Positions 1 to 40,515 of a DNA stretch of 40,515 nt are shown in pieces. The notes under the pieces are model-generated. The model was not told where the DNA came from. It worked only from the letters and a program-made list of their open reading frames with translations, and searched no databases. The position numbers and the translations under genes are program-made. The DNA comes from Sulfurimonas sp. (GTDB taxonomy: Bacteria; Campylobacterota; Campylobacteria; Campylobacterales; Sulfurimonadaceae). Position 1 is the first letter of the stretch; each line of letters opens with the position of its first letter. The DNA lies in contig NZ_JALUKE010000051.1 of NCBI RefSeq assembly GCF_027056685.1, positions 1-40,515 on the forward strand, read 5' to 3'.

Positions 1-42
1 CTAGGACATGATTTTAATTATCCTAGAGATATAACTTTATAA
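1..42 (+). CDS. C-terminal end of an upstream gene (partial)
   Basis: The first frame is open from base 1 to a TAA at 40-42 and reads LGHDFNYPRDITL, which looks like natural protein sequence. The next gene starts 16 bases later, so it would be the upstream member of the same operon. Thirteen residues are too few to name a family. The CTAGGA/TCCTAG inverted repeat at 1-26 lies inside this stretch and is probably incidental. Confidence 0.35.
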   Translation, partial: LGHDFNYPRDITL

Positions 43-58
43 AGGCAGGGAAAAAGAT

Positions 59-1189
59 ATGAAAGATTTAAAAATACCTTTTAGTAGATACGAGAGTTCA
101 AGAAGTGCGCACTCAAATGTAAGTGATTCACTTGATGGAGAAGATACAAATCAAATAGAAGAACTTGAGCGTGAGTTTTGTGAATATGTAGGTGCAAAAT
201 ATGCAATTGCAACTTCACATGGTACTTCCGCTCTTCATCTTGCTATGCTTGCGTTTGATCTTAAACGCGGTGACAAAGTAGTTTGTAGTGTAAATGCACA
301 TCCAAATGTTCCAGAAGTTGTGCGTCATTTTGATGCTGAACCTGTTTTTATTGATATTGCTAAAAATAGTTATAACATTGATTTGGACAAACTTGAAGCA
401 TATTTACAAGAGCATAAGTCAAAAAAACTTAAAGCTGTTATTTTAACGCATTTGGGTGGTGAAAGTGTTGACCTCGAGCGAGTTTATAGTATGGCAAAAC
501 TTTACAATGTTAGAATTGTTGAAGATGCAAGTGAAGCGCTTGGTGCAACTTATAAGGGGAATAAAATAGGTGCAACTGGTGCCGATATTGTTACCTTTAA
601 TTTTTCTCCACACTTAAAAAAGAATATTTGTAATGGGGGAATGCTTGTAACAGAAGATGAAGAGGTAATAGAGCGTGCTAGATTGTTAGCGCATCATGCT
701 ATGGTTCGTGATGAAGATGCTTTAGAGTATATTTATGATGTTGTTGATATTGGTAATGACTACTCTTTATCACAGCTAAACGCAGCTTATATTCGTGCGC
801 AGGTAAAAGAGCAGGATGCTAATGTAAAAAGAGAGCGTGAAATAGCGCAAATGTACTCTAAAGAACTGGCTAATGTAGAACATGTTCAAATACCAAGTAT
901 GGATAATGAAGAGAACTCATTTTCACTCTATATTATTAAAATAGATAAAAATAGAGACTCTTTTGCAACAGCTCTTCAAGAGGAAGGAATTGGTAGCGGG
1001 CTTCATTATATTCCACTGCATCTTTTAACTTACTATAAAACAAAATATTCATTGCGTGTTAATGATTTTCCTGTAGCTCTTCGTACTTTTCAGCAAGTGT
1101 TATCACTTCCAATTTATGCAAGTATGAGTGATGATGAGGTCAAAACTGTTATAAAAGCAGTGAAAAAAATTGCAAAGACAAGAGTATAA
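59..1189 (+). CDS. DegT/DnrJ/EryC1/StrS-family PLP aminotransferase
   Basis: This 376-residue protein has the fold-type-I layout of sugar aminotransferases, which move an amino group from glutamate to a keto-sugar nucleotide. Visible landmarks are ATSHGTSALHLAM near residue 52 (PLP phosphate loop), VEDASEALGATYKG near 154 (the Asp that pairs with the PLP nitrogen), and the active-site segment FNFSPHLKKNICNGG ending at 194. The Schiff-base lysine must be K187 or K188, but a gap-free comparison with ArnB-type proteins puts Leu186 at the usual lysine position. A GGGA upstream of the ATG serves as ribosome site. It lies six bases ahead of lpxK, so a role in envelope sugar synthesis is a reasonable inference; the substrate cannot be read from sequence. 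Confidence 0.85.
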   Translation: MKDLKIPFSRYESSRSAHSNVSDSLDGEDTNQIEELEREFCEYVGAKYAIATSHGTSALHLAMLAFDLKRGDKVVCSVNAHPNVPEVVRHFDAEPVFIDIAKNSYNIDLDKLEAYLQEHKSKKLKAVILTHLGGESVDLERVYSMAKLYNVRIVEDASEALGATYKGNKIGATGADIVTFNFSPHLKKNICNGGMLVTEDEEVIERARLLAHHAMVRDEDALEYIYDVVDIGNDYSLSQLNAAYIRAQVKEQDANVKREREIAQMYSKELANVEHVQIPSMDNEENSFSLYIIKIDKNRDSFATALQEEGIGSGLHYIPLHLLTYYKTKYSLRVNDFPVALRTFQQVLSLPIYASMSDDEVKTVIKAVKKIAKTRV

Positions 1190-1195
1190 AAAGAT

Positions 1196-2086
1196 TTGAA
1201 AAAATCTCTTGTATTTTGGGTTGAAGAGTACTTCTACAACCCATCTTTGTTACAAAAACTGCTCTCTTTTTTTCTACTCCCTTTAAGTTGGCTCTACTGT
1301 TTTGTGATGTATCTGCGTTTTCGTTCAAAGAGAGCCGAAGATTTTAAAATAAAAATCATTAGTGTTGGAAATTTAACAGTTGGTGGAAGTGGAAAAACAC
1401 CACTTGTCACTGCGTTTGGAGCTGCCTTTAAGAATCCTGCCATCATTTTACGCGGTTATGGACGCAACTCAAAAGGGCTTGTAGTCGTTAAAGATGCAAA
1501 AGAGATTTTGTGTGATGTAAGTGTGAGTGGGGATGAAGCGATGATATATGCCAAAAAGCTACCAAACGCAGTAGTCATTGTGAGTGAAGATAGAAAACCT
1601 GCCATCAAAAAAGCTAAAGAGATGGGATGTGAAATAGTTCTGCTCGATGATGCATACTCCAAACACGACATAAAAAAGCTTGATGTACTCATAGATGTAG
1701 CAACAAAAAATAACTTTTGTCTGCCAAGTGGACCCTATAGAGAGCGTTTATGGAGTTTTAAAGAGGCAGTTGTACTTCAAGAGGATGTGGACTTTACAAG
1801 AGTTGTAACACTCGAAGCACAAACGCAGCGAATGTCACTTGTAACGGCAATAGCAAGACCTTCGCGTCTTAATAAATATCTTCCTAAAGTGGTAGGCAAA
1901 CACTACTTTGAAGACCATCATAGTTTTACAAAAGAGGAGCTTCAAGCAATTTTAGAAGCAGACAACGCTACCTCTTTGCTTGTTACTTTTAAAGATTATG
2001 TAAAAATTGAAAGTTTTGGACTTCCACTCTCACTTCTTGATTTGGAAGTGAAAGTAGATACAAATGTTTTAGACCGTTTGTTTTGA
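1196..2086 (+). CDS. lpxK: Tetraacyldisaccharide 4'-kinase LpxK
   Basis: LpxK phosphorylates the 4' position of the lipid A disaccharide precursor at the inner membrane, using ATP. The 296-residue protein has the family layout: an N-terminal hydrophobic anchor (about residues 20-40), then SVGNLTVGGSGKTPLV (Walker A, about 57-72), RGYGRNSKG near 86 and a LLDDAY segment near 149. The start is TTG at 1196, only six bases after the aminotransferase stop, giving MKKSLVFWVEEYF. Its last 18 bases overlap the end of the convergent permease gene, so there is no room for a terminator between them. Confidence 0.95.
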   Translation: MKKSLVFWVEEYFYNPSLLQKLLSFFLLPLSWLYCFVMYLRFRSKRAEDFKIKIISVGNLTVGGSGKTPLVTAFGAAFKNPAIILRGYGRNSKGLVVVKDAKEILCDVSVSGDEAMIYAKKLPNAVVIVSEDRKPAIKKAKEMGCEIVLLDDAYSKHDIKKLDVLIDVATKNNFCLPSGPYRERLWSFKEAVVLQEDVDFTRVVTLEAQTQRMSLVTAIARPSRLNKYLPKVVGKHYFEDHHSFTKEELQAILEADNATSLLVTFKDYVKIESFGLPLSLLDLEVKVDTNVLDRLF

Positions 2087-3358
2087 AATAACACGTTCTT
2101 TGAAGTAACGCAGTAAAAACTCTGCAGTAAATGCAATAGCAAAAGTAGCTATAAGATAGTATGCAATCTCTGGCATAGTTTTGTAAGTAGAGTAGAGTGT
2201 AAGTGCTGCAACTCCAAACATTGCTAATATCGCCAAAACAACGAGTGAGTGTTTTGCTCCTGTCTCTTTGATGAGATTAAGATGCGCGATGTGCGTAGTT
2301 CCTTGTACTATTAGCATAACAATGGCAGCGACAGTGGTAATCTGGGTAAGATTAAAAAAGAGTATCATGGGAATAATAAGTAATGCACTTACAATTAAAC
2401 CATCAAAAGATTGGTAAATATGATACTCATAAACTTCTGGAAGATTTCCATCTTTTGCCATTGTGTAACCAATATCTGAAACAGCATAAAGCGTTGCGTT
2501 TATGGCTGAAGCAGTTGCTAAAAGAGCAGTAGCTGCCATAATTTTAAATCCCCACTCTCCAAAAATAGGTTTAGCAGCCTCCGCTAAAGCATAATCTTTT
2601 GTCTCTATAACTTTTTCTAACGATAAATTTCCAAGAACAGAAATACTTGTAAGAATATATAGAGCTGCTACAAAAAGGAGCGAGATAAACATAGCTTTCA
2701 TCATGGTGACTTTTGGATTGTCCATATCTTCAACAGTATTTGTAATGACACTAAAACCCTGATAAGCAAAAAAAGTGATACCAATGGCAAAAACCATACC
2801 ACTAATAGGTGGCATATCATGCAGACTTAAAAGTTCAGGTTTTATAGTAAAGAGTGCGGCAATGGTAAATACTATAAGAACAGAGAGTTTGACTATAACA
2901 ATAAAATTTTCAGATTTTGCAACAATAGAAGCACCAATAAGATTGATAAGTGTAAAAAGAACTATAATGCCAATTGCAAAAATATTAATCCATAGTGTAT
3001 CGCCATGAGCCATAAAAGTAGCACTGTATGTACCAAAAGATTTGGCAACGGCAGCGATGGCAATGAGCTGGGAGAAGTAAAACATAACACTCATAGAACC
3101 AGAGAATATGTTTTCTCCAAATCCCTGCACTAAATACTCAACAATACCTCCACGAGACTGGTAGCGTACAGCAAGTTTTGCAAGAGAATAACCGCTAAAG
3201 AGTGCAATAATACCACCAAATACAAAAGAGAGCCAGACGATGTTACCCGCCATAGCTCCAGCTTGACCAATGACAATGAAGATACCCGCACCAACCATGG
3301 AGCCGATGCCTAAAAAGACAGCACTCCACAAGCCAAAGGCTTTTTTACTCTCTTGCAT
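2069..3358 (-). CDS. APC-family amino acid permease
   Basis: The 429-residue protein is almost wholly hydrophobic, with about twelve membrane segments. It starts with the APC superfamily signature GIGSMVGAGIFIVIGQAG (about residues 17-34), the unwound first helix that binds the substrate amino group. A second conserved stretch, FFAYQGFSVITNTVEDMDNP, follows at about 196-215. Such proteins carry amino acids or polyamines by proton- or solute-coupled transport; the substrate is not evident. It is the second gene of a leftward pair, beginning one base after the HdeD-like gene ends, and its 3' end overlaps lpxK. Confidence 0.88.
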   Translation of the reverse strand: MQESKKAFGLWSAVFLGIGSMVGAGIFIVIGQAGAMAGNIVWLSFVFGGIIALFSGYSLAKLAVRYQSRGGIVEYLVQGFGENIFSGSMSVMFYFSQLIAIAAVAKSFGTYSATFMAHGDTLWINIFAIGIIVLFTLINLIGASIVAKSENFIVIVKLSVLIVFTIAALFTIKPELLSLHDMPPISGMVFAIGITFFAYQGFSVITNTVEDMDNPKVTMMKAMFISLLFVAALYILTSISVLGNLSLEKVIETKDYALAEAAKPIFGEWGFKIMAATALLATASAINATLYAVSDIGYTMAKDGNLPEVYEYHIYQSFDGLIVSALLIIPMILFFNLTQITTVAAIVMLIVQGTTHIAHLNLIKETGAKHSLVVLAILAMFGVAALTLYSTYKTMPEIAYYLIATFAIAFTAEFLLRYFKERVISKQTV

Positions 3359-3359
3359 C

Positions 3360-3905
3360 TTAGCTATTTAATTTTTTAAAGATAGAACCAGTTGCAAGAA
3401 GTGCAATGCCATCAAAGAAGAGACTAAAGCCCACTAAAAGTCCTATAAGATAAAGAGAGGTAAACGGCCAGCCTACTATAAATAAAATACCAATCAGTAG
3501 TGAAAAAATAGCATTTACAAGCCACCATACCCAACCTTTTGCAGGTTTCATAGTAAATGCCATAGAAAAGCTTGCAAAAGAATCCACAAAAAAGTAGATA
3601 GCAAGTAAAAGACCTACTGTACCAACACCTGTCATTGGATAAAAAATCATTAGTAGCGAAATACCGATAAGTACAAAACTTTTTAACCAACCAAGGTAAT
3701 CTTCTTTGTCTGTAATATATGTAAAGTAAGCAGCCATAAATCCTGCAAACATCATAATCCATGCCACAAATGCAACTGTTGCAACTGTCATATAAACTGG
3801 CTCAAATATACCAGCAAGCCCTAAAATAATAAAAATAACACCCGCTATTTTTGAGTATTTAGTAAACTTCTCAAATAGATGTTCAGCATTTGGATATTTC
3901 CACAT
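3360..3905 (-). CDS. HdeD-like (DUF308) inner-membrane protein
   Basis: I place the start at the ATG at 3905 (MWKYPNAEHLFEKF), giving 181 residues, because an AAAGGAA ribosome site lies at 3911-3917 in ideal position. A longer frame to 3977 would put the promoter region inside the gene. The product has about six membrane helices arranged as three hairpins, with FYPMTGVGTVGLLLAIYFFV and LLVGFSLFFDGIALLATGS typical of the HdeD/DUF308 group. HdeD in Escherichia coli is linked to acid resistance, but the molecular activity of the family is unknown. It is the first gene of an apparent two-gene operon with the APC permease. Confidence 0.8.
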   Translation of the reverse strand: MWKYPNAEHLFEKFTKYSKIAGVIFIILGLAGIFEPVYMTVATVAFVAWIMMFAGFMAAYFTYITDKEDYLGWLKSFVLIGISLLMIFYPMTGVGTVGLLLAIYFFVDSFASFSMAFTMKPAKGWVWWLVNAIFSLLIGILFIVGWPFTSLYLIGLLVGFSLFFDGIALLATGSIFKKLNS

Positions 3906-3935
3906 TGTTTTTCCTTTAAAATAATTTGAAAGCAT

Positions 3936-3975
3936 TGTAACATAATGATAGTCTTCAAAGTGTAACTTATGTAAC
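3936..3975. repeat. Three TGTAAC repeats upstream of the HdeD-like gene
   Basis: TGTAAC occurs at 3936-3941, 3961-3966 and 3970-3975 in the region 30-70 bases before the chosen HdeD start. The spacing (25 and 9 bases) and location suit a transcription factor binding cluster, but no regulator is encoded nearby and the words are AT-rich. Confidence 0.3.
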
Positions 3976-4117
3976 ATTTCTCCTATTCATCAACTCGGCT
4001 TTTACATTTAAGTCTAAGTGGATTTTATTGTTGGTGTAGTTGTTTAAGCTTTTTGGATGTAAAATGACGGATAAATTAAATATTAGTAAGAGTTGTGGAA
4101 ATAAAATTATTACAAAA

Positions 4118-4123
4118 TATACT
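4118..4123 (+). promoter_or_regulatory. Probable -10 element for the signalling cassette
   Basis: TATACT lies 22 bases upstream of the first cassette ATG, in an AT-rich stretch, and is followed by an AAAGGGA ribosome site. As is common in Campylobacterota, no clear -35 box is visible. Confidence 0.45.
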
Positions 4124-4145
4124 ATTTTTCAGAAAGGGATGCTAA

Positions 4146-5828
4146 ATGATTATTAATATTAAAGAGTTGGTACAACAAACAAAAGATATAAGAGTTCTCT
4201 ATGTTGAAGATGAAGAGAGTGTAAGAGAGCAGACTTTAATGATTTTGGAGATGCTATTTACTTCTATTGATTCTGCGTTTGATGGTGAAGACGGATGGCA
4301 GAAGTATCAAAAAAGTAGTTATGATATTGTTTTTACTGACATAAGTATGCCTCGTATGGGTGGGCTTGAGCTTACTCGTCATATTAAAGAGCAAAATCCT
4401 ATGCAAAAGGTTGCCATTATTTCAGCATATAATACTGCTGATTATCTCTTAGAAGCCATAGAATTAGGTGCAGATGGATTTATTTTAAAGCCTATAAATA
4501 TGAATAAAATGATGATAAGTATTAAGAAATTAGCAGATGGCGTTGTGGCTGCACAATTTATGAGAGATTATAATCAACAGTTACAAGACGAAGTTCAGAA
4601 AAAGACACAAATCATTAAGAAACAGGCTCTTACAGATAAACTTACTACTCTTCAAAATCGTTTTGCGCTTAACACTATGCTTGATAGTTTAGAACAAGAG
4701 ATGAGTCTTGTTTTGGTAAATATTGATAATTTTGATAGTATAAATACAATTTATGGCTATGATAATGGAAATAAAGTTATACAATCTTTGGCAAAACTCA
4801 TTGCTAAAAATATGCCAAGTAATTCAGAATTATATTATGTAGGAAGTGATGAATTTTGTATTGTTGCTCAAGAGATGGATAGAAATAAAATCAAAATTTA
4901 TGCACAAGATCTACAAGAAGTTGTTGCAAATTCGTTTGTGGAGCTTGATGGTAATAAGCTAAAAGGTACTGTTACTATATCCATAGCACAAGGCAGAGAG
5001 AACCTTTTAAAATATGCGCATATAGCACTTAAAGAGGCAAAAAACAAAGGGAAAAATCGTATAGAATTTTATGCAAAAGAGTTAAATGTTGAAAAATTAC
5101 AGCGTCAAATTCAGGAGTATAGTCCTATTATTCGTCAGGCTATTGAGTCTGGAAATATTGTACCTTACTTTCAGCCTATTATTGATAATTCTAGCCATAA
5201 AATTACAAAATATGAGTGTCTAGCAAGAATAGAAGATGGTGATCAGGTTTACTCTCCTTACTATTTTATAGATGTCGCAAGAATGATAGGGCTTGTTTCT
5301 GAAATTACAAAAATAATGATAGATAAATCTTTTAAAATGTTTAGTGGTAATGATTATGAGTTTTCTATTAATATAACAGAAGTTGATCTCAATGATGAAT
5401 ATCTTTATGACTATTTTAAAGAGAAGTTACAGGAGTATAATATTGATGTTTCTCGTGTTATATTGGAAGTTTTAGAAGGAGTAAGTGCGCATGGTCTTAC
5501 TAATTCACTCCAACAGCTCAAAAGATTAAAATCATTTGGATTTACTATTGCCATAGATGATTTTGGAACGCAAAATTCAAATTTTGAAAGAGTTAACAAT
5601 ATGAATGTTGACTTTATTAAGATTGATGGTGGATTTGTCAAAAATATGGCAACAGATGAAAAAAGTTACTCTATAGTGAAGACGATAAGTGAATTTTCAA
5701 AGAGTATAGGGGCAAAGGTAATTGCAGAGTATGTACATGATAAAGAGACACAAAAAAGAGTGGAGGAGCTTGGTATAGAGTATTCACAGGGATACTATTT
5801 TTCTAGACCTAAAAGAGAGTTAGATTGA
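4146..5828 (+). CDS. Response regulator with GGDEF and EAL domains (cyclic-di-GMP turnover)
   Basis: The 560-residue protein has an N-terminal receiver domain (about 14-130) with acidic pocket VEDEE and predicted phospho-acceptor Asp65 in FTDISMPRMGG. A GGDEF domain follows (about 160-300), then an EAL domain (about 310-558). The GGDEF signature is degenerate, reading YVGSDEF, so cyclase activity is doubtful. The EAL domain keeps most metal and catalytic positions: ECL in place of EAL, SINIT, LEVLE, AIDDFGT, IKIDG, AEYV and QGYYFSRP. It therefore plausibly cleaves cyclic-di-GMP under phosphorylation control. It is the first gene of the cassette, and an AAAGGGA precedes the ATG. The nearby histidine kinase is the obvious candidate partner. 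Confidence 0.9.
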   Translation: MIINIKELVQQTKDIRVLYVEDEESVREQTLMILEMLFTSIDSAFDGEDGWQKYQKSSYDIVFTDISMPRMGGLELTRHIKEQNPMQKVAIISAYNTADYLLEAIELGADGFILKPINMNKMMISIKKLADGVVAAQFMRDYNQQLQDEVQKKTQIIKKQALTDKLTTLQNRFALNTMLDSLEQEMSLVLVNIDNFDSINTIYGYDNGNKVIQSLAKLIAKNMPSNSELYYVGSDEFCIVAQEMDRNKIKIYAQDLQEVVANSFVELDGNKLKGTVTISIAQGRENLLKYAHIALKEAKNKGKNRIEFYAKELNVEKLQRQIQEYSPIIRQAIESGNIVPYFQPIIDNSSHKITKYECLARIEDGDQVYSPYYFIDVARMIGLVSEITKIMIDKSFKMFSGNDYEFSINITEVDLNDEYLYDYFKEKLQEYNIDVSRVILEVLEGVSAHGLTNSLQQLKRLKSFGFTIAIDDFGTQNSNFERVNNMNVDFIKIDGGFVKNMATDEKSYSIVKTISEFSKSIGAKVIAEYVHDKETQKRVEELGIEYSQGYYFSRPKRELD

Positions 5829-5906
5829 AAAAGCGTTGGTTATTCAAAAAATATTAATGATGCTGCTGTGGAGTTTAGCATTACTATGAAGGAGTATGTG
5901 GTTTAA
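5829..5906 (+). other. In-frame open tail after the EAL gene stop codon
   Basis: Directly after the TGA at 5826-5828 the same frame stays open for 25 codons to a TAA at 5904-5906, reading KSVGYSKNINDAAVEFSITM and then KEYVV. The stretch looks protein-like, but EAL proteins normally end soon after QGYYFSRP. It contains the AAGGAG that serves the next gene. It could be a remnant of a longer gene, of a deleted neighbour, or chance. Confidence 0.35.
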
Positions 5907-5907
5907 G

Positions 5908-7071
5908 ATGGCGTATAATTTAAAAATTTATGAAAGTTTAAATATTTTATGTGTGGAAGATGATGAGAGTATTCGTACTGTTTACGATGCTATGTTCTCT
6001 CTTGTATTTAAAAATATCTATTTGGCTGAAAATGGAAAAGAAGGATTGAAAATTTTTCAAAAAGAGAAAATAGATATGGTACTTACAGATTACTCTATGC
6101 CTATTATGGATGGTCTTGAAATGAGTAGGCAGATACGAGAAATTGATGCTACTATTCCTATTATTATGATCACAGCTATTGAAAATATTAATATGTTACG
6201 AGATGCCATAGATATTCGTATAACAAGCTTTATAAAAAAGCCAATCTCTTCACAAAGTATCTTTGATACTTTAGAGTTTGTAGCAAAATCAGTTTTAGCA
6301 GAGAGACTTTTAGTGCAATTACAAAAAGAGAAACTGCTTTATGGTGAATACCAAGAGAATTTAACTTATGAAAAAGAGACAAAAATCATAAAAAATGATG
6401 TTGTAGAAGAGAGATTTTTAAATTTTGATTGTGAAGTTTTTTTTCAACCACGAGATACTTTAAGTGGCGATAGTTATAGCATACGAAAGGTTGATGAAGA
6501 GAGGTACTTTGCTTTTATTGTAGATGGTATGGGTAAGGGAATTTCTGCTTCTGTAACTGCTATGATGTGTTGTGCTTATACCAATCATATTGTAAATGAA
6601 ATTATGCTCACAAAAGAGCTCTTTTCTCTCTCTTTGTTAATTCAAAGAGTTATAAAGTTTTTAGCACCAAATTTGTTAGAGTATGAAGTTGTTTCTGCAT
6701 CTTTTTTACTTTTTGATGGAGAAAAAAACGAGCTGGAATACGCAATGTTTTCTATGCCTGCTATGCTTTATGTAAGTAAGGAAGATAAAAGTGTTCATAA
6801 GCTTAAATCAAACAACCCTCCTTTGTCTGCTTGTACAAATAGTGTAAATAGCAATAAAATATTACTGAGTAATATAGATAAATTTCTATTTTTTAGTGAT
6901 GGTGTTAATGAAAATATGCTTAAAGAGTCTAAAGATACCTATGCAAAGTTTTTAAATAATGATTTTTTCGAGAGTGCAAATTTAAAAGAGTTTGAAGCAA
7001 AAAGAGTAAATAGAATTGAAGAGCAAGAGGATGATGTTACTTATATTTATTTAAAAAATGGAGAAAAGTAG
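5908..7071 (+). CDS. Response regulator with SpoIIE/PP2C-type serine phosphatase domain
   Basis: An upstream in-frame ATG at 5896 is only one base from the AAGGAG at 5889-5894, so I prefer the ATG at 5908 (MAYNLKIYES), giving 387 residues. The receiver domain (about 10-125) has the VEDDES pocket and predicted phospho-acceptor Asp61 in LTDYSMPIMDG. After a linker comes a SpoIIE/RsbU-like PP2C domain (about 170-387) with metal-binding motifs SGDSYS, FIVDGMGKGISAS, FFSDGVNEN and EDDVTYIYLK. Proteins of this type dephosphorylate anti-sigma-antagonist or similar partners in response to a kinase. No such partner is encoded in the window. The stop codon directly abuts the next gene's ATG at 7072. 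Confidence 0.88.
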   Translation: MAYNLKIYESLNILCVEDDESIRTVYDAMFSLVFKNIYLAENGKEGLKIFQKEKIDMVLTDYSMPIMDGLEMSRQIREIDATIPIIMITAIENINMLRDAIDIRITSFIKKPISSQSIFDTLEFVAKSVLAERLLVQLQKEKLLYGEYQENLTYEKETKIIKNDVVEERFLNFDCEVFFQPRDTLSGDSYSIRKVDEERYFAFIVDGMGKGISASVTAMMCCAYTNHIVNEIMLTKELFSLSLLIQRVIKFLAPNLLEYEVVSASFLLFDGEKNELEYAMFSMPAMLYVSKEDKSVHKLKSNNPPLSACTNSVNSNKILLSNIDKFLFFSDGVNENMLKESKDTYAKFLNNDFFESANLKEFEAKRVNRIEEQEDDVTYIYLKNGEK

Positions 7072-8961
7072 ATGATAAAATTACTCTTTCTTTTTTGCCT
7101 TTTGAACATTGCTCTTTATGCAGACAATATAGATAATTTACTAGGAATAATACAAAAAAAGAGTGACCTTTCAGAGAAGACAAAGCTTGCAAATAGTGGT
7201 GTCTCTTTTGTATGGACGCGTGATGATTTAGATAGAATGCAAATCACAACTCTTAAACAGGTTTTAAATACAGTCTATCCTTTTGGATATGATGAAAATA
7301 GGTATGGTTTAGTTGACCCACTTACATATAATGCAAATCAACCTTTTTTAAGCTCTACTATTCGCCTCTATATTGACAATCAAGAAATAACAACAGGATT
7401 ATATGGAAGTGGTATTTTTCTTATGGGTGATGCAAATATTGACTGGGTCGATCATATAGAGATATATACAGAAAATCCAACATACGAATATGCAACAGAA
7501 TCAACGGTGACACTTATAAAACTCTATACAAAAAGTGTAGCCAAAGATGAGGGAAGTATGTTAAAAGTTGCGGGTGGAAGTTATGGGGCTGCTACTTTAG
7601 ATGCTTATAATGCCGGTTATATAAGTGATTGGTCCTATTTTGTATTTGGACTTGCCTCAAATGATAAAAGAGAAAAACATTATAGCTTTGCAACAAAGTT
7701 ATCACGAGATAAAAAGATAAATAGTGTAGTGGCGACTCTACATAAGGGGAACACAAACATACTCTTAAATGCATTCTCTCAAGATAGAAATGGTTTTATG
7801 AATGCAAGTTTAGATGCTACACCTGAAAAATCACAACTTAATGCGAAATATTTACATATTGGAATTGATTCTAAGATAAATAATTTTTCTTACCTTTTTA
7901 CTGCAAGTTACTCAAAAACAAAAGCTGAGATGTTAGATGATGTAACGCCTATAACTCCGACATTTCCAATAAAATATACGCAAACAAATACACACTCTTA
8001 TGTTTTAACTGGGGAAGTAAAATATAAATATCATAAAGAAAAGAATACTCTTTTAAGTGGTCTCAAATATAGAACCAAAAGAGCGAAATGGGACAAAGCA
8101 CTCCTTAATGGTATTAATATGGCAGCACATGATGATACACGAGTACAAAATATAGCAACTGCATATATGGAAAATCAATATGCACTGCAAAAAAACTCTA
8201 TTGTTACCATAGGGGCAGAGTATGAGCGAGTAGAAAATAGAGATACAGTTCAAAACGATAATCTTCTCATGTATAGAGTAGGGCATACTTATACAACAGA
8301 TAATTGGACAGTGAAAACTTTTTACTCACATACACTCTCTACGCTAGAACCATACCTTGTTAAGTCATTTACATTTACAGCACATCCTCTCTCTTACTAT
8401 AAACCTTCACAAAATGATACGCTTGTAGAAGATATATTATATGAGAAAAAAAATAATAAGTATGAGTTAATTCTTGATTATACAGAAGGCAAAGATTATT
8501 ATATTCCTTTAGATAAAGGGAGAATAGTCAACTATGACAAAACATTGAAAATGGGTGGAGTTGAAGCACGATGGACGCATTTTTATCATGGTTGTGATAA
8601 GCTTTTTATGCAAGGAGGGTATAGAGTTATCTACAATACTCCTAAAGAGTATTTTAGTACTCTTAAACAATATAGAGCAGTTGTTAGAAATATTAATACT
8701 TTTGATAAATTTGATATTTTTAATGAGTTGATTTACGATAGAAATAATGTTTCAAATAAAAATTTTTACAATTATAGTGCCGGGGTGAAGTATAACTACA
8801 GTGATAGTTTTACTTTTTCTATAAAAGGAGTAAATCTTTTTGATGATGCAAGAACAACTAACTATGCACGAATAAATCCTATAACATTTCAAGCAGAAAA
8901 AGAGCTTAATATATCGCCAATTGATAGAGAAATACAAATTAGTGCAAAGTGGGTTTTCTAA
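7072..8961 (+). CDS. TonB-dependent-receptor-like outer-membrane protein
   Basis: The 629-residue product starts with a signal peptide (residues 1-17, cleavage after ALYA). A plug-like domain follows, including WTRDDLDRMQITTLKQVLN near 48-66 and LYIDNQEI. The rest is rich in alternating aromatic and polar strands and ends in SAKWVF, the terminal phenylalanine expected for outer-membrane barrel assembly. I see no convincing TonB box and no N-terminal secretin/STN signalling domain. It is sandwiched in a signalling operon with no transport genes, so sensing a ligand is at least as likely as import. The start abuts the previous stop, and the stop shares a base with the next start. Confidence 0.8.
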   Translation: MIKLLFLFCLLNIALYADNIDNLLGIIQKKSDLSEKTKLANSGVSFVWTRDDLDRMQITTLKQVLNTVYPFGYDENRYGLVDPLTYNANQPFLSSTIRLYIDNQEITTGLYGSGIFLMGDANIDWVDHIEIYTENPTYEYATESTVTLIKLYTKSVAKDEGSMLKVAGGSYGAATLDAYNAGYISDWSYFVFGLASNDKREKHYSFATKLSRDKKINSVVATLHKGNTNILLNAFSQDRNGFMNASLDATPEKSQLNAKYLHIGIDSKINNFSYLFTASYSKTKAEMLDDVTPITPTFPIKYTQTNTHSYVLTGEVKYKYHKEKNTLLSGLKYRTKRAKWDKALLNGINMAAHDDTRVQNIATAYMENQYALQKNSIVTIGAEYERVENRDTVQNDNLLMYRVGHTYTTDNWTVKTFYSHTLSTLEPYLVKSFTFTAHPLSYYKPSQNDTLVEDILYEKKNNKYELILDYTEGKDYYIPLDKGRIVNYDKTLKMGGVEARWTHFYHGCDKLFMQGGYRVIYNTPKEYFSTLKQYRAVVRNINTFDKFDIFNELIYDRNNVSNKNFYNYSAGVKYNYSDSFTFSIKGVNLFDDARTTNYARINPITFQAEKELNISPIDREIQISAKWVF

Positions 8962-9371
8962 TGAAATTTTTATTTTTGTTGCTAATACTTTTTGTCTCAG
9001 TATATGCAGATGTCTATACACAAAAGTTATATGAGACTATTTTAGGCTCAATTTTTAAAGAGAGACCAATTGTTGTTTTTGTTACAGGTGATGCAAAGGC
9101 TACACTAGAAAATAGTAAAATATTTGATGTGGTTACAACTTGTAAAAATGCTTCTGTAGCCGTTATTGGAGATGATTCGAGTTCAAAACAGGAGTGTGGA
9201 AATATACCAATATTTACGACAACACATAGAGATTATATGCGTATCTTAAATGCTTTTGGAGCATTTTACTGGAGAAAAGGACGCCCACAAATTCATTTTA
9301 GAGAGAGAGGTTTAAAAATGTTTCATCTCCATTTGTCTCATAATTTACAAAGGTTTATAGATGCAGGATAA
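8961..9371 (+). CDS. Small exported periplasmic protein of unknown family
   Basis: The ATG at 8961 overlaps the receptor stop (TAATG) and gives 136 residues with a clear signal peptide (MKFLFLLLILFVSVYA then D). The mature part has two cysteines (VTTCKN and KQECGN), a hydrophobic VAVIG strand and a basic segment, GAFYWRKGRPQIHFRERG, near the C terminus. I do not recognise a family. Position and size recall YfiR, the periplasmic partner in the YfiBNR cyclic-di-GMP system, but I see no convincing DUF4154 signature, so this is only an analogy. Its last 11 bases overlap the histidine kinase gene, which suggests the two proteins are made together and may interact. Confidence 0.75.
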   Translation: MKFLFLLLILFVSVYADVYTQKLYETILGSIFKERPIVVFVTGDAKATLENSKIFDVVTTCKNASVAVIGDDSSSKQECGNIPIFTTTHRDYMRILNAFGAFYWRKGRPQIHFRERGLKMFHLHLSHNLQRFIDAG

Positions 9372-10809
9372 TTTTTTTTCAAAAAAGAGTTTTTATATTT
9401 TTTATGTGACAGTTATTGTCCTTATTGTGGGTGCTTTTTATATCTTTAAAACATTTGATAAAACGAGTAGTGATATAGAGAAATTAACACTTCACTCTAA
9501 TATTGAATACATTAACAATATCACAAATAATCTTGTCGAGTTAATAAATAAAAAAACAGATATGCAACTTGTAGATACTTTAAAAAAGAGTAAGGCGTTA
9601 AGAAAAAATTTGGAAGAAAATTTAAAGATGTTTAGAACGAAGCGGTATAGATATATTTATGTCGTACAAAAGTTGCCAAACACAGAGAAGTTTCGCTTTT
9701 TACTTGATGGAGCAAAAAAGGATAAAAGTGGCTTTTTAGAAATTTTTCAACCTCTTAATATTCAAGAATGGTTGGAGGTCTACAAAACGAAAAAGCCACG
9801 CTACTTTAAACATCAAAGTATTAAAAGCTTATGGTTAACTTATCTCAAACCTATTGTACAACACAATAAAGTTGTTGGAATTATTGCTATAGATTTTTCA
9901 CTCAATGAGTATAACTATATGCATAGTACACTAGATGATCTCTCTTTTAGTGTCAAGATTTTCATGAGCCTATTGCTCTTTATTTTTATTGTTGTTCTTA
10001 TTTTTACAACTATAGATAAAAAACGGGTTTATTTACTTAAAAAGCAGGCACAAGAGATTCAAAATTTTAACATTACTCTTCAAAATAAGATAGATGAAGA
10101 GGTTGCAAAAAATAGAGAAAAAGATAAACAGATTTTGGAGCAGTCTCGTTTAGCACAGATGGGGGAGATGATAGGGATGATTGCACATCAATGGAGACAG
10201 CCTATTAATGCCATTAGTGCAGCAAGTATTACCCTAAATATGAAAGCACAAATGGATAGATTAGATCCAAAAAGTACCATAGAAATTGCAGATAAAATAG
10301 GAGAACTGATACAACATTTGAGTAAAACCATTGATGATTTTAGAAATTTCTTTAAAGATACAAAAGAGAAACAAGATACGACCTATGGAGATTTAATTCA
10401 ATCTACGCTAGATATTGTTGGAGTCTCTGTTGGAAATAAAAATATTACTATTGTAACAGATATACAAAGCGATATAGTTTTTCATACTTACGCAAATGAG
10501 TTAAAGCAGGTGTTGTTAAATCTTATAAAAAATGCAGAAGATGTCTTAGAAGAGAAAAAGATAAAAGATGCCTTTATTAAGATAGAAGCAGTAGAAAATC
10601 GTCTCATCGTTCGTGATAATGGTGGGGGAGTTCCTGAAGATATTATTGAGAAGATATTTGATCCTTACTTTTCAACAAAAACCTTAAATGGAACAGGTCT
10701 TGGACTTTATATGAGTAAGACAATCGTTGAAAATCATTGTGGAGGAACGATTAGTGTAACAAACGATGCAGAAGGTGCAGTTTTTTGTGTTGTACTGCCT
10801 AGTCCATAG
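9361..10809 (+). CDS. Membrane-bound sensor histidine kinase
   Basis: The 482-residue protein has a first membrane helix (about 11-30), a periplasmic sensor of about 165 residues, a second helix (about 200-220), and a coiled-coil linker. The dimerisation domain follows, with the phospho-accepting His276 in MIAHQWRQPINAIS, then an ATPase domain with LLNLIKNAED (N box), IVRDNGGGVPE (G1), FDPYFSTK (F box) and GTGLGLYMSK (G2). The HxWRQPI form of the H box is common in Campylobacterota kinases. There is no receiver domain of its own, so the two receiver proteins upstream are natural phosphate acceptors. The sensor region looks Cache/PAS-like, though that is a guess from size and topology. Confidence 0.92.
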   Translation: MQDNFFSKKSFYIFYVTVIVLIVGAFYIFKTFDKTSSDIEKLTLHSNIEYINNITNNLVELINKKTDMQLVDTLKKSKALRKNLEENLKMFRTKRYRYIYVVQKLPNTEKFRFLLDGAKKDKSGFLEIFQPLNIQEWLEVYKTKKPRYFKHQSIKSLWLTYLKPIVQHNKVVGIIAIDFSLNEYNYMHSTLDDLSFSVKIFMSLLLFIFIVVLIFTTIDKKRVYLLKKQAQEIQNFNITLQNKIDEEVAKNREKDKQILEQSRLAQMGEMIGMIAHQWRQPINAISAASITLNMKAQMDRLDPKSTIEIADKIGELIQHLSKTIDDFRNFFKDTKEKQDTTYGDLIQSTLDIVGVSVGNKNITIVTDIQSDIVFHTYANELKQVLLNLIKNAEDVLEEKKIKDAFIKIEAVENRLIVRDNGGGVPEDIIEKIFDPYFSTKTLNGTGLGLYMSKTIVENHCGGTISVTNDAEGAVFCVVLPSP

Positions 10810-10856
10810 TTTTTATTTAATTAAAGTGCAAAAGTTAGACATTAAGTAAAAGTTGA

Positions 10857-10862
10857 TATAAT
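10857..10862 (+). promoter_or_regulatory. -10 element for the DUF2018-polyprenyl synthase-hemA operon
   Basis: A consensus TATAAT lies 34 bases before the DUF2018 ATG. It is preceded by AT-rich sequence and followed by an AGAGG ribosome site. It separates the signalling cassette from the housekeeping operon. Confidence 0.6.
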
Positions 10863-10896
10863 CCTAAAAATTAAAATTGAGAAAAAGAGGTTTAAT

Positions 10897-11184
10897 ATGA
10901 GCTATGCGGCTTTATTTGAAGATGAAGATGATATTTTTGGTGGTTCACCAAAATCAAAATTTATGGATGTAGTTTTTAATGCAAACAATGACATTGTACG
11001 ACAAGAACTAGAGAACTTTATAGAAAAAGTTGCGGTAATGGAACTTATGTTAGAAGAGCATGTTGGTGAAGATATTGATAGAGCGGTAGATAGTTATAGA
11101 GCTACACATCTTGATGATGCAAGTACAAAAGCAAAAAGTCTTTATGTTGAACTAATGGGGACTGTTCTCTCTCAAAGTGAATAG
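10897..11184 (+). CDS. DUF2018 family protein (HP0242-like)
   Basis: This acidic, helical 95-residue protein (MSYAALFEDEDDIFGGSPKS...) matches the DUF2018 family of Campylobacterota by length, its FEDEDDIFGG start, and position. In Helicobacter pylori the homologue HP0242 is an intertwined all-helical homodimer of unknown function, and it too lies beside the genes for a polyprenyl synthase and hemA. No signal peptide or membrane segment is present. Function is unknown; the conserved neighbourhood is the main clue. Confidence 0.8.
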   Translation: MSYAALFEDEDDIFGGSPKSKFMDVVFNANNDIVRQELENFIEKVAVMELMLEEHVGEDIDRAVDSYRATHLDDASTKAKSLYVELMGTVLSQSE

Positions 11185-11187
11185 TCA

Positions 11188-11604
11188 TTGCGTACGCTAA
11201 GTAGAATTTTATTGGTACTGTTATTTTTTAGCAGTGCCATTTTTGCAAATAATTATGTCTATACGAAAGAAATTTCGCTAAAAAAGGATGAGCAAAAGAA
11301 AATTCTTGTAAAATACGATTCTAAAGAGAAACTTTTTAAATTTAGTTGGACTTTATATATAAATGGTGGCTTAGTTATGCATCGTTCGTACGATAAAATT
11401 GTGGCGCAAAATATTTTATATTTGAATGGAAAAAATCAGAGTTTCAAGCTTGAACTTGTAACGCGTGGTGCAAATTACTATGAACCACCCTATGTGCTAG
11501 TTAAATTTAAAGAGTTTAATGCTCAAAAAAACGAAGCGGTGTTTCAACTGTTCTTACACGATAAAAACAGTGAAATTAAGTGGAAGTTTTTGAAAAATAG
11601 ATAA
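11188..11604 (+). CDS. Exported hypothetical protein (HP0241/Cj0540-like by position)
   Basis: The frame starts at a TTG at 11188, three bases after the DUF2018 stop, and encodes 138 residues. An N-terminal signal sequence (about residues 5-21, RILLVLLFFSSAIFA) predicts export. The mature part is basic and beta-rich, with EISLKKDEQKKILVKYDSKEK first and later LYINGGLVMHRSY and EPPYVLVKF. I do not recognise a domain. Related organisms have a short exported protein of unknown function in the same place, which supports it as a real gene. Confidence 0.7.
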   Translation: MRTLSRILLVLLFFSSAIFANNYVYTKEISLKKDEQKKILVKYDSKEKLFKFSWTLYINGGLVMHRSYDKIVAQNILYLNGKNQSFKLELVTRGANYYEPPYVLVKFKEFNAQKNEAVFQLFLHDKNSEIKWKFLKNR

Positions 11605-11616
11605 AAGATGAGATGA

Positions 11617-12504
11617 ATGCAACGAGTAGAAAAAGAGATACAAAGACTAATAACAGAGTGCGACTACGATGAGGTGACACGACTGTTTAATATGCTAAGT
11701 GGTGGAAAAAGACTCCGTGCTAAGTTAATCTTAAAAATTGCAGCAGAACATAAAGATGCTCCTCTTTTGGCAGCAATTGTTGAACTCATTCACGCAGCCT
11801 CACTACTGCATGATGATGTAATAGATGAAGCTGATACACGCAGAGGCATGGCATCTGTAAACGCAACTGATGGTAGTAAAACTGCTGTTATGCTTGGAGA
11901 TATTTTATACTCAAAAGCTTTTACCGAACTCGTTGCGTTTGACAAAGATGTCGCACAAACCATAGCCGCGTCTGTTACGGCACTCTCCAAGGGTGAAATG
12001 ATGGATGTTAAGATGGCTGAAGAGTTTAATGTTGATGAAGAGAAATATCTTGATATGCTCTATCTTAAAACAGCAACACTCATCGAAGCGGCTGCGAAAG
12101 CTGCTGCTCTTTTAGTTGCAAAAGATGCCGAAGCTCACGCGTTGTATGGTAGAAATCTTGGACTCTCTTTTCAAATCATAGACGATATTTTAGATATTAC
12201 TGCTGATGAAGAGAGTCTTGGTAAACCTGCTATGAATGATTTTGTAGAGGGAAAATGTACGCTTCCGTATATATATCTTTACGAACTGCTTTCTGATGAT
12301 GAGAAAGAGAGGCTACTCTCATCTCATGCAAAGAAAATAGATAAAAGTGAAACGCAGTGGATACAAGATAAAATGAGTGAATATAAAACGATAGAAAAAT
12401 CTTTTGCTGTAGCACAGAAGCTCTCTGATGAGGCAAAAGAGGCACTCTCAAATGATGAAGACTTGGTCAATATACTAGATACTATGATAAAAAGAAGTTA
12501 TTAA
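11617..12504 (+). CDS. ispB: Polyprenyl diphosphate synthase (octaprenyl-type)
   Basis: This trans-prenyltransferase condenses isopentenyl diphosphate units into the long chain of menaquinone. Key motifs are GGKRLRAKL near 30 (diphosphate binding), LLHDDVIDEADTRRG near 65 (first aspartate-rich motif, DDxxD) and FQIIDDILDI near 186 (second, DDxxD). At 295 residues it is somewhat short for the family. Chain length cannot be fixed by reading, so the octaprenyl assignment rests on relatives in H. pylori and C. jejuni. Its stop shares a base with the hemA start. Confidence 0.88.
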   Translation: MQRVEKEIQRLITECDYDEVTRLFNMLSGGKRLRAKLILKIAAEHKDAPLLAAIVELIHAASLLHDDVIDEADTRRGMASVNATDGSKTAVMLGDILYSKAFTELVAFDKDVAQTIAASVTALSKGEMMDVKMAEEFNVDEEKYLDMLYLKTATLIEAAAKAAALLVAKDAEAHALYGRNLGLSFQIIDDILDITADEESLGKPAMNDFVEGKCTLPYIYLYELLSDDEKERLLSSHAKKIDKSETQWIQDKMSEYKTIEKSFAVAQKLSDEAKEALSNDEDLVNILDTMIKRSY

Positions 12505-13781
12505 TGCACTATTTAACAGTTAGTTTTTCACATAAAAACAGTGATATAGAACTTAGAGAAAAGTTTACCTATACAGATGAAGAGAAAGAGGGGTGTCTTA
12601 AAAGACTTATACAAGCACCTTCAATAAGCGAAGCGATACTTTTAGCAACATGTAATCGTATGGAAATATATGTCTGCTGTAGTAATGTTGATGATGCCCT
12701 GCAACATATGATGACGCTTCTAACATATAAAGGTGGTATCTCTCCGGAGTACATCAAAAAAACAGCGGAAATAGTTGATGACAGTAGTGCTATTCACCAT
12801 CTTTTTGCGGTGGCGAGTTCTATTGACTCTATGGTTGTTGGTGAGACGCAAATTGCTGGTCAATTAAAAGATGCCTATAAATTTGCACATGATAGAAAAT
12901 ATTGTGGTAAAAAGATGTCTCGAGCACTTTCTCATGCTTTTAAATGTGCAGCAAAAGTAAGAAATCATACAGATATATCTTCTAAACCAGTTTCGGTTGC
13001 TTCTGTTGCTATTAGTCAAATAAAAGAAAAAGTGGGTGATTTGAAAAATAAAAAGGCACTTGTTATTGGCGTTGGTGAAATGAGTGAGATTTGTGCAAAA
13101 CATCTTGTCTCTGATGGTGTTGAGACTTATATAACAAATAGAACTAGAAAAAAAGCAGAAACTCTAGCAAATGAGTGTCAGACAAAAGTATATGAATTTG
13201 GTAGTTTGGACAAGGCAATTAATGAATTTGACATAATCTTTACTGCTACAAGTGCTCCATATCCAATTATTACCAGTGACCTTGTAGAAGAGACTGCGTT
13301 TAAGCGTTTTTGGTTTGATATGGCAATTCCTCGTGATATTGATATTAAAAAACAGGATAATATTGAACTTTTTGTTGTTGATGATATTAAAAATATTGTT
13401 GATGCAAACAGAGCTGATCGAGAACAGTATGTTAGACAAGCGCATGGAATTGTAGGACGAGGTGTTGTAGAATTTTTTGAATGGCTCGATGCACTCAATG
13501 TAGAACCACTCATAAAAGAGATATATCAAAAAGCAGATGATGCAGTAGAGGTTGAAACGCAGCGAGCATTGAAAAAAGGTTTTATACCAAAAGATTGTGA
13601 GTATGAAGCAAAAAAAATGGCACAGCAGGCTATAAAAAGATTTTTACATGATATGACAAAAAAAATGAGAGAGGCTTCTCACGAAGCTAAAAGTGATACG
13701 GTTACGGGTGCCATGCAGTATATGCTTAATGATGCACACGATAATATTCCAGATCAATATAAACACCATATAAAGGATTAG
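12504..13781 (+). CDS. hemA: Glutamyl-tRNA reductase HemA
   Basis: HemA reduces glutamyl-tRNA(Glu) with NADPH to glutamate-1-semialdehyde, the first committed step of C5-pathway haem synthesis. The 425-residue sequence shows LLATCNRMEIY near 46-56 (catalytic Cys), SIDSMVVGETQIAGQ near 106-120, and a Rossmann segment KALVIGVGEMSEICAKHL. The C-terminal helical part supplies dimerisation. It is translationally coupled to the polyprenyl synthase by a TAATG overlap and followed after three bases by proS. Confidence 0.96.
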   Translation: MHYLTVSFSHKNSDIELREKFTYTDEEKEGCLKRLIQAPSISEAILLATCNRMEIYVCCSNVDDALQHMMTLLTYKGGISPEYIKKTAEIVDDSSAIHHLFAVASSIDSMVVGETQIAGQLKDAYKFAHDRKYCGKKMSRALSHAFKCAAKVRNHTDISSKPVSVASVAISQIKEKVGDLKNKKALVIGVGEMSEICAKHLVSDGVETYITNRTRKKAETLANECQTKVYEFGSLDKAINEFDIIFTATSAPYPIITSDLVEETAFKRFWFDMAIPRDIDIKKQDNIELFVVDDIKNIVDANRADREQYVRQAHGIVGRGVVEFFEWLDALNVEPLIKEIYQKADDAVEVETQRALKKGFIPKDCEYEAKKMAQQAIKRFLHDMTKKMREASHEAKSDTVTGAMQYMLNDAHDNIPDQYKHHIKD

Positions 13782-13784
13782 AGT

Positions 13785-15488
13785 TTGAGAAGAAGTAGAG
13801 CATTTATTCCAACGACAAAAGAGGCACCATCTGATGCAACGCTACCAAGCCATATATTTTTAGCTCGTGCAGGTTTTATTACACAAGTTGCGGCAGGACT
13901 TTATAACTATCTTCCTTTAGCAAAGCGTGTCATTAGAAAAATAGAGAACATTGTAAATGAAGAGATGGCAAAGGTAGGCGCACAAGAGGTAGAACTCTCA
14001 TTTGTAACACCTGCTGATTTGTGGGCAGAGAGTGGACGAATAGAAAAATTTGGAAAAGAGCTGCTGCGTTTTAAAGATAGAAAAAATAATCTTTTTGTTC
14101 TTGGACCAACACATGAAGAGATGATGGTAGATTTAGTTCGCAATCGTGTTACTTCCTATAAAAACTTACCACTAAATCTCTACCAAATAAAGACAAAATT
14201 TCGTGATGAAGCGCGTCCTCGTTTTGGATTGATGCGTGGCCGTGAATTTATTATGAAAGATGCTTACTCTTTTCATGCCTCTACTGAAGATTTAGATCGT
14301 GAATTTGAGGCTATGGAAGCAGCTTATAAGAAAATACTCACTCGTTTAGGTCTTGATTTTAGAGTTGTTGAGGCAGATAGTGGGGCTATTGGTGGAAGTG
14401 GCTCTAAAGAGCTTATGGTTATAGCAGATAGTGGTGAAGATACTATTGCAATCTGTTCAAAATGTGAATATGGTGCAAATATTGAAGCTGCTTCAAGAAG
14501 TGCAAGGGGTTCAATTCCCGAAGCTCCTGAAGCTGATTTTAATAAATTTTTAACACCAGACACAAAGACAATAGATGAATTGGCTGAATTTTTTAAAGTT
14601 GATCCCTATTACACTGTTAAATGTGTTGCTAAAAGGGTAGTCTATGAAGATGAGAGTGAAATTGTTCTTTTCTTTGTACGAGGATGCGATAATTTACAAG
14701 AAGTAAAAGCCCTAAACGCAACAGAAGCACTTGATATTGTAGATGTTACAGAGGAAGAGCTTAAAGAGATAGGTTTAGAACCTGGATTTATTGGTCCACT
14801 TGATCAAGCAAAAGCAAAACATGTCATAGACAGTGACTTAAAAGGTGCTACAAATATGATTTGTGGTGCGAATGAAGATGGTTACCATTTTATAGGTGTT
14901 AATATGTCTATTTTGGATGATGTTGCTTACTTTGCTGATATTGCAGAGGTAAATGAGGGCGATATTTGTCCTTACTGTGATGGAGAACTTTCATTTACAA
15001 AAGGTATAGAAGTTGGGCATATATTTAAACTAGGAACAACTTACTCAAAACCACTTAAAGCAGAATTTTTAGATGAAAATGGGAAAAGTCAGCCTTTTAT
15101 TATGGGAACATACGGTATGGGTATTTCTCGTTTAGTGGCTTCTGTAATTGAGCAACATCATGATGAAAGTGGTTGTATCTGGACAAAAGAGACAGCACCT
15201 TATATGGTAAATATTATGATAAGTAACATTAAAGATGAAGCACAAGTAGAGGCTGGTGAAACACTTTATGAACAACTACAAAACGCAAATGTCGAAGTAA
15301 TGCTTGATGATAGAAAAGAGCGTTTTGGATTTAAAATGAAAGATGCAGAGCTTATTGGTTTTCCATATACTGTGATTGTTGGAAAAGAGCTTGTTGATGG
15401 AAATGTGCAACTCTTTGATAGAGCTACAAAGACAAAAGAGAGTATGAGTGTTGCGGCTATTTTTGATAAATTGATGGAACTTATTTAG
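13785..15488 (+). CDS. proS: Prolyl-tRNA synthetase ProS
   Basis: A class II aminoacyl-tRNA synthetase that charges tRNA(Pro). The 567-residue length and an inserted editing-type domain between motifs 2 and 3 fit the bacterial form. Motif 2 is [23 protein letters not shown] (about residues 135-157), motif 3 is the [10 protein letters not shown] region, and GPTHEEMM is near 107. The start is TTG at 13785, with GGA in the preceding AAAGGATTAGAG as ribosome site; no ATG fits the conserved N terminus [10 protein letters not shown]. The next gene starts right after its stop. Confidence 0.97.
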
Positions 15489-15923
15489 ATGCTCTATTTT
15501 TTACTTTATCTTTTTTTAGAAGTTCTTGTCTCTGTAAATATCTCTTCAGAGATTGGTGGACTTGCTACATTTTTAGAGATACTGTTCACTGCGTTTATAG
15601 GGATGTCAATTTTAGTAAATTTTAGAACAACTCTTATGGAAAATATGAGAGCTGTTTCGTTTAGTTGTATTGACCTTGAAGAGTTTCAAAGATTAAATCT
15701 TTTTACGCTTATTGGTGCTATTTTACTTATTATTCCCGGATTTTTGACCGATATTGTAGGTGCTTTAATGCAGTTTAGTGTCATTACGAGTATGATTGTT
15801 AACCGTTATAATGTAAAATCCAATAATAATTGTAAGGCTTCTTATAATGAAAAAATTAATAAACAAAAGGATTCAGATGTCATTGATGTGGAAATTATTA
15901 GCGACGACTCTACTACTAAGTAG
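15489..15923 (+). CDS. FxsA family membrane protein
   Basis: The 144-residue protein has membrane helices at about 1-14, 24-44 and 70-90, the last containing the family hallmark LLIIPGFLTDIVGALM, and a polar cytoplasmic tail ending in DVIDVEIISDD. FxsA of E. coli, when overproduced, relieves F-plasmid exclusion of phage T7; its normal role is unknown. C. jejuni carries a membrane protein gene at this place between proS and hemC. Its 3' end overlaps the next gene by 47 bases. Confidence 0.8.
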   Translation: MLYFLLYLFLEVLVSVNISSEIGGLATFLEILFTAFIGMSILVNFRTTLMENMRAVSFSCIDLEEFQRLNLFTLIGAILLIIPGFLTDIVGALMQFSVITSMIVNRYNVKSNNNCKASYNEKINKQKDSDVIDVEIISDDSTTK

Positions 15924-16710
15924 TTTAGCATACGCACAGAGTGCTAGTGATAATGTAGTAGATTTTTTAGAAGACCAATTTAGCTCAAATGAAAGACTTA
16001 AAAGTGTTGATGTTGAAGTGGATAGTGTTGTGCCTATAAAAGAGGTGAAAGGTTGGAATGCTTATATTGTTGATGTGAAAGCAGTGCTTAAACAGAGACC
16101 TAAAAAAATTATTAATCAAAAGATGATTTGGTTCTCTAACGGTGATGTTATTACAAAAGATTTAGTTGATTTAAAATCAGGACAAAATTTACTAGAAGTA
16201 GTAAAACCACAATTTAAAGATGCATACTATAGACCTGAAAACCTTATTTATGGAAATAAAGATGCCGCACATAAAATAGTTATATTTTCGGATCCATTAT
16301 GCCCATTTTGTAAAGGTTTTGTTCCCGGTGCATTACAAAACTTGAAAAAAGAGCCAAATAAATTTGCAGTTTATTACTATCATTTCCCACTACTGCGTTT
16401 ACATCCTGCTTCAGGAACATTAGTAAAAGCTGCTGTTGCGGCTGAATTACAAGGTGTGAAAGATGTCATTTTAAGACTCTATACAGTGAAAATTAATCCA
16501 CGAGAAAAAGATGTAAATAAAATTCTTGCTGCGTTTAATAAAGTAGAAGGAACAAACATTACCATTGCAGATATTAATTCAGAGGCTGTTAAAAAGCAGA
16601 CAAAGAATGATGTTGATGTTGCGCGTGATTTAATGGTTGCAGGAACTCCTACTGTTTATCTTGATGGCAAAATAGACAACACTAAGAAAAAATATTTGAA
16701 AGTAAAATAA
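15877..16710 (+). CDS. Exported DsbA/DsbC-like thiol-disulfide protein
   Basis: The best start is the ATG at 15877, with AAAAGGA at 15865-15871, giving 277 residues and a signal peptide (MSLMWKLLATTLLLSSLAYA). A GTG or ATG further upstream lacks such a site. An N-terminal region of about 100 residues is followed by a thioredoxin-like domain: SDPLCPFCKGF places the redox pair at Cys142 and Cys145, and AGTPTVYLDG supplies the cis-proline. The layout resembles dimeric DsbA/DsbC relatives such as HP0231 of H. pylori. It likely oxidises or isomerises disulfides in the periplasm. It is embedded between fxsA and hemC. Confidence 0.85.
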   Translation: MSLMWKLLATTLLLSSLAYAQSASDNVVDFLEDQFSSNERLKSVDVEVDSVVPIKEVKGWNAYIVDVKAVLKQRPKKIINQKMIWFSNGDVITKDLVDLKSGQNLLEVVKPQFKDAYYRPENLIYGNKDAAHKIVIFSDPLCPFCKGFVPGALQNLKKEPNKFAVYYYHFPLLRLHPASGTLVKAAVAAELQGVKDVILRLYTVKINPREKDVNKILAAFNKVEGTNITIADINSEAVKKQTKNDVDVARDLMVAGTPTVYLDGKIDNTKKKYLKVK

Positions 16711-17669
16711 TGCAAAAACTTACAATAGCAACCCGTGTATCAGATTTAGCTCTTTGGCAAGCGTATCATATAAAGAAAAGAATTGAAAAAAGTTACCCTA
16801 ATATAGAAGTGGTACTTAATAAAATTGTCAGTAACGGTGATAAAGTTTTAGATAAACCACTTGCACTCATAGGCGGTAAAGGACACTTTACAAAAGAGCT
16901 TGAAGATGAGATGCTTGCAGGAAATGCTGAGCTTGCAGTGCATAGTCTTAAAGATGTGCCTACATATATGCCAGAGGGTTTAGAGCTTGTTGCTGTGACA
17001 CAAAGACAAGATCAGAGTGATGTCTTTTTATCACACACTTATGCTAGTTTAGAAGATTTACCGCAGGGTGCTGTTGTAGGAACAACAAGTCTGAGAAGAC
17101 GCATGCAGCTCTTACAAAAGCGTCCAGATTTGAAAGTGAAAGATTTAAGAGGTAATGTAAATACAAGACTTAGAAAACTAAAAGAGGGTCAGTATGATGC
17201 TATTATTCTTGCATGGATAGGACTGCATAGACTTGATTTGTTAAAAGATATTCCATTTACACAAAAACTTTCACTAGATATGATGATACCTCCAATGGGT
17301 CAAGCTGCTCTTGGTATTGAAATAGTCAGTAATAACGAAAAGGTAAGAGAAATCGCTCTTACTCTTAACGATGAAGAGACCTTTATCTGTACAAAGTTAG
17401 AGCGTGAATTTATTTCTGCTATTGGAGCAGGTTGCTCTGCGCCTGTCGCGTGTAATGCCGTTATAAACGCAGGAGAGATTACATTTAGAGTGATGCTTGG
17501 GTATGCCGATGGAACACATATTATGCAAGAGAGAGTTATAGTTAATGTTAGCCAAGCAGAAGGTTTAGGTACAAAAATTGCAAAAGAGATGATAGAAAAC
17601 GGTGCTTTAAAACTACTTGAAGATGCACAAAACGCTGCGTTTAAAGATGAAATGCCACAACGATTGTAA
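16710..17669 (+). CDS. hemC: Hydroxymethylbilane synthase HemC
   Basis: HemC links four porphobilinogen units into the linear tetrapyrrole hydroxymethylbilane. The 319-residue protein shows IATRVSDLALWQA at the N terminus, KDVP near 81, GTTSLRRRMQLL near 125-136, DLRGNVNTRLRKL after it, and GAGCSAPVA with Cys242, the expected attachment site for the dipyrromethane cofactor. The start overlaps the preceding stop (TAATG), and the next gene begins immediately after the stop. Confidence 0.97.
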   Translation: MQKLTIATRVSDLALWQAYHIKKRIEKSYPNIEVVLNKIVSNGDKVLDKPLALIGGKGHFTKELEDEMLAGNAELAVHSLKDVPTYMPEGLELVAVTQRQDQSDVFLSHTYASLEDLPQGAVVGTTSLRRRMQLLQKRPDLKVKDLRGNVNTRLRKLKEGQYDAIILAWIGLHRLDLLKDIPFTQKLSLDMMIPPMGQAALGIEIVSNNEKVREIALTLNDEETFICTKLEREFISAIGAGCSAPVACNAVINAGEITFRVMLGYADGTHIMQERVIVNVSQAEGLGTKIAKEMIENGALKLLEDAQNAAFKDEMPQRL

Positions 17670-18881
17670 ATGAATACTCTTACACTTACTAAACAGAAGA
17701 TTTTTGATAATAAAAAAAGAGTTTTTGCTTATGAACTCGCATTTCAAGAGAACTCTGATAGTTTAAGTGGGCTTACTTCTCATCTTAAAGAGGCATCACA
17801 GCTTATTATCCATGCCATCTCTAATGAAGAACTTAATAAATTAATAGGGCATACAAGCAAGGTTTTTATTAATGTCGATGATGTGACTTTGACAAAAGGT
17901 ATTTTGGATGTATTGGACAATAAGAGATTTATTTTAAATATATTAGAAGATATTGAGTTAAATGATCGTGTTGTTAGTAAAATAATACAGTATAAAAAGC
18001 GTGGATTTACTATATCTTTAGAACATTTTGATTCTAGTGCAGATATGATTAAAAAATTTGCCAGAGTATTTAATTTTATTGATATTATTAAGATGGATAT
18101 TATTCTCTCCCAAGCACAAAATTTAGAAAACCTGGTAAAAAGATTTCGCAATACAAGAGTAAAACTTGTAGCTCAAAATATTGAAACCCAAGAAGATTAT
18201 GATTACTGCTTCAATATGGAAATGGACTATTTTCAAGGATATTATCTTGATAAACCTCAAACGATTGAACTAGCCGGACAAAAAGAGCCGCTGCAATTCA
18301 TAATTTTACAGCTTATAAAAATTATTAAAGATGATAACTCAACAGAGTCTCTTGAGAGTTTTATTCGACAACAGCCGGATTTATCCTATAAATTGGTTGC
18401 TTTTTTTAATAATACGAAAAAATTTGATGTAAAGATTGAATCATTAACACAAGTAATCACTTTAATGGGAAGAGCAAAACTTTTACGATGGCTATTGGTT
18501 TATCTGTACTCTGAAGCTTCTTCAAACCCTGCATCAAAAAGTATACTTGAACTCGCTCTTAAAAGGGCTCAGCGTATGGAAGATGAAGCAGCTCCAAAGT
18601 ATAAGAACAAGGCTTATTTAGCTGGTATGTTTTCAATGCTAGATTCGATATTTGAAACAGATATAAGAGAGTTGATGAACCACCTTGATATGGACAGAGA
18701 CATACGCTCCTTGGTGCTAGAACGCAAGGGTATTTTTGCTGGGAGTTTGATGCGGGCAGAAGCGGCAGAAAAAGAGTACTTAAAAAAACTGATGCTCGCA
18801 AACTTCGATAAACTTAATGCAAATGACTTAATCACTACACTTGAAGAGAATGGCATAGAAATAGACAAGAGTCGACTTTAG
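17670..18881 (+). CDS. EAL (degenerate)-HDOD domain signalling protein
   Basis: The 403-residue protein has an N-terminal EAL-like domain (about 1-200) and a C-terminal HDOD domain (about 205-400), the layout of the YuxH group. Catalytic EAL residues are lost: the motif reads YELAF, the DDFG loop reads LEHFD, and the AExVE site reads AQNIE, while FQGYYLDKP remains. It is therefore unlikely to hydrolyse cyclic-di-GMP and may bind it or a protein instead. HDOD domains act as non-enzymatic signalling modules. It directly follows hemC and precedes mqnL; I do not recall a counterpart between hemC and the ubiD-type gene in C. jejuni. Confidence 0.88.
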   Translation: MNTLTLTKQKIFDNKKRVFAYELAFQENSDSLSGLTSHLKEASQLIIHAISNEELNKLIGHTSKVFINVDDVTLTKGILDVLDNKRFILNILEDIELNDRVVSKIIQYKKRGFTISLEHFDSSADMIKKFARVFNFIDIIKMDIILSQAQNLENLVKRFRNTRVKLVAQNIETQEDYDYCFNMEMDYFQGYYLDKPQTIELAGQKEPLQFIILQLIKIIKDDNSTESLESFIRQQPDLSYKLVAFFNNTKKFDVKIESLTQVITLMGRAKLLRWLLVYLYSEASSNPASKSILELALKRAQRMEDEAAPKYKNKAYLAGMFSMLDSIFETDIRELMNHLDMDRDIRSLVLERKGIFAGSLMRAEAAEKEYLKKLMLANFDKLNANDLITTLEENGIEIDKSRL

Positions 18882-18924
18882 ATTTTTACAAAACAACTTA
18901 CAACAATGGAGTTTAAATACTATT

Positions 18925-20739
18925 ATGAAAAAAACAATAGCACTTTTAAAAAAACATGATGAGATACAAATAATAGATGCAGCTTTAGATATATATTTGG
19001 AAATTCCTCATTTAGCGTATGCTGAAGTAAAAAAAGAGGATGGTGGTAAAGCACTTCTGTTTACAAATGTAATTGATGTAAAAAGTGATACAAAATTTGA
19101 AGAGCCTGTGCTTATGAATGTGTTTGGTTCATATAAGCGTTGTGAACTGCTCTTTGGCAGAACTATTGAGAGTGTTGCTGATGAGATAACAAATTTATTA
19201 CATATGAAACCACCTTCTGGATTTATGCAAAAAATTGATATGGCAAAAGAGCTTTTTTCACTTAAAAATATTTTTCCAAAACGCCTCAAAGGGGAGGGAG
19301 AGTGTCAAGCTATTAAATATCTTAAAGAGGAAGTTGATTTGTATAAACTTCCTGTTCTTACAACATGGGAACAAGATGGCGGACCTTTTATAACTATGGG
19401 GCAGGTCTATACGCAAAGTCTTGATGGAGAGATGGCAAATCTTGGAATGTATAGACTACAAGTGTATGATAAAAACCATTTGGGAATGCACTGGCAGATT
19501 CATAAAGACTCTTCACACTTTTTTGATCAGTATCAAAAAGCAGGAAAAAAGATGCCTGTAAGTATTGCAATAGGTGGTAATCCACTCTACACTTGGTGTG
19601 CAACGGCACCGCTTCCTTACGGTGTAAATGAACTCTTAATGTATGGGCTTATCACAAAAATTCCGGCACAACTTGTAAAATCTTTGACAACACCGCTTTA
19701 TATTCCTAAAGATGTTGATTATGTCATTGAGGGCTGGGTTGATCCTAGCGAGATGAAAATTGAAGGTCCTTTTGGTGACCATACTGGTTACTATACGCTT
19801 GAAGAGCCGTACCCTGTGCTTGAAGTGAGTGCAATTACTATGAAAAAAAATAGAACATTTTTAGCAACTGTTGTAGGCAAACCTCCTTTAGAAGACAAAT
19901 ATATGGGCTGGGCAACAGGTAAAATTTTTTTTCCTTTGCTTAAAACTACTGTACCTGATTTACTTGATTATCATATGCCTGAAAATGCAGGTTTTCATAA
20001 TCTAATACTAGCAAAAATGCAGCCACTTTATAAAGGACATGCTAAACAGTTTATGCACGCTTTTTGGGGTGCAGGACAGATGAGTTTTGTTAAACATGCC
20101 ATTTTTGTTGATGAAAATGCTCCTAAATTGGAAAATTATGAAGTATTCGCAACATATGTTTTAAATAGATTTACACCAAAATCCATGTTTATTACAGAGG
20201 GAATTTTAGATGCACTTGATCACTCATCTGCCGAAACACTTGTTGGTGGAAAACTAGGCATAGATGCAACTTTGGCAAACAGGGTAGAGGCACCACAACT
20301 TTTAGGTGATGCTGAACTTTTAGCAAAAGTAAAAGAGTTGGTACCTCAAGCAGTTGATTTACATCAGTTTATGAGACGCACAAATAATCCTATAACTGTG
20401 ATAAGTGTTCAAAAAACTAAAAATGTAAAAGAGTATTTTGATGCATTAGTAGAGCTTAGCCCGCATTTAAGGATAGTTGTATTTGTAGATGAGTATAAAA
20501 ATGATATACGCAATTCTTATATGCTTATTTGGCGTGTAACAAATAATATGGATGCACTCAGAGATGTTTATAGTGCGGGGTTAATGGTTGGTATTGATGG
20601 AACAAATAAAACGCAACTTGATGGTTTCACTAGAGAGTGGCCAGACGATGTGGATTGTACGCCTAGTGTAGTTGAGCGTTTAAAAGCAAAGGGTATTTGG
20701 GATTTTGATGATAAATTGTTTAAAAAGTTTCAATTATAA
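18925..20739 (+). CDS. mqnL: Menaquinone biosynthesis UbiD-family decarboxylase
   Basis: The 604-residue length and sequence fit the UbiD-type decarboxylase of the futalosine menaquinone route (the SCO4490/HP0396 group), which removes a carboxyl group using prenylated flavin. Family features include TTWEQDGGPFITMGQVY near residue 151, the RLQVYDKNHLGMHWQIHKDS region, EGPFGDHTGYY near 284 and VVGKPPLEDKYMGWATGKIFFPLL near 320. A GGAG in CAATGGAGTTT precedes the ATG. With the polyprenyl synthase upstream it links this operon to quinone supply. The gene name is by family; the UbiX-type partner is not in the window. Confidence 0.88.
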   Translation: MKKTIALLKKHDEIQIIDAALDIYLEIPHLAYAEVKKEDGGKALLFTNVIDVKSDTKFEEPVLMNVFGSYKRCELLFGRTIESVADEITNLLHMKPPSGFMQKIDMAKELFSLKNIFPKRLKGEGECQAIKYLKEEVDLYKLPVLTTWEQDGGPFITMGQVYTQSLDGEMANLGMYRLQVYDKNHLGMHWQIHKDSSHFFDQYQKAGKKMPVSIAIGGNPLYTWCATAPLPYGVNELLMYGLITKIPAQLVKSLTTPLYIPKDVDYVIEGWVDPSEMKIEGPFGDHTGYYTLEEPYPVLEVSAITMKKNRTFLATVVGKPPLEDKYMGWATGKIFFPLLKTTVPDLLDYHMPENAGFHNLILAKMQPLYKGHAKQFMHAFWGAGQMSFVKHAIFVDENAPKLENYEVFATYVLNRFTPKSMFITEGILDALDHSSAETLVGGKLGIDATLANRVEAPQLLGDAELLAKVKELVPQAVDLHQFMRRTNNPITVISVQKTKNVKEYFDALVELSPHLRIVVFVDEYKNDIRNSYMLIWRVTNNMDALRDVYSAGLMVGIDGTNKTQLDGFTREWPDDVDCTPSVVERLKAKGIWDFDDKLFKKFQL

Positions 20740-20826
20740 GAAAATTTTATCAAAAGCTTGTGATATAAGCCAAGTGTAATTATTTCTAGTGTAAGATGGA
20801 TTTACTTTTTATTAAGGTTGATCTAT

Positions 20827-21162
20827 ATGTATAAATTTGTGTTGCTATTTCTTTCTATTATGATTCTTTCTTTAACTTCTGCAAACGCAGCTATTTATAA
20901 GGGACAGAGGGTTTTTATTAAAAAATGTTTGCCTTGTCACAAAGATGGACAAAACTTTGTTTCTAAATATAAGATGAGACATTGGAAAAAATTGATGAAG
21001 AAAAAAGGAAAGCCACTTGCCCAATTGCACTTAAAAAGCAAAAAAGCAAAAAAATCATGGAAATATTTTAAAAGTAAAAGATATGCAAAAAAGTCAAAAC
21101 ATCTCAGACAATTTCTTGTTGAATATGCCAAAGACAGTGGGAATGTTCCAGCTTGTAACTAG
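20827..21162 (+). CDS. Small exported cytochrome c-like protein
   Basis: With the start at the ATG at 20827 (AAGG at 20814-20817) the product has 111 residues, with signal peptide MYKFVLLFLSIMILSLTSANA. A single haem-binding motif, CLPCH, lies shortly after the cleavage site in FIKKCLPCHKDG. The remainder is very lysine-rich, which is unusual for the small cytochrome c family and would give a strongly basic protein. A distal methionine ligand is not obvious; the Met residues near KMRHWKKLMKKKG are candidates. The electron partner is unknown. Confidence 0.75.
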   Translation: MYKFVLLFLSIMILSLTSANAAIYKGQRVFIKKCLPCHKDGQNFVSKYKMRHWKKLMKKKGKPLAQLHLKSKKAKKSWKYFKSKRYAKKSKHLRQFLVEYAKDSGNVPACN

Positions 21163-21170
21163 TTTTTCAA

Positions 21171-21190
21171 AGTAAAGCTCATGCTTTACT
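21171..21190 (+). terminator. Hairpin after the cytochrome gene
   Basis: AGTAAAGC and GCTTTACT form a perfect 8-bp stem with a TCAT loop nine bases after the stop codon. The following sequence, CCCTCTTCATTTTG, is only moderately T-rich, so termination may be partial. Confidence 0.55.
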
Positions 21191-21272
21191 CCCTCTTCAT
21201 TTTGTAAAATGCCTCTTTTTAGATAAAATATCAAACTTTTTAAATACTATATTTATAATCTAAGGAACTGTA

Positions 21273-22658
21273 ATGGAAAAAATGTGGTCAGGCCGCTTCT
21301 CGGCATCTGCTTCAAACCTTTTAGACCAATTTAATGCATCAATTATGTACGATAGAAAATTATATCGTGAAGATATTGAGGGCTCACAAGCTCATGCGAA
21401 AATGCTTGCAAAACAGGGCATTCTCACGCAAGATGAGTTAGAGCAGATTCTTGAGGGTTTAAATCAAGTAAAGCATGAGATAGAATCAGGCGAATTTGAG
21501 TGGAATATCTCTGATGAAGATTTACATATGGGCATAGAAAAACGCCTTACTCAGCTTATAGGTGATGCTGGAAAAAAACTTCATACTGCAAGAAGTAGAA
21601 ATGATCAGGTAGCTGTGGATTTTCGCCGTTATGTTCTACGCAAAAATCTAGAGATTAGCCAAGCAATAAAAGCACTTATGGAAGTTGTTTTAGAAGTTGC
21701 TAACAAACATACACAAACGCTTATTCCAGGGATGACACACTTGCAACATGCACAACCAATTAACTTTGGTTTTCATTTAGGTGCCTATCTCTCTATGTTT
21801 AAACGAGATATTGAACGATTTGAGAGTTCTTATAAACGCAATAATATCTCCCCTCTTGGGTGTGCAGCACTTGCAGGTACGCCTCATAATGTAGATAGAG
21901 AATACTCTGCACAACTTTTAGGTTTTGATAGTGTAAGCGTAAATTGTCTTGATACTGTAAGTGACAGAGATTTTGCTTTAGAAATTTTGTTTAATATCTC
22001 AACAATGATGATGCACATTTCACGCCTCTCTGAAGAACTTGTTATGTGGTCATCGTATGAGTTTAGCTTTGTTGAACTCTCAGATGAGTATTCAACAGGA
22101 AGTTCAATTATGCCTCAAAAGAAGAATCCTGATGTTCCAGAGCTTTTACGAGGAAAAACGGGACGAGTTTATGGATCACTAATGGGGCTTTTAACTGTAA
22201 TGAAAGGTCTGCCTCTTGCATACAACAAAGATACGCAAGAGGATAAAGAGGGCGTTTTTGATGCTGTAGAGACTGCTGAAATTTCACTTGAAATTTTAAA
22301 AGAAGCCATTAAAACTATGCAGGTAAAAGCACAAAATATGGAAAAAGCGTGTGCTATTGGACATTTGAGTGCTACAGATTTAGCTGATTATTTAGTTGAA
22401 AAATGCAATATACCATTTCGTGAAGCACACTTCATTACAGGTCATGCTGTAGCGAAAGGGGAAGATTTGGGTGTTGATTTATCTAAAATGGATTTTAAAT
22501 ATCTTAAAGAGATAGATGAACGGATAGACGAAGATGTAATGGAATTTTTACAACTGCGTCACTCTATGAATGCAAGAACTTCTGAGGGTGGAACTGCAAC
22601 GACTAGAACGAAAGAGCAGTTAGAGTATATTCACAACTATTTACAAGAGAGCAAATAA
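21273..22658 (+). CDS. argH: Argininosuccinate lyase ArgH
   Basis: ArgH splits argininosuccinate into arginine and fumarate, the last step of arginine synthesis. The 461-residue sequence carries MWSGRFS at the N terminus, [17 protein letters not shown] near 104-120, [17 protein letters not shown] near 155-171 (catalytic His) and the fumarase/lyase signature [12 protein letters not shown] near 278-289. AAGGA at 21262-21266 is the ribosome site. The OsmC gene starts one base after its stop. Confidence 0.97.
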
Positions 22659-22659
22659 A

Positions 22660-23124
22660 ATGAAAATGACAGTAACACATAAAGAAGCAATGAAGTTTGA
22701 AGTAAAGAGTACAAAAAGCAGTTTTATTATTGATTGTCCTACTATATCACCTGTAGAGTATTTTCTCTCAGGCATCATCACTTGTAGTGCAACAGATATT
22801 GTACTTTTACCAAAAAATCAAGGTTTTACTGTAACAGATTTGCAAGTAGAGGGTGATGCAACCCGAGCGGAAGATCATCCAAGAAAATTTACAAAGCTCT
22901 TTTTAGATTATAAATTTAATTCTGATGGAGAGGATGTTCAAGCAGCTCGCTGGGTTGCAGCTTCTATTGAGACATACTGCTCAACTATTAATACAATTCG
23001 TGATACAACAGAAATCTCTTACTCTGTGACACATAATGGAAAATTAGTTCGTGAAAATGAACAAGTCATTAGCGGTGGCGGTTCTAATATTGATTTGGGT
23101 GAAATTGACGCTTGTTGTAGTTAG
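22660..23124 (+). CDS. OsmC-family protein (possible peroxidase)
   Basis: The 154-residue protein has the OsmC/Ohr fold markers: PVEYFLSGIITCSATDIVLL with the first cysteine near residue 41, a long helix with ARWVAASIETYCSTINTIRDT carrying the second cysteine near 108, and an HNG near the end. Members with both cysteines reduce organic peroxides or are otherwise linked to redox stress. The C-terminal pair of cysteines (DACCS) is an oddity of unknown meaning. It appears to be co-transcribed with argH. Confidence 0.85.
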   Translation: MKMTVTHKEAMKFEVKSTKSSFIIDCPTISPVEYFLSGIITCSATDIVLLPKNQGFTVTDLQVEGDATRAEDHPRKFTKLFLDYKFNSDGEDVQAARWVAASIETYCSTINTIRDTTEISYSVTHNGKLVRENEQVISGGGSNIDLGEIDACCS

Positions 23125-23129
23125 ATTGT

Positions 23130-23146
23130 AGGGACATAATGTCCCT
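23130..23146. terminator. Bidirectional terminator-like palindrome
   Basis: AGGGACAT and ATGTCCCT form an almost perfect 17-base palindrome in the 30-base gap between the convergent OsmC and HIT genes. The position suits a shared terminator, but no strong T-run follows on either side. Confidence 0.45.
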
Positions 23147-23154
23147 GCTGCTTG

Positions 23155-23511
23155 TTAGAGATAGTCTTTAGGATCTGCATCACTAAAGTGTCCCCATGTT
23201 AATTTTGCTCCACCTAAAACGTGAAAATGCAAATGTTTTACCTCTTGTCCGCCGTTATCTCCTACATTTGTTATTACTCTGTATCCACTTTTATCAATGC
23301 CAACTTGCTTAACAAGTTCTTGAATAAATTCAGTCATTCCTGTCATTGTCTCTGGACTTACCTCATTAAAGCTATCTACATGAATCTTTGGAATTGCTAA
23401 AAGGTGTGTAGGCGCCTTTGGATTTATATCGTGAAAAGCTAAAAAGTTTTCATTTTCTAGTTCAATATTGGCATTTATCTCTTTATTTACGATTTTACAA
23501 AATAGACACAT
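23155..23511 (-). CDS. HIT-family nucleotide-binding hydrolase (HinT-like)
   Basis: I choose the ATG at 23511 (MCLFCKIVNKEINANIELEN), giving 118 residues, because the AAGGA is about six bases before it; the ATG at 23517 is too close to that site. The protein has the histidine-triad signature HLHFHVLGG near its C terminus, and CLFC at the N terminus resembles the zinc-binding form. HinT-like enzymes hydrolyse purine nucleoside phosphoramidates. The gene is divergent from pheS, an arrangement also found in H. pylori (HP0404/HP0403) as I recall. Confidence 0.9.
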   Translation of the reverse strand: MCLFCKIVNKEINANIELENENFLAFHDINPKAPTHLLAIPKIHVDSFNEVSPETMTGMTEFIQELVKQVGIDKSGYRVITNVGDNGGQEVKHLHFHVLGGAKLTWGHFSDADPKDYL

Positions 23512-23533
23512 TCTCATTCCTTCTTTTTATTTT

Positions 23534-23539
23534 ATTATA
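23534..23539 (-). promoter_or_regulatory. -10 element for the HIT gene
   Basis: The minus strand reads TATAAT here, 23 bases upstream of the chosen ATG, consistent with a short leader. Confidence 0.5.
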
Positions 23540-23582
23540 TCATACCAAAACCTTAATGAAGCTACATATAAATTAATTTCGC

Positions 23583-23588
23583 TATAAT
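23583..23588 (+). promoter_or_regulatory. -10 element for the pheS operon
   Basis: TATAAT lies 34 bases upstream of the pheS start in the divergent intergenic region. The leader is too short to hold a phenylalanine-rich attenuation peptide like that of enteric pheST. Confidence 0.6.
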
Positions 23589-23622
23589 CCAATTAAAATT
23601 TTACACTTATGGAGACTCTCAA

Positions 23623-24615
23623 TTGAAAGAGTGGTACGATAAAATAAATGAAACAGATTCTGTTGATGCTTTAGAAGAGATACGCATTGCTCTGTTTGGA
23701 AAAAAAGGTGTTTTAGCAGCACAGTTCGCAAAAATGAAAGATGTTCCAAATGAGCAAAAAGGAGCATTCGCCAAAGAGTTGAATGCACACAAGCAAAACT
23801 TGATGAATGAGTTTTCTGCAAAGAAAATTGTACTGCAAACGCAGGCTCTTCAAGAGGCGATGAAAGCAGAGGCAATAGATGTCTCTATGTTTTCAACGAA
23901 GAGTGCAGCAGGAGCTTTACATCCTGTCATGGAGACTATGGATAGAATTGTTGAGTATTTTTCATCTATGAACTTTAGTGTTAAAACTGGAAATATTGTA
24001 GAAGATGATTTTCATAACTTTGAAGCATTGAACCTTCCAAAATACCATCCAGCTCGTGATATGCAAGATACTTTTTACTTTAAAGATGAGATGCTTTTGC
24101 GTACACACACTTCTCCTGTTCAGATTAGAACGATGCTTGAAAGTAAACCGCCTATTCGTATGATAGCACCTGGTGCAGTCTTTCGTCGTGATTACGATTT
24201 GACACATACTCCGATGTTTCATCAAGTTGAAGGTCTCTTGGTTGATAAAGAGGGAACAGTCTCTTTTGCAAACTTGAAATTTATTTTAGAAGACTTTTTG
24301 AAGTATATGTTTGGTGATGTCGATGTACGTTTTCGTCCATCATTCTTCCCATTTACAGAGCCTTCTGCTGAAGTTGACATCTCTTGTGTATTTTGTAAAG
24401 GCGAGGGGTGTAGAGTATGTTCTCACACTGGTTGGCTTGAAGTTTTGGGATGCGGTATAGTTGATCCTAACGTTTTTGAAGCAGTAAAATACAAAAATGT
24501 TAGTGGTTATGCATTTGGTCTTGGCGTTGAGCGATTTGCTATGCTTATCCATCAAATTGGAGATCTTCGTTCACTCTTTGAGGGCGATATTAAATTACTG
24601 GAGCAGTTTCAATGA
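23623..24615 (+). CDS. pheS: Phenylalanyl-tRNA synthetase alpha subunit PheS
   Basis: The catalytic subunit of the alpha2-beta2 enzyme that charges tRNA(Phe). The 330-residue protein has an N-terminal coiled coil, then [10 protein letters not shown] near 105, [14 protein letters not shown] near 164, motif 2 [19 protein letters not shown] near 190-208, and [10 protein letters not shown] near 304 (motif 3). The start is TTG at 23623 with GGAGA seven bases before it. The last four bases overlap pheT, so the two subunits are translationally coupled. Confidence 0.97.
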
Positions 24616-26948
24616 TAGTTACAAGAAGTTGGTTAAATGAGTGGATTGATTTAAGTGGTATCTCAACTGAAGATATTGCAAAGACATTTAATTCCATCGG
24701 CTTGGAAGTTGATAGAGTGCATGAGTATAGAGTACCAAAAAAGATTGTTTTTGGGAGAGTTTTAGAGTGTGAAAAACATCCTGATGCCGATAAACTGAAT
24801 GTTTGTAAAGTAGATATTGGCTCAGGTGTTCGACAAATTGTTTGTGGTGCTGCAAATGTAAGAGCTGGTTTAGATGTAGTAGTGGCAACTGTTGGTGCGG
24901 TTATGCCTTCTGGTCTTGCTATTAAGCCGGTAAAACTTCGTGGTATTGCATCTGATGGTATGATATGTTCTGCTGGTGAGATAGGGCTTCCTGATCTGGG
25001 CAAAGGTATTATGGAACTTGATGCTAGTATTGGTAAATATGAAATAGGTCAAGAAGTAAGTGAAAACACTATTTTAAATGATGATTTAATAGAAATAGAA
25101 CTGACTGCAAATAGAGGAGACTGTCTTAGTATTCGTGGTGTTGCTCGCGATTTGAGCGCTGCGTTTGACAGACCTGTAAAAGAGTATGTAGTTACAGACA
25201 ATGATGAAAAAAGAGGCGTAGGCAGGATTTTAGCGCTTACACATGAACACTCTTTGTGCGTAAATTTAAGATACAAAGCACTTGATTTAAAAGAGCTTAC
25301 TCTTCCTATGCTTGTAACTTTAAGATTAGCACAAATTGAGGAAAAAAGAGATACCGATGTAGAGTCTCTTCTTTATTATGTTACGCAAAGTACAGGTGTG
25401 ATTTTAAGAGCTTATGCACGAGACTTCTTTACATCTGATAAAGAGAGTGTAGCAAAACTTACTGTAAGTGAAGATGCCAAAGCATTTGCTTGCATTAAGT
25501 CATCTACAAATAAAATTGCTTCCGTAATAGGCGTCAATCAAAGTGATGATTCTAAAGTAAAAAATGAAAATAGTACGCTTTTTTTAGAAGCGAGTTATAT
25601 TCCACCTGATGTTATCTCTAAAAAAATGGCAGATAATAAAGTAGAAGCTGATGCAATGTTTTACAGAACATCAAGGGGAAGTGAACCTGAATTAGAAGGT
25701 GGTCTCTCTTACTGTGTTGATCTTATTGAGAGTTGTTCATCTTCTTCTACTTATGGTGGTAGCATTGAACATCTTTACTCTTTTAAAGAAAAAATTGTAA
25801 AAGTAACAAAACAAGAGATTGATGAAATAATCGGTGCTAATATTGATAAATCTGTTGTAACAAAAATTATGAAAAACCTTGGTTTTGACACATCAAAATC
25901 TTCTCCAGATGTATTTGTTATTCATGTACCGCAATTTAGACATGATATTGTAAATAAACAGGATATTGTTGAAGAGATTGTGCGTATGGTTGGTATTGAC
26001 AACATTCCATCAAAACCATTTTTACTTGAAGAAGAAAATAGACTTGAAGATAACTATTTTGAGTATAAAAAGCGTTCTATTTATAGACATCGTGGAGCAC
26101 AAAGTGGCTTCTTTGAATCTGTACATTTTATTTTTGATGAGAAGAAAGTTTTACAAAAGTATGGTTTTGAAACTACAAAAGAGGAGTTAGAACTTCTTAA
26201 TCCTATTGTGCAAACACTTGATACCTTGCGTCCAACACTACTAACTGGTCTCTTGAAAGCTGCATCACAAAATGTAAAAAATGGATATGCTGGCGTTTCT
26301 CTTTTTGAAATAGGTTCTGTCTTTACTCCCTTAAGAGAGGAGTCTTTAAACGCAGCCTTTTTAATGAGTGGTAATAAAGAGCATGAAAACTTAACAAATG
26401 GCGGCAGACCTGCCGAAGTTGATTTTGCATACTTTACGCAAAAAATAGCAGATGTAGTTGGTGATGTTGAGTTAAAAGAGTATAAAACAGCCCATAAGCT
26501 TTCACACACATACCAAACAGCACAAGTGTTGCAAAATGGCGTGGTGCTTGGAGAGTTGTTCCGTGTGCATCCTGAAGTAGAAAAAGAGTATGGCTTACAA
26601 CGAACATTTTTATGTGAACTAGATTTTTCTAAACTATTTTATGGCTTGAAAATTGCGAAAAAAACATCAAAATATCAAGCATCTTTTAGAGACTTGAGTC
26701 TTTTGATGCCAAAAGATATGTCGTATGAAAAAGTAAAAAATCTCATTCAAGCAAGTGAAATTCCAAATCTTATCCGTTTTTATCCAGTAGATCGATATAC
26801 AGATGAGACACTTGGAGATACTATGAGTCTTAGTCTGCGTTTTGTGTTACAGTCGGATGAAAAAACGCTTGAAGAAGAAGATATTACAGCCGTAATGGAC
26901 AAAATTTTACAAGAGTTAGATTCAGAACTTGGAATTGGTTTAAGATAA
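24612..26948 (+). CDS. pheT: Phenylalanyl-tRNA synthetase beta subunit PheT
   Basis: The 778-residue beta subunit provides tRNA recognition and editing. It begins [18 protein letters not shown], followed by an EMAP/OB-type tRNA-binding domain (about 39-150, with [15 protein letters not shown]), [16 protein letters not shown], a B3/B4 editing-like region, B5 near 400-470, and a C-terminal anticodon-binding ferredoxin-like domain beginning near [11 protein letters not shown]. It overlaps pheS by four bases and aroA by one. Confidence 0.96.
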
Positions 26949-28231
26949 TGAAAAGCGTAGTTGTATCACCTGCAAAGAAATTTTCTGTAAAAATTGCTAC
27001 TATAGCATCAGATAAATCTATATCGCATAGAAGCGTAATGTTTGCAATGTTGGCAGATGGCGTGAGTGAGATAGAGAATTTTTTACGCGCAGAAGATACG
27101 CTTAACTCTTTAGAAATTGTGAAAAATCTTGGTGCAAAAGTTGAAGATGATGGAAAAATCATTAAAATCAGCTCTTCTGGTATAAAAGAACCTTTTGAAG
27201 TCTTAGATTGTGGTAATTCAGGAACAGGTATTCGTCTCTTTTGTGGTCTATTAAGTTCTGCAGATGGACACTTTGTGCTTACAGGTGATAAATATCTTCG
27301 CCGTCGTCCTATGAAACGAGTTACTGAACCTCTTAGAACTATTGGTGCAAAAATTGATGGACGAGAAGATGGAAATCTTGCACCTCTTGCTATTCGTGGT
27401 GCATCGCTAAAAGCATTTAGCTATGAGAGTAAAATAGCTTCTGCACAAGTGAAATCTTGTATGATTCTTGCTGCCTTAAACGCGGATGGTGTCTGTCAAT
27501 ACCGTGAGCCTGAACTCTCTCGTGACCATACTGAGAGAATGCTTCAAGGTATGGGTGCTACACTTAAAGTTGAAGGTCTTACAACTACTATTGACCCTCT
27601 TAAAAAGTTACTTTCCCCTTTAAAAATTAGAGTTCCAGCTGATCCTTCATCTGCATTTTTCTTTGCTGTTGCTGCTGCTATTACTCCTGATTCAGATGTT
27701 GTTTTAGAGGGTGTTACACTCAATCCTACTCGTATTGAAGCTTTTAAAGCATTAGAGCGAATGGGTGCAAATATTAGCTATGAACTTAGCGATAATAAAT
27801 ATGAACCAGTTGGGAATATTTATGTAAAATATGCACCTCTGCATGCAATTGTAGTAGAAAATAATATTTCATGGCTTATTGATGAACTTCCTGCGTTAAG
27901 TATCGCCATGGCTTGTGCAGATGGTGAAAGTATAGTAAAAAATGCAAAAGAGTTACGGGTAAAAGAGAGTGATAGAATCTCGACTGTAGTAAATGGTCTA
28001 CGCGCTTGTTCTATTGAAGTAGATGAGTATGAAGATGGATACAAAATTAGTGGTGGCACTTTAAGTAAAGCGACTGTAAATAGTGATGGTGACCATCGAA
28101 TAGCTATGAGTTTTATTATTGCAGGCTTACGATGTGGTATGGAAGTGAGTGATTTAGAGTGTATAAATACCTCTTTTCCAAACTTTTTTGAGTTGTTCCA
28201 ACAACTCACTCATGTAGAATTTAAAAATTAA
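26948..28231 (+). CDS. aroA: 3-phosphoshikimate 1-carboxyvinyltransferase (EPSP synthase) AroA
   Basis: AroA transfers enolpyruvyl from phosphoenolpyruvate to shikimate-3-phosphate in aromatic amino acid synthesis. The 427-residue protein has [17 protein letters not shown] near 19-35, the signature [17 protein letters not shown] near 87-103, [15 protein letters not shown] near 116-130, and [10 protein letters not shown] near 338. The start shares a base with the pheT stop (TAATG). A 131-base non-coding leader separates it from the ispH GTG. Confidence 0.97.
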
Positions 28232-28266
28232 GCGAAAAATTTCTTTCACCATTAGGTGTAGCTTTA

Positions 28267-28291
28267 CAGAAAATAATTTAGTTATTTTCTG
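28267..28291 (+). terminator. Perfect hairpin downstream of aroA
   Basis: CAGAAAATAA and TTATTTTCTG form a 10-bp perfect stem around a TTTAG loop. There is no T-run after it, so it may be an RNA processing or stabilising element rather than an intrinsic terminator. Confidence 0.45.
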
Positions 28292-28296
28292 CATCG

Positions 28297-28353
28297 TCCT
28301 TTAGGCCAGAAGTGAGAGGAATTTATAAAGGAATTACTTCCTTTATGAAGGAG
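28297..28353 (+). promoter_or_regulatory. Putative switching leader of ispH
   Basis: Four mutually complementary elements lie in order: TCCTTTA (28297-28303), TAAAGGA (28326-28332), TTCCTTTA (28338-28345) and the ispH ribosome site AAGGAG (28348-28353). Elements 2 and 3 form a 9-bp hairpin (28325-28333 with 28338-28346). Element 2 could alternatively pair with element 1, which frees element 3 to pair with the ribosome site. The pairings are seen by eye; regulation is inference. Confidence 0.4.
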
Positions 28354-28362
28354 ACAGAAATA

Positions 28363-29193
28363 GTGAAAATTGAACTTGCAGAAAATTATGGATTTTGTTT
28401 TGGTGTGAAGCGTGCTATTAAAATAGCAGAAGAGAATACAAACGCAGCAACTTATGGACCACTTATTCATAACTCTAAAGAGATACAGAGACTCGACAAA
28501 GATTTTAAAGTTGGACTTGTAGAAGATTTTACTACCTTTAAGTCTGGCGATAAAGCCATTGTTCGTACGCATGGAATAGTGAAAGAGGAGTTAGCAGCTC
28601 TTAAACGCAATGGGGTAGATGTTGTTGATGCCACATGCCCTTTTGTTACAAAACCACAAGAGATTGCTCATGAAATGAGTGAAAAAGGCTATAGTGTTGT
28701 AATTTTTGGAGATGAAAAACATCCAGAGATTAAAGGGGTAAAATCTTATGCAACGCATGGTGCAATTGTAGTCAGTTCTGTTGATGATGTAAAAGGTATT
28801 AAACTGCATGAACGCGTGGCCCTCATCGCACAAACAACGCGAAAAGTAGAAGATTATATGTCTATTGCAAATTATCTTATTCCTCGACATAAAGAGCTAA
28901 GAATATTTAATACTATATGTAATGCAACTTTTGAAAATCAAGAAGCCATTCGTAGGCTTGCAAAAAAAGCAGATGTGATGATTGTAATTGGTGGGAAAAA
29001 CTCATCAAATACTAAACAACTTTTTAGCATTTCAAAAGAGAATTGTAGTGAGAGTTATCATATTGAAGATGAGACTGAAATAGAGAGTGAATGGTTTAAA
29101 AATAAAACACTTTGTGGTATAAGTGCTGGTGCTTCTACTCCTGATTGGATTATTCAAAATGTTATAAATAGTATAAAAAATAGTATTGTGTAG
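28363..29193 (+). CDS. ispH: 4-hydroxy-3-methylbut-2-enyl diphosphate reductase IspH
   Basis: IspH is the [4Fe-4S] enzyme that makes isopentenyl and dimethylallyl diphosphate at the end of the methylerythritol pathway. The GTG at 28363 is the best start: AAGGAG at 28348-28353 is nine bases before it, and the protein then begins VKIELAENYGFCFGVKRAIK, as the family does, with 276 residues. Cluster cysteines are Cys12, Cys92 (DATCPFV) and Cys186 (NTICNAT), close to E. coli positions 12, 96 and 197. Frames extending to the ATG at 28345 or the GTG at 28312 run through the leader hairpin. Confidence 0.96.
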   Translation: MKIELAENYGFCFGVKRAIKIAEENTNAATYGPLIHNSKEIQRLDKDFKVGLVEDFTTFKSGDKAIVRTHGIVKEELAALKRNGVDVVDATCPFVTKPQEIAHEMSEKGYSVVIFGDEKHPEIKGVKSYATHGAIVVSSVDDVKGIKLHERVALIAQTTRKVEDYMSIANYLIPRHKELRIFNTICNATFENQEAIRRLAKKADVMIVIGGKNSSNTKQLFSISKENCSESYHIEDETEIESEWFKNKTLCGISAGASTPDWIIQNVINSIKNSIV

Positions 29194-29277
29194 TTCTCTC
29201 ACAGAATACTATTCCCCCTTTTTCAGCTTTTTTCATATTTCTCTTTTAATTTAATACCAATATAATTAAATATTAGA

Positions 29278-29283
29278 TATAAT
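29278..29283 (+). promoter_or_regulatory. -10 element for rpsA
   Basis: A consensus TATAAT lies 32 bases upstream of the rpsA ATG, in very AT-rich sequence (another TATAAT is at 29261-29266). This would give rpsA its own promoter besides read-through from ispH. Confidence 0.6.
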
Positions 29284-29315
29284 CACGACAATTTTTATGT
29301 AACAGAGGATAGGTA

Positions 29316-30977
29316 ATGGCGTTCGATAACGAATCATTTGAAGAAGAAGAAAATTTTGCAGAGATGTTTGCTGCAAGTGAAAAACAACAGGAAAAAAGTC
29401 GCACAGTAGAAGGTGAGATAGTAGAAATACAAGCTGATGAGAATAGAGCATTAGTAGGTGTAGGTGATAAACTTGAAGGTATTTTAAGCCTTGATGAAAT
29501 CCGCGATGAAAATGGTGAGCTTAAGTTTACTACTGGTGATAAAATCAAAGTGCTAGTTATGGGATACTATAATGAGCGTCCTAAAATTTCACACAAAAAA
29601 GTTTTAGAGCAAGAAAAAACTATTGAGTTTATTGATGCAAACAAAGACGATTTTGAAGATTTAGTAGTTGAAGGTATTATTACTAAGAAAAATCGTGGTG
29701 GTTATGTAGTAGAGGCTGATACAGTTTCATTTTTTATGCCTCGTTCATTAGCTGCGTTTAAAGATACAGACGATGTAGTTGGTCGTAAAATCAAAGCACA
29801 AGTTATTAAAATTGATCCAGAAGAGAACTCAATCATTCTTTCTCGTCGTAAACTTTTTAATGAAGAGCGTAAAAAGAAAAAAGAGATCATTGATCAACTT
29901 ATGGCAGAAGATGTTATTGTTGAAGGTGTTATCAAAAAAATCACTAGCTACGGAATGTTTGTAGATGTTGGTGGTGTTGATGGTCTTGTTCACTATAACG
30001 AAATCTCTTATAAAGGGCCGGTTAATCCGTCTAAACTTTATAATGAAGGTGATGTAGTAACAGTAAAAGCTATCTCTTACGATAAAGACAAAAGACATTT
30101 ATCTCTTTCTATTAAAGCTGTACAACCAGACCCATGGGCTGAAGTTGAATCAGAACTTGATGAAGGCGATACAATTACTGTAACTGTTTCTAATGTAGAA
30201 GCGTATGGTGCATTTGTTGATCTTGGAAATGATATTGAAGGTTTCTTGCATATTTCTGAAATTACTTGGAATAAAAATGTAAAAAATCCAGGTGACTACT
30301 TAGAAGTAGGTCAAGAGATTGATGTTGAAGTTATTGAAATTAATTCAAAAACTCATAAGCTTCGTGTCTCTTTAAAAAGATTACTTCCAAAACCATTTGA
30401 TGAATTTTTGAAAAACTACAGAGAAGGCGATGTTGTAACTGGTACCGTTACTTCTTTAACTGACTTTGGTGCTTTCGTTCGTATTGATGGTGTTGAAGGT
30501 CTTTTACACAATCAAGATATCTCTTGGGATAAAAATACAAAAGCAAGAGAAGTGTTGAAATCTGGAGAAGAAGTTGAAGTTAAAATTGCTAAAATCAATG
30601 CAGAAGATCAAAAAATCTCATTGAACCGCAAGACTTTACTTGAATCACCAATAGATAAATTTGCTACAACTCACAAGGTGAACTCTGTAGTAACTGGAAC
30701 TATTCGTGATATTAAAGATTTTGGTGTATTTGTTTCACTTGAAGATGGCGTTGATGCACTTATCCGTGATGAAGATTTAACTCCATTAAATAAAGAAGAA
30801 TTAGAAATAGGTCAAGAGATAGAAGCTGCAATTGCAAATATTGATACTCGCCGTGACCGTATCCGTTTATCTGTTAAAAAATTAGACTACATTAAAAATC
30901 AAGCAATGCTTGAAGAAATAAATGATAACGAATCACACTCTTTGGGTGATTTAATTAAAGATAAATTGAATAAATAA
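29316..30977 (+). CDS. rpsA: 30S ribosomal protein S1
   Basis: S1 binds mRNA and helps its loading on the 30S subunit. The 553-residue protein contains six S1/OB repeats, of which the last four are clearest: GVIKKITSYGMFVDVGGVDGL, VSNVEAYGAFVDLGNDIEGFL, VTSLTDFGAFVRIDGVEGLL and IRDIKDFGVFVSLEDGVDAL; the first two are more diverged, as is usual. An acidic N-terminal extension (about residues 1-28) precedes them. AGAGGATAGG before the ATG is a strong ribosome site. Confidence 0.97.
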   Translation: MAFDNESFEEEENFAEMFAASEKQQEKSRTVEGEIVEIQADENRALVGVGDKLEGILSLDEIRDENGELKFTTGDKIKVLVMGYYNERPKISHKKVLEQEKTIEFIDANKDDFEDLVVEGIITKKNRGGYVVEADTVSFFMPRSLAAFKDTDDVVGRKIKAQVIKIDPEENSIILSRRKLFNEERKKKKEIIDQLMAEDVIVEGVIKKITSYGMFVDVGGVDGLVHYNEISYKGPVNPSKLYNEGDVVTVKAISYDKDKRHLSLSIKAVQPDPWAEVESELDEGDTITVTVSNVEAYGAFVDLGNDIEGFLHISEITWNKNVKNPGDYLEVGQEIDVEVIEINSKTHKLRVSLKRLLPKPFDEFLKNYREGDVVTGTVTSLTDFGAFVRIDGVEGLLHNQDISWDKNTKAREVLKSGEEVEVKIAKINAEDQKISLNRKTLLESPIDKFATTHKVNSVVTGTIRDIKDFGVFVSLEDGVDALIRDEDLTPLNKEELEIGQEIEAAIANIDTRRDRIRLSVKKLDYIKNQAMLEEINDNESHSLGDLIKDKLNK

Positions 30978-30990
30978 GTAATTTATTTTA

Positions 30991-31470
30991 ATGCAAAAGT
31001 TGATAAAATGGCTTGCTCCTATTGTTGCAATAGGTGTTGCCATTTTTCTAACTTACTTTTTGATTTCAATTAACTCGCAAACGGCTCTTTTGGACAATGA
31101 ACCTCTGCGATTTCAAGACAAAGTGAAGCAAGCAAATGTAGAAAAAAGTTGGCTGAATCATTTTTCTAAAAGTAAACAATTAGCTTATTCTTACCCTGTA
31201 AACGAAATCTATCTTAAAATGGATTTAGATGAAAAAATAACTAAAACTATTACCTATAAACTATCTGTAAATATTCAAGATCCGTACCAACTGTTTTGTT
31301 TAAAAGAAGAACTGGCACGATATAAGTTGAAATATTTTCTAAAAAAAGATAAACTAGGTGTATATTTACTTATTTATTCGCAAAATGTTAATAAATTAAA
31401 TAATTTAGTCAAAGTACTAAAAGATTACAAAATAAAAGCTCAAGTTGAGTTATATAAAGAGGATTATTAA
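30991..31470 (+). CDS. Membrane-anchored hypothetical protein (HP0398/Cj0892-like by position)
   Basis: The 159-residue protein has one N-terminal membrane helix (about 7-28, LAPIVAIGVAIFLTYFLISI) and a soluble, lysine-rich remainder that is probably periplasmic. I do not recognise a domain. H. pylori and C. jejuni have an uncharacterised protein at the same place between rpsA and serA, so the gene is likely real and conserved. It ends one base before the serA start. Confidence 0.7.
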   Translation: MQKLIKWLAPIVAIGVAIFLTYFLISINSQTALLDNEPLRFQDKVKQANVEKSWLNHFSKSKQLAYSYPVNEIYLKMDLDEKITKTITYKLSVNIQDPYQLFCLKEELARYKLKYFLKKDKLGVYLLIYSQNVNKLNNLVKVLKDYKIKAQVELYKEDY

Positions 31471-31471
31471 A

Positions 31472-33058
31472 ATGCAAAAATATACTGTAGTAGTCTGTGA
31501 CCATATACATCAAGCAGGTTTAGATATGCTTGAAAATGATGAAAACATTAACTTTGTTATGGCAGCAGATGTAGATAAAAAAGAGTTAGTTGAAAAGATT
31601 ATTCCAACTGCTGATGTGGCAATTACAAGAAGTTCAACGGATGTTGATGACTTTTTTATAGAACATGCGACAAATATGAAAGCTATTGTTCGTGCCGGTG
31701 TTGGTGTAGATAATGTAAATATTCCTGAGTGTTCTAAAAAAGGTATAATCGTTATGAATGTACCTACAGCAAACACAATTGCTGCAGTTGAGCTTACAAT
31801 GACACATATGCTCTCATGTATGCGTATGTTTCCATACTCTCATGATCATCTGAAAAATAAAAGAATTTGGAAGCGCGAGAAGTGGTATGGTTATGAGCTT
31901 AAGGGCAAAAAACTTGGTATTATCGGATTTGGTAATATTGGTTCTCGTGTTGCAAAACGCGCAAAAGCATTTGAAATGGATATAGTTGCGTTTGATCCAT
32001 ATATCAACCCTTCAAAAGTTACTGATCTTGATATGACATATACAAAGAACTTTGATGATATTTTAGCATGTGATGTAATTACAATTCATACTCCTAAAAA
32101 TAAAGAGACAATTGGCATTATAGATAAAGAAGAGATTGCTAAAATGAAAGATGGTGTTGTTTTAGTAAACTGTGCAAGAGGTGATTTATATAACGAAGAT
32201 GCACTTTATGACGGTCTTAAATCTGGAAAAATCCGTTTTGCTGGAATTGATGTTTTTGGAAAAGAGCCTGCAATCAATAACAAACTTCTTGATTTAGATA
32301 ATATTGTTGTCTCTCCTCACCTTGGAGCGAATACTTATGAATCTCAATATAACATTGGTACACAGGCAGCAGGCAATGCAATTGCTGCTGCAAAAGGAAT
32401 TGCATATCCAAATGCCATGAATTTACCAATTGATGAGTCTAAAATACCTGCATTTGTAAAACCATTTTTAGAGATGGGACAAAAAATAGGATTTTTAGAA
32501 TCTCAAATAAACAAGTCTAAAATTGTTTCTATAAGAGTAAAAGGACAAGGTGAAATAGCAAACTATGTTGATTCTCTTGCAACATTTGTAACTGTTGGTG
32601 CTATGAGTCACTCTAATGAATCAATTAACTATGTAAACGCAGACTTTATTGCAAAAGAGAGTGGGATTGAAGTAGAGAGTGTTAATCTTGGAGATTCTGA
32701 GGTTTATAAAAATCTTATTACTATAAAACTTACTACAAATGAGGGTACAACATCTATTTCTGCTACAATTTTAGAAGATGGCTTGCAGCGTGTTGTCTCT
32801 ATTGATGGCTTTGATAATGAAGTAGCACTTAAAGGTGATATGATTCTCTTCAAAAATAGTGATGTTCCAGGTGTAATTGGAAGTGTAGGGACTATTCTTG
32901 CAAATCACAATGTAAATATTGCAGACTTTTCATTAGCTAGAAATGAGAGCAAAGAAGCTCTTGCTGTCATTCTTGTTGATAATGCAGTAAATGATACTGC
33001 TCTTAATGAATTAGCAGCCTTAGAAGCTTGTAATAGCGTTAATTACGCACGTCTATAA
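31472..33058 (+). CDS. serA: D-3-phosphoglycerate dehydrogenase SerA
   Basis: SerA oxidises 3-phosphoglycerate to open serine synthesis. I start it at the ATG at 31472 (MQKYTVVVCDHIHQAG), with AGAGGA at 31458-31463, giving 528 residues. Upstream in-frame codons lie inside the previous gene. The NAD domain has LGIIGFGNIGSRVAKRAKAF, active-site NCARGDLYNEDAL, and SPHLGANTYESQ with the catalytic His. The long C-terminal part has an intervening domain and an ACT domain (DVPGVIGSVGTILANHNVNI), as in the long bacterial form that serine may inhibit. Confidence 0.97.
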   Translation: MQKYTVVVCDHIHQAGLDMLENDENINFVMAADVDKKELVEKIIPTADVAITRSSTDVDDFFIEHATNMKAIVRAGVGVDNVNIPECSKKGIIVMNVPTANTIAAVELTMTHMLSCMRMFPYSHDHLKNKRIWKREKWYGYELKGKKLGIIGFGNIGSRVAKRAKAFEMDIVAFDPYINPSKVTDLDMTYTKNFDDILACDVITIHTPKNKETIGIIDKEEIAKMKDGVVLVNCARGDLYNEDALYDGLKSGKIRFAGIDVFGKEPAINNKLLDLDNIVVSPHLGANTYESQYNIGTQAAGNAIAAAKGIAYPNAMNLPIDESKIPAFVKPFLEMGQKIGFLESQINKSKIVSIRVKGQGEIANYVDSLATFVTVGAMSHSNESINYVNADFIAKESGIEVESVNLGDSEVYKNLITIKLTTNEGTTSISATILEDGLQRVVSIDGFDNEVALKGDMILFKNSDVPGVIGSVGTILANHNVNIADFSLARNESKEALAVILVDNAVNDTALNELAALEACNSVNYARL

Positions 33059-33081
33059 GAGACCTTCAAACTTTTTTTAAC

Positions 33082-33103
33082 ACAGACCTTTTTTGAGGTC
33101 TGT
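33082..33103 (+). terminator. Rho-independent terminator of the pheS-serA operon
   Basis: ACAGACCT and AGGTCTGT form a perfect 8-bp stem with a six-base loop, 24 bases after the serA stop. They are followed by CTTCTCCTTTTTT. Confidence 0.8.
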
Positions 33104-33144
33104 CTTCTCCTTTTTTACTTCCTTTTTTTTTATCTATTTATCTC

Positions 33145-33177
33145 AAACGCAGTAATATATTATCTATCAAAACGCAG
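33145..33177. repeat. Tandem pair of the AAACGCAG word in non-coding DNA
   Basis: Two same-direction copies of AAACGCAG start at 33145 and 33170. The palindrome TAATATATTA (33153-33162) lies between them. They are the only two exact copies I found outside coding sequence in the window, and they sit between the serA terminator and the insertion element. Confidence 0.6.
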
Positions 33178-33270
33178 TGAATTTTTGTGGAGGTAATATT
33201 GGTTTTGTGTAAAAAGAATAGATGAAGAAAGTAGGAGAGGGGAAAAGTATTAGGAGTTAGATTTACAGAA

Positions 33271-34315
33271 ACGGGGTAGTTACTTAGCTCCTCCTATGCT
33301 ATAATTATGCATGGAATCAGCAAAAAGTACATATAAAAATGAAATATTAGTTGCAGGAGAGGATTATCCTCGCACTTATAGAGAATTTGTGACTATGTTT
33401 CCTGATGATAAAAGTTGTCGAGAATTTTTATATAAATTACGATGGAAAGATGGTTTTATTTGTCCGAAATGTAAAGCCTCATCCAGCCCATGGGAACAAA
33501 CTCACAAAAGACTTGTATGTCCACATTGTCGTTATCAAACTACAGTTACGGCAGGAACAATATTTGATAAGACAAGAACACCATTAACAACTTGGTTAGA
33601 AGCTGCTTGGCATATTACAACAGCGAAAAATGGGATGTCAGCAAAAACTATTGAGCAAACTTTAGGAGTTTCATACAATACAGCATGGACAATGCTCCAA
33701 CGATATAGAGTTGCTATGGTTAATACTGAAAGAGAAAAGTTATCAGGTATAGTAGAAGTTGATGAAACTCAAGTTGGTGGTGTTGATGTAGGCGGTAAAC
33801 GAGGTCGTGGCTCCAGCAAGAGCCTTGTTGTCATCGCTGTAGAGTTACATGAACCAAAAGGTTTTGGACGGACTAGGATGCGTTATATTCCAGATGCTTC
33901 AAGTGAAAGTTTAACAGCTTTTATTCAAGATGTAATAGAACCCCAAAGTGTTGTTTGCACAGACGGGTGGGTTGGATATACCTCATTGGAGTCTTTTGGC
34001 TATAATCATGATGTAACAGTTATGGCTCACTCTAATGATCAAGCACATGTAGTGATGCCTGGAGTTCATCGAATAGCTTCTCTATTAAAAAGATGGCTAC
34101 TCGGTACACATCAAGGTTCATTTTCACAAGAGCATTTACAATCATATTTGGAAGAGTTTACTTTTCGTTTTAATCGAAGATTATCAAAGAACAGAGGACT
34201 TGTTTTTCGACGACTTTTAGAACAAGCTATAAGGACGCATCCTGTTATGAAGAAAGATGTGACTTATGGATATGATTGGGATAAAAATCTAGGAGGAGCT
34301 AAGTAACTACCCCGT
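33271..34315 (+). mobile_element. Complete IS1595-family insertion sequence
   Basis: The element is 1045 bp, with perfectly matched 26-base terminal inverted repeats (33271-33296 and 34290-34315) beginning ACGGGGTAGTTACTTAGC and continuing CTCCTCCTA. It holds one intact transposase gene whose stop codon lies inside the right repeat. Perfect ends, a perfect target duplication and an undamaged frame suggest a recent insertion. It disrupts no gene, landing between serA and the efflux operon. Confidence 0.9.
33311..34306 (+). CDS. IS1595-family (ISXO2-like) transposase
   Basis: The 331-residue protein has an N-terminal zinc ribbon (Cys51, Cys54, Cys70, Cys73 in CPKC and CPHC), a helix-turn-helix-like segment (MSAKTIEQTLGVSYNTAWTML, about 114-134) and an ISXO2-type DDE-like domain. 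Predicted metal ligands are Asp151 in VEVDETQVGG and Asp218 in CTDGWVGY; the later SLLKRWLLGTHQG segment is typical of the family. A TATAAT at 33300-33305 is so near the ATG that the message may be nearly leaderless, and no clear ribosome site is seen. Confidence 0.92.
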   Translation: MESAKSTYKNEILVAGEDYPRTYREFVTMFPDDKSCREFLYKLRWKDGFICPKCKASSSPWEQTHKRLVCPHCRYQTTVTAGTIFDKTRTPLTTWLEAAWHITTAKNGMSAKTIEQTLGVSYNTAWTMLQRYRVAMVNTEREKLSGIVEVDETQVGGVDVGGKRGRGSSKSLVVIAVELHEPKGFGRTRMRYIPDASSESLTAFIQDVIEPQSVVCTDGWVGYTSLESFGYNHDVTVMAHSNDQAHVVMPGVHRIASLLKRWLLGTHQGSFSQEHLQSYLEEFTFRFNRRLSKNRGLVFRRLLEQAIRTHPVMKKDVTYGYDWDKNLGGAK

Positions 34316-34337
34316 TTACAGAATATGCTATGTGTTA

Positions 34338-34369
34338 ATAAGTGCCATTTATTATGCTCTGGCACTTAT
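34338..34369 (-). terminator. Hairpin downstream of the efflux operon
   Basis: ATAAGTGCCA and TGGCACTTAT form a perfect 10-bp stem with a 12-base loop, 14 bases past the end of the leftward RND gene. There is no good T-run on the minus-strand transcript, so it may stabilise the 3' end instead of terminating. Confidence 0.5.
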
Positions 34370-34382
34370 AAAGAGAAGAGAC

Positions 34383-36098
34383 CTAAACAGGCTCTTCTAC
34401 CGATACAGCTTTTTTCTCATGAAAGTGAAAGTGAGTTTCTAAATCTATCATATACAATAGTACAGGAACAACAACGAGTGAAGCGATAACAGCCGTCACT
34501 GTACCAAAAATAAGTGCAACTCCTAGTCCACCAAATACAGCATCACTAGCGAGGAGTGTTGAAGCTAGCATAATTGCAACTGCAGTTAAGAAAATAGGTT
34601 TTGCACGTGTCGCACTTGCATAAGCAATAGCTTCTGCTTTATGCATACCTTTTTCATCCATAAGAGATTTTGTAAAGTCAATGAGTAGTAATGAGTTACG
34701 AGAACTAATACCAATAAGGGCAATAAAACCAATTAGTGATGTGGCTGTTAGAAAAAATGTATCTGCAGTAAAGAGATTCATTATCCAGTGACCAAAAATC
34801 ACACCAATAATAGATAAGAATGAACCAAGTAGAATGATGCCACTAATGGTATAACTTTTATAGTAAATAACCATAAGTAAAAAGATAAGGACTAATGCTG
34901 CAATAAATGCACCTCCTAAATCTCTAAATGTATCAAGTGTAACTTTCATCTCACCATCCCATTTTAGTTTATATACATCACCTGTTTTTTTATCTTTTAA
35001 TGATAAATCAAAAAGACCTGTTTTAGTAATATCATACTCATTAGTGAAAGTTTTTAAGATTTTATCTCTTGCTTTAAGAAGAGGATAAACTTGTGAAACC
35101 ATATCAGTTTCTGCCATAACATTTGTCATTTGATGCAAATCTTTACTCATAATTTTAGGATGAGATTTTGTTGGAATAATTGTTACAAGTTCTGTAACAG
35201 GAATCATCATACCTCTTTTATTCATAAGTTTTAGAGAGGTTAATTTTGCTCTAACTGAGTCCAAATCTTTTCTAGTAAATCTTTTTGATTTTGGTGATAA
35301 TGTTAAAAAGAGAGGAATCTGTTCATTATATTTTGCTGAATTTTTTACAGCTACATCCATACCTTCAAAGGCAAGATAGATAATATTGTTGAGCTGTTTT
35401 ACAGAGATTCCAGATTTAGATGCTTTTATTGTATTAATTTTTAAATCAAAAGTAGAGTATATCTCATCTTCCATAGTGTCAATATCTACGAGACCTTTTG
35501 TAGATTTAAAAACTTTTTCAACTTTTCCTGCCAATTTTCGTATGCCTTGTGTATTGTCACCATAAATTTCTGCAACAATAGCTGAAAGAGTTGGAGGACC
35601 TGCTGGTGGTTCTACAAATGAAATATGTGTATCTGGATAGAGCTTTTCACATGCATTTTGAATGACAGGACGCATTCTTTGAACCATCATAAATGAGGGC
35701 TCTTCTCTCTCATGTTTTTTTGTAAGATTTAAAACAATTTCTGCCACATTTTCAGAGTTTTTAAACTGACTTCCCTTAATAAGACCGGCAAAATCAAGTG
35801 GTGAACCCATCCCTAAAAATACTTCAGTATTAAGAACTTCTTTCTCTTGTACTACATAACGGCTAACACACTCGGTAACTTTTTTTGTCTGCTCAACAGA
35901 GTCTCCATTAGCAAGTGTTACATAAATGTTGAATGTATCGTTATTTTTACCAGGGAGCATCTTTACTTTTACTATTTCTGTTGGAGCAATCATAAGGATA
36001 GATATTATAAAGGCAACAAGCGTACCAAAAAGAATAAGTCTTCTTTTTGCTTTGCTCTGTATGCCCTCACGCACAAGGTTTTCAAATTTTTTAAACAT
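34383..36098 (-). CDS. RND efflux pump, C-terminal half (TM7-12)
   Basis: This 571-residue protein matches the second half of an RND permease. A membrane helix (about 20-38) comes first, then a large periplasmic region (about 40-395, with EPPAGPPTLSAIVAEIYG), and five C-terminal helices including IGISSRNSLLLIDFTKS and RAKPIFLTAVAIMLAS. The usual pump is one chain of about 1030-1100 residues; here two genes encode it, with a 1-base overlap. An AAAGGAG at 36108-36114 on this strand gives the second gene its own strong ribosome site. It would pair with the upstream gene product in the inner membrane. The C terminus is histidine-rich (THFHFHEKK). Confidence 0.88.
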   Translation of the reverse strand: MFKKFENLVREGIQSKAKRRLILFGTLVAFIISILMIAPTEIVKVKMLPGKNNDTFNIYVTLANGDSVEQTKKVTECVSRYVVQEKEVLNTEVFLGMGSPLDFAGLIKGSQFKNSENVAEIVLNLTKKHEREEPSFMMVQRMRPVIQNACEKLYPDTHISFVEPPAGPPTLSAIVAEIYGDNTQGIRKLAGKVEKVFKSTKGLVDIDTMEDEIYSTFDLKINTIKASKSGISVKQLNNIIYLAFEGMDVAVKNSAKYNEQIPLFLTLSPKSKRFTRKDLDSVRAKLTSLKLMNKRGMMIPVTELVTIIPTKSHPKIMSKDLHQMTNVMAETDMVSQVYPLLKARDKILKTFTNEYDITKTGLFDLSLKDKKTGDVYKLKWDGEMKVTLDTFRDLGGAFIAALVLIFLLMVIYYKSYTISGIILLGSFLSIIGVIFGHWIMNLFTADTFFLTATSLIGFIALIGISSRNSLLLIDFTKSLMDEKGMHKAEAIAYASATRAKPIFLTAVAIMLASTLLASDAVFGGLGVALIFGTVTAVIASLVVVPVLLYMIDLETHFHFHEKKAVSVEEPV

Positions 36099-37684
36099 TA
36101 ATGTTCTCCTTTAGTAAGGTCTGGGCGTTTGAGTATTCTTACTGCAAGGTAAGGGGTGAAAATATAGGCGATAAAAAGTGAAGCAATAAGTGCTACAGGT
36201 ACATTCTCAGGAATTGGTTTCATGAATTGACCCATCATTCCTCCAACAAATGCCATAGGAACCATAGTCATAATGATTGCTAAAGTGGCAATATTTGTTG
36301 GCGCACCAATTTCATCTGTTGCCTTAATCATAAGCTCATCGTCACTGAGATGTGCTGATTCAACAGAGTGGTAATGTCTATGTATGTTTTCAATAACAAT
36401 AATGGCTGCATCTACTAATAGTCCAAGTGCAAGCAAAAATGCAAAAAGTGTAATTCTATTGATTGTCTGCCCACTTAAATATGCTATAAAAAGAGTGACT
36501 GCTAAAATAGCTGGAACTGTAAATGTAACGATGAGCGATTCCCTCCAGCCAAGTACAAAAATAAGTAAGATTGCGATAATTACAATAGAAAGTACAAGAT
36601 GCATTACAAGCTCATTTACTGCATCATCAGCTCTTACTCCATCATTTCTTGTAATTACATAACTAATACCATTCTTCTTTAAAATATCTTTATATTGTTC
36701 AAGATTTTTTTTCACTTCATCTGCAATATTTACTGCGTTTGTACCCTGTAATTTTGATACTGTTAAGGTGACTTGGTTGTCAAATTTTGAAAATTTATTT
36801 TTGCCTTCTCTTTTTGCAATGAGTGCTGATTTGAAGTTTTGAATATCATAAGAGTCTTTAACATTTGCTACTTGTTTAAGATATATTGGAGAACCCATAT
36901 ACTGTGCTACTATAATATTTCCAACATCTTTTGCACTCTCAATCGCATTTTCAACACCAACCATGACTATTTTATTGTCTTTTGTTCTATTCTTTACTGC
37001 AGGGACATTGTATGCTAGCGCTTGAACAGCTTGCATAACCTGTCCCATAGAAAGATTATAACCAGAGAGTTTATTTAGATCAACTTCTATATTAAATTGA
37101 TGTTTATGCCCACCTTTAAGTGCAGTTACAGCAACATTTTTAAGACCATTTATTTTATGTTGAATCTCTTTTACTTTATCATAGAGTTCTGTCTGATTTA
37201 ATATTCCATCAGAATAGAATGCAACACTTAAAATAGGAATGTCAATATCAATATCTAGTGGTTTGATAATAGGATTTCTAGCTCCCTTAGGAAACATATC
37301 TGAATTTTGCATAATTTTATCATAAACTTTTAGATTGGAAGCTTCTTTCTTTTGTCCAATAAAAAATGCTGCGTTTACCACACCAACATTGTCCATAGCA
37401 GTTCCATAAATATGCTCAACCCCTTTAATCTCTTTAAGTTTTCTCTCCAAAGGTTGTACAATGATTTTTTCTACCTCTTTTGCACTTGCACCAGGAAGGG
37501 CAACAATAACAGTTGATCCACTGACAACCATTTGAGGATTCTCTTCACGGGGCATAATTTCAAGAGAAAGATACCCAAGTACCAATAAAAATATCCCTAA
37601 AACGATTGTTAAGGGATTTCGTAAAAAAGTCTTGGCAAGTTTTCCTGCCGAGTCACCAGGTTCATAAATTTTATGATGTTTCAT
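36098..37684 (-). CDS. RND efflux pump, N-terminal half (TM1-6)
   Basis: The 528-residue protein has the first RND helix (about 28-46), PREENPQ, the porter-domain segment VIVALPGASAKEVEKIIVQP, and helices 2-6 near the C terminus. The helix-4 proton relay reads GLLVDAAIIVIENIHRH, with one Asp where AcrB has two (Asp407-Asp408); metal-type RND pumps also keep only one here. The protein ends in the cytoplasmic loop after helix 6 (FTPYLAVRILKRPDLTKGEH), a natural joint between the halves. The substrate is unknown. It follows the adaptor gene after 11 bases, with AAGGA before the ATG. Confidence 0.88.
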   Translation of the reverse strand: MKHHKIYEPGDSAGKLAKTFLRNPLTIVLGIFLLVLGYLSLEIMPREENPQMVVSGSTVIVALPGASAKEVEKIIVQPLERKLKEIKGVEHIYGTAMDNVGVVNAAFFIGQKKEASNLKVYDKIMQNSDMFPKGARNPIIKPLDIDIDIPILSVAFYSDGILNQTELYDKVKEIQHKINGLKNVAVTALKGGHKHQFNIEVDLNKLSGYNLSMGQVMQAVQALAYNVPAVKNRTKDNKIVMVGVENAIESAKDVGNIIVAQYMGSPIYLKQVANVKDSYDIQNFKSALIAKREGKNKFSKFDNQVTLTVSKLQGTNAVNIADEVKKNLEQYKDILKKNGISYVITRNDGVRADDAVNELVMHLVLSIVIIAILLIFVLGWRESLIVTFTVPAILAVTLFIAYLSGQTINRITLFAFLLALGLLVDAAIIVIENIHRHYHSVESAHLSDDELMIKATDEIGAPTNIATLAIIMTMVPMAFVGGMMGQFMKPIPENVPVALIASLFIAYIFTPYLAVRILKRPDLTKGEH

Positions 37685-37695
37685 ATTTACTTTCC

Positions 37696-38484
37696 TTAGT
37701 TTATAGATACTGTTGCATACATACCTGGATACACAGATCTATGGTGTGATTTAAAAGAGATTTTTACTTTAAATGTATGTGTCATTGGGTTTGAATTTGG
37801 AATAATTGCAGTAACTTTTCCAATCTCTTGAATATGTTGTGATGGAATATTGATTACGACTTTTTTTCCGCGTTTGAGTAAATGCAAGTCACTTTCAGCA
37901 ACTTCCACAGAAACTTTTAAATCACTTAAGTCAGAAAGAATAATAGCGGGCATACCTGGCATTGCCATCTCACCAACACGAATATTAACCTTGATTATAA
38001 CTCCGTTATTTGGAGCAGTAACATTTAAGTATTTATATTGATTTTTTACCTCTTTGAGTCTCTCTTTTGCTTGTTCAACTTGTTTTTGAGAAATTTCAAC
38101 TAAATCACGAAGATTTTTAGCTGCAAGTGCAAGATTTTCTACTTCATATCTTGAAACCATATCTTTAGCAAGAAGTCTTTTATTTCGCTCAAGATTTAAT
38201 TTTACATTTGTAAATTGGTTTTGATACATTTGCAAAGAGAGTTGTGCTTGAGAAATTGCAAGTTCTACCTGTGACTTTGCTGCATCTATCTCTTTTGAAT
38301 CAATACTGTAAAGGAGTTGCCCTCTTTTAACAGAATTACCTTCTGAAACATTTACTTGTGTTACAAAGCCCATGAAACGGCTTGTAATCATCTTTTTGTT
38401 ATCAGATATAACTGTTCCAGAAAGAGTGAGTGTCTCTGCGATAAGTGAGGCACTGAGTGCCAGTAGTATTAGTAGTTTTTTCAT
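37696..38484 (-). CDS. Periplasmic adaptor (membrane fusion protein) of the RND pump
   Basis: A short 262-residue HlyD/AcrA-type adaptor with signal peptide (MKKLLILLALSASLIA). A lipoyl half-motif GFVTQVNVSEGNSVKRGQLLYSI is followed by a coiled-coil hairpin (about 68-150), the second lipoyl half NGVIIKVNIRVGEMAMPGMP, and a beta-barrel ending near DLHLLKRGKKVVINIP. Only a short membrane-proximal part remains at the C terminus, so it is smaller than AcrA. It bridges the TolC-like protein and the RND halves. GGAG within the end of the upstream gene provides translation coupling. Confidence 0.88.
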   Translation of the reverse strand: MKKLLILLALSASLIAETLTLSGTVISDNKKMITSRFMGFVTQVNVSEGNSVKRGQLLYSIDSKEIDAAKSQVELAISQAQLSLQMYQNQFTNVKLNLERNKRLLAKDMVSRYEVENLALAAKNLRDLVEISQKQVEQAKERLKEVKNQYKYLNVTAPNNGVIIKVNIRVGEMAMPGMPAIILSDLSDLKVSVEVAESDLHLLKRGKKVVINIPSQHIQEIGKVTAIIPNSNPMTHTFKVKISFKSHHRSVYPGMYATVSIN

Positions 38485-38485
38485 T

Positions 38486-40228
38486 CTAGTTTTCTCCGTT
38501 TGCTAATTTTTCTAAAGCAAAAACCGCTTCAGTGCGTTTGTTTTTTGCTTGTTGCAGTTGTAAAATTTTCTCTATTTGAAGAGATTGTTTGATAATGACA
38601 TCACTCATAGAGACAAGTTTCTCTTTATATCTGTATTCATAATTTTCATAAATTGCGTTTGCCAGCGCGAGCTCTTTTTCAAGTGAAGCTATCTCAACAT
38701 TTATACTTTTGATTTTTGTTCTTATTTTTGCAATTTTAAGTGCTATTCCTTCTTTTGCGAGTTGTACTTGAGAACTCATTTTTAGGCGGTCTAGTTTTGC
38801 TTTTTCTAGTTTAGAGTTATCTGTTCCACCATTAAAAAGATTCCATGTAAGTCTTGCACCTATTGTATAGGCTTTGTGGTCACTTGCATCTCCTAAGAAA
38901 GTATTGTCTGCAGTTGAAACCTCTCCAAATGCACCAACTGTAGGGTAAAATGCACCCTCAGCTGCACCTTGCATTGATTTTCTTATTGCAAGTCCCTCTG
39001 TCGCCCTTTTAATGTCTAAGTTAGTTTTTAAGATTTGTGCATCTGTATAAGCAGGCATTGGAACATCTGTTTTAGGTGTTCTAATTTCAGTTACTTTTTT
39101 GTTGAGTAAAAAGCTAATGTATTGCAAAAGTAGTTCTTTATTTGCTTTCATTTGTACTAAAAGTCTTGTAACATTTCCTTTTTTTGCTTGCACTTCTAAA
39201 AGGTCAACTTTTTTTGCATACCCGACTTCTATCATTGTCTTTGTAGTGTTTTCTAAAATATTAATATTATTCATGACTATATTTAAATGTGCTATTGATG
39301 TGTCAAGTAGTGCTACATCATAGTAGCTTTTTCTTAGTTGGTATATTTTTTCATTTTCTATTTTGTCTTTGTCAAGTTTTTTCATTTTGGACATCTCTTT
39401 CATGATGTCTTCATAACTAGAAATTGCAAATCCTGTAAAAAGTGGTAGTTCGTATTTTAGTTTACTTTGAAAGAAGTTTCTATATCCCGGATAGTTTAAA
39501 TCTTTTGGTTGTACATTCAAAATATTTGGGTTTGTATTACTGAATTCTGAAAAACCAAAATCTCCAAATGTTGCCTCTCGCGAACTAAGTTTAAATCCAA
39601 AAACACTAAGCGCATCGTTTGAACGAGCTACATCTTGTTGAAATGTAAGTTTACCCCAGTTCATTCCTGATGCTGTACCCTCATTGGCTTTTGCTGCTTC
39701 TACATCTATTTTTGCCGCTTTTATTTCTAAGTTTTGTGCTTTTAAAATTTCTAAAGCCGCATCAAGTGCAAGACCATTTTCTCCACTTGTTAAATCATCA
39801 TTAGTGAGTGTATATTTTGAAGTGTCTATAGTTGTGTTTTGTTCTTGAATATCATCAAGAGAGAGATCGTCTTTGGGTGCAGTACCTTGAACAATACTGT
39901 CTGGTGTTAATGAATATGCAATATTTTTACCATCAAATCTATGTTTATATGTCATAGCAACAAGTGCTTTTTTATACTCACCTTTAAGCTCTTTTAAGCG
40001 TGCCTCTGCAGGTGCATATTTGTCATAACATCCGCATCTTACCGTTTGTGTTTTATTAAGTGTCATAACTTTACAATCTTTTGGATATTCTTCCTCACTA
40101 AAACCACTATTTGCTTGTGATTTGTAACTGCTGAGTAGTTGGACAGTGTAACAAGTCTCGCTATTGTTTGAGGCTGCGTTTACAACTGCAGTGAGAAAAA
40201 ATAGTGTAGTTAAAAGTTTTATCATCAT
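38486..40228 (-). CDS. TolC-family outer-membrane efflux protein with N-terminal SPOR-like domain
   Basis: The 580-residue protein starts with a signal peptide (about 1-18). A roughly 75-residue SPOR-like domain follows, with CYTVQLLSSYKSQ, then DCKVM, TVRCGCYDKYAPAEARLKEL and YKKALVAM, including four cysteines. After a linker of about 60 residues comes a TolC-type body (about 150-580) with two long coiled-coil repeats. The repeats show LDAALEILKAQNLEIKAAK, FFQSKLKYELPLFTG and the matching IGARLTWNLFNGGTDNSKLE. SPOR domains bind peptidoglycan stripped of stem peptides. The second ATG (40225) is better spaced from AAGGG than the first, so the true start may be one codon later. It is the first gene of the efflux operon. 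Confidence 0.85.
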   Translation of the reverse strand: MMIKLLTTLFFLTAVVNAASNNSETCYTVQLLSSYKSQANSGFSEEEYPKDCKVMTLNKTQTVRCGCYDKYAPAEARLKELKGEYKKALVAMTYKHRFDGKNIAYSLTPDSIVQGTAPKDDLSLDDIQEQNTTIDTSKYTLTNDDLTSGENGLALDAALEILKAQNLEIKAAKIDVEAAKANEGTASGMNWGKLTFQQDVARSNDALSVFGFKLSSREATFGDFGFSEFSNTNPNILNVQPKDLNYPGYRNFFQSKLKYELPLFTGFAISSYEDIMKEMSKMKKLDKDKIENEKIYQLRKSYYDVALLDTSIAHLNIVMNNINILENTTKTMIEVGYAKKVDLLEVQAKKGNVTRLLVQMKANKELLLQYISFLLNKKVTEIRTPKTDVPMPAYTDAQILKTNLDIKRATEGLAIRKSMQGAAEGAFYPTVGAFGEVSTADNTFLGDASDHKAYTIGARLTWNLFNGGTDNSKLEKAKLDRLKMSSQVQLAKEGIALKIAKIRTKIKSINVEIASLEKELALANAIYENYEYRYKEKLVSMSDVIIKQSLQIEKILQLQQAKNKRTEAVFALEKLANGEN

Positions 40229-40261
40229 TTTTCCCTTCGTTTTTTTCTTAAAATATTTAAC

Positions 40262-40300
40262 TTGTAATTATAACATATAAATTTTTTTATGTTATTACAA
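40262..40300. promoter_or_regulatory. Imperfect palindrome over the efflux operon promoter
   Basis: TTGTAATTATAACATA (40262-40277) faces TATGTTATTACAA (40288-40300) as an inverted repeat with a 3-base bulge. On the minus strand the left arm contains TATAAT (40267-40272), a fitting -10 element 39 bases before the TolC gene. The layout suits a repressor operator, but no regulator gene is present nearby. Confidence 0.45.
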
Positions 40301-40346
40301 TAATATCAAATTTATAAATAAAAAGTTCTTTTAAGATATAAGAAAA

Positions 40347-40373
40347 TAAAATACTTAAATCTTAAGTATTTTA
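40347..40373. promoter_or_regulatory. 27-bp perfect palindrome upstream of the DUF4395-like gene
   Basis: Arms TAAAATACTTAA (40347-40358) and TTAAGTATTTTA (40362-40373) are perfect 12-base inverted repeats around ATC. The right arm overlaps TATACT (40372-40377), a plausible rightward -10 element. This fits an operator for a dimeric regulator; an RNA hairpin would be upstream of the likely transcript start. Confidence 0.5.
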
Positions 40374-40414
40374 TACTATTATGTGATTATTATTTTATTT
40401 AAGGTGAATTTTTT

Positions 40415-40515
40415 ATGTCAAATACTTGTCCATTGAATTTTACAAAGGTAGATTCTAATGTTTCTCGTTTTAACGCTCTTTTTGTTGCTATTTTAGTGAT
40501 TACATACCTCTACTC
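40415..40515 (+). CDS. DUF4395-like membrane protein (N-terminal part)
   Basis: The frame opens at an ATG with AAGG at 40401-40404 and runs off the window after 33 codons. MSNTCPLNFTKVDSNVSRFN followed by ALFVAILVITYLY resembles the start of DUF4395 membrane proteins, with a conserved CP and a first helix. Only this fragment is visible, so the family call is tentative. It is divergent from the efflux operon. Confidence 0.5.
   Translation, partial: MSNTCPLNFTKVDSNVSRFNALFVAILVITYLY

Follow-up and report, generated by a model that had tools for sequence, protein, structure and literature searches.

The stretch of DNA that we analysed (‘the window’) comprises 40,515 nucleotides from a Sulfurimonas sp. 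Positions 4146–10809 contain five open reading frames, all on the forward strand (Table 1). Two genes for receiver proteins are followed by those for a plugged TonB-receptor-like barrel, a small periplasmic protein and an inner-membrane histidine kinase; our open reading frames match this layout as it was given in a preliminary description of the sequence. The receptor gene and the small gene share a single base (TAATG at 8961), and the small gene overlaps the kinase gene by 11 bases (9361–9371). The small gene can be read from an ATG, for a product of 136 residues, or from an in-frame GTG at 8949, for one of 140. Upstream of the receptor the spacing is 67 bases between the two receiver genes and 0 bases between the second of these and the receptor gene. 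Promoter-like and terminator-like sites within the gene run were not above chance.

Table 1. Positions of the genes and domains of the five-gene run, numbered from the first base of the window.
Feature	Position	Strand	Product and basis
Receiver-degenerate GGDEF (GSDEF)-EAL gene	4146–5828	+	560 aa; Pfam EAL 5e-58, Response_reg 1e-25, GGDEF 3e-21
Receiver-SpoIIE/PP2C-type serine/threonine phosphatase gene	5896–7071	+	391 aa; Pfam Response_reg 6e-24, SpoIIE 5e-19
Plugged TonB-receptor-like barrel gene, with signal peptide	7072–8961	+	629 aa; AF2 model, Foldseek, VIA-align
Receptor Plug domain (approximate, residues 44–153)	7201–7530	+	Model secondary structure; Plug matches in relatives
Small periplasmic protein gene, YfiR fold	8961–9371	+	136 aa; AF2 model, Foldseek, VIA-align, alignment
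Inner-membrane histidine kinase gene, HisKA (HQWRQP) and HATPase_c	9361–10809	+	482 aa; Pfam, alignment
Kinase periplasmic sensor domain (approximate)	9463–9960	+	phmmer homology to sensors of cyclase-type third genes

Pfam matches bear out the EAL-type and SpoIIE-type assignments that had been made for the two receiver genes; the GGDEF domain of the first had been overlooked. In this protein, and in its full-length counterparts at other kinase cassettes (see below), the EAL catalytic motifs are intact and the GGDEF motif is degenerate. Judging by its sequence, it is probably a cyclic-di-GMP phosphodiesterase controlled by phosphorylation. The acidic PP2C motifs of the receiver-SpoIIE protein are visible by eye. 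The locus has the components of a two-component system: a HisKA/HATPase_c kinase, and receivers in which the residues for phosphorylation are conserved (Pfam, alignments).

The AF2 model of the receptor (pLDDT 86.9) is a plugged TonB-receptor barrel that aligns with BtuB (Foldseek E 3.7e-22) and with FyuA (VIA-align Z 34.4, 546 residues, rmsd 2.9). It has the plug and the barrel fold of TonB-dependent transporters. The window receptor itself gave no Pfam Plug match, and Plug was matched in 37 of 41 receptor relatives; nor did the Pfam search return an STN domain, as the preliminary description had anticipated. Its further statement that no sigma/anti-sigma pair adjoins the locus also agrees with the open reading frames and their Pfam domains.

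The small protein, as modelled (pLDDT 91.7), has the YfiR fold: YfiR entries account for eight of the ten best rows in its fold list (Foldseek, VIA-align), led by 4xjy_A (Z 10.8, rmsd 2.7, 117 residues). Its alignment is distinguished by a conserved C-terminal GAFFWxKGRPNI hairpin and by a Cys61/Cys79 pair. At the level of sequence it matches no Pfam or NCBIfam family and no PDB entry; DUF4154 (PF13689) does not figure among the family matches of the 53 members, whereas E. coli YfiR, as a positive comparison, matches it at 5e-31. Aligning the small-protein profile to one E. coli YfiR sequence (hhalign) revealed no link. Homology to YfiR therefore rests on the fold, the sequence profiles being unlinked.

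The last three genes of the run form a conserved cassette, which we found at 103 non-redundant loci in Campylobacterota and Aquificota: genes for a receptor and a small protein accompany a third gene, whose product has a common periplasmic sensor. Independent searches with the receptor and with the small protein matched 47 and 46, respectively, of 99 related genomes, and the two sets of sites are adjacent in nearly all cases. Gene order is conserved; the receptor and small genes overlap in 82 of 103 cassettes and the small and third genes in 83 of 101, almost all of the remainder lying 20 bases or less apart. That these overlaps are kept across cassettes argues for tight coupling more than for chance, and the receptor–periplasmic protein–sensor unit envisaged in the preliminary description thus holds as a block. 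The co-occurrence test that the preliminary description had called for is thus positive for this block; the complete set of five genes is present at only three loci (the window, L072 and L077).

A phmmer search with kinase residues 1–215, which include the sensor, matched 162 of 1798 open reading frames (E<1e-3; best 2.4e-30). Every one of these 162 adjoins a cassette receptor or small gene, and 131 of them are GGDEF proteins. Neither Pfam nor a sequence comparison with the PDB gave a clear relative of the sensor domain; the domain has no CHASE8 or HAMP match, and its cyclase-type relatives likewise lack either among the families listed. Over the 103 loci, the output of the third gene is GGDEF or GGDEF-EAL in 81, a histidine kinase in 18, and truncated in four. 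The kinase form is a single clade (SH-aLRT 95 in the receptor tree, 96 in the sensor tree), and the host genome also has a second cassette, of the cyclase type, on contig C156. It had been proposed that the system resembles YfiBNR in layout only, being built from different parts and with no membrane cyclase. The YfiR fold and the cyclase-type cassettes make this half wrong: a barrel does stand in the place of YfiB, and a kinase in that of the cyclase, but the periplasmic protein has the fold of YfiR, and in 81 of the 99 typed cassettes the shared sensor domain belongs to a membrane protein of the GGDEF or GGDEF-EAL type.

Receiver-linked cyclic-di-GMP enzymes recur beside the kinase form only: a receiver-linked GGDEF/EAL gene lies within six genes of 11 of the 18 kinase loci and of none of the 81 cyclase-type loci (Fisher 2.5e-10), although, as a single clade, the kinase loci do not amount to 18 independent events. 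This recurrence favours a cyclic-di-GMP-degrading receiver protein as an output, as had been predicted. L074, another kinase locus, encodes a receiver-HD protein of the HD-GYP type. That two types of receiver-EAL partner occur besides the HD type, and that partners lie on one side of the cassette or the other, suggests repeated recruitment.

We also considered that the receptor, small protein and kinase may be a sensor unit to which the receivers are mere neighbours, left behind by a FIST-PAS-type kinase that was lost from the window locus. Indeed, in L072 and L077 the receiver genes are separated by one for a FIST-PAS histidine kinase, and a FIST kinase is paired with a receiver-GGDEF-EAL gene on contig C124 of the host genome; the receivers of this run may therefore answer to a different kinase. 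On the other hand, L135 has the same receiver-GGDEF-EAL subtype within its cassette run and no second kinase within six genes, and in the runs of six other loci (L076, L144, L145, L146, L155 and L171) the cassette kinase is succeeded by a receiver-EAL gene of another, PAS-containing type. We therefore consider that origin of the receivers somewhat improbable.

The preliminary description also proposed a phosphatase-controlled switch, and this part of it is weak. If the receiver-SpoIIE protein were the main output, operating by partner switching through STAS and anti-sigma proteins, its connection to the run by a 0-base gap and its presence in L072 and L077 would be explained; yet counterparts are found at just three of the 18 kinase loci (these two and the window), and the host genome contains only two STAS matches, to open frames 515 and 383 residues long, neither of them at the locus. 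We found no small free-standing STAS gene in that genome, and no STAS/HATPase_c_2 partner near the SpoIIE gene, the matches being confined to other contigs. We regard a main output of this kind as very doubtful.

A further question is whether the barrel could be an importer of the ordinary TonB-dependent kind, with the small protein binding the imported substrate as its ligand or chaperoning it, and the kinase sensing that substrate in the periplasm. The barrel fold is that of the importers BtuB and FyuA, and among the folds listed for the small protein are also those of substrate-binding proteins, 3lkv and 6k1w for example (Z 8–10.5). Against this, the TonB-box pattern LxPhxh was found in none of 102 cassette receptors, compared with three out of three among the host genome’s ordinary TonB receptors; as this pattern is loose, the cassette receptors may carry an unusual TonB box. 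Moreover, a signalling output recurs as the third gene, and genes for import do not recur in the surroundings of the cassette: other copies are flanked by PFOR, LepA/Prs or unrelated genes, from which a ligand could not be guessed. An ordinary importer of this kind is, in our judgement, unlikely. A bolder proposal, which we advance tentatively, is that this widespread barrel family of Campylobacterota and Aquificota consists of dedicated, TonB-independent signal receptors of the outer membrane that work through YfiR-fold messengers and inner-membrane sensors with swappable outputs, as a class apart from FecAIR and from the lipoprotein-based YfiBNR.

We favour the interpretation that the three core genes make up a trans-envelope relay whose outputs are the two receiver genes, and put its probability at about 0.62; from the above observations we infer its ligand sensing, direction of regulation, complex formation, phosphotransfer and effect on cyclic-di-GMP. 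The plugged barrel would detect a ligand or a state outside the cell and act on the YfiR-fold protein; the simplest way would be to bind or release this protein, in the manner of YfiB and YfiR. The YfiR-fold protein would in turn act on the periplasmic sensor domain to control the third protein, in the inner membrane. Most relatives have a GGDEF or GGDEF-EAL protein in this third position, which would alter cyclic-di-GMP directly; in the clade to which the window belongs, that same sensor is fused to a histidine kinase, and control of cyclic-di-GMP would have shifted to the neighbouring receiver-EAL phosphodiesterase. The receiver-phosphatase would be a second output in the window. The relay originally suggested thus stands in part: it gains from the conserved receptor–messenger–sensor block and from the recurrent receiver-EAL genes, and loses its ‘different parts’ and much of its phosphatase switch.

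We view the system in the window as a relay of the YfiBNR kind in which a TonB-receptor-like barrel takes the position of YfiB and a kinase that of the cyclase. YfiBNR (TpbB) of P. aeruginosa, YfiR-DgcN-YfiB of E. coli and HmsCDE of Yersinia likewise have three co-encoded envelope parts, and share with the cassette an outer-membrane component, a YfiR-fold periplasmic protein, an inner-membrane sensor and a cyclic-di-GMP output; the YfiB-YfiR-YfiN mechanism has been described (PMC3375315). In YfiBNR, however, the outer-membrane part is an OmpA/Pal lipoprotein, which none of the five genes encodes, rather than a plugged TonB-receptor-like barrel; the cassette’s small protein and sensor differ in lacking matches to DUF4154 and to CHASE8 or HAMP, respectively; and the window has a kinase and a receiver-EAL protein instead of a membrane cyclase with a periplasmic PAS (CHASE8) sensor and HAMP. 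FecA-FecR-FecI also employs a TonB-receptor-like barrel that signals inward by periplasmic contact, but the window receptor has no STN domain, and neither a FecR anti-sigma nor an ECF sigma gene lies at the locus. In receiver-EAL two-component systems a histidine kinase adjoins a receiver-EAL phosphodiesterase, as in the window, where, in contrast, the kinase is the third gene of a receptor cassette and its sensor is common to membrane cyclases. The preliminary description did not recognise the combination as a described system. We found no description of TonB-receptor input to YfiR systems or of the cassette family, which is weak evidence as most subscription journals were outside our coverage; the swapping of YfiR outputs, by contrast, is published, in divergent YfiR/YfiN systems in which GGDEF-EAL or a histidine kinase replaces the cyclase (PMC3375315).

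If our reading is right, some annotated TonB-dependent transporters of Campylobacterota and Aquificota may not transport. It would also suggest what replaces YfiB, in this lineage, for YfiR-type systems without it. The cassettes offer a natural experiment, in which the same receptor, messenger and sensor are coupled either with a cyclase or with a kinase and receiver-phosphodiesterase, both kinds being present in one genome. On the same reading, many chemolithotrophic bacteria of vents, sediments and groundwater would have an outer-membrane sensor that feeds into cyclic-di-GMP.

The window is contig C51 of a 2.0-Mb draft genome whose closest relatives, judged by this locus, are Sulfurimonas MAGs; its sequence confirms all five ORFs, in the order given, and the two overlaps between them. 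The preliminary description had proposed co-occurrence of all five genes as a check; what is conserved is a core of three, not five. The trio of receptor, small protein and membrane protein recurs, but the exact set of five was found in the window and two compared loci (L072 and L077). When the receptor and small protein were used as separate queries against 99 related genomes, matches were obtained in 47 and 46 of these, respectively, at places that are adjacent in nearly all. We typed every gene in the fetched match regions and in 80 named loci of a second collection: the pattern is receptor, small protein, membrane protein, usually with an overlap or near-zero gap at both junctions. Among 103 non-redundant typed loci, the third gene encodes a GGDEF or GGDEF-EAL protein in 81 (cyclase form) and a histidine kinase in 18 (kinase form), and is truncated in 4. 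Named hosts include, on the Campylobacterota side, Sulfurimonas, Sulfuricurvum, Sulfurovum, Sulfurospirillum, Arcobacter, Nitratiruptor and Nautiliaceae, and, in the Aquificota, Persephonella and Aquificaceae; a phylum-wide draw placed the small protein in 41 of 249 genomes and 16 of 55 genera. The window's genome holds both forms, the kinase form in the window and the cyclase form on contig C156. The pair of genes following the window kinase is the same in L072 and L073.

Table. Coordinates of features in the window, on other contigs of its genome (C numbers) and in compared loci (L numbers)
Feature	Location	Coordinates
Receptor	Window	7072-8961 (+)
Small protein	Window	8961-9371 (+)
Cys61/Cys79 of small protein	Window	9141-9197
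Kinase	Window	9361-10809 (+)
DUF2018 protein; 138-aa protein with likely signal peptide	Window	10897-11604
Second cassette of like design, with its own set of proteins: a 687-aa TonB receptor, a periplasmic protein of 182 aa and a HAMP-GGDEF-EAL protein of the membrane	C26 (L219)	2603-7211
421-aa SpoIIE phosphatase fused to RsbW-type ATPase domain	C68	30812-31846
FIST-PAS histidine kinase and, paired with it, a relative of the window's receiver-GGDEF-EAL gene	C124 (L220/L009)	442-4485
970-aa histidine kinase carrying binding domains of NMT1/SBP type	L079	10243-13155
605-aa PAS histidine kinase, different periplasmic sensor	L080	9699-11516
605-aa PAS histidine kinase, different periplasmic sensor	L081	4236-6053

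The small protein found no match in Pfam or NCBIfam, but its AlphaFold2 model (pLDDT 91.7) matches solved YfiR structures in VIA-align (4xjy_A: Z 10.8, rmsd 2.7, 117 residues); eight of its ten best structure rows are YfiR entries and two are substrate-binding proteins. We therefore name it a predicted YfiR-fold protein, not a DUF4154 member. Its cysteine pair is retained in 29 of 53 family members and, given the redox link described for the YfiR-family protein HmsC (PMC5550408), redox sensing is possible.

The receptor is modelled (pLDDT 86.9) as a plugged TonB-receptor barrel, with structural matches to BtuB (E 3.7e-22) and FyuA (Z 34.4); the Plug domain was matched in 37 of 41 family members. 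All three ordinary TonB receptors of the window's genome carry the TonB-box pattern LxPhxh (LAPLEV, LSPINI, LAPMSV); it occurs in none of 102 cassette receptors, which have in its place a common segment resembling LLxxYxxxSDLSxxTKxESxG, within a low-confidence region of the model. This absence is compatible with signalling without classical TonB coupling; alternatively, these receptors may carry a non-canonical TonB box.

A single-sequence phmmer search of 1798 ORFs (E<1e-3) with the first 215 residues of the window kinase matched 162, each of them next to the receptor or small gene of a cassette; 131 are GGDEF proteins. By sequence, then, third genes of the kinase and cyclase forms have a periplasmic sensor domain in common, L080 and L081 (loci of the window's genus whose small proteins lack cysteines) being the exceptions. 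Because the kinase cassettes fall on one side of a branch in both the receptor tree (18 cassettes, SH-aLRT 95) and the sensor tree (17 sensors, support 96), a single output swap suffices for the kinase form; the wider spread of the cyclase suggests, on an unrooted tree, that it is the older state. In L079 a further histidine kinase immediately follows the kinase-type cassette.

The first gene had been described as EAL-type: Pfam bears out the EAL domain but gives receiver-GGDEF-EAL, not a simple EAL output, and the GGDEF motif reads GSDEF beside intact EAL motifs. Of the 18 kinase loci, 11 have a receiver gene encoding GGDEF and/or EAL no more than six genes away, against 0 of the 81 cyclase loci (Fisher 2.5e-10, a figure that overstates independence, since all kinase cassettes belong to one clade); L074 has a receiver-HD (HD-GYP-type) protein instead. 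Even so, full-length partners, which stand upstream or downstream of the cassette depending on the locus, are of two types, with and without a PAS-like insert; in both, intact EAL and degenerate GGDEF motifs point to cyclic-di-GMP degradation as the function retained. The short receiver-GGDEF proteins of L072 and L143 have GGDEF/GGEEF motifs. What chiefly weakens the kinase-to-receiver assignment is the presence of FIST kinases beside receiver genes: a FIST-PAS kinase lies among them in L072 and L077, and another such pairing is found on C124. No partner-switching target was found for the receiver-SpoIIE phosphatase; in the genome, which encodes three SpoIIE proteins, the matches to STAS and HATPase_c_2 are on contigs other than the window's. 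SpoIIE-like proteins similar in size to the C68 fusion occur near cassettes in L075 and L136.

The run on C26 and its relatives form a parallel family with like layout and outputs, so the receptor/small-protein/membrane-output design is recurrent and no one-off. In most of these loci receptor and small protein stay together, with GGDEF-EAL and kinase neighbours bearing the same sensor; the two small-protein families match weakly (hhalign probability 73, partly signal peptide), and the C26 receptor showed no TonB-box pattern.

In YfiBNR, outer-membrane YfiB sequesters YfiR, relieving inhibition of YfiN (PMC3375315). By analogy, a change in the extracellular state of the barrel would alter how it holds the YfiR-fold protein; freed or captured, this protein would set sensor activity; in the window the kinase would then phosphorylate the receiver-EAL phosphodiesterase and perhaps also the receiver-SpoIIE phosphatase. 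Beyond joint encoding and joint conservation, we infer every step of this relay. YfiR-YfiN systems are modular: distant relatives, mostly without YfiB, have exchanged the GGDEF output for GGDEF-EAL, HPt or histidine kinases (Malone et al. 2012, PMC3375315). That paper does not mention TonB, and no TonB-receptor/YfiR cassette was found in the literature searched. What the present cassette adds is the outer-membrane input and divergent YfiR-fold family, together with a common sensor whose output was swapped in a single clade, and a broad taxonomic spread.
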